From the NCBI GenBank assembly GCA_027062365.1, contig JAMOTK010000059.1, positions 1-36,779 on the forward strand: a DNA stretch of 36,779 bases, given 5' to 3'. A program made the position numbers and the translations under genes. Positions 1-36,779 of this stretch are shown here, piece by piece (the first letter of the stretch is position 1; each line of letters starts with the position of its first letter). This stretch comes from Sulfurovum sp. (GTDB lineage Bacteria > Campylobacterota > Campylobacteria > Campylobacterales > Sulfurovaceae). The notes below the pieces were generated by a model. It had not been told where the DNA came from. It saw nothing but the letters and a program-made list of their open reading frames with translations, and did no database searches.

Positions 1-30
1 GTCTCTTAACATCTCATCTTGATTATGCAT
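1..30 (-). CDS. 5' end of a leftward gene (partial, unknown product)
   Basis: On the minus strand an ATG at position 30 opens a frame reading MHNQDEMLRD up to the window edge. A strong Shine-Dalgarno AGGAG (plus-strand CTCCT at 37-41) lies 6 bases upstream of that ATG. Ten codons are too few to name a product. The gene is divergent from the 201-aa gene at 116, so 31-115 must carry both promoters; it is very AT-rich. Confidence 0.5.
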   Translation of the reverse strand, partial: MHNQDEMLRD

Positions 31-115
31 AAAAAACTCCTCTTACTATATATCCCTTACTATATCAAAAAATTACTTTTAAACTACTCTCCTTTGCTTT
101 TTTCTTTTATGCTGA

Positions 116-721
116 ATGGTTACTAATCTTTTTAAGAAAAAAAGTAATAAAGATAATATGAAAATGATTATATTACAAGTGAATGATATGTGTCGACCTA
201 TTGCACGTGGAGAACTTTATGAAGAACCGTTAGAAGAGTTTTTAGAATCGAATGGATTTGGAGAAGTTACTGGTTCTGGAACTGCTCTTCAAGAAAATAA
301 TGATCCTTGGTATTGTGAAGTAGAACTTTCTATTAATAATGAATCAAATTCAGTTATCACAGAATTAATAAAAGAAATTGAACGAATTGGTGTACCAAAA
401 GGAAGTCGCTTAATTTTTGAGGATCAACAAGAAATTCTTATTGGGATACTTGAAGGTGTTGTAGTTAATCTAAATTATACTGAAGCTCCTGAAAGTGTAC
501 TAGATGAAACTGATTTTAAAGCTTTATGGGATGGCATAGCAAATGCAGTTGAACCATATGGTGTCTACCACGATGATGTTAATAGAAATGGAAAAACAAC
601 TATTTATTATTATGGAAAAGATGCACAATCAATTGTAAAATCAGTAAAAGAAAAAATCAAAGGGCATAAGTTAGAGCAATTTATTGATGCCATAGCACTT
701 CCGTTAGTGATTGAGGAATAA
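116..721 (+). CDS. hypothetical protein, 201 aa
   Basis: I do not recognise this protein. It is soluble and acidic, with no signal peptide or membrane segment. It appears to have two halves of about 90 residues, with the second starting near EILIGILEGVVVNLNYTEAP. The first ATG has no visible Shine-Dalgarno. The internal ATG at 158 (protein beginning MKMIILQVND) also has only a weak one and could be the true start, because the first 14 residues are lysine/asparagine-rich and look non-domain. It is divergent from the partial gene at 30 and followed by a 13-bp stem-loop. It could be an immunity-type or other accessory protein, but nothing in the sequence proves that. Confidence 0.55.
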   Translation: MVTNLFKKKSNKDNMKMIILQVNDMCRPIARGELYEEPLEEFLESNGFGEVTGSGTALQENNDPWYCEVELSINNESNSVITELIKEIERIGVPKGSRLIFEDQQEILIGILEGVVVNLNYTEAPESVLDETDFKALWDGIANAVEPYGVYHDDVNRNGKTTIYYYGKDAQSIVKSVKEKIKGHKLEQFIDAIALPLVIEE

Positions 722-749
722 GCCGTGTGCAACTCTTAACAAAACATAG

Positions 750-785
750 TAGCCAATAAATTACCTAACGGAAATTTATTGGCTA
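750..785 (+). terminator. stem-loop after the 201-aa gene
   Basis: TAGCCAATAAATT (750-762) pairs perfectly with 773-785 across a 10-base loop, 29 bases after the stop codon. There is no clean T-run after it, so a terminator role is likely but not certain. The loop contains CTAACG, which is complementary to CGTTAG at about 792-797. Confidence 0.55.
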
Positions 786-838
786 TATTCAGTCGTTAGA
801 AGACAAATAAACTTTAAAAAATAATCTATAGGATTAAA

Positions 839-943
839 ATGAAATATATATTATCAATATTAGTAGTATTAATATTTTCTGGTTTCTCTCGTTCCCATCC
901 GTCCTCGGTGGGAATGCATACGAGAGCTAGAGTAAGAAAATAA
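839..943 (+). pseudogene. secreted-protein gene truncated by REP insertion
   Basis: An ATG with an upstream AGGA (830-833) starts the peptide MKYILSILVVLIFSGF, a typical signal peptide or lipoprotein leader. After 16 codons, at 888, the reading frame runs into the left REP copy. It continues as low-complexity SRSHPSSVGMHTRARVRK to a stop at 941-943. I read this as the 5' end of a secreted-protein gene cut by the REP/transposase unit. No continuation of the protein is recognisable on the far side. Confidence 0.5.
888..927 (+). repeat. left REP element
   Basis: This is the inverted counterpart of 1514-1553 (one mismatch, at 1519). Internally TTCCCA (892-897) pairs with TGGGAA (909-914), and CCG (899-901) pairs with CGG (906-908) around loop TCCT. 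The single T898 is bulged. A bulged imperfect hairpin is the classic REP shape. Confidence 0.75.
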
Positions 944-974
944 ACGCTTAACCCTAAAAAAGCTACAATACTAT

Positions 975-1508
975 ATGGGAAGATAACGATATAAAATATA
1001 TGAACCAACGCATCCACATTTTCTAACTTGTACCATTTTAAATTGGCTACCAATATTTACAAGAAAAGAAAGTGTACAAATAATAATAGATAGTTTAAAA
1101 CATCTACAAAAAGAAGAAAACCTAAAACTCTATGCCTATGTTATACTTGAAAACCATCTACATATTATTGCTCAAAGTGATGATATAGGTAAGAGTATGA
1201 GACACTTTAAATCATTTACTGCCAAAGCACTACTCAAACTCTTACAAAAAGAAAATGCACAAACACTATTAGAACAGTTTAAATTTTATAAAAAAGCTCA
1301 TAAAACAGATAGAACTTATCAAATATGGCAAGAGGGCTACCAACCAAAACTTATACAGACAGATGCTATAATGATTGCTAAGATTAATTATATTCATCAC
1401 AATCCTGTAAAGAGAGGTTATGTAGATGAAGCTAAACACTGGAGATATTCATCTGCTAGGAATTATGAGGGTATTGATGGATTGATAGAGGTGGATAGAT
1501 TTTGGTAG
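975..1508 (+). pseudogene. REP-associated tyrosine transposase (Y1_Tnp/RAYT) with in-frame stop
   Basis: Translation from ATG 975 gives M-G-R-stop (TAA 984-986). It is then open without a break to the stop at 1506-1508: RYKIYEPTHPHF..., ENHLHII and YIHHNPVKRGYV. The Y1/HuH single-strand transposase features are present: the NHLH histidine pair and the tyrosine of the YIHHNP segment. The total of about 177 codons is normal for the family. There is no in-frame ATG, GTG or TTG between the stop and 1197, and a start at 1197 would lose the HuH motif. The gene therefore looks inactivated by one nonsense mutation, or the TAA is a sequencing error. It lies between inverted REP copies. Confidence 0.75.
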
Positions 1509-1513
1509 TTTAG

Positions 1514-1553
1514 GCTCTTGTATGCATTCCCACCGAGGACGGATGGGAACGAG
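1514..1553 (-). repeat. right REP element
   Basis: This is the inverted copy of 888-927 with 39 of 40 bases identical and the same bulged hairpin. It begins 5 bases after the transposase stop codon. Confidence 0.75.
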
Positions 1554-1562
1554 TAAGAGGTC

Positions 1563-1620
1563 GGGTGATAACAATAACTCACCTACTACTCCTCTTATCA
1601 CCCCATTCACAGTAGTAGGT
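1563..1620. repeat. two interleaved perfect inverted repeats
   Basis: GGGTGATAA (1563-1571) pairs with TTATCACCC (1595-1603), and ACCTACTACT (1581-1590) pairs with AGTAGTAGGT (1611-1620). The arms occur in the order A-B-A'-B', so both cannot form simple nested hairpins but could form a pseudoknot. The element lies 10 bases beyond the right REP and overlaps the decayed HTH gene. Confidence 0.55.
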
Positions 1621-1721
1621 TGTGATATACCTAAGACTTTAGCAATGATATACTGAGAGTAACCTTGTTTGTAAGCTTTAACTATCTGCTTGTTTCTCTC
1701 TTTTGGTTTCTCTTCTATCAT
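1600..1721 (-). pseudogene. remnant of a helix-turn-helix tail, possibly from another REP transposase
   Basis: Leftward codons read KERNKQIVKAYKQGYSQYII and then AKVLGISQPT, a clear helix-turn-helix of the kind found at the end of some transposases. No protein body precedes it. An adjacent frame just upstream reads KVNEWMGLKY, which suggests a frameshifted continuation. After the HTH the frame runs into the interleaved inverted repeats and then the REP copy. I read it as a 3' fragment of a lost gene. Assignment to a transposase is inferred mainly from its position beside the RAYT unit. Confidence 0.4.
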
Positions 1722-1758
1722 ACTTCAAGCCCATCCACTCATTTACTTTAAAGTTATA

Positions 1759-2814
1759 TTATCCTAAAATATAGAGGGCGAGTGCATCACTTAAGAAAAA
1801 ATTACAGTTATAGTAGTGCGTAGTGTTATCGCTTAACTTCTTTTCTTCATAGAGTATGGATGCTCTTTCTTGCATCTCTTTGGGCAATAGGTCTTTTTGT
1901 ATGCCTATGATAGAGCGTAATCCCAAAAATATTTTTTCGGTGAGTAACTCACTATCGCTCAAAGACTCTTCACGGATAGATAAAGGGTTTTCTATATAGG
2001 CTTCTATCTGTGTGGGAGGGTAAAAACGGGTATGACTCAAAAATCCTACAGCTCCTGCTCCTGCTCCTATATAGTCTTTGGTTTCCCAATATCCTTTATT
2101 GTGCTTACTTTGGTAGCTTCCAAAATTGGAAATCTCGTAGGCTTTAAACCCTCTTTTTTCTATCTCTTGGGTCACAAAAAATGCTAGATTTTCATCTTCT
2201 TGCTGTACTTCTGGTGTACTTGAAAATACTGTACCCTCTTCAATCGTGAGTTCATACGCAGAGATATGGTCTATAGGTAAAGTAAAGGCAGACTGTATAT
2301 CTGCTAAAAGTAGGGCTTTGGTATCGCCTTGATAGTTATAGATTAAATCTAAAGAAATATGGGCAAATCCTAACTCATGGGCATACTCTATCGCTTCTTT
2401 GGCTTGTTGGGGGGTGTGTGCTCTGTTGAGGGCTTTGAGTTTGTCACTGTCAAAGCTTTGTACACCAAAACTTATACGATTGACCCCTAACTCTTTCATG
2501 CCTTTGAGCCATATTTTGGTCGCAGAGTTGGGATTGGCTTCACTGGTAATCTCTGCAAACTCTTGTAAATAGGGTTTGAGTAGGGTAAAGATAGGCTGAT
2601 AGAGTAGGGGATTGACGGTAGAGGGTGTGCCTCCTCCTATAAAAACGGTTTCTATACTGTGCTTTGCTACAGCAAAACGTTTTAGTTCAAAGCAGAGTTG
2701 TGTATAGAGTGCTTTCATATACGACTCACGTGTATCAAACTTATCTACATAGGTATTAAAAGAGCAGTAGTGACACTTGGAATCACAGTAAGGGATATGG
2801 ATATAGAGTAACAA
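1759..2814 (-). CDS. hemW: HemW-like radical SAM protein (coproporphyrinogen III oxidase-like)
   Basis: The protein has 351 residues. The radical SAM cluster motif is near the N-terminus: C-DSK-C-HY-C in YIHIPYCDSKCHYCSFNTY. It is followed by FIGGGTPS and the HemN/HemW-type core (RISFGVQSFDSDKLKALNR, and HISLDLIYNYQG). HemW binds a 4Fe-4S cluster and SAM and is regarded as a heme chaperone rather than the oxidase HemN; the short length and N-terminus fit HemW better. The start is a TTG at 2814: an in-frame TGA lies six codons upstream and there is no ATG between. The gene is divergent from nudH across about 100 bases. Confidence 0.88.
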   Translation of the reverse strand: MLLYIHIPYCDSKCHYCSFNTYVDKFDTRESYMKALYTQLCFELKRFAVAKHSIETVFIGGGTPSTVNPLLYQPIFTLLKPYLQEFAEITSEANPNSATKIWLKGMKELGVNRISFGVQSFDSDKLKALNRAHTPQQAKEAIEYAHELGFAHISLDLIYNYQGDTKALLLADIQSAFTLPIDHISAYELTIEEGTVFSSTPEVQQEDENLAFFVTQEIEKRGFKAYEISNFGSYQSKHNKGYWETKDYIGAGAGAVGFLSHTRFYPPTQIEAYIENPLSIREESLSDSELLTEKIFLGLRSIIGIQKDLLPKEMQERASILYEEKKLSDNTTHYYNCNFFLSDALALYILG

Positions 2815-2918
2815 ATTTAGATACTTTCAAATGGATATAACCGTTTTTTAGATAAAATAATAGCAGAAATTCAAGAGAAAAACTCTTGGAGATAGAAAAA
2901 TATTATAAATTTAATGAA

Positions 2919-3401
2919 ATGAGTACACAGATGGGTAAACGCTACAGACCAAATGTAGCAGCTGTAATACTCTCTTCTAAATACCCTCATAAATGTGAAT
3001 TTTTTGTGGCACATCGCAGTGACATACGTAATGTATGGCAATTTCCTCAAGGGGGAATTGATGAAGGTGAGACACCAAGAGAAGCATTAAAAAGAGAATT
3101 GTTAGAAGAGATAGGTTGTGACAAGGTAGAAGTTTTGGGAGAGTATCCCGAATGGATTTCGTATGATTTTCCTGAAAAATCACGGACTAAAAAGTCATAT
3201 AACTATGATGGGCAGAGACAAAAATATTTTTTAGTACGTCTCAAAGAGGGTGCTAAGATAGATTTACAAGCGTATGAAATACCAGAATTTGAAGAGTATT
3301 CTTTTGTAGAATATGATGAATTATTTGAAAAGGTAACATATTTTAAGCGTAGAATTTATCGTAGAGTGATTGATTATTTTATTAAAGAGGGTTTGATATA
3401 G
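2919..3401 (+). CDS. nudH: RNA pyrophosphohydrolase (RppH/NudH, Nudix)
   Basis: This Nudix hydrolase is expected to remove pyrophosphate from 5'-triphosphate RNA (known from RppH) and/or hydrolyse diadenosine polyphosphates. The Nudix box is complete: GGIDEGET followed by REALKRELLEEIG. The family's WQFPQGG and YRPNVAAV segments are present. A TTG at 2886 would add 11 residues, but the ATG at 2919 gives MSTQMGKRYRPNVAAV, close to the short N-termini of relatives; neither has a good Shine-Dalgarno. It is the first gene of the nudH-lysC-hobA-holB-folP operon, and its stop abuts the lysC ATG. Confidence 0.88.
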   Translation: MSTQMGKRYRPNVAAVILSSKYPHKCEFFVAHRSDIRNVWQFPQGGIDEGETPREALKRELLEEIGCDKVEVLGEYPEWISYDFPEKSRTKKSYNYDGQRQKYFLVRLKEGAKIDLQAYEIPEFEEYSFVEYDELFEKVTYFKRRIYRRVIDYFIKEGLI

Positions 3402-4607
3402 ATGTTAGTGGTACATAAATATGGTGGTACAAGTGTCGGTGATTTAGATCGCATTGAAAATGTGGCAAATCGTGTAGCCAAAGCAAGAGAAGCAGGAGAT
3501 AATATCGTAGTAGTGGTCTCTGCTATGAGTGGTGAGACCAATAAACTCATAGGCTACGCAGACCATTTTACAAGCACCCCTGCCAAAAAAGAGATGGATA
3601 TGCTATTGAGTTCAGGAGAACGAGTAACCGCAGCATTGCTTTCTATCGCCTTACAATCTAAGGGCTTTGATGCTGTAGCAATGTCTGGACGACAAGCAGG
3701 GATTGTCACAGATAATGCACATACCTATGCACGGATAGAATCCATTGACCCTACGGCTATGAATAGTGCGATTGAAGCAGGTAATATTGTCGTGGTGGCA
3801 GGATTTCAAGGTATCAACAAAGATGGCTCAGTGACTACGCTAGGGCGTGGAGGCTCAGACTTGTCTGCTGTGGCTTTGGCTGGGGCTTTGGGTGCTGACC
3901 AATGTGAGATATATTCAGATGTAGATGGTATCTATACCACCGACCCACGTATAGAACCCAATGCCAAAAAACTAGAGACGATTTCTTATGATGAGATGTT
4001 AGAGCTTTCAAGCTTAGGGGCTAAAGTTTTACAAAATCGTTCGGTAGAATTGGCAAAAAAATTAAAAGTAAAACTCTATGCAAAAAGTAGTTTTTCGGAT
4101 GATATAGGTACATTGATAACAGAGGAGAGTGAGAACATGGAAGAAGTATTGGTAGCAGGTGTAGTATTGGACAAAAACCAAGCAAGAGTGACATTACGAG
4201 GCGTATCAGATAGACCAGGTATCGCAGCAGAAATTTTTACCAAATTAGCAAATGAAAATATCAATGTAGATATGATTATCCAAAATATGGGTACAGATGG
4301 TTCTACCAATTTGGGCTTTACTGTACCACAATCAGAACATGAAAATGCCAAAGAGTTGATGGCAACCTTTGACCATGATATTGAGGGTATGGATTTTGAT
4401 GAGCATGTTTGTAAAGTATCGGTGGTAGGTGTGGGGATGAAATCACATTCAGGTGTAGCAGCGACAGCCTTTACTGTACTAGCAGATGCCAACATCAATA
4501 TACAAATGATTTCTACTTCAGAAATTAAAGTCTCTATGGTCATCGATGAGAAGTATGGCGAACTAGCGATTCGTGCGTTACACGAAGCCTATGAGTTAGA
4601 CAAATAA
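3402..4607 (+). CDS. lysC: aspartate kinase
   Basis: It phosphorylates L-aspartate, the first step toward lysine/diaminopimelate, threonine and methionine. The N-terminal amino-acid kinase domain starts MLVVHKYGGTSVG and has VVVVSAMSGETNKL, GRGGSDLSAVAL and DVDGIYTTDPR. Two C-terminal ACT domains (from about residue 265: RVTLRGVSDRPGIAAEIF, and KVSVVGVGMKSHSGVAA) should give feedback control by an end product. Its 401 residues match monofunctional class enzymes. The start directly follows the nudH stop and the stop overlaps the hobA ATG by one base, so translation is probably coupled. Confidence 0.95.
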   Translation: MLVVHKYGGTSVGDLDRIENVANRVAKAREAGDNIVVVVSAMSGETNKLIGYADHFTSTPAKKEMDMLLSSGERVTAALLSIALQSKGFDAVAMSGRQAGIVTDNAHTYARIESIDPTAMNSAIEAGNIVVVAGFQGINKDGSVTTLGRGGSDLSAVALAGALGADQCEIYSDVDGIYTTDPRIEPNAKKLETISYDEMLELSSLGAKVLQNRSVELAKKLKVKLYAKSSFSDDIGTLITEESENMEEVLVAGVVLDKNQARVTLRGVSDRPGIAAEIFTKLANENINVDMIIQNMGTDGSTNLGFTVPQSEHENAKELMATFDHDIEGMDFDEHVCKVSVVGVGMKSHSGVAATAFTVLADANINIQMISTSEIKVSMVIDEKYGELAIRALHEAYELDK

Positions 4608-5155
4608 TGCAACAACTCCTAAAATGGACACTTGACACTATTCGAGAAGATGAATCAGGATTTTCATGGATGGAAGAGTATCGCTATGAGTGGGCTCCTT
4701 TGGTACGAAATGCTGTAGCCCAAAGTATTGAAGGACGGACGGTACTTATCTTAACCGATAGTCCTCGTAAATGGTTTAGTAACTATATCTTAAATGCTGT
4801 CAATGATTTGGCTAAAAATAGACCACTTTTACCGTTTTATCAACTTTCTAAATCGTTTCCCAATTTGGATACTTTGCACTCTACTTCTGATTTGCAACTT
4901 TTAGAAGATATGCTTGATATATCTTATCCTAATGGGTATTATATTTGGTATATCGGTAGAAGTGACCATCTTTTTACCAAACTATCTTACCGTGCAGACA
5001 ATAGCTTTTTATGGATTATGGATCAAGAGGTACAAAATGCTTTTACGATGCGTTCTTCTGACCCACTTTTAGATATAAAATTACTTCAACTCTATAACCT
5101 TTTTGATAAAACACTCTCAGCAGTCCTTTTTGGGGAATTAGATTTAGAAGCATGA
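4607..5155 (+). CDS. hobA: HobA, DnaA-binding initiation regulator
   Basis: HobA binds domain I of DnaA and helps assemble DnaA on oriC; it is the structural counterpart of E. coli DiaA and is known from Helicobacter and relatives. At 182 residues it is the expected length. It shows the family's conserved stretches WAPLVRNAVAQSIEGRTVLI, LTDSPRKWFSNYIL, NRPLLPFYQL, DISYPNGYYIWYIGRSD and DPLLDIKLLQLYNLFDKTL. It overlaps lysC by 1 base and holB by 4 bases. This gene is the strongest single pointer to Campylobacterota. Confidence 0.92.
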   Translation: MQQLLKWTLDTIREDESGFSWMEEYRYEWAPLVRNAVAQSIEGRTVLILTDSPRKWFSNYILNAVNDLAKNRPLLPFYQLSKSFPNLDTLHSTSDLQLLEDMLDISYPNGYYIWYIGRSDHLFTKLSYRADNSFLWIMDQEVQNAFTMRSSDPLLDIKLLQLYNLFDKTLSAVLFGELDLEA

Positions 5156-5769
5156 CATTAACTTCACAAGTGATTATTACTTCACAACAAGAGCAAACCA
5201 TCGAAGCACTTGAAGCACTACAAAGTTCAGAACGCATTGTCAAGATTATAGAAGAAGAGAAAGCGTTTTCTGTAGAAGATGCTAAGCAGGTGATAGCCAA
5301 AGCCTATATGGCAAGTGAAGAGATAACCGTTATTATCTTAGGGGCAAAAGTCTTTTCGCCTATCGTCCAAAACAAACTTCTAAAAATTATAGAAGAGCCA
5401 CCTAAAAACAAAGTTTTTATACTCATCACACAAAGTAAATCTACTATCTTAGATACGATTCGCTCACGTTTGCCTATCACCATACTCTCTAGCGAGAAAG
5501 AAGAAGATGACTTGGGCTTGTCTCTGGCTTCACTGTCTCTTACTTCAGTCTATGCCTTTACCCAAACACACAAACGCACAAATAGCAAAGAGATGTCTTT
5601 GATTATCGAACATATTGCCAAAGATGCTATAAGCTCTATGAGATATGACCTAGATGAAAAAACCCTTTCACTCTTTGGAGACTGCTACACAGCATTAGAT
5701 ATGGGTTCTCCTCCACAGTTTATTTTAAATACGTTATTGTTAAAGTTACTCGCACGTAAAAAGAGATAA
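5152..5769 (+). CDS. holB: DNA polymerase III delta' subunit (short form)
   Basis: This is a clamp-loader subunit. The recognisable segment is NKLLKIIEEPPKNKVFILIT followed by ILDTIRSRLPI, the signature region of delta' proteins including the SRC-like arginine position (RSR). At 205 residues it is much shorter than the E. coli protein (334), as I recall is usual in this phylum. It has no Walker A ATP-binding motif, which fits a non-ATP-binding subunit. Its ATG overlaps the hobA stop by 4 bases. Confidence 0.85.
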   Translation: MTLTSQVIITSQQEQTIEALEALQSSERIVKIIEEEKAFSVEDAKQVIAKAYMASEEITVIILGAKVFSPIVQNKLLKIIEEPPKNKVFILITQSKSTILDTIRSRLPITILSSEKEEDDLGLSLASLSLTSVYAFTQTHKRTNSKEMSLIIEHIAKDAISSMRYDLDEKTLSLFGDCYTALDMGSPPQFILNTLLLKLLARKKR

Positions 5770-5792
5770 ACAATCTAAGGAGATATTCTTTC

Positions 5793-6947
5793 ATGTATAT
5801 GTATAAACTAGGCACGATGGCAGACAAAAAAGAAGCACTTGTGGCATTGGGTGTGCAGAGTGGGGGTGTGGGGATTATGGCAAAGAAAATGGAATCTTTG
5901 TACTTTTATATCAAAGACCTCAAAACCCCTGCTGTAAATATACTAAAACAAGATGCCCTTAGTATCGGTGCAGATTTAGCTGTGCCATCAGGTGTGATAG
6001 TGTGTGAAAAACCTCTGTATGACTGTATACTCATGGGTACACGCAAACATATAGAGATACTTTCACGCAAAGAATTGGCACAACCTTTTGGACTCAAAAA
6101 TGTAGCCAAATCTTTACAAAATTTTTTGGATATAAAGAGTCATCCTATAGAAGTCATGGGGGTTATCAATGCCAATGAAGATAGCTTTTTTGACGCAAGT
6201 CGTTTTAGCCCAAAAGATGCCATAGCACAAATCAATAGTATGATAGACGATGGGGTAAGCCTCATAGATATAGGTGCTGTCTCTTCTGCTCCTAATGCTA
6301 CAACGGTGAGTCCAGAGATAGAACTCGCCCGTATCAAGCCCATTTGTGACGCTATCGCATCTGCTAAGATAGATAAAAATAAGATAGATAAAAAAGTGAT
6401 ATTTTCGATAGATTCTTATACCCCTAGTGTGGTGGAGTATGCACTAAAGAGTGGGTTTACTTTGATAAACGACATTACAGGGGCTAGTGATGAAGCGATT
6501 ATCCATTTAGCTCTAAAATATAAAGCCAAACTCTGCATCATGCACATGCAAGGCACACCACAAACCATGCAAAAAGACCCTTATTATGAAGATATAATGC
6601 TTGAAGTGAGTGCATTTTTTGAAGAGCGTATTGCAAAATGTGAAGCCTTGGGGATGTCACGAGAAGATATTATCCTAGATGTAGGGTTAGGATTTGGTAA
6701 AACACTAGAACATAACCTCACACTCATCAAAAACATGGCTCATTTTGAAGTATTTGCGTGTAAAATATTGGTAGGGGCTAGTAGAAAATCAATGATAAAC
6801 CACATCATCCCCACCCCCATAAACGAGCGTCTAGCAGGAACACTAGCCATACACTTAAAAGCCGTAGAAAATGGTGCAAGTATCGTACGTTGTCATGATG
6901 TCAAAGAGCATATTCAAGCTTTGGCTGTGTATGAGGCAATGAGATAA
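5793..6947 (+). CDS. folP: dihydropteroate synthase
   Basis: It condenses dihydropterin pyrophosphate with p-aminobenzoate in folate synthesis. The catalytic TIM barrel starts near residue 118 (IEVMGVINANEDSF) and contains IFSIDSY, LINDITGAS, CIMHMQGTPQTMQ, DVGLGFGKTLEHN, KILVGASRKSMI and GASIVRCHDV. The N-terminal ~115 residues are an extension not present in E. coli FolP. Two substrate-binding loops differ from the classic enzyme: ANEDSFFDASRF replaces TPDSFSDGG, and DIGAVSSAPNAT replaces the STRPG loop. A good AGGAG (5778-5782) precedes the ATG. It is the last gene of the operon. Confidence 0.92.
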   Translation: MYMYKLGTMADKKEALVALGVQSGGVGIMAKKMESLYFYIKDLKTPAVNILKQDALSIGADLAVPSGVIVCEKPLYDCILMGTRKHIEILSRKELAQPFGLKNVAKSLQNFLDIKSHPIEVMGVINANEDSFFDASRFSPKDAIAQINSMIDDGVSLIDIGAVSSAPNATTVSPEIELARIKPICDAIASAKIDKNKIDKKVIFSIDSYTPSVVEYALKSGFTLINDITGASDEAIIHLALKYKAKLCIMHMQGTPQTMQKDPYYEDIMLEVSAFFEERIAKCEALGMSREDIILDVGLGFGKTLEHNLTLIKNMAHFEVFACKILVGASRKSMINHIIPTPINERLAGTLAIHLKAVENGASIVRCHDVKEHIQALAVYEAMR

Positions 6948-6988
6948 AAGTATTTGAAAGTGATGATAAAGGATGAGGGGAAATAAAT

Positions 6989-7243
6989 ATGCAAAATCAA
7001 ACCATAGTTTATAATAACGGAGAATTAGAACTAAACGTTTCAGTAGAGAAGGAAAGTGTTTGGCTAAATAGAAATCAACTATCAGAACTTTTTGATAGAG
7101 ATGTAAAAACCATAGGTAAACATATAAATAATGTTTTTAAAGAAAAAGAGTTAGAAAAATATGCAACTGTCGCAAATTTTGCGATAACTGCAAGTGTAAG
7201 AGTAGGAAGTCTAAAATCAGGATATTGGGAAGTAAAGGAATAA
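6989..7243 (+). pseudogene. RhuM-family N-terminal fragment
   Basis: The first ~65 of 84 residues match the start of RhuM-type 'virulence' proteins (VWLNRNQLSELFDRDVKTIG, then KHINNVFKEKELEKYATVANF). This DNA-binding-like region normally opens a protein of about 330 residues. After 'ITAS' the sequence turns to VRVGSLKSGYWEVKE and stops, so the expected YNLDVIISVGYRV region is missing. A GAGG Shine-Dalgarno precedes the ATG, and a short functional peptide cannot be excluded. The gene stands between folP and a solitary antitoxin, in an accessory pocket. Confidence 0.6.
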
Positions 7244-7244
7244 A

Positions 7245-7273
7245 TTGACATGGTAGCTCATTTGTGCTACAAT
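7245..7273 (+). promoter_or_regulatory. sigma70 promoter with embedded palindrome (relB/dinJ)
   Basis: TTGACA (7245-7250), exactly 17 bases, then TACAAT (7268-7273). An inverted repeat GTAGC (7253-7257) / GCTAC (7266-7270) fills the spacer and touches the -10. That is where an autoregulating antitoxin would be expected to bind. It is the best consensus promoter I saw in the window. Confidence 0.75.
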
Positions 7274-7292
7274 GAATAAAAAAGGATTTTAT

Positions 7293-7565
7293 ATGGCACT
7301 AGATGCAACAGTAAGAGCAAGAATAGATGCAGGTTTAAAAGAAGATGTTGAGAAGATTTTATCTGAGATAGGACTAAGTACGTCTCAAGCGATTACTATG
7401 TTTATGAAAGGCATTAAACGTGAACGTGGTATACCTATGGAGTTGAAAATTCCTAATGAAGTCACTATGCAAGTGATTGAAGATGCACGTAATGGTGTGA
7501 ACATGGAAGAAATAACACTTGAAGAGACGATAGCCGAACATAAAAGAGATTATAGTAAAAATTAA
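7293..7565 (+). CDS. RelB/DinJ-family antitoxin without an adjacent toxin
   Basis: About 90 residues. The N-terminal ribbon-helix-helix (MALDATVRARIDAGLKEDVE, then KILSEIGLSTSQAITMF) is typical of RelB/DinJ antitoxins, followed by GIPMELKIPNEVTMQVIEDA. I place the start at ATG 7293: AAAGGA at 7281-7286 is 6 bases before it, while the ATG at 7272 lies inside the -10 box and cannot be transcribed from this promoter. No RelE/YafQ-type toxin follows; the next gene is a sirtuin 9 bases on. It is either an orphan antitoxin or part of a pair whose toxin was lost. Confidence 0.8.
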   Translation: MALDATVRARIDAGLKEDVEKILSEIGLSTSQAITMFMKGIKRERGIPMELKIPNEVTMQVIEDARNGVNMEEITLEETIAEHKRDYSKN

Positions 7566-7574
7566 GGTAAGAAA

Positions 7575-8273
7575 ATGCAAACAAAAAAGGTATATATACT
7601 CTCAGGAGCAGGGATAAGTGCTGAGTCTGGTATACGGACGTTTCGAGATAGTGATGGTTTATGGGAGGAGTATCGTATCGAAGAAGTTTGCTCTGTTCAA
7701 GGATGGAAGGCAGACCGTCAAAAGGTAAGTGATTTTTATGATGCTAGACGTGCAGACTTAGAAAGTAAAGTTCCTAACCATGCACATATATCCTTAGCCA
7801 AACTCAAAGAAACATACCCTGATAATATCATTATGCTTACACAAAATGTAGATAATATGTTAGAAAAAGCTGGATGTGAGGATGTGATACATTTACACGG
7901 TACACTCACAGATTTACGGTGTGAAGAGTGTGAATCTGTTTTTGATATAGGCTATGAAAGTCAAGAAGGCAAAGTTTGTCCAAGGTGTAAAAGCAAAAAT
8001 GTACGCCACAATGTAGTGATGTTTGGAGAACAAGCACCTGCGTATAGCCACTTACGGACACTCTATAACGAAGCCGAAATGGTGGTAGTCATGGGTACAA
8101 GTGGACAAGTTATAGACACAGCCTACATCGCCCAACTTGTAGAACATTCCATCTTAAACAACCTAGATGAAGACCCCAATATAGACCAATATTTTAAAAC
8201 ACGTATCTATGAACCTGCTACGATAGGGGTAGTAAAAGTAGTAGAGATGGTAAAAGAATTTTTGGAGGGATAA
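7575..8273 (+). CDS. cobB: NAD-dependent sirtuin deacylase (CobB/Sir2)
   Basis: It removes acyl groups from lysine using NAD+. It shows GAGISAESGI (11-20), FRDSDGLW, TQNVDNMLEKAG, HLHGT with catalytic H108, and a zinc ribbon of C116-x2-C119 and C135-x2-C138. FYDARR places Y55 and R58 in the YxxR motif that in SIRT5 and E. coli CobB allows succinyl/malonyl-lysine removal. VVVMGTSGQV matches the late NAD-binding segment. At 232 residues it is a minimal bacterial sirtuin. It follows the antitoxin gene closely and may share its promoter. Confidence 0.93.
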   Translation: MQTKKVYILSGAGISAESGIRTFRDSDGLWEEYRIEEVCSVQGWKADRQKVSDFYDARRADLESKVPNHAHISLAKLKETYPDNIIMLTQNVDNMLEKAGCEDVIHLHGTLTDLRCEECESVFDIGYESQEGKVCPRCKSKNVRHNVVMFGEQAPAYSHLRTLYNEAEMVVVMGTSGQVIDTAYIAQLVEHSILNNLDEDPNIDQYFKTRIYEPATIGVVKVVEMVKEFLEG

Positions 8274-8292
8274 AATACTATTTTACCTTTAG

Positions 8293-10284
<1,992 letters not shown>

Positions 10285-10305
10285 TAATGATTGTGTTTAA
10301 ATATA

Positions 10306-10434
10306 GATTGGTTGGTACTGGGTGGGCAGAATGGTTTATATAAGTATAAATGTACTTAAAAATAAGTATAAAACCAATCATAACTATCTAATACATCACG
10401 ATATAACGTAAAAATTATAAAAATATGATATAAT
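10306..10434 (+). promoter_or_regulatory. ligA-fic intergenic control region
   Basis: It contains a -10 TATAAT (10429-10434) with no good -35. A direct repeat TAAGTATAAA occurs at 10341-10350 and 10363-10372. A wide inverted repeat GATTGGTT (10306-10313) / AACCAATC (10372-10379) encloses both. The repeats are suitable operator half-sites for the Fic protein's own winged helix, but this is inference. Confidence 0.4.
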
Positions 10435-10469
10435 GAACCAAATTTTAAAAAATGGTTTTCAGGACTTGC

Positions 10470-11804
10470 ATGGCTAAAAATATTATAGAAAAAGCACCGT
10501 TTCTATTTAAGGATGTATTACCCTCTAATGGTTTATTTGATGTAAAGTATATTTTACGCTATAAAGAAGTAGATGATAAGGGAAATTACCTTTATTGGGA
10601 TCAGCTTAAATGGCGAATAGATGAAAATGATGATGCTAAAAAAGCTTGGTATGCTACTAAATGGGTAAGAGATAGACTATTAAAAAAGATTGTATTACTA
10701 GATAAAGATGATAACTCTTTTTATTTTTGTATGCCAGATACACTACAAGCAAAACTGTTTAAAATTTCAAATTTGGCTGGGCAAGGGATTATCCCTCATC
10801 ACTCTATTAAAAGTCAATATCTTATATCTTCATTGGTGATGGAAGAGGCTATCAGTAGTTCTCAGTTAGAGGGAGCTTCTACCACGAGAAAAGTAGCCAA
10901 AGAGATACTCATATCAGAACGAAAGCCCAAGACACAAGATGAGCAGATGATTGTCAATAATTATTTTCTTATGAAAGAGATACAAGGGTGTAAAGATGAA
11001 GAATTGTCTGTAGATATGATGCTTAATCTGCATCAAATAGCTACCAAAGGTACACATGATAATGACAATGTAGCAGGGGAACTTAGAAAAAGTAATGATA
11101 TTGTTATTATGGATAGTGAAGATAATATCTTACATCAGCCACCTTTGGTGTCTGCCTTACCTAAAAGGTTACGTAAATTATGTGATTTTGCCAATGAGAA
11201 GCACACAGGAGAAGAGGGTAGTATCTTTATACATCCTATTGTAAAAGCAATACTATTGCACTTTATGATTGGGTATGAACACCCCTTTGCTGATGGGAAT
11301 GGTAGAACGGCTAGAGCAATATTTTATTGGTTTATGCTAAAAAATGGATTTGATTATTTTGAATATATTTCTATTAGTAAATTTTTAAAAGAAGCACCAA
11401 AGAAATATAGTATGTCCTATCTGTATAGTGAGATTGATGACAATGATTTGACCTATTTTATATACTATCAAGTAGATATTATCTTAAGAGCTATTGATGA
11501 CTTACTTGCATATCTACAAAAGAAAAGTGTAGAATACGAAGAGATTACACATATTTTAAAAGATTCATCTTTACATGAACAGTTAAATTTTGTGCAAAAA
11601 GATATGATAAAAAAAGCAATAAAATATCCAGGTAGAGTCTTTACAGGTCTTGAAATATCAGCAGATTATGATATTTCTCCAACAACAGCGAGAAAATATC
11701 TAAATGCATTGGTAGCCTATAAAATACTTATTAGTTACAAAGATGGTAAAACCAAAGCATATATTGCTCCTGCAAATTTACATGAAATAATAAAGGCAAA
11801 TTAG
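10470..11804 (+). CDS. Fic-domain protein (class II, self-inhibited) with C-terminal winged helix
   Basis: Fic proteins usually transfer AMP from ATP to a target hydroxyl. The catalytic motif HPFADGNGRTARA is intact (catalytic His 271 from the chosen start). An N-terminal inhibitory helix SSQLEGAS supplies the (S/T)xxxE(G/N) glutamate (E134) that blocks ATP, which makes it class II. An N-terminal ~100-residue Fic_N-like region precedes it. The C-terminus (IKYPGRVFTGLEISADYDIS, then PTTARKYLNALVAYKIL) is a winged helix-turn-helix. ATG 10470 is preferred over 10452 because CAGGA lies just upstream. It stands alone, followed by a toxin-antitoxin pair, in an accessory pocket. The target is unknown. 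Confidence 0.88.
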   Translation: MAKNIIEKAPFLFKDVLPSNGLFDVKYILRYKEVDDKGNYLYWDQLKWRIDENDDAKKAWYATKWVRDRLLKKIVLLDKDDNSFYFCMPDTLQAKLFKISNLAGQGIIPHHSIKSQYLISSLVMEEAISSSQLEGASTTRKVAKEILISERKPKTQDEQMIVNNYFLMKEIQGCKDEELSVDMMLNLHQIATKGTHDNDNVAGELRKSNDIVIMDSEDNILHQPPLVSALPKRLRKLCDFANEKHTGEEGSIFIHPIVKAILLHFMIGYEHPFADGNGRTARAIFYWFMLKNGFDYFEYISISKFLKEAPKKYSMSYLYSEIDDNDLTYFIYYQVDIILRAIDDLLAYLQKKSVEYEEITHILKDSSLHEQLNFVQKDMIKKAIKYPGRVFTGLEISADYDISPTTARKYLNALVAYKILISYKDGKTKAYIAPANLHEIIKAN

Positions 11805-11900
11805 ATAAACACCGTGCAAATTATATTTTAATATCCCTTTAACTTTAAAACACTATACTATTCACAAGTAAATTAACCAGTAAATAAAAAGGAGAATACA

Positions 11901-12197
11901 ATGGTAAACTATACAGAAAATGAACTTTTTTCTATTACTGACTTTACAAAAAAGATAAGTTCACTCCTTAAAGATGTAAAAAATAACACGCTTGAAAAGA
12001 TAGGGGTACTTAAAAACAATCGTTTAGAGGCTGTGGTACTTTCTACTGCTGAGTATACACGACTCAAACAGATAGAAGAAGATGCATTATGTAGTCAATG
12101 GACGTACTGGGAAGATGAAGAGTTAGATAACTTTGGTAAGATTGCTATAGGGTTGAGTAAACATGACTATGATGATGAGGACTACTCTACATGGTAG
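11901..12197 (+). CDS. Phd/YefM-type antitoxin
   Basis: At 98 residues, it has an N-terminal Phd/YefM fold signature: FSITDFTKKISSLLKDVKNN, then IGVLKNNRLEAVVLSTAEYTRLKQIEE. The acidic, disordered C-terminal tail (WEDEELDNF...HDYDDEDYSTW) should wrap the toxin. A strong AAGGAG lies before the ATG. Upstream, AGTAAAT is repeated at 11867-11873 and 11879-11885, and a -10-like TATACT lies at 11854-11859; these are candidates for autoregulation. It overlaps the toxin gene by 7 bases. Confidence 0.8.
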   Translation: MVNYTENELFSITDFTKKISSLLKDVKNNTLEKIGVLKNNRLEAVVLSTAEYTRLKQIEEDALCSQWTYWEDEELDNFGKIAIGLSKHDYDDEDYSTW

Positions 12198-12511
12198 GAA
12201 GTATTTATTTTATAGAGATGCCTTACTCTGATTTTAGAGAGTTCAAAGGGCGACCTGTACTTGTGTTTAGGCAGATAGATAAGAGTGATGTTCTTGTTCT
12301 ACCATTGACTACTAACCTAAACAGAGAAGGTATAGTCATAAGTAATCAAGATATAGAACAAGGCTCACTTAAAAAAGAGTCTGTGGTTATAATCCCAAAG
12401 ATAACGGCGATAGACTCGGAACTCATAAGTACAAGTCGTAAGATTGCTACACTAAAAGAGAAAACATTTAAAGTTGTACTACAAGAAATATGTACTAAGC
12501 TTGAGTGTTAA
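12191..12511 (+). CDS. MazF/PemK-like toxin
   Basis: At 106 residues, it shows the PemK/MazF beta-barrel pattern: GSIYFIEMPYSDFREFKGRP, VLVFRQIDKSDVLVLPLTTN and KKESVVIIPKITAIDSELI. MazF-type toxins cleave mRNA at short motifs. The match is to the more divergent PemK-like branch, in which the opening G-x-I/V-x-x-x segment and the R-P-V/VLV strand are kept. It overlaps the Phd-type antitoxin gene by 7 bases, the usual antitoxin-first order. The mixed Phd-antitoxin/MazF-toxin pairing is a known combination. Confidence 0.78.
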   Translation: MVGSIYFIEMPYSDFREFKGRPVLVFRQIDKSDVLVLPLTTNLNREGIVISNQDIEQGSLKKESVVIIPKITAIDSELISTSRKIATLKEKTFKVVLQEICTKLEC

Positions 12512-12535
12512 AATAATGATAAAAGAGATAAATAA

Positions 12536-13255
12536 ATGAGAGTAGATAAATACCTAGTAGATGAGGGTTACTTTGAGAGTCGTAACCGTGCGAATGATGC
12601 GATAAAATCAGGACAAGTTTTGGTCAATGGAAAGAAAGCGAAAGCCTCTACAAAAGTGGATGCAGATGCTTTGGTGGAGGTAGAAAACACAAAATTTTAT
12701 GTGAGCCGTGCAGGGCGAAAGCTAGAAGCATTTTTGGATGAATGTCCTATCGATATGAAAGAGGCAAAAGCTTTAGACATAGGCTCTAGTACGGGAGGAT
12801 TTGCACAGATACTCTTAGCCCAAGGGGTAGCCTCTTTGTCTTGTGTGGATGTAGGTAGAGACCAATTACATATCTCTTTACGTCAAGATACTAAGGTTTC
12901 TTTGTTTGAGGAAACTGATATACGTGCCTTTGAGAGTGAGGATATGTTTGGGCTCATCTCTTGTGATGTGTCGTTTATCTCTGTGTTAAAAATCATAGAT
13001 GAGATAGATAGACTAAGTCAAAAGGGTACAAATATAGTCATACTGTATAAACCACAGTTTGAAGTAGGCAAAGATGTAAAGCGTGATTCTAAAGGGGTGG
13101 TACAGGACAAAGATGCCATAGCTAGACGCAAAGAAGAATTTGAAGCGATTACTTTGGGCTTAGGATGGGATGAACAGTACCAATCACTCTCCAAAATACA
13201 AGGTAAAGAGGGAAATCAAGAGTATCTTTATCATTTTATCAAACTAGGCAGATAA
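12536..13255 (+). CDS. tlyA: TlyA-family rRNA 2'-O-methyltransferase
   Basis: The N-terminal S4 RNA-binding domain (residues 1-60: MRVDKYLVDEGYFESRNRAN then DAIKSGQVLVNGKK) is followed by a FtsJ-like methyltransferase with SAM motif ALDIGSSTGGFAQILL. TlyA proteins methylate ribose in 23S (and in some species 16S) rRNA, which affects capreomycin susceptibility; the short 239-residue form suggests the type I enzyme that acts on 23S only, but that is inference. YVSRAGRKLEAFLDE and VILYKPQFEVGK are family segments. The stop abuts the ribF start. Confidence 0.93.
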   Translation: MRVDKYLVDEGYFESRNRANDAIKSGQVLVNGKKAKASTKVDADALVEVENTKFYVSRAGRKLEAFLDECPIDMKEAKALDIGSSTGGFAQILLAQGVASLSCVDVGRDQLHISLRQDTKVSLFEETDIRAFESEDMFGLISCDVSFISVLKIIDEIDRLSQKGTNIVILYKPQFEVGKDVKRDSKGVVQDKDAIARRKEEFEAITLGLGWDEQYQSLSKIQGKEGNQEYLYHFIKLGR

Positions 13256-14086
13256 TTGGTGTATAAAAACCGAATAAAATCCATTGCCATTGGTTCTTTT
13301 GATGGTATTCATGTGGCTCATCAACGCTTGATTTTGGAAGCAGAAGCTGTGGTGATTATAGAACGAAACTCTGGCTATTTGACTTCTGGATTTAAGCGTT
13401 CAAAATTTACGAATAGACCTTGTTATTTTTACCATTTTGAGAGTATTAAAGCCTTAGACCCCCAAGCCTTTGTAGAGATGTTGAAAGTAGATTTTCCTTA
13501 CCTAGAGAAGATAGTCGTGGGCTATGATTTTCACTTTGGCAAAAACAAAGCAGGAAATGCAGAGATGTTGCGTTCTTTGTGCGACAAAGAAGTGATGGTC
13601 ATTGACGAAGTAAGCCTTAAAGGCATTTCTGTACACTCACGAACGATTAAAAATTATATATCTTCAGGCAATATGACCCTAGCTAATGCACTTTTGGGGC
13701 GAGAGTATCATATTGAAGGAAGTATCATAAGAGGGCAAGGTTTGGGCAAAAAATCTTTAGTGCCTACGCTCAATTTAGAAGTCCAAGAGTATATTTTGCC
13801 TCTAGCAGGGGTTTATGCGACTTTGACGGTCATTGATGGGTTGATATACGAATCGGTAAGCTTTTTAGGACACCGTGTGACCACCGATGGAGTGTATGCC
13901 ATAGAAACACATATACTAGACAAAGACTTAGGCGAAGTCAAAGGCAAAATCAAGCTAGTTTTTATAGCATTTTTACGAGCCAATCAAAAGTTTGAAAGCC
14001 TTGAAATCCTCAAAGCACAAATCACCCAAGACATAGCCCAAGCCAAAGAGGTTTTAGATAAAGGAGACTCTCATGGAAAAAGATAA
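13256..14086 (+). CDS. ribF: bifunctional riboflavin kinase / FAD synthetase
   Basis: It makes FMN and FAD from riboflavin. The N-terminal adenylyltransferase has [15 protein letters not shown] (nucleotide-binding GxFDGxHxxH) and a divergent late motif [16 protein letters not shown]. The C-terminal flavokinase has [19 protein letters not shown] (PTxN) and [11 protein letters not shown]. At 276 residues it is short against about 310 in E. coli. It starts on a non-ATG codon: TTG 13256 directly after the tlyA stop, or GTG 13259. It overlaps cmoA by 14 bases. Confidence 0.9.
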
Positions 14087-14783
14087 AGTATTTAGCCAAA
14101 AGATAGAAAAAAAGTTTGAATTTGATGAAGCCGTTGCCTCGGTATTTGATGATATGCTTTCTCGTTCTGTGCCTTTTTATGCTGAGGTACAAAAGTTAGT
14201 TATCGCTTTGATTTTGGCAAGACAAAAAGAGGGCATGAAAGTCTTGGATTTAGGTGTTTCTACTGCCAAATTCTTACTTGAATTAGACAGTAAATCGTCG
14301 GTAAAAATGCACTTAAAAGGTTTAGACAATTCCCAAGCCATGCTAGACCGAGCCACACAAAAATGCCAAGCCTTTGGGGCAAATATCGCACTTGAACTCG
14401 TAGATATGTTAGGCTATGACTATAAAAATGAAGAGGTTATTATCGCAAACTATACTTTGCAATTCATTCGCCCTATTCAACGCCTAGAACTCATCAAAAA
14501 GCTCTATGAAGGCATGAAAGAAGAGGGGATTTTCATCTTTTCTGAAAAAGTTGTTTTTGAGGATAAAGTCTTGGATAAAGAGATGATAGATATTTATTAT
14601 GCCTACAAAAAAGCCCAAGGCTACAGCGACTACGAAATCGCCCAAAAAAGAGAAGCCCTAGAAAATGTGCTTATTCCTTTTACGATTAAAGAGAATATTC
14701 AAATGTGCAAAGACGCAGGATTTAGCCAAGTCGAAACAGTATTTCAATGGGCAAACTTTGTCACATTTGTTGTGAAAAAGTAG
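14073..14783 (+). CDS. cmoA: carboxy-SAM synthase
   Basis: It makes carboxy-S-adenosylmethionine from SAM and prephenate for wobble-uridine (cmo5U) modification of tRNA. At 236 residues it has the family N-terminus ([20 protein letters not shown], then FYAEVQKLV), SAM motif [38 protein letters not shown] and [15 protein letters not shown] lies in front of the ATG, inside ribF. It is the last gene of tlyA-ribF-cmoA and is convergent with the Wadjet operon. Confidence 0.93.
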
Positions 14784-14800
14784 TGAATATCTTTTTTTTT
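14775..14800 (+). terminator. weak A/T stem with T-run after cmoA
   Basis: AAAAAG (14775-14780) can pair with CTTTTT (14791-14796), and the T-run continues to 14800. The stem is weak, so this is only a possible terminator. Confidence 0.3.
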
Positions 14801-14807
14801 ATATATT

Positions 14808-14858
14808 TTGTTCACAGGTATGTATAAGTTATTCACAGCTTATTCACTATGTGAAAAG
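14808..14858. other. DnaA-box-like cluster
   Basis: TTGTTCACA (14808-14816), TTATTCACA (14829-14837) and TTATTCACT (14840-14848) lie in the same direction. Their starts are 21 and 11 bases apart, so they are on one helical face. CTTTTCACA lies on the opposite strand (14850-14858). Two more TTCAC cores lie on the minus strand around 14772 and 14783. TTATTCACA matches the DnaA box known in Helicobacter, and TTCAC is, as I recall, the shared core of epsilonproteobacterial boxes. The role is unknown: origin-like, DnaA-titrating or regulatory. Confidence 0.5.
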
Positions 14859-14870
14859 CATAGTTTCTCT

Positions 14871-14925
14871 TAAAAATACCCTAAAAATTATCAAAATATT
14901 AAAAATCTTTAAAAATCTTTAAAAT
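14871..14925. repeat. phased A-tracts with tandem 10-mer
   Basis: Runs of 4-5 A start at about 14872, 14883, 14893, 14901, 14911 and 14921, roughly one helical turn apart. The 10-mer AAAAATCTTT is tandemly duplicated at 14901-14920. Such phasing predicts curved, easily melted DNA. It lies between the DnaA-box-like cluster and the end of jetD. Confidence 0.5.
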
Positions 14926-14939
14926 ATCGTAGTTTTTCA

Positions 14940-15830
14940 TCAATTTTCAGATGTACTAATACACGTTATTATAGAATCTATCCAACTCAATCCCTCTTGC
15001 TCAAAGCCTTTTTTAAACTTTCTGATTATATTAACTAAATTATTTACATTAACATCATCACAATTTAAATTCTCATACTGCTTTTGCTTTTTATACAACT
15101 CGCTATTGCCATATTTTTTAATTAGTTGTTCTATGTTGTCAGGTATAAACATAGAGTGCTTTTTAGATGCAATGCGTGGTAAAATTTTGTTTAAGTAGAT
15201 GTTTACTCCAGCTAAATCATAATCTCCAAAATGGATATATTCATTTTCCAAATCAGAAATCCACTCTAACATATAGGGAGTAATCACAACAAATAAAATA
15301 TTTGGCTTATCAAAAAACTTTGCATACCTTTTAGCAAACCAAACAACTTGATAGTTTTCTACTCCTACTATGACTGTATCTTCAGATATTTCTACTTTTT
15401 GAGTATGAAAAAAGAAGTACCCTAAACCATCGTTTGGTACTATGTTAATAGTATTGCCATCTAGTATTATATCTAGCTTTTGCAAAGATGATATATAGAG
15501 TCCGTGCATGCTTTTTGATGTTATCTCTTTTGAGTTATTATGATACTGCTGAATGGTGTCTCTTGATGATTTTTTATCAAATATGTCTTCTATATAGCTA
15601 TCTATTTTTTCTATGGAGTCAATATTGTAGTTATGGTTTTTTAAAAATAGAAATATATTCTCCTCTTTAGCTAAGTCTATGTACTTTCTACTACCCTTTT
15701 GACTCCTAGTTACTGCACCATTTAGTTTAAGTTGCTCTACTATCTTTTTATTTTTAAACTTACCTTCTGTTAAGCTTCCTATCTCTATGAGACTCTTTAG
15801 GTTTAAAAAGTCTTGTCTGTTTATTTTCAT
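14940..15830 (-). CDS. jetD: JetD-like Toprim nuclease subunit of a Wadjet system
   Basis: In Wadjet, JetD is the nuclease that cuts the plasmid after the SMC complex has extruded it. Its 296 residues have an N-terminal winged-helix-like region (IVEQLKLNGAVTRSQKGSRK). A DUF2220/Toprim-like core follows: E158 in VVGVENYQ, D203 and D205 in HFGDYDLAGVNIY, and a late EQE (277-279, GFEQEGLSW). These are the acidic metal-binding positions of the family. It is shorter than the two-domain JetD proteins of about 400 residues that I know. It overlaps jetC by 4 bases, last in a leftward four-gene operon. The call rests on motifs plus operon context. Confidence 0.8.
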   Translation of the reverse strand: MKINRQDFLNLKSLIEIGSLTEGKFKNKKIVEQLKLNGAVTRSQKGSRKYIDLAKEENIFLFLKNHNYNIDSIEKIDSYIEDIFDKKSSRDTIQQYHNNSKEITSKSMHGLYISSLQKLDIILDGNTINIVPNDGLGYFFFHTQKVEISEDTVIVGVENYQVVWFAKRYAKFFDKPNILFVVITPYMLEWISDLENEYIHFGDYDLAGVNIYLNKILPRIASKKHSMFIPDNIEQLIKKYGNSELYKKQKQYENLNCDDVNVNNLVNIIRKFKKGFEQEGLSWIDSIITCISTSEN

Positions 15831-18800
15831 ATATTTACTCTACTAGCAAGTATCATTTTAGAGTACTCACCAAAGTTTTGCCCCACATAAATAGTTGGGT
15901 ACATAGACATGAGCATATCATCTTCTGTGGGCATACCATTTAAAAATACAAAGCCACTCTGGTTTACAAAATCTTTTAACTCTCTAAAGTAGTCAGTAGA
16001 TATAGTACCAATCTCATCTAAAATACAGTGGCTAACAATTGGGATATCTTTGACAATATTTTTACTCACCATCTTAAGCATAGAGATGTTTATGATACTC
16101 TTTACAAGTGTTGAAGTTCCATTTGAGCCTATGTCATTGAGTGTCTGTCTCCACTTTAAGTCATTACCTCTCTCTACTACTTTAAACTCTAAGACAAAGC
16201 CATCTTCAAGCTCTAAGTACTCTTTAGATACATTTAGTAATTGTACCAATTCAACTATTTTTTCTCTTAACTCTGTTCTTAATCTTGCTGATGTTTTGTC
16301 ATCACCCAATGACTCAAAAAGTCCACTTAAAAATTTATCGTTATTTTTATCGTAAAATTCAGATAGCCCCTTTAAAGTGTTTAGTGTGAGGTTGTTGGTT
16401 TCAGAAAATTTAATGCCTATGCTATCTATGACCCTAAAAGAGTCCGTAGCTTTTCTAATGTAGTTTCCTAGAGCGTTTACTTCACTGTTAATATCTGCTA
16501 AGGCTTCATCAAAACTACTTAACTCTTTTTTTATGAGTACAATGTTACTTTTAAATTTATCTAGTGAAGCATCTTTAAGAAGTGATAATTTATCATTTTT
16601 TATGTACTCTATTAACTCTTTTGCAGTTTTTAAGTAAGATTTATCGTTAATGTTATCAGTAGGTGTAGATATTTTAAAGATATTACTACTCTTTATATTT
16701 TTAACTATTTTTACAACCAAATTTTCTATGGAGTCCTGCATATGTTTTATGTTATCAAATAGTTTTAAAATCCCATCTACTACAGCTAAGTTTACAACTG
16801 TACTCTCATCTAACTCATAGCTACCTAACTTTAGAGAACTCTTTATGGCTTTTTCTACTTTTTGACCTTCAATTTTTTCAGAGTATGCATTTGTAAACTC
16901 TTTTATGTCCTTTTGTTTAGTAAAAAGAACTTTATTTTTACTCTCTAACTCTAAACTTTTTACTTTAAACTCATTTTTCTGTTCACTCTTTTTTTGTTTT
17001 AAATCACTCAAATACTTCTCATCACTTTGAAGTTTTTGTTTTAAAACTGGTATATTTTCTATCTTATCTTTGTACTCTTTTAAGTAGTTTTCAACAACAT
17101 ATTTATGCTCTTCTATACTATCTAATAAGATTTTAAATCTTTTTATCTCATCAGATATACTCTTAAGAAGTTGCTTATCTACACCATTATTTTTTAACGC
17201 TTCATTCAGCTCATCTTGGCTACTCTGTATCTTAGCATTACACTCATCTTTTTTTCTCTCTATTATAGAAGCTAAAACCTGCTCACTCTCTTTTAACGCT
17301 TCATTAATTTTTGCTATATTAACGGCTATATTTGTACTTATGTTTTGAGTTATCTGCTCTATTTGTTTTTTAATTTGAGCTATTTTAGAGCTTAACTCCT
17401 CTTGCTGTATCTTACATAAAGCATAGGCTTTTTGAAGCTCCTCATTTTTAACTCTCTTTAATTCTACAGCATCATCTTTTACTTTTTGTAGGTTTAGTTT
17501 AGCTAAGGCTTGGTTGTTTTCGTAGCTTTTTTTGTTATCTTTTAGTTCATTTTCTTTTTTGTTGAGCATAGTTCTTTGTCTATCTTTCTCTCGTGTAGCT
17601 TTAGTAGCCTCATCCTCTAAAAGACGCTTTTTTCTACTGCTATCTTTGTTTAACTGCTTTATACTATCTTTTATAAGCTTTAACTCTTTTTGTAAGGTGG
17701 ACAGCTTATAAAAATTCTCAAACTCCTCTTCAAACTCTATGTTTAAACCAAAAATTGAACTACTGTTTTCATCTTCTTTGACTGTAAATGGCTTAGTAGA
17801 AAATAGTACTTCATCTTTTAGATACGTTACTAACTTTTTTGCACTCTTTATAGAGTTTCTGTTTATGTATCCATATAAATTATCTTTATCAAAATCAAGC
17901 TTCTCTTCTACTAATCTTTTTTGCTTAAACAGGTCTTCTTTTTTTTCTTTTGTCTCTCTATCTAATCTTTGGGAAGAGTCTTTAAGGTTTTTGGCTATTT
18001 CGTCTATTTGTTGTGTAACTTTTTGCATCTCAAAGCTATTGTCATTGAGTGATTTCTGAGTATCTAGTAGAGCTTTATCATATGTTTTTATCTGCTCTTC
18101 ATACTTTAAAATTTCCTCTTTGTTGAAAATAAAGTGTTTTATCTCTGCTTGTTCTTCTCGTATTTTGTTAAACTCTTCACTTTTCTCTTTAGAATTCACT
18201 TCTAACTCTATTACTTCATCTACATACTTTTGAGTCTCTAGTTTTATTTTATTCTCTTTAGACTCTAAAAGTTCTACCTTTTTTGACCCCATCTCATCCC
18301 TAAACTCAACGCTTTTACTTTTTAAGTCTAGTATCTGTTCATCGGAACTCTTTTTTAAATGCTCTTGTATCTTCTGGTACTTCTCTTTAATAGTCTCAAA
18401 TTTTGAAGTTAAAGCTCTGTATTTCTCTTGGTTTGTTTCTAGTTGGCTTTTATACTCTTTATCTTTTTTATACTCATCTACTAAGCGTTCTATATTTTTA
18501 GACTCATACGCTTTAGATTTTGCTTCTAACTCTCTTAACTCTTTGTTTTGTTCTGTAACCTCTTTAAAACTAGTATCTATTTTTTCATCTATTTTTGATT
18601 TCTCAATCTCATAGCTTCTCGTTTGAGTACTCTGTTGCTCTTCTACTTTTTCTACTTTTAGCTTTAACTCTTGCATTCTTTGACTAACTTGACTCCGTAA
18701 TGCTTCTAACTCATTTGCTTTTTCTTTAAAGCGTTTTCTATCGCTATGATATTTATGATATTTTTTAGATAACTCTTCTATATTTGGTATTTTTTGTTCA

Positions 18801-19519
18801 AATTTTACTATTTCATCTTTATGTTTTACATACTCATCTAGGTTTAGTTTTATCTCATTTAAGTCTATTTTCACAGCAGCGTTCTCTACAAGTGAAACTA
18901 TGCTATTTTTAATGCTAGTAGAGTTTACCTTTGAAGCCATAAAGATGTTTGAGAGTGTCTTTGCATACTCTCTTGTATATTTCACACTCTCAAAAAGAGA
19001 AAAGTCTACATTACTCTCTTGCTTTATTTTTTTAGTGTTTATATCTTTTTTATGAAAAGTATTTATGTATCTCTCTTTAATGCTTGTATGGTAGTTTGGT
19101 AAGTTGGCTTTTTGCACTTTTTCATTGAGTTTTTCTAAGTTAACAGGTCTATTTTCATCTATAAAAAGCTCTTTTACATCAAATGAAGCATTAGTCATAT
19201 CTATAAAGCTATAGTGTAACTTTCCACTCTTACTCACTACAAAGAGAAATCTACTACTACCCTTGGTATATTCGTACACTAAGTGTGAATTATGCTCTCT
19301 AAAGTACCAGTCATTAAAAGATTTTTTAGTGTCTGAGGTTAGGTTTAGTATGCTGTCCGAGTAGTCCATAGTGTAGAAAAACAGCACAGCTCTCATGATG
19401 GTAGTTTTACCAACACCACTCTCTCCTAAAAGCAGAGTATTTTTACTTAAGTCTATCTCATTAAACTCATATCCAGCACTCTTGATAAGATATATCTTCT
19501 TTAATCCATCGCTACTCAT
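15827..19519 (-). CDS. jetC: JetC-like SMC/MukB-type ATPase of a Wadjet system
   Basis: A 1230-residue motor protein. Walker A is G-ESG-V-GKTT (residues 32-40) in a MukB-like head. A very long Lys/Glu-rich coiled coil runs from about 230 to 1000. The C-terminal head half has a signature-like GSNGTSTLVKSI (from 1131) and Walker B IVSHCILDEIG (D1168, E1169), then GFVFLNGMPTEDD. The SMC/MukB/Rad50 architecture is certain. Assignment to Wadjet follows from the small partner genes and the Toprim gene. The length and HCxLDE box remind me of DUF3584-type ATPases rather than housekeeping SMC. It overlaps jetB by 8 and jetD by 4 bases. Confidence 0.85.
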   Translation of the reverse strand: MSSDGLKKIYLIKSAGYEFNEIDLSKNTLLLGESGVGKTTIMRAVLFFYTMDYSDSILNLTSDTKKSFNDWYFREHNSHLVYEYTKGSSRFLFVVSKSGKLHYSFIDMTNASFDVKELFIDENRPVNLEKLNEKVQKANLPNYHTSIKERYINTFHKKDINTKKIKQESNVDFSLFESVKYTREYAKTLSNIFMASKVNSTSIKNSIVSLVENAAVKIDLNEIKLNLDEYVKHKDEIVKFEQKIPNIEELSKKYHKYHSDRKRFKEKANELEALRSQVSQRMQELKLKVEKVEEQQSTQTRSYEIEKSKIDEKIDTSFKEVTEQNKELRELEAKSKAYESKNIERLVDEYKKDKEYKSQLETNQEKYRALTSKFETIKEKYQKIQEHLKKSSDEQILDLKSKSVEFRDEMGSKKVELLESKENKIKLETQKYVDEVIELEVNSKEKSEEFNKIREEQAEIKHFIFNKEEILKYEEQIKTYDKALLDTQKSLNDNSFEMQKVTQQIDEIAKNLKDSSQRLDRETKEKKEDLFKQKRLVEEKLDFDKDNLYGYINRNSIKSAKKLVTYLKDEVLFSTKPFTVKEDENSSSIFGLNIEFEEEFENFYKLSTLQKELKLIKDSIKQLNKDSSRKKRLLEDEATKATREKDRQRTMLNKKENELKDNKKSYENNQALAKLNLQKVKDDAVELKRVKNEELQKAYALCKIQQEELSSKIAQIKKQIEQITQNISTNIAVNIAKINEALKESEQVLASIIERKKDECNAKIQSSQDELNEALKNNGVDKQLLKSISDEIKRFKILLDSIEEHKYVVENYLKEYKDKIENIPVLKQKLQSDEKYLSDLKQKKSEQKNEFKVKSLELESKNKVLFTKQKDIKEFTNAYSEKIEGQKVEKAIKSSLKLGSYELDESTVVNLAVVDGILKLFDNIKHMQDSIENLVVKIVKNIKSSNIFKISTPTDNINDKSYLKTAKELIEYIKNDKLSLLKDASLDKFKSNIVLIKKELSSFDEALADINSEVNALGNYIRKATDSFRVIDSIGIKFSETNNLTLNTLKGLSEFYDKNNDKFLSGLFESLGDDKTSARLRTELREKIVELVQLLNVSKEYLELEDGFVLEFKVVERGNDLKWRQTLNDIGSNGTSTLVKSIINISMLKMVSKNIVKDIPIVSHCILDEIGTISTDYFRELKDFVNQSGFVFLNGMPTEDDMLMSMYPTIYVGQNFGEYSKMILASRVNI

Positions 19520-20066
19520 ATACTTCTATCTCCCCTAAAAAATACTCTATATAGTCATAAGAGTTTAAAACTATATACTCTGCGTTTGTAGAACTTCTCT
19601 CTTCTAAAAAACCATCTTTTTTTAACTTGTCTACTATCTTTTGTATGAACTCTCTATGATCATTGGCTTTTATGCCTTTCATTTTAGAAGATAACTCTTG
19701 AAGCTCTATACTAGAGTTGAGTTGTTGCTCCATAGCTGTTAGTGAAAACCTATAGCCTACTGAAAAGTTTACATCAAGTGTTTTAAAAAAATTGGCAATG
19801 TCTATGTAATCAACGATAAGTTCAAGTGCTGCCTCACCATCAGAAGCATCTTCTCTAGCAAAGTAAAAGTATCCCTCTCTTTTCATCAAAATATACCCTA
19901 GTGGCTTAAAGTAAGCTCTTAGCTCACTCTCTTTGCTAACCATTGCCTCGTAAATTTCAGCATTTGCATTTTTAGTACTGTTTTCATTGATGTAACCACC
20001 CTTTAGAATGATTTGGTAAATCTTCCCTATGTGCTGTGGCACTAACTCTTCTACATTTATAAGCAT
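19512..20066 (-). CDS. jetB: JetB-like (MukE/DUF4194-type) subunit of a Wadjet system
   Basis: At 184 residues it has the size of MukE-like accessory subunits that bind the kleisin. Visible are YQIILKGGYINENSTKNAN (winged-helix start), YILMKREGYFYFAREDASDG and a second winged helix near REFIQKIVDKLKKDGFLEER. Similarity to DUF4194 is judged from pattern only (short, two winged helices, the 'GY(F/L)..' hairpin). It overlaps jetA by 10 and jetC by 8 bases, in the order expected for jetA-jetB-jetC-jetD. Confidence 0.75.
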   Translation of the reverse strand: MLINVEELVPQHIGKIYQIILKGGYINENSTKNANAEIYEAMVSKESELRAYFKPLGYILMKREGYFYFAREDASDGEAALELIVDYIDIANFFKTLDVNFSVGYRFSLTAMEQQLNSSIELQELSSKMKGIKANDHREFIQKIVDKLKKDGFLEERSSTNAEYIVLNSYDYIEYFLGEIEVYE

Positions 20067-21220
20067 TTTTTTACCTCTACATACTCTCTATTGTTATATT
20101 TTGAAAAACTATCTGAATCTACTTCATACTTATCTGAATAGTTTTTCAACATTCGTATAAAGACACCTAGTAGTCTACTTTCATCTATGTTTTTACTCAC
20201 TAGAAATGACATTAAATCTTCATTTTGCTCTAAAAATGCACTATTTAACTTTTGATAATTATATAACTTTCTCTCAACTTTAATAACCTCATTTATATCA
20301 TACTTCAAATCACTCTCTTCTCTACTATCTTGTAACTCTATGGCTCTTGAACTTATGATTTTTCTAAGCGTTGCTATGTAGTCAAGTATCTGATCATCAG
20401 GGTGTAGTTTTTTTGGCTTTACACTTTTAGATACAACTTTTTGCTTCTGTGACAACTCTTCAATATTTGTTGAGTTAAGGAGTTTTTTATCATCTTTTAG
20501 GGCTTTGATTTTCTGTAGTTTTTTTATAAACTCACCATCTTTTATGCTTTGGTTTATAAAGTTTTTGATATCATCAAAGAGTCTTATAAATGATTTTTCT
20601 AGCTCTATAGATTCTCTTTTAAAGCGTAAAATAGCAGAGTTTATTTTGTAGTTATCCATAGTTCTAAAAAAATTATGTTGTTGATTTAAAAACTTATCAC
20701 AAGCATAAGTGGCATCTATGAGTTTTGTTATCTCATCTTTTGAGATTTTAAGTTTTTGCATTTTTATCTCAAAATTTGTTTCACTCTTAAAAGCAAAGAT
20801 GGAGTTTTGAGCAATGGCTCTAAGGTTGTGTTTTAGTAGAGGGGGTAGTTGTGAGAGTAGATTATAGATAGATTTTATCTCTTTATGGGTTGGTTCATCA
20901 CTTTTAAGCCTTTGGTTATAAAACCCTAACTCTTCATTTAGTTTTTCTAGCTTATCGCCCACTAGTCCAATGTTCGTTTGTGAATTATGCCCAAGCCTAG
21001 CCTCATAATACTCTAAAGTATCAGCATTAAGAGAGAGTTCATCATTAAATTCATCATACTCAATAATCTCAAAATGAATAGCTTCATCTAATTTTGAGCT
21101 ACTGTAACTATCTCTAATACTATCATTTGGTCTTGATTCATAACTATACAACTCTTGCATAATATCTCTACAAGAGTTCTGAATACTTATAATCTCTGAA
21201 ATATTTTTATTTATTGCCAT
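20057..21220 (-). CDS. jetA: JetA-like kleisin subunit of a Wadjet system
   Basis: This is a 387-residue, mostly helical, charged protein with no membrane segment. It has the position and size of MukF/JetA kleisins, which bridge the two SMC heads. The N-terminal third is acidic. The middle has long helices (LKHNLRAIAQNSIFAFKSE, and KINSAILRFKRESIELEKSF). The C-terminus (FIRMLKNYSDKYEVDSDSFS) may be the second head-binding helix set. I see no strong stand-alone motif, so the call depends on the operon. It is the first gene, with a -10 TATAAT about 20 bases upstream and a weak ribosome binding site. Confidence 0.72.
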   Translation of the reverse strand: MAINKNISEIISIQNSCRDIMQELYSYESRPNDSIRDSYSSSKLDEAIHFEIIEYDEFNDELSLNADTLEYYEARLGHNSQTNIGLVGDKLEKLNEELGFYNQRLKSDEPTHKEIKSIYNLLSQLPPLLKHNLRAIAQNSIFAFKSETNFEIKMQKLKISKDEITKLIDATYACDKFLNQQHNFFRTMDNYKINSAILRFKRESIELEKSFIRLFDDIKNFINQSIKDGEFIKKLQKIKALKDDKKLLNSTNIEELSQKQKVVSKSVKPKKLHPDDQILDYIATLRKIISSRAIELQDSREESDLKYDINEVIKVERKLYNYQKLNSAFLEQNEDLMSFLVSKNIDESRLLGVFIRMLKNYSDKYEVDSDSFSKYNNREYVEVKKCL

Positions 21221-21241
21221 TTTTATATTTCTTTTAATTTT

Positions 21242-21247
21242 ATTATA
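21242..21247 (-). promoter_or_regulatory. -10 box for the jet operon
   Basis: On the minus strand TATAAT lies 21 bases upstream of the jetA ATG, in a very AT-rich stretch. The -35 (TTAGTT with 17-base spacing) is poor, as is common in this phylum. Confidence 0.45.
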
Positions 21248-21386
21248 ACATCTATAACTTAACTAACTAATGTTATGCTAAAAAAATAATAAGGAAAAAA
21301 GATGAACAAAAAAAATGAATTTTGAAAGATGATGGATTTTATAAGAAAAAAATAGACCCGTTATCATTTTCTTATAAACTTTTAGC

Positions 21387-21442
21387 TATAATTACGGCAA
21401 AAATTTGGGCATATAATGTAAAGAGAATGCCCTCTTTAAGGA
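21387..21442 (+). promoter_or_regulatory. promoter and leader of the DAHP synthase gene
   Basis: A -10 TATAAT lies at 21387-21392; a second, TATAAT at 21412-21417, is possible. The leader can form two exclusive hairpins: GGGCAT (21407-21412) with ATGCCC (21427-21432), or AAAGAG (about 21420-21425) with CTCTTT (21432-21437). The second stem ends right beside the Shine-Dalgarno AAGGA (21438-21442). Confidence 0.5.
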
Positions 21443-21448
21443 TAGACT

Positions 21449-22795
21449 ATGACTTGGACACCAAGTAGCTGGAGAAATTTCCCCATTAAGCAACAACCCA
21501 CTTATCAAGACCAAACTTTGCTCAAAGAAGTAGAAGCAACATTGAGTACGTACCCTCCACTTATTTTTGCAGGAGAAGCAAGAAAACTCAAAGAAAAATT
21601 AGCAGCCGCAGGACGTGGTGAAGCCTTTTTACTCCAAGGTGGAGACTGTGCAGAAAGCTTTTCTGATTTTAATGCTAAAAATATCAAGAACCTTTTTAAG
21701 CTCATGCTTCAAATGAATATGGTTCTCATGTATTCCACAGGTAAGCCTATCGTCAAAGTAGGGCGAATCGCAGGACAATTTGCCAAGCCTAGAAGCTCTG
21801 ATTTTGAAGAGATAAATGGGGTAAAATTGCCTTCTTACCGTGGGGATATTATCAATGGTATGGAGTTTACAGAAGAAGCACGTATGCCAAATCCAGAAAA
21901 TATGATAAAAGCCTATAATCAATCTTCTTCTACACTCAATTTGCTTCGTGCCTTTTCACGTGGTGGATTGGCTGATTTAAATAAAGTACATCAATGGAAC
22001 TTAGAATTTATCAAAGACAATCCCCTAGGGAAAAAGTATGATGAACTCTCTGATAAGATAGACCATTCTATGAAGTTTATGGCAGCGTGTGGGCTGACTT
22101 CTGATATTATGCCACAGCTTCACCAAACGACACTCTATACTTCCCATGAAGCACTGTTGCTCAATTATGAAGAAGCACTTACCCGAAGAGACACAGAGAC
22201 AGGTGATTATTATGATTGTTCTGCTCACATGCTTTGGATTGGTGATCGAACAAGAGATTTGAGCGAAGCACATATCGAATACTTTAGAGGTATCTCCAAT
22301 CCTATCGGATGTAAAGTAGGACCGAGCATGGGGGAGGATGAACTCATCGAACTCATTGATGCACTAAACCCTGAAAATGAAGAGGGAAGATTGAATCTTA
22401 TCGTGCGTATGGGTGCATCTAAAATCCAAGAGTATTTCCCTAAACTTCTTCAAAAGGTCAAAGACTCAGGACGCAATGTTGTATGGTCATGTGACCCAAT
22501 GCATGGAAACGTAGAGAAGTCTTCATCAGGCTTCAAAACACGTGATTTTGATAATATTCTTTCAGAAGTAGAACAATTCTTTGCTATTCACAAACAAATG
22601 GGAACAGTCGGAGCAGGAATACACTTAGAAATGACAGGCAATGATGTCACAGAATGTACAGGAAGTACTTCCTGTGCCATCACAGCCGAAGGACTAGCCA
22701 GTCGCTACCACACCCAATGCGACCCAAGACTCAACGCATTACAAGCATTAGAGCTTTCATTTATCCTCTCTGATACGATTAAAGATGCTGAGTAG
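21449..22795 (+). CDS. 3-deoxy-7-phosphoheptulonate (DAHP) synthase, class II
   Basis: It catalyses the first step of the shikimate pathway, from phosphoenolpyruvate and erythrose-4-phosphate. At 448 residues it is the plant/Helicobacter-type class II enzyme: [30 protein letters not shown] (metal-binding Cys), [63 protein letters not shown] and [19 protein letters not shown] lies 6 bases before the ATG. It is divergent from the jet operon and convergent with the HD-GYP gene. Together with aroE further on it serves aromatic amino-acid synthesis. Often annotated aroG or aroF in relatives. Confidence 0.95.
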
Positions 22796-22820
22796 GGGTG
22801 CTTTGTTTGTGAACTATTTT

Positions 22821-24194
22821 TTAATCTTTAAAAGTATCTCGAATAGCAAGAAACTTTTCTAAATTATCAAAAAATATATCTATTAAAGTAGGGTCAAAAT
22901 GTTTGCCTTTTTCGTTTCTAAAAAGTTCAAAGATTTCTTCATCATTCCATGCTTTTTTATAGACACGGTCAGAGCCTAAAGCATCAAAGACATCAGCGAC
23001 AGCTGTAATCCTACCAAATATGTGTATTTCTTCTTCTTTTAGTCCATTAGGATAGCCTGTGCCATCCCATTTTTCGTGGTGTTCTAGTGCTACGATAGAG
23101 GCTGTTTTAAGCAGTGGTCTAGTAGAATATTTGAGCATATCATATCCATAAATGACATGTTTATCCATTATCTTTCTCTCTTCCTCATCAAGTCGTCCTG
23201 CTTTGTTTAAAATAGCATCAGGTATGGCAATTTTTCCTATATCGTGCATGGGACTGGCTTGTCTTAACATCTCGGCATCTTTTTCACTTAATCCATAATA
23301 TAAAGCGAGAAGACTACTGTATTCAGCGACTCTTTTTACATGGTTTCCTGTCTCTTTTGAGCGACTCTCACCAATAGCACCCATGGTAAATACCACTTCT
23401 TTTTGTGTCTCTTCTATCTCATGTAAAAATGCTTCTGAACTTGTAGTGTGCATTTGTTCAAGTTTATCTGCAAGGACATTAAATAAAGAAATTATTTTAC
23501 CTATTTCATCATTTTTGCTTGAGGCAATTCTGAGCGAAAAGTCTGGTTGTTCTTCTGTTAAGTTTTGAAGATAAAGTAAAATATTGTCAAATCTATATTT
23601 GGTTGAGCGATAGAGATACAGAGCAAAAAATATTAATATCAATAATCCTATTAAAGAGATGATTAATGAATAAATAAAGTATGTAGTGTTATCCTCGCCT
23701 ATTTTTACCATTAACTTATCTAAGACCCTACTTGAGTGTATTTTTTGTCCTTCAAATAAATCAAACACTTTATTTGAATACTTTTGTAATACTTTTGCCT
23801 CATCCAAGTTTAAATTATCTGTATCTTGAATAACCTTAGACGTAAAGAGATAGGCAAAGTCAAAATATTCATTAAATATTTTTAAAAGATTTTTTGTATC
23901 TAATCCATATTCTTTGGCTCGTTTTAAATTATTGATAATTTCTTTTTTGGATGTGATAGTATATAATAATATGTCTTTTTCACTTGTTATTGTGGCATCA
24001 ATAAATAAATCTCTAATCTTTTCTAGTAGATAAAGATTTCTAATATTAATAGAACTAATAGGTAAGTATTTTTTTTGAATATTTTTAAAATTATCTATAT
24101 TATGATTGGTATAAAAAAAGGTACTTAGGATAATAATCAAAAAAGTACTAATACTTATAGTAATAAATAATAATAGCCTTTGTGTAATAGACAT
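22821..24194 (-). CDS. membrane-bound HD-GYP phosphodiesterase
   Basis: It probably hydrolyses cyclic di-GMP. Order: TM1 (about 7-28), a helical periplasmic sensor (30-170), TM2 (173-196), a HAMP-like linker (200-250), then an HD-GYP domain. Key residues are present: HDIGK (317-321), HVIYGYDML, HHEKWDGTGYP (372-382; the GYP is intact) and ITAVADVFDALGSDR. It is the third gene of a leftward operon. Its ATG is 2 bases after the porin stop, so its periplasmic sensor may respond to what the small binding protein or porin brings in. Confidence 0.9.
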   Translation of the reverse strand: MSITQRLLLFITISISTFLIIILSTFFYTNHNIDNFKNIQKKYLPISSINIRNLYLLEKIRDLFIDATITSEKDILLYTITSKKEIINNLKRAKEYGLDTKNLLKIFNEYFDFAYLFTSKVIQDTDNLNLDEAKVLQKYSNKVFDLFEGQKIHSSRVLDKLMVKIGEDNTTYFIYSLIISLIGLLILIFFALYLYRSTKYRFDNILLYLQNLTEEQPDFSLRIASSKNDEIGKIISLFNVLADKLEQMHTTSSEAFLHEIEETQKEVVFTMGAIGESRSKETGNHVKRVAEYSSLLALYYGLSEKDAEMLRQASPMHDIGKIAIPDAILNKAGRLDEEERKIMDKHVIYGYDMLKYSTRPLLKTASIVALEHHEKWDGTGYPNGLKEEEIHIFGRITAVADVFDALGSDRVYKKAWNDEEIFELFRNEKGKHFDPTLIDIFFDNLEKFLAIRDTFKD

Positions 24195-24196
24195 GC

Positions 24197-25432
24197 TTAA
24201 TAGGCAAAACTTAAACTAAAGGTAAAAGCATACACAGCTTTATCTTCTATCCCTGTATCATGTGATAGAATGCCTAGTCTTTCAAGACCTGCACTATTGA
24301 CACCAAAAGGGCTGATGTTTCCATAGTTAGAGGTGGTGATTCTGTCTACTTGTGCTTTAAATGCTAATCCAACAGCCAAATCATAACGCATTCCTATAGA
24401 GGCTGTTTTTTGAGAAAAGTTGGTTAAGTACAGGGTGTCGTCAAGTCCCCGTTTTAAAAGAGTACTTGTTGCATCAGGTGTATTAATAGCACTTGTGTCA
24501 AAATGACTTTTATCATTATGATTTTCTCCATACATTACAAAAGGTGTTAATTCATCTATCTTATATCCTACTAAAGCATACGCACCCGTAGAAGTTGGGA
24601 GTAAACTGTTACTTTCAAAATGGGCTATCTCTGCATCAATGATGAGTGATTCTCCTCGATACTGAAACCCAAAAGAATAAATATCACTGTATCTATCTTC
24701 ATAGGTATATCGCTCCATATTATTGCCATACACTTCTAAACCTTGTATAATTGATTTCTGTAAGAGACCATCATCAATATTGGTATGTGACCTTGAGTAA
24801 GAAGCCTTATAGAGTATATTTTCACTTTCTAAAGTAATAAAAAGAGAATTTGTATCATCAACTTTAAGCATAGATTCTCTATTTTTATCTGCATATATGG
24901 TATCAGAATATGAGCCAAAGAGAACAAGAGATGCATTAAAGTTATAGTCTCCAATGACTTTATTGTAACTCAATTCTAATCCATCAAATGTACCTACTGG
25001 CATAAAGGTATAGACTCCAGAAGGGGCTCTCGCCCATAAATGTAAATAGTCTAAATTTAATGACTCCGAATAAAGAAAAACTTTGGTTTGTATCCTTCCT
25101 AAACGTATGGCATAATTGTCATTGATGTCATATTTGAGATTCAGCCATGTAAAGTCAGCCTTCACTGAATCATGTACTTCTCTCAAAAGTCCTTGTGCTG
25201 CAAAGGTAAAGTCACCGTTGACAACCGTAATTTGTGCCCCTACTTTGGAGTAGGGACTTAGACTAAATACATCGTTGACATTGTCTTGATTAAAATGGTT
25301 TAAATCATATCCTGATGTATCAAGTCCAGAGAGTGCAATATTTCCAAAATAGTTAAATTTTGTATCAAAAGAATCTTCAGCCATGAGAGGTAGACTTAAA
25401 AATAATAAAAAGAGGGTTTTACGGATGTACAT
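24197..25432 (-). CDS. outer-membrane porin-like protein
   Basis: About 411 residues. The signal peptide is MYIRKTLFLLFLSLPLMA with cleavage before EDSFDTKF. The rest is rich in alternating aromatic/polar beta-strand segments and ends in FTFSLSFAY, the terminal-aromatic strand typical of outer-membrane barrels. The start is set at 25432 because AAAGG lies just upstream; a longer start at 25447 would add MQRSY. It overlaps the upstream binding-protein gene and is 2 bases from the HD-GYP gene. I cannot name the substrate. Confidence 0.75.
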   Translation of the reverse strand: MYIRKTLFLLFLSLPLMAEDSFDTKFNYFGNIALSGLDTSGYDLNHFNQDNVNDVFSLSPYSKVGAQITVVNGDFTFAAQGLLREVHDSVKADFTWLNLKYDINDNYAIRLGRIQTKVFLYSESLNLDYLHLWARAPSGVYTFMPVGTFDGLELSYNKVIGDYNFNASLVLFGSYSDTIYADKNRESMLKVDDTNSLFITLESENILYKASYSRSHTNIDDGLLQKSIIQGLEVYGNNMERYTYEDRYSDIYSFGFQYRGESLIIDAEIAHFESNSLLPTSTGAYALVGYKIDELTPFVMYGENHNDKSHFDTSAINTPDATSTLLKRGLDDTLYLTNFSQKTASIGMRYDLAVGLAFKAQVDRITTSNYGNISPFGVNSAGLERLGILSHDTGIEDKAVYAFTFSLSFAY

Positions 25433-25802
25433 ATATGACCTTTGCATCTAATATTTCTTGGGAATAAACAATAGCTTTATTATCTTTGTTTAATATTTCC
25501 ATTATATTAGAGGATTTTATTTTTTTGGGAGGAACATTCTTACCTAAAAATATTTGTTTCATCCAATAAGCATGTATTGCTCCAGCCTTCTTTTTGAGTA
25601 CCATTTTATAAAATTGTTTATATGACTTTTTATTATCATATATATCAACTTTATTACCTTTGAGTAAGGTTGTCTTTTTAAAATATAGATTTTTTATTTC
25701 TTGAAGTGTAATCGTTGTGATGGGGCTAGTATGAGAAACATAAATTTTCATATTAGAGAAAATAAGAGTAGTTAAACAAGTAAATATTATCAATAGTTTC
25801 AT
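25419..25802 (-). CDS. small PstS-like periplasmic substrate-binding protein
   Basis: At 127 residues it has an N-terminal signal peptide (MKLLIIFTCLTTLIFS). The body resembles half of a phosphate-type binding protein: ITTITLQEIKNLYFKKTTLL, KVDIYDNKKSYKQFYKMVLK, KAGAIHAYWMKQIFLGKNVP and IVYSQEILDAKVIYV. Such 'PBP-like' small proteins lie beside porin and cyclic-di-GMP genes in several proteobacteria. It may act as a signal receptor rather than a transporter part, since no ABC permease is near. It is first in a three-gene operon. Confidence 0.7.
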   Translation of the reverse strand: MKLLIIFTCLTTLIFSNMKIYVSHTSPITTITLQEIKNLYFKKTTLLKGNKVDIYDNKKSYKQFYKMVLKKKAGAIHAYWMKQIFLGKNVPPKKIKSSNIMEILNKDNKAIVYSQEILDAKVIYVHP

Positions 25803-25835
25803 CTTGCGAATATACCTTATTATTTAATATCCAAA

Positions 25836-25841
25836 ATTATA
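25836..25841 (-). promoter_or_regulatory. -10 box of the binding protein-porin-HD-GYP operon
   Basis: Minus-strand TATAAT lies 33 bases upstream of the ATG. AAGG is present as the ribosome binding site. No clear -35. Confidence 0.4.
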
Positions 25842-25892
25842 TCAATATTTTTAAACAATATAGCTGAATATAATATCTATTTATTCTTTTCT

Positions 25893-27089
25893 CTACTTCA
25901 CTCTAAACCAATTGGCTTTTTCTTTATAGAGGTAGTCTAGCTTCATGTGGTGTAAGTCTAAGATACTTTTGACGATATATAGTCCCAATCCTAACCCTTG
26001 TTTAGAGGTATGAAAAGGCTCAAAATAGTGGGGTAAAGGTTCTTTTAGGGCTTCTCCTAGGTTCATTATCTCTATGCTGTTTTTTGATATGATGACGGTA
26101 ATATGCTTGTCTATGCTATATTTTAGTGCATTATCTAGTAAATTTTTGATGACTAAGGTAAAGAGTTCAAAATCTACTTCTACAAGATAATCTTCTTCTA
26201 TTTCTACGTTGATAAGTCGTGTAGGATTGTCTATCATCAGCATATCTATACTGGTCTCTAATAAGTCCGTCATTTTGTAGGTTTTGAAGGAAAGGTCAAA
26301 GTTTTTAGAAGTGATTTTTTCTATCTTAGCAAACTCGTCTATGAGTAGGTTGAGCCTTTCAAAAATACTATGCATACGCATTTTATTTTTCTCATTAGGG
26401 AGCATCTCTGCTACTAGTCTACCTTTGGCTATGGGGGTTTTGAGTTCGTGCATGATGGTACGTAAGAACAGTTGCCTAGACTGTAGTAGCTCTCGTATCA
26501 TGGTGACAGCATGGTCAAATTCGTTGGCTACTTCGGCTATCTCATCTTCTTTGTCACTTTTACAGTCTATCTCTAGGTTACCTTCTGAAAATGTTTGTAT
26601 CTTTTTTTTGAGTTCTGAGAGGGGCTTGAGACTTTTCATTATCCATAAGTATAGCAATACGATGAGAAAAAAGATAGTCGAAAATATCAAAGCACTCTTT
26701 AGAGGGAATTTGGGTTTATTTTTGTTTTCTAATATCAGTTTAAATCTATCATTATTGATGATAATAATACGTTTGAGATGATAGGTATCTACGGCGTAGC
26801 GTTGAAGTTCATCTTTCTCTTTGTCTTTAAAAAACCTTTCTATCTGTATGACCATACCTTTGTCTGTGATAAGAGAGACATTTTGGGCATCAAGATAGGC
26901 TTTATCTATCTTGCCATGTTTGAGATAGTAGGTGTAAAGGTAGTGAGAAATAGCGTGTTCTTGTGCGATATTTCTCTCTTCTGTTTTGGCATGGTCATAC
27001 TTGATAGAAAAGATAAACAATGCCACCAATAGTAATAAGGTAAGAAAGAATACAAGCCTAATTTTAGAGCGTAAAGAGGTAATTATCAT
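25893..27089 (-). CDS. sensor histidine kinase (ArsS-like)
   Basis: A 398-residue membrane kinase: TM1 (about 10-28), periplasmic sensor (30-128), TM2 (131-151), HAMP (152-205), H-box FLRTIMHELKTPIAKGRL (His214), N-box NLLDNALKYS, and GLGLGLYIVKSI as the G box. The overall layout matches the ArsS family of Campylobacterota, whose Helicobacter member is an acid sensor; the actual stimulus here is unknown. It overlaps the response regulator gene by 4 bases, so the two are co-translated as a pair. Confidence 0.88.
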   Translation of the reverse strand: MIITSLRSKIRLVFFLTLLLLVALFIFSIKYDHAKTEERNIAQEHAISHYLYTYYLKHGKIDKAYLDAQNVSLITDKGMVIQIERFFKDKEKDELQRYAVDTYHLKRIIIINNDRFKLILENKNKPKFPLKSALIFSTIFFLIVLLYLWIMKSLKPLSELKKKIQTFSEGNLEIDCKSDKEDEIAEVANEFDHAVTMIRELLQSRQLFLRTIMHELKTPIAKGRLVAEMLPNEKNKMRMHSIFERLNLLIDEFAKIEKITSKNFDLSFKTYKMTDLLETSIDMLMIDNPTRLINVEIEEDYLVEVDFELFTLVIKNLLDNALKYSIDKHITVIISKNSIEIMNLGEALKEPLPHYFEPFHTSKQGLGLGLYIVKSILDLHHMKLDYLYKEKANWFRVK

Positions 27090-27739
27090 ACGAGCTTGTA
27101 GCCTACACCTCGCACGGCTTGGATACGTTTATTGTTCCCTAGCTTGGTACGAATTTTGGAGATAATGACATCTAAACTTTTGCCTTGTGAGTCTATGCTC
27201 ATGGTACCAGCTGTATTGATAATCTGTTCACGTGACTGGGTAATGCCTTGATTTTTGACAAGAAGGTTGAGTACTTCAAACTCAGCAGGAGTCAAAGAGA
27301 GGGCATTGCCCAAAAAGTAAAGGGTATCCCCTTTGAGTTCAAAATCCCCTTTAGGAGCAGAGAGTTTATTCTCTTTAGATTTTGAATAGCGTCTAAGTAG
27401 TGACATGATACGAGCATACATCTCTTTGGGGTCATACGGTTTAGGTAGGTAGTCATCAGCACCTATGGCTAATGCCTCTACCTTATCATTGATATCCGAA
27501 CGTGCAGAAGAGATAATGACAGGTATATCATACTTTCGCATCACTTCTTCACAGACTTCAAGTCCATCCATACCAGGAAGTGTGAGGTCTAGTATGAGCA
27601 AATCATACTTTTTTACTCCAGCACTTAGCCCTAGATAAGGGTCTTCAAAATTGGTCACTTTTATATCATACTGAGCCAAATACTCTGAGAGTAATTCTGC
27701 AAATTCTGGGTCATCTTCAATCATAAGTATATTTACCAT
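27086..27739 (-). CDS. OmpR-family response regulator (ArsR-like)
   Basis: At 217 residues it has a receiver domain with acidic pocket E8-D9-D10, phosphoacceptor D51 (LILDLTLPGMDG), and K100 in DDYLPKPYD. A C-terminal OmpR/PhoB winged helix follows (LTPAEFEVLNLLVKNQGITQ, IISKIRTKLG, IQAVRGVGYKLV). It is partner of the overlapping histidine kinase. It has its own promoter, with TATAAT on the minus strand at 27761-27766 and AAGGAG before the ATG. Confidence 0.92.
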   Translation of the reverse strand: MVNILMIEDDPEFAELLSEYLAQYDIKVTNFEDPYLGLSAGVKKYDLLILDLTLPGMDGLEVCEEVMRKYDIPVIISSARSDINDKVEALAIGADDYLPKPYDPKEMYARIMSLLRRYSKSKENKLSAPKGDFELKGDTLYFLGNALSLTPAEFEVLNLLVKNQGITQSREQIINTAGTMSIDSQGKSLDVIISKIRTKLGNNKRIQAVRGVGYKLV

Positions 27740-27760
27740 AAGAGAGACTCCTTTTTTAAA

Positions 27761-27766
27761 ATTATA
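27761..27766 (-). promoter_or_regulatory. -10 box of the two-component operon
   Basis: Minus-strand TATAAT, about 22 bases upstream of the response-regulator ATG. A TTGATT lies 19 bases further upstream, which is wide spacing for a -35. Confidence 0.45.
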
Positions 27767-27800
27767 GTAGCTAAAGGTTAATTGAAATCAAATGTTACGT

Positions 27801-28616
27801 TTAGGACAGACTAAATGCCTTTTGCATCCATGGTTTTATCTCATTAAACGTATAGCGATACTCACTAAAATGTTCAAAGGCAATAATCCCTTGATACAGT
27901 AGCATATCAGAGCCATCTTTGGTAGGCTTTTTATAGCTTTTGGCAAGTTTGAGAAACGGAGTCTCTTTGCCATAGATGACATCGACACAGGCTTTGCTAA
28001 GAGGCATAAGAACATTTAATATCTCTTTAGGAGCAGGGAGGTTTTCATCTTCTAACCCTGCTGAGGTCATGTTGATGATGAGGTCATACGCTTTTGAGGA
28101 GAAGTCTGTAGAGAGAAATGCTTCAAAGGTATAGGTCTCAAATCCATCGGCTTTATACTTCTCTAGTCGAGCTTGACTACGATTGAGTAGTGTCACTTCA
28201 TAGCCCTCATCACGCAAGAGTCTTGAAGTCGATTGAGCCGTACCACCAGCACCCAAAAAAAGAACTGTTTTGACTTCTGTAAATTCTGAAATGGCTTTAA
28301 GAAACCCTGGGGCATCGGTATTGTAGCCATAGAGTTTCCCCTCACGCTCTACAATAGTATTGACCACCCCAATTTTTTGGGCAAAAGGGTCAAGTATATC
28401 ACAGGCATTAAAAGCAGACTCTTTATGAGGTACGGTAATGTTTATACCTTTTAGCCCAAGAGCAAAAAACATCTCTTTGAGTCTCTCCCCATTGGCTAAA
28501 AGATAACGCGTATAACAAGCATCTATCCCCAATCCACGAAAGGCTAAATTGTGCATAAGAGGAGACTTAGAGTGAGAAACAGGATTTCCAAAGAGGGCAA
28601 AAAGTGATTTTGACAT
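27801..28616 (-). CDS. aroE: shikimate dehydrogenase
   Basis: It reduces 3-dehydroshikimate with NADPH. Family motifs: FGNPVSHSKSPLMHN at the N-terminus, catalytic lysine K65 in NITVPHKE, aspartate D101 in GYNTDAPGF, the nucleotide loop FLGAGGTAQS and NRSQAR, and GSDMLLYQGIIAFE at the end. At 271 residues the length is normal. It is divergent from dnaE. With the DAHP synthase at 21449 it is the second shikimate-pathway gene in the window, though not in the same operon. Confidence 0.95.
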   Translation of the reverse strand: MSKSLFALFGNPVSHSKSPLMHNLAFRGLGIDACYTRYLLANGERLKEMFFALGLKGINITVPHKESAFNACDILDPFAQKIGVVNTIVEREGKLYGYNTDAPGFLKAISEFTEVKTVLFLGAGGTAQSTSRLLRDEGYEVTLLNRSQARLEKYKADGFETYTFEAFLSTDFSSKAYDLIINMTSAGLEDENLPAPKEILNVLMPLSKACVDVIYGKETPFLKLAKSYKKPTKDGSDMLLYQGIIAFEHFSEYRYTFNEIKPWMQKAFSLS

Positions 28617-28644
28617 GAATAAGCAGTGCCTTGTTTTTTTGTTT

Positions 28645-28684
28645 ATTATAGCATATCGTATTTAAAGTAATTTTAGGCTATATT
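28645..28684. promoter_or_regulatory. divergent promoters aroE / dnaE
   Basis: A leftward TATAAT (plus-strand ATTATA 28645-28650) lies upstream of aroE and a rightward TATATT (28679-28684) upstream of dnaE. Both lack strong -35 boxes. Confidence 0.45.
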
Positions 28685-28710
28685 ATCTTTTACTAACGCA
28701 AAGGTACATC

Positions 28711-31700
28711 ATGTCAGAAGAACCAAAATATACCCCTCAATTTACACACTTACATCTCCATACAGAATATTCACTTTTAGATGGGGCTAACAAGATAAAA
28801 GAGTTGGCCAAGAAGATAAAAGCACAGGGGATGACCTCTGTGGCTATGACCGACCATGGGAATATGTTTGGTACAATAGACTTTTATAATACAATGCGAA
28901 AAGAGGGTATCAAGCCTATTATTGGTATGGAAGCATACGTGCATAATCAAAAAGAGTTGGGAGATAAGTCTGTGCGTCAGCGTTTTCATCTTTGTTTGTA
29001 TGCCAAAAATGACGCAGGGTATAAAAATTTGATGTACCTCTCTTCCCAAGCATATATCAAAGGGTTTTATTATTATCCTCGTATCAATTGGGATTTACTC
29101 AAAGAAAATTCTGAAGGGCTTATCTGTTCTTCTGCTTGTTTACAAGGAGAAATCAACTGGAATTTAAATCTTTCTGAACGTAATCTAAAAGGTGGAGCAA
29201 AAGGCTATGACGAAGCCAAACGTGTGGCTTTAAAATATAAAGAAGTATTTGGGGATGATTTTTATCTCGAACTCATGCGTCATGGCATAGGAGACCAATA
29301 CCGTATAGACAAACAAATTATACAGCTTTCACAAGAGACTGGTATCAAAATTATTGCTACAAATGATACGCATTATACCGTACAAAAAGATGCCGATGCA
29401 CATGAGGCTTTTATGTGTATTGCAATGAATAAACTCTATGATGACCCCAACCGTTTGCGTCACTCCGTGCATGAATTTTATGTCAAGTCTCCAGAGCAGA
29501 TGGCAGTACTTTTTGCTGATATTCCTGAAGCACTTGAAAATACACAAGAGATAGCCGATAAGTGTAATGTAGAGATAAAACTAGGAGACCCAACCCCTCC
29601 CAATTTTAAATTTGCAAGAGAGAGGGCAAGAGAGTCCAACATCGTGATGCCTTTTCCTGATGTAGAGTATTCACTCGAAAATGATATAGTCCTTTTTATA
29701 GAGGAATCCAAAAGAGGACTAGAAAAACGTTTGGAGATTGTCCCTGCTGAAAAACATACAGAGTATAGAGATAGGCTCAAAGTAGAAATGGACATTATCA
29801 ATTCTATGAAATTTCCTGGGTATATGCTCATTGTTTGGGATTTTGTGGATGAAGCAAAAAAGATGGGAATCCCCGTAGGGCCTGGGCGTGGATCAGCTGC
29901 TGGTTCGCTTGTGGCGTATTCTTTGGGGATTACGGATATTGACCCTCTTCCTTATGGATTGCTTTTTGAGAGATTTCTCAATCCTGAGCGTGTGAGTATG
30001 CCTGATATTGATATGGACTTTTGTCAAGCGAGACGGCAAGAGATTTTAGATTATGTGGTAGATAAATATGGACGGCACAATGTGGCTCAGATTATCACTT
30101 TTGGTAAGCTTTTGGCAAAAGGGGTGATACGTGATGTAGCAAGAGTATTAGACATGCCATACTCTAAAGCTGATGCAATGGCAAAACTTATCCCTGATGA
30201 ACTGGGAATTGACCTCAAAGGCTCTTATGAAAAAGAACCAAAGATTGCAGAGTTATTAGCACGTGATGACCAAGCCAAACGTACATGGGAGTACGCTTTA
30301 GCCTTAGAAGGGCTTAACAGAAATGCAGGTACTCACGCAGCAGGAGTGGTTATCTCCAATGAGCCTTTATGGCAAAAAACACCTCTTTTTAAACCCACAG
30401 GGCTTGATACTCTAGCAACGCAGTATTCTGGTAAGTATGTAGAAGATGTGGATTTGATTAAGTTTGACTTTTTGGGTCTTAAGACACTTACCGTGATAGA
30501 AGAAGCCTTACAGCTTGTAGAACGCCGTCATGGTAAACGTATCAACTTTGTAGAAGAAAATATCGATGATAAAGCAGTTTATGATTATATCGGACAAGGC
30601 GATACCCTAGGACTTTTTCAGATAGAATCAGCAGGGATGCAAGACTTAGCTAAGAAGCTAAAGCCTGATGGGTTTGAAGATGTCATTGCCATGTTGGCAC
30701 TGTATCGTCCTGGTCCTATGGAATCAGGAATGGTAGATGATTTTGTCGAGCGTAAGCATGGACGAGCCAAAATCGTCTATATGTTTCCAGAACTTGAAGA
30801 AATTCTCAAACCTACCTATGGGGTCATTGTTTACCAAGAGCAAGTGATGCAGATTGTACAGACTATCGGTGGATTTTCACTCGGTGGAGCAGATTTAGTA
30901 CGTCGTGGTATGGGTAAAAAAGATCAAGAATTATTGGACAAGCTCAAAAATGAATTTGTAGAAGGTGCTATCAAAAATGGCTTTGATGGTAGATTATCAG
31001 GAGAATTGTTTGATTTGATTTTAAAATTTGCAGGGTATGGATTTAATAAATCTCACTCAGCAGCGTATGCGATGATTACTTTTTATACCTCGTATTTGAA
31101 GCACTATTATCCTACAGAATTTATGGCTGCTATCTTGACACTAGAGAAAAACAATACCGATAAAGTCGTGCGTTACGTTGATGAGGTCAAACGCATGGGT
31201 ATGAAACTATTGCCACCTGATATTAACCGTTCTGGCTTGGTGTTTGAAGCACTAAGTATAGATGGTGAAGAGGTGGTAATGTTTGGTATGGGTGCATTAA
31301 AAGGAGCAGGGGAGATTGCTATTGCGTCAATGATTACAGCTAGAGGAGAGACTGCTTTTCATGATATGTCAGACTTTGTCTCACGTATAGACTCTAGCAA
31401 GGTCAACAAAAGAGTGATAGAAACACTGATTAAAGCAGGGGCATTTGATAGCTTTGGTCACTCTCGAAAAGCGATGCTCTCTCAGCTAGAAGAGATTGTA
31501 GATATGGCAAAAAAGGCAGGAGAAGCTAGAAAACAAGCTGTCAATTCTCTTTGGGGTGATGATGAAGAGATGACATCTGTTAGCATAGAAATATCTGCTA
31601 TAGAAGAGTTTGAATCTATGGAAATACTAGAGATGGAAAAAGAGTCTTTAGGCTTTTATGTATCAGGACATCCTTTAGATAAATACCGAGAAACCTTAGA

Positions 31701-32280
31701 TGAGATTTCGTATACACTTAGTTCTGAAATAGAAGATTTAGCCGATGGCTCACAAGCAATGTTTATAGGTAAAATAGAAAATATCACAGAAAAAATATCT
31801 AAAAAAGGCAATAAATTTGGTATAGCCAATATCATGGACTTACACGGAAACATAGAATTAATGCTTTTTGAAAGCCGTCTTAAAGAACTTGAAGAAGATT
31901 TTGATTTGACTAAGCCTATTGCTTTTAAAGTAAAGATTACCAAAGATGGTGACTTTACACGTATGAATATTCTCAAAATTTCTAATATTAAAGAAGCAAA
32001 AAAAACGAAAATAAAAGTAGAAAAAGAGATAAAAGAAATTATTGAAGTTGACCAACCTCCACTTATCTTAGCCCTCAATCTTATGCCTGATGCTAAGGTA
32101 GTAGAAGCATTGCTTTGTTTGGTAGAAAAATATCCAGGGAAAAGACCTTTGGAACTTCATATCAAAAGTAAACTAGCAGATGTTATTATCGAATCTAAGT
32201 ATAAAGTAAATGATTTGATGTTAGCAGAAGCAAAAGAATTAGGCATTTATATGGAAGAGAGCTTAGTAGGAGTGGAGTGA
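28711..32280 (+). CDS. dnaE: DNA polymerase III alpha subunit
   Basis: This is the replicative polymerase. At 1189 residues it has an N-terminal PHP domain (HLHLHTEYSLLDGANKIKEL, AMTDHGNMFG), then the C-family polymerase core with VGPGRGSAAGSLVAY, catalytic aspartates in MPDIDMDF, NAGTHAAGVVIS, LALYRPGPMESGM and FNKSHSAAYAMI. A late helix-hairpin-helix region (RVIETLIKAGAFDSFG) and an OB fold (IGKIENITEKISKKGNKFGI) complete it. AAGG precedes the ATG. The PHP acidic/His residues are kept, so proofreading-type metal binding there is possible. Confidence 0.96.
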   Translation: MSEEPKYTPQFTHLHLHTEYSLLDGANKIKELAKKIKAQGMTSVAMTDHGNMFGTIDFYNTMRKEGIKPIIGMEAYVHNQKELGDKSVRQRFHLCLYAKNDAGYKNLMYLSSQAYIKGFYYYPRINWDLLKENSEGLICSSACLQGEINWNLNLSERNLKGGAKGYDEAKRVALKYKEVFGDDFYLELMRHGIGDQYRIDKQIIQLSQETGIKIIATNDTHYTVQKDADAHEAFMCIAMNKLYDDPNRLRHSVHEFYVKSPEQMAVLFADIPEALENTQEIADKCNVEIKLGDPTPPNFKFARERARESNIVMPFPDVEYSLENDIVLFIEESKRGLEKRLEIVPAEKHTEYRDRLKVEMDIINSMKFPGYMLIVWDFVDEAKKMGIPVGPGRGSAAGSLVAYSLGITDIDPLPYGLLFERFLNPERVSMPDIDMDFCQARRQEILDYVVDKYGRHNVAQIITFGKLLAKGVIRDVARVLDMPYSKADAMAKLIPDELGIDLKGSYEKEPKIAELLARDDQAKRTWEYALALEGLNRNAGTHAAGVVISNEPLWQKTPLFKPTGLDTLATQYSGKYVEDVDLIKFDFLGLKTLTVIEEALQLVERRHGKRINFVEENIDDKAVYDYIGQGDTLGLFQIESAGMQDLAKKLKPDGFEDVIAMLALYRPGPMESGMVDDFVERKHGRAKIVYMFPELEEILKPTYGVIVYQEQVMQIVQTIGGFSLGGADLVRRGMGKKDQELLDKLKNEFVEGAIKNGFDGRLSGELFDLILKFAGYGFNKSHSAAYAMITFYTSYLKHYYPTEFMAAILTLEKNNTDKVVRYVDEVKRMGMKLLPPDINRSGLVFEALSIDGEEVVMFGMGALKGAGEIAIASMITARGETAFHDMSDFVSRIDSSKVNKRVIETLIKAGAFDSFGHSRKAMLSQLEEIVDMAKKAGEARKQAVNSLWGDDEEMTSVSIEISAIEEFESMEILEMEKESLGFYVSGHPLDKYRETLDEISYTLSSEIEDLADGSQAMFIGKIENITEKISKKGNKFGIANIMDLHGNIELMLFESRLKELEEDFDLTKPIAFKVKITKDGDFTRMNILKISNIKEAKKTKIKVEKEIKEIIEVDQPPLILALNLMPDAKVVEALLCLVEKYPGKRPLELHIKSKLADVIIESKYKVNDLMLAEAKELGIYMEESLVGVE

Positions 32281-32342
32281 TAGATTTTTACTTTTTCATT
32301 TTCATTTTTACTTTTTATAGTTAAGGTATAGCTACTTATTCT

Positions 32343-32365
32343 ACCACTGCAATCAATGCAGTGGT
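32343..32365. terminator. terminator hairpin between convergent dnaE and surface-protein genes
   Basis: ACCACTGCA pairs perfectly with TGCAGTGGT around the loop ATCAA, followed by a moderately T-rich tail (TATCTTAC). It stands between two convergent stops, so it may serve both genes. Confidence 0.75.
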
Positions 32366-32377
32366 TATCTTACAAAA

Positions 32378-35300
32378 TTATTTTTTTAAATAAAGTTCTT
32401 CTTTTCTCACATAGTAGAGTCCGATTAATCCAGTGAGGAACATCAATATAAAGAGACTCCAATTTCCTAGAGTATCTCCACTATCCGAACGTGTACCCTC
32501 AACCATGATTACTTTGGTTTTGGTAACAACATCTCCTGAAATATCTATGATAGTATAGGTAAATGAATCTTCTCCACTATACCCACTATCTGCTGTATAC
32601 CTTAGTACATCATCACTAAGGTCAAACTCTGTACCACCATTATCAAGTGTTACCACACCATGGCTAGGTTGGGTAAATGATATGAGTTGTTCTCCTTCTG
32701 CTAGTACATCTAAAGTGACTCCTGTACCGTACACAATTTGTGGTACAAGTATATTACTTGTTCTAGTAATTAGATTACCATTACTATCTATGACAGTATA
32801 GGTAAATGAATCTTCTCCTACATAGCCTTTATCTGCTACATAGATAAGAATATCATCACTTGTATCATTTGGCGTACCTCTATCATCAAGAGTCACTGTA
32901 CCATGTGCAGGTTGGCTAAATGAAACCAAGTTTTCTCCTGCTAAAAGAGGGTTAATAGCCACACCATCCACACCTGATACTATATGTCCAGGGGTTGGAG
33001 TCGGCGTCGGCGTCGGCGTTGGAGTCGGCGTTGGCGTTGGTGTCGGAGTTGGCGTCGGTGTAGCTCTTGGATTATTTACGCTTGTCGTATCTCCACCTAC
33101 ATCTGTCGCTGGGTTGTCTGTATTGACAGATTCATTTAAATCTACGATACCATCACCATCATCATCCCAATATCCAATACCTTGATTTTCTACACTTTCA
33201 ATATCTGCTGGTACAGTGGTACGGAAGATGATGACTACTTCATTGTTGGCAGTCTCTTCTGTACTCAATCCAAAGTCTGCTGCAATCTGACCATTCCAAA
33301 TCACTTTTCTTTGTACATCATCATAGAAACATCCTGTGCCATTGCCATCTGTAGTAGAAGTACCTCTTGCTTCACAGCTGAGTGAACCTGTTATAAATGT
33401 AAGATTACTACTGAGTGGGTCTTCTACATGGACATTCATCGCTCGTACATTTCCATCATTAATCCAAACCATTTTCCACTCAATTTCAGGCCATCCACCC
33501 GCATTGGCAATTTTCAAGGCACTTGGAGGGTCAAAAACGTTGGAGAATGATGCCACTTCAACAAAATCATTTCCTCTATCTGTTTCCCCTACATCTATCG
33601 TACCTGATATAGAGTTTGTAATATTGTTGTCAGGCTTATCATTATCATCTCCACCTTCATTTTCACTCACATTATCAAAGTTTGTTGGTTGTATTTCTAC
33701 AGCGATATAATCCCCTGTTGGTAGATTGCTAAATGTATAATTTCCATCGCTATTGGTGGTAGTTGTACCTACAAGCACACCATCACTGTTATTTCCATCT
33801 CCATTAGGGTCGGTATAAAGTTTTATCGTAACATTAGCAAAGTTACTGTCTCCAATATTATCATAATCAGTATCTTCACCGACATGACCTGTCCAAATAC
33901 CTGGGATAAAGAACCCAAAGTCAACGCTCATATTTCCATTATTATCATCAGCACTATCTTGGTTATCCCCATTGTTAGATACATTACTATCTTCATTGAT
34001 TGGTTCAGCATTATTATCTAATTTTATGATACCAGAAGTATAAATACTCCCTGATGATGTAGCAATATTTGAGTCATTGTCTACATCGGTATTGGCATCG
34101 ATGACTTGTACCAAAGAAGGACTATACGTAGCCACTATGGTACTCATATCAATCTGTACTTTATACTCACCTACCAATAAATTGTCAAAGAAGTAGGTAC
34201 CATTGGCATCTGTAATTTGTGGTGCTATACCTACCACTGCTGATCCATTGACTTCAAGGAGTGTAACGGTTGCTCCCATGATGCCTGATTCATTCGATTC
34301 TTGTTGTCCATTACCATTGCGATCATCCCATACTAAAGACCCAAGACTTACGACCGAGGCTATATAGTGACTAGGGTCAGTATCATTGACATCTGCTCCA
34401 GATGGAGGTTTACCAATAACTGTAGCAATATTTTTATATTCACCCAATACAGCAATACCTGTTAATGTACACGTCATAGACTCTCCTACTACCAACGAAG
34501 GCTTAGGACAAGGTACAGGTCCTTCCTTATCATCGGTTAAGGTTACATTTAATTCTACATTTCCTGTGTTGCTTACGAGGTAAGTCCATGTAATATTATC
34601 ATCTTTATTTAGTATAATTGCATCAGATAGATAATCTGCATCTACGCCATTGGTAGATTTCTCGACATCTATTGCTGGAGATTCTATGATGATAGGAATT
34701 ACTTTATAGTGACTTGGATCATTGTCAGTTACAGTAGAATGATTGATAACATCTATGCCTGTAACGGTGGCTATATTTTCATAATCACCTAGGGAAGCTA
34801 TCCCATTCTTATCTGTACAGAGCATAGATTCACCTACATTTAATGTAGCCTTAGGACAGGTAACATTGCCTTCTATATCATCAATTACTTTCACGTTACT
34901 TAGATTTACATCTCCTATGTTTCTTACACGATATGACCAAATGACAGCGTTCCCAAGGTTTAAGACCACGGCATTGACTGCATCATCTGCATCTACACCA
35001 TTGGTTGCTTTTTCTACATCTATAGCAGGTGCTGTGATAACAGGTAATGGCACAGTATAGTGACTAGGATCGGTATCATATAGTTTTGCACCATTTGGTA
35101 TCGTGGCTTCAATGGTAGCAATATTTTCATAATCTCCAGGTACGGCTGTTCCTGCATGTGTACAGAGCATCGATGCACCCACTGCTAATGTAGTAGAAGC
35201 ACAAGTGATTTGTCCTTCTTTGTCATCTGTTAAGTTTAGGTCATGTAAAGTAAGATTTCCTGTATTGTTTATCTCATACGTCCATGTTATCGCATCATTA

Positions 35301-36779
35301 TTAGCAAGAACCACCGCATCAGCTACGGCATCAGCATCAAAGCCATTGGTGGCTTTTTCCAATACAATAGCAGGTGATTGTGTGATAGGTGTACTTTCAT
35401 TGTCTTCTTTAGAAGTGGTTTGATTGGTATCTATGCTAATCACATTGACTAAGTCTAACCCACTATCTATATCAAGTTGTGTTGCTGTATAGGTCGCTGT
35501 ATATGTCCAAGTCTCTCCTACTTCAAGGATGCTATTGCTAGTATTGCTCTCTATTGGGCTACTTAATGTACCTGCACCTGCACCTGGATAGTGTTCTGTA
35601 GCATTGATATCAGTAAGTGAGACAGTTCCCGTATTGGTGACGATAATCGTATAGTTAATATCATTGCCTACGGCTACCACTGGATTTGATCCACCTGTTT
35701 GGGTTTTAGTCACATTAAAGTCTGGTGCTTGTGTTATAGGCGTACTTTCATTTGCATCTTTAGGTGTAGATTGATTGGTATCTATGGTAATCACATTGAC
35801 TAAGTTTAGTCCTAAATCCACATCATTTTGTGTGGTTGTATACGTTGCTGTATACGTCCAAATCTCTCCAATATCAAGGATACCATTGCTTGTATTACTT
35901 TCTATTGGGGTACTTAATGTACCTGCACCTGCACCTGGATAGTTTTCTGTAGCATTGACATCTGTAAGTTTTACAGTCCCTGTATTGGTTACAACAATCG
36001 TATACTCAATCACATTACCTACTGCCAAGACTGGATTTGCTCCACCTGTTTGTTTTTTACTCACATTAAAGTCAATGAGTCCTATACCCATATCCCATGA
36101 GGTATCATGTACCCCTGAAGTAATCGTAATTAAGTCTGTATGTAAACTAGCATTCACATCTGAATCAATACTATCATCTACATTTCCATTGGCATCTTTA
36201 ATCCCTACAACATATCCTGTAGGTAGTGTAAACCCAACATAATAGCTATTAGGGACAAGTCCTGTGAAATTATAGCTTCCATCATTGGTGCTAATCGTGT
36301 TATTAACCGTACCATTACTATTATATAATGTCACAGTAATATTACTAGAATAGTTAATATCTTCTGCTTCTTGAATCCCATTAAGGTTTCTATCCAACCA
36401 AATTCTATCACCAATACTCGCATATTGATACACACCCATATCTAGTGTAATATCACTCTCTCCTGATGCTAATGTTGTACTTGCTGTCTTACCTGTTGTT
36501 GTATCTGCATCTGAATCGTTATTATCTGTACCTTGGTTAGCTAGAGTTACTACAAAGTTTGTTGGCAATGTTGCTAAATCAAACTCAACACTATACGTAC
36601 CTGGTACTAAATTTTCAAAGAGGTAAAGACCACTTCCATCTGTTGTTTTTGTTACTCCTGTTCTTACTCCTGTATCATCAAGAAGATAAACAGCTACTCC
36701 TGATATTACTGGCTCACCTACATCTTGTACACCATTTGCATTTAGGTCTTCCCATACATAGTCACCTAGACTTACTGGT
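32378..36779 (-). CDS. giant repeat-rich surface protein (partial, N-terminus outside window)
   Basis: At least 1466 residues. The frame stays open to the window edge (first in-window residues PVSLGDYVWEDLNANG), so ATG 36568 is not the start. Order: SdrD-B-like domains (PVSLGDYVWEDLNANG; SIGDRIWLDRNLNGIQEAED); two DUF11-like repeats spaced exactly 117 residues; three further DUF11-like repeats starting PAI(V/D)xEK(A/S)TNG; another SdrD-B-like region (SLGSLVWDDRNGNGQQE); an acidic region; a (TP)12 linker; two Ig/cadherin-like repeats (SQPAHGTVTLDDRGT; TQPSHGVVTLDNGGT); and a C-terminal hydrophobic segment plus basic tail. It is probably an exported, surface-attached adhesin or matrix protein. 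No catalytic domain is seen. Confidence 0.85.
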   Translation of the reverse strand, partial: PVSLGDYVWEDLNANGVQDVGEPVISGVAVYLLDDTGVRTGVTKTTDGSGLYLFENLVPGTYSVEFDLATLPTNFVVTLANQGTDNNDSDADTTTGKTASTTLASGESDITLDMGVYQYASIGDRIWLDRNLNGIQEAEDINYSSNITVTLYNSNGTVNNTISTNDGSYNFTGLVPNSYYVGFTLPTGYVVGIKDANGNVDDSIDSDVNASLHTDLITITSGVHDTSWDMGIGLIDFNVSKKQTGGANPVLAVGNVIEYTIVVTNTGTVKLTDVNATENYPGAGAGTLSTPIESNTSNGILDIGEIWTYTATYTTTQNDVDLGLNLVNVITIDTNQSTPKDANESTPITQAPDFNVTKTQTGGSNPVVAVGNDINYTIIVTNTGTVSLTDINATEHYPGAGAGTLSSPIESNTSNSILEVGETWTYTATYTATQLDIDSGLDLVNVISIDTNQTTSKEDNESTPITQSPAIVLEKATNGFDADAVADAVVLANNDAITWTYEINNTGNLTLHDLNLTDDKEGQITCASTTLAVGASMLCTHAGTAVPGDYENIATIEATIPNGAKLYDTDPSHYTVPLPVITAPAIDVEKATNGVDADDAVNAVVLNLGNAVIWSYRVRNIGDVNLSNVKVIDDIEGNVTCPKATLNVGESMLCTDKNGIASLGDYENIATVTGIDVINHSTVTDNDPSHYKVIPIIIESPAIDVEKSTNGVDADYLSDAIILNKDDNITWTYLVSNTGNVELNVTLTDDKEGPVPCPKPSLVVGESMTCTLTGIAVLGEYKNIATVIGKPPSGADVNDTDPSHYIASVVSLGSLVWDDRNGNGQQESNESGIMGATVTLLEVNGSAVVGIAPQITDANGTYFFDNLLVGEYKVQIDMSTIVATYSPSLVQVIDANTDVDNDSNIATSSGSIYTSGIIKLDNNAEPINEDSNVSNNGDNQDSADDNNGNMSVDFGFFIPGIWTGHVGEDTDYDNIGDSNFANVTIKLYTDPNGDGNNSDGVLVGTTTTNSDGNYTFSNLPTGDYIAVEIQPTNFDNVSENEGGDDNDKPDNNITNSISGTIDVGETDRGNDFVEVASFSNVFDPPSALKIANAGGWPEIEWKMVWINDGNVRAMNVHVEDPLSSNLTFITGSLSCEARGTSTTDGNGTGCFYDDVQRKVIWNGQIAADFGLSTEETANNEVVIIFRTTVPADIESVENQGIGYWDDDGDGIVDLNESVNTDNPATDVGGDTTSVNNPRATPTPTPTPTPTPTPTPTPTPTPTPGHIVSGVDGVAINPLLAGENLVSFSQPAHGTVTLDDRGTPNDTSDDILIYVADKGYVGEDSFTYTVIDSNGNLITRTSNILVPQIVYGTGVTLDVLAEGEQLISFTQPSHGVVTLDNGGTEFDLSDDVLRYTADSGYSGEDSFTYTIIDISGDVVTKTKVIMVEGTRSDSGDTLGNWSLFILMFLTGLIGLYYVRKEELYLKK
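32990..33061 (-). repeat. (Thr-Pro)12 linker / hexanucleotide array
   Basis: Twelve 6-base units on the coding strand, each ACNCCN, encode twelve Thr-Pro pairs. The bases vary only at synonymous third positions, so selection on the protein is visible. It separates the acidic region from the Ig-like repeats as a stiff stalk-like linker. Confidence 0.9.
34349..35374 (-). repeat. three ~116-residue DUF11-like repeats
   Basis: Repeats start at about 35374, 35029 and 34678 with PAI-x-x-EK-x-TNG-x-DAD. Each carries TWTY or WSYR, (L/I)TDD or VIDD, EG...C, a second Cys after VG-x-SM, and end with DPSHY. The conserved Cys pair could form a disulfide in each unit. Confidence 0.75.
35369..36070 (-). 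repeat. two near-identical 117-residue DUF11-like repeats
   Basis: Copies at 35720-36070 and 35369-35719 are exactly 351 bases long and in tandem. They share ENYPGAGAGTLS / EHYPGAGAGTLS, P-IESNTSN and WTYTATYT. DNA identity looks high by eye, which suggests recent duplication and possible slippage. Confidence 0.8.

What the first reader, a model, noticed from the sequence alone, without database searches (positions are those of the whole stretch)
14940..21220. Complete Wadjet-like JetABCD plasmid-defence operon with compact JetA and JetD
Four leftward genes overlap by 10, 8 and 4 bases and encode a kleisin-like, a MukE-like, a 1230-residue SMC-like and a Toprim protein. Walker A/B and the Toprim acidic residues (E158, D203, D205, EQE 277-279) are intact, so it should be active. 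JetD (296 aa) and JetA (387 aa) are shorter than the versions I know, and JetC ends in an HCILDEIG/LNGMPTEDD head like DUF3584 proteins. It sits as an AT-richer block between cmoA and the DAHP synthase gene. A divergent or rare Wadjet subtype in Campylobacterota is possible.
Basis: partly seen in the sequence, partly recalled or inferred. Interest (0 to 1): 0.78.

Follow-up and report, generated by a model that had tools for sequence, protein, structure and literature searches.

The report
Uncatalogued fourth branch of Wadjet defence
A Sulfurovum-type bacterium carries, besides an ordinary Wadjet system elsewhere in its genome, a second four-gene DNA-motor-plus-DNA-cutter operon from a separate branch of the Wadjet family that a standard defence-gene library fails to recognise and that recurs in several bacterial phyla and on plasmids.

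Summary
In detail: four intact, overlapping leftward genes (14940-21220) encode a kleisin-like, a MukE/MksE-like, a DUF3584 SMC-like and a CAP+Toprim protein. It is a Wadjet/MksBEFG-type SMC-nuclease but not type I, II or III. In a JetC-head tree the window's branch is split from types I-III and MukB with 100% bootstrap. PADLOC models that score 208-1236 bits on a genuine type I Wadjet in the same genome score at most 16 bits on this operon. The JetD fold matches C. glutamicum MksG, P. aeruginosa JetD and topoisomerase VI-A; the catalytic acidic residues are invariant over 40 homologues. The branch occurs in Campylobacterota, Bacteroidota, Lentisphaerota, Clostridia and Sericytochromatia, on Persicobacter plasmids, and, with changed gene order, on gammaproteobacterial plasmids. 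Nearest copies sit at other chromosomal sites and are under purifying selection, as expected of mobile defence. The compact JetA and JetD are typical of the branch, not truncations. Some relatives keep ABC but lack JetD, in a phylum where I find no canonical Smc. Most likely function (inferred): loop extrusion on small circular DNA, then cleavage by JetD. Not tested: anti-plasmid activity, and the position of P. aeruginosa MksB.

The parts
20057..21220 (-). jetA/mksF-like gene, kleisin-like subunit (387 aa; first gene of the operon)
   Evidence: no family passes in Pfam, NCBIfam or PADLOC; AlphaFold2 model pLDDT 72 with MukF among the best Foldseek hits and MukF 7nz2 aligned over residues 6-387
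19512..20066 (-). jetB/mksE-like gene, KITE (MukE-like) subunit (184 aa)
   Evidence: PF21980 MksE 83.9 bits; family profile reaches MukE structures at E 0.0045
15827..19519 (-). jetC/mksB-like gene, SMC-like ATPase (1230 aa)
   Evidence: PF12128 DUF3584 136.6 bits over residues 20-1212; tree
19400..19426 (-). Walker A GESGVGKTT (JetC 32-40)
   Evidence: G32, G37, K38 invariant in 25 homologues
16112..16129 (-). ABC signature GSNGTS (JetC 1131-1136)
16007..16027 (-). Walker B CILDEIG (JetC 1165-1171)
   Evidence: D1168 and E1169 invariant
14940..15830 (-). jetD/mksG-like gene, winged-helix (CAP) + Toprim nuclease (296 aa; about the last 15 aa are a window-specific tail)
   Evidence: AlphaFold2 pLDDT 92.9; VIA-align 8b7f MksG Z 11.8, 7til JetD Z 11.0; PF23947 DUF7281 26 bits in the Pfam scan, 27.2 with neighbours in the genome scan
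15357..15359 (-). Toprim E158
   Evidence: invariant in 40 homologues
15216..15224 (-). Toprim DxD (D203, D205)
   Evidence: invariant in 40 homologues
14994..15002 (-). EQE 277-279; Q278 and E279 invariant
   Evidence: same ExE spacing as E349/E351 of MksG (PMC10123090)
14879..21373 (.). approximate extent of the block inserted between cmoA and the DAHP synthase gene
   Evidence: homology to operon-free relatives ends at 14878 (L145) and resumes at 21374 (L144)

Best explanation
The operon encodes a four-subunit SMC-nuclease of the Wadjet/MksBEFG superfamily, in a branch separate from Wadjet types I, II and III. Inferred mechanism, by analogy with type I: two JetC dimers joined by JetA kleisin and JetB KITE subunits load on DNA and extrude loops using ATP. 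On small closed circles the motors run out of DNA, and the sharply bent DNA is passed to a JetD Toprim dimer that cuts it, so that plasmids are lost while the long chromosome escapes. Shown here: gene order, intact ATPase and Toprim motifs, JetD fold (predicted), branch position, co-conservation of all four genes, different sites in relatives, purifying selection. Inferred: complex formation, loop extrusion, cleavage, plasmids as the target.
For: (1) Every homologue locus found through JetD whose contig extends far enough has A-B-C-D in the same order with sizes near 400/190/1220/285 aa. (2) JetD model pLDDT 92.9; best structural matches are C. glutamicum MksG (Z 11.8), M. mazei topoisomerase VI-A and P. 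aeruginosa JetD (Z 11.0); Foldseek E 1e-6 to topoisomerase VI-A. A sister-clade JetD (L018) passes the Pfam cut-off for 'Wadjet protein JetD, C-terminal' (35.5 bits), and the two JetD profiles align at 100% probability, E 3e-48. (3) JetA: four of the seven best Foldseek hits are MukF structures, and a MukF alignment spans residues 6-387. (4) The JetC-head tree separates the branch from types I-III and MukB with 100% bootstrap and 0.999 support after adding 12 sequences. (5) Defence-like distribution: close copies in 2 of about 60 genus-mates plus one divergent copy next to an integrase-like gene, at different sites; cmoA and DAHP synthase are direct neighbours in 24 of 29 relatives; homology is limited to the four genes. 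(6) dN/dS 0.06-0.22 for the comparisons that could be measured, JetD 0.13-0.21.
Against: No experiment. The kleisin fold rests on a middling model (pLDDT 72, Foldseek E 0.03). No significant sequence similarity between JetA of this branch and type I JetA or MukF, and direct profile comparison of JetD with the type I JetD of the same genome is weak (E 0.019). JetD lacks much of the N-terminal part of type I JetD, so activation may differ. Neither the target (plasmid, phage or other DNA) nor a size cut-off can be read from sequence.
Confidence: 0.76

Rival explanations
1. It is a chromosome-organising condensin (MksBEF-like) with an accessory Toprim protein, serving segregation in a lineage without Smc.
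For: No Smc over the curated cut-off in 24 Campylobacterota genomes while 11 of 14 controls ring. Relatives of the same branch exist as ABC without any JetD: G144, G091 and G074 genome-wide, and two Persicobacter large plasmids.
Against: The window's system is sporadic (3 of about 60 genus-mates have a match) and lies at different sites, unlike a housekeeping condensin. JetD is intact and under purifying selection. Most Smc-less relatives have no such complex.
Confidence: 0.1
2. It is a divergent member of Wadjet type I, II or III rather than a separate branch.
For: Same four-subunit logic and gene order as type I; weak similarity of JetB (E 0.007) and JetC Walker A (E 0.0003) to type I.
Against: 100% bootstrap split from types I-III plus MukB. 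PADLOC scores at most 16 bits against 208-1236 for the same genome's type I operon. Different Pfam signature: type I JetC matches PF13555 and PF13558, not PF12128; type I JetB matches DUF4194 at 128.6 bits.
Confidence: 0.08
3. The SMC-nuclease acts mainly against something other than small plasmids, such as phage circles or integrating elements; on plasmid-borne copies it acts in competition between plasmids.
For: Members lie on plasmids of Persicobacter, Vibrio, Pseudomonas, Marinobacter and Acinetobacter, which must escape their own system.
Against: The carrier plasmids inspected are about 110-904 kb, above the roughly 50-100 kb limit reported for type I (PMC10586767), so carriage is compatible with an anti-plasmid role.
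Confidence: 0.15

Closest known systems
Wadjet type I (JetABCD / MksBEFG / EptABCD)
   Same: Four genes kleisin-KITE-SMC-Toprim in the order A-B-C-D; JetD CAP+Toprim fold with DxD and ExE.
   Different: No significant PADLOC match. JetC is PF12128 instead of PF13555/PF13558, JetB is PF21980 without a DUF4194 pass. JetA 387 against 478 aa and JetD 296 against 395 aa in the same genome. Separate branch in the tree.
Wadjet types II and III
   Same: SMC-nuclease of the same superfamily.
   Different: JetC of types II and III is 1365-1513 aa in the intact references used, against 1230; each is a separate 100% clade in the tree.
MksBEF (P. aeruginosa chromosomal condensin)
   Same: JetB falls in the Pfam family named after MksE, a broad family that also takes in type I JetB.
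   Different: JetB scores only 21 bits on the NCBIfam MksE model whose cut-off is 400. MksBEF has no nuclease (PMC10586767). P. aeruginosa MksB was not available, so the branch relationship is not tested.
MukBEF
   Same: JetB profile reaches MukE structures; JetA model matches MukF.
   Different: MukB falls with types I-III, not with the window's branch; MukBEF has no nuclease.
Topoisomerase VI-A / Spo11
   Same: Winged-helix + Toprim fold.
   Different: I saw no conserved tyrosine in the winged-helix part of the JetD alignment, as expected of a nuclease rather than a topoisomerase.

Membership tests
Wadjet/MksBEFG superfamily (kleisin + KITE + SMC + Toprim nuclease operon) | SMC-like ATPase with Walker A, signature and Walker B flanking long coiled coils | tested here: met
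Wadjet/MksBEFG superfamily (kleisin + KITE + SMC + Toprim nuclease operon) | KITE (MukE/MksE-like) subunit encoded next to the SMC gene | tested here: met
   PF21980 MksE 83.9 bits, cut-off 27
Wadjet/MksBEFG superfamily (kleisin + KITE + SMC + Toprim nuclease operon) | Kleisin subunit (MukF/JetA fold) | tested here: inconclusive
   MukF is four of the seven best Foldseek hits but at E 0.03-0.05 on a pLDDT-72 model; VIA-align Z about 11, tied with unrelated helical bundles, MukF 7nz2 aligned over 6-387 with large rmsd
Wadjet/MksBEFG superfamily (kleisin + KITE + SMC + Toprim nuclease operon) | JetD/MksG: CAP winged helix + Toprim with catalytic acidic residues | tested here: met
Wadjet/MksBEFG superfamily (kleisin + KITE + SMC + Toprim nuclease operon) | Restricts plasmids / cleaves circular DNA with ATP | not testable with these tools
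   needs an experiment
Wadjet type I | Proteins match type I JetA1-JetD1 models | tested here: not met
   at most 16 bits; positive control in the same genome 483/208/1236/364 bits
Wadjet type I | JetC groups with type I JetC | tested here: not met
   100% bootstrap split; 0.999 support in the enlarged tree
Wadjet type II or III | JetC groups with type II or III JetC; JetC2/JetC3 models match | tested here: not met
MksBEF condensin | Three-gene operon without nuclease | tested here: not met
   JetD present and conserved
MksBEF condensin | SMC subunit groups with P. aeruginosa MksB | not tested
   no P. aeruginosa chromosome was reachable with the tools
Housekeeping condensin (Smc-ScpAB) | SMC subunit matches SMC_prok_B over the cut-off | tested here: not met
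   window JetC 14.5 bits against a cut-off of 567; no match in G000

The most novel reading that the evidence does not exclude
The window belongs to an unnamed fourth Wadjet branch in which the nuclease is a loosely held module. In Campylobacterota, where no canonical Smc was found in the genomes tested, and on Persicobacter large plasmids, some lineages have lost JetD and kept the ABC motor, so that a plasmid-defence machine has repeatedly become the cell's only or second condensin.
Probability: 0.3. Interest if true: 0.82.

Novelty: new variant of a known kind. Interest (0 to 1): 0.62.

Why it matters
A PADLOC screen with the 2023 models would miss this branch, and plasmid records label its genes 'hypothetical protein' and 'ATP-binding protein'. 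If it restricts plasmids, the barrier to plasmid spread in gut Bacteroidales, sulfur-oxidising Campylobacterota and some Gammaproteobacteria is larger than counted. The branch also contains relatives with and without the nuclease in the same chromosomal neighbourhood, which makes the proposal that MksBEF-type condensins arose from defence systems by loss of JetD (PMC10586767) directly testable.

Tried and rejected
Single-sequence PDB searches with JetC and JetD gave nothing useful; profile PDB searches for JetC returned coiled-coil noise and for JetA and JetD no relevant hit. tblastn of the window's JetD against phages: no match. I first read G359 (L136) as having lost JetD; a genome-wide search found its JetD on another contig, so it is not counted as a loss; G350 has JetD cut by the contig end and is not counted either. 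I considered that JetA and JetD were truncated: rejected, sizes are typical of the branch. Terminal repeats or an insertion sequence bounding the block: none convincing. Papers on a 'type IV Wadjet': none in the held library. DUF7281 in papers: none. The 2025 Cell paper on MukBEF DNA capture (PMC7617805) surveyed the Wadjet group with an MksF length filter of 400-1200 aa, which would exclude the window's 387-aa JetA; its supplement could not be read, so relatives may be listed there. An E. coli locus could not serve as a centre for genome searches, so P. aeruginosa MksBEF could not be placed.
Full report
OBSERVATION. The ATPase motifs and Toprim residues are present and invariant in alignments of 25 JetC and 40 JetD homologues. 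The operon has 30% G+C against 35% for the window.

WHAT THE PROTEINS ARE. Pfam: JetC is DUF3584 PF12128 (136.6 bits, nearly full length), JetB is MksE PF21980 (83.9 bits), JetD is DUF7281 PF23947 just under the cut-off (26 of 27 bits), JetA has no family. PADLOC gives only scores of at most 16 bits; NCBIfam names none. With an alignment of 40 homologues, JetD models at pLDDT 92.9 and matches topoisomerase VI-A by Foldseek (E 1e-6) and, on structural re-alignment, C. glutamicum MksG (8b7f, Z 11.8, 152 residues, 3.2 A), topoisomerase VI-A and P. aeruginosa JetD (7til, Z 11.0). JetA models less well (pLDDT 72); four of its seven best Foldseek hits are MukF structures, and MukF is the match that spans the whole chain, so kleisin is likely but not settled.

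INTERNAL CONTROL. The same genome holds a genuine type I Wadjet on contig C23. There the PADLOC models score 483 (JetA1), 208 (JetB1), 1236 (JetC1) and 364 bits (JetD1), and JetC matches PF13555/PF13558, not PF12128. The failure of the models on the window operon is therefore a property of the operon, not of the search.

BRANCH. A scan of about 85,000 species genomes with the JetD alignment gave 34 loci in Sulfurovum, Sulfurimonas, Arcobacter-type bacteria, many Bacteroidales and other Bacteroidetes, Lentisphaeria, Clostridiales and Sericytochromatia. Wherever the contig reaches far enough, all four genes stand in the order A-B-C-D with sizes near 400, 190, 1220 and 285 aa. The short JetA and JetD are thus the normal form of this branch. 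In a tree of JetC heads (67 sequences, 474 columns) types I, II and III each form a 100% clade, and the window's branch is split from all of them plus MukB with 100% bootstrap; an enlarged FastTree keeps the split at 0.999. The type labels of the references rest on PADLOC models. Branching order inside the window's branch is weakly supported in places. P. aeruginosa MksB could not be included.

PLASMIDS. The complete system is on Persicobacter plasmid pPP6, annotated as hypothetical and ATP-binding proteins. Related four-gene sets in the order C-B-A-D lie on plasmids of Vibrio, Pseudomonas, Marinobacter and Acinetobacter; in the four JetD proteins checked, from Vibrio, Pseudomonas and Acinetobacter, DUF7281 scores 69-108 bits, and the Marinobacter JetD is reached only weakly by the family profile.

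MOBILITY AND SELECTION. Close copies occur in two of about 60 genus-mates (90% and 76% JetC identity), with a divergent one in a third. These copies lie in chromosomal contexts different from the window's. In 24 of 29 relatives cmoA and the DAHP synthase gene are neighbours with a short gap; the window operon sits in that gap. DNA homology between the window and the G042 and G012 copies covers just the four genes. dN/dS of the comparisons is 0.06-0.22 (one JetD comparison was saturated).

NUCLEASE LOSS. A sister clade in Campylobacterota has A-B-C with JetD before, after or absent. JetD is absent genome-wide in G144, G091 and G074 at the sensitivity of the search; G091 and G074 share flanking genes with the JetD-bearing G168 and G126, which points to loss in place. 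Two Persicobacter large plasmids carry A-B-C without an adjacent JetD. No Smc over the cut-off was found in 24 Campylobacterota genomes, while 11 of 14 control genomes ring. That the nuclease-free cores act as condensins is a hypothesis.

MECHANISM. By analogy with type I (PMC10586767; PMC13040014), JetABC should extrude loops and, on small circles, hand bent DNA to the JetD dimer for cutting. The steps supported here are the parts and their motifs; complex formation, extrusion, cutting and the plasmid target are inferred.

VERDICT. A real, intact SMC-nuclease operon that belongs to an uncatalogued branch of a known kind of defence system. Interest comes from the breadth of the branch, its invisibility to the PADLOC library used, and the natural series with and without the nuclease.

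Noticed in passing
G000 contig C23, L130:6520-16530: The window's genome also holds a type I Wadjet operon (PADLOC 483/208/1236/364 bits), with a GmrSD-type restriction gene on the opposite strand lodged between jetC and jetD.
   Followed up: partly
L132, L138, L140 (G144, G091, G074); L095, L176: ABC cores of the same branch without JetD, in Campylobacterota and on Persicobacter large plasmids; candidate condensins derived from defence systems.
   Followed up: partly
24 Campylobacterota genomes including G000: No canonical Smc over the NCBIfam cut-off, although control genomes ring.
   Followed up: partly
L094, L106-L110: Plasmids of Vibrio, Pseudomonas, Marinobacter and Acinetobacter carry C-B-A-D relatives, all annotated as hypothetical or ATP-binding proteins; the Vibrio campbellii copy (L107) has JetC and apparently JetA each split into two annotated genes.
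   Followed up: partly
window 11901-12511: Phd/YefM-like antitoxin (below the Pfam cut-off) and PemK/MazF-like toxin pair upstream of the tlyA-like gene.
   Followed up: no
window 10452-11804: Fic/DOC family protein, in an AT-richer stretch after the ligase-like gene.
   Followed up: no
L173:14080-16050 (G039): The closest relative by DAHP synthase has a 656-aa sulfatase-family gene at the same cmoA-DAHP junction, so the junction may be a variable site.
   Followed up: partly
L019 / G050: JetD of this sister-clade operon has an in-frame TAA in the genome search, so it may be decaying or start later.
   Followed up: no
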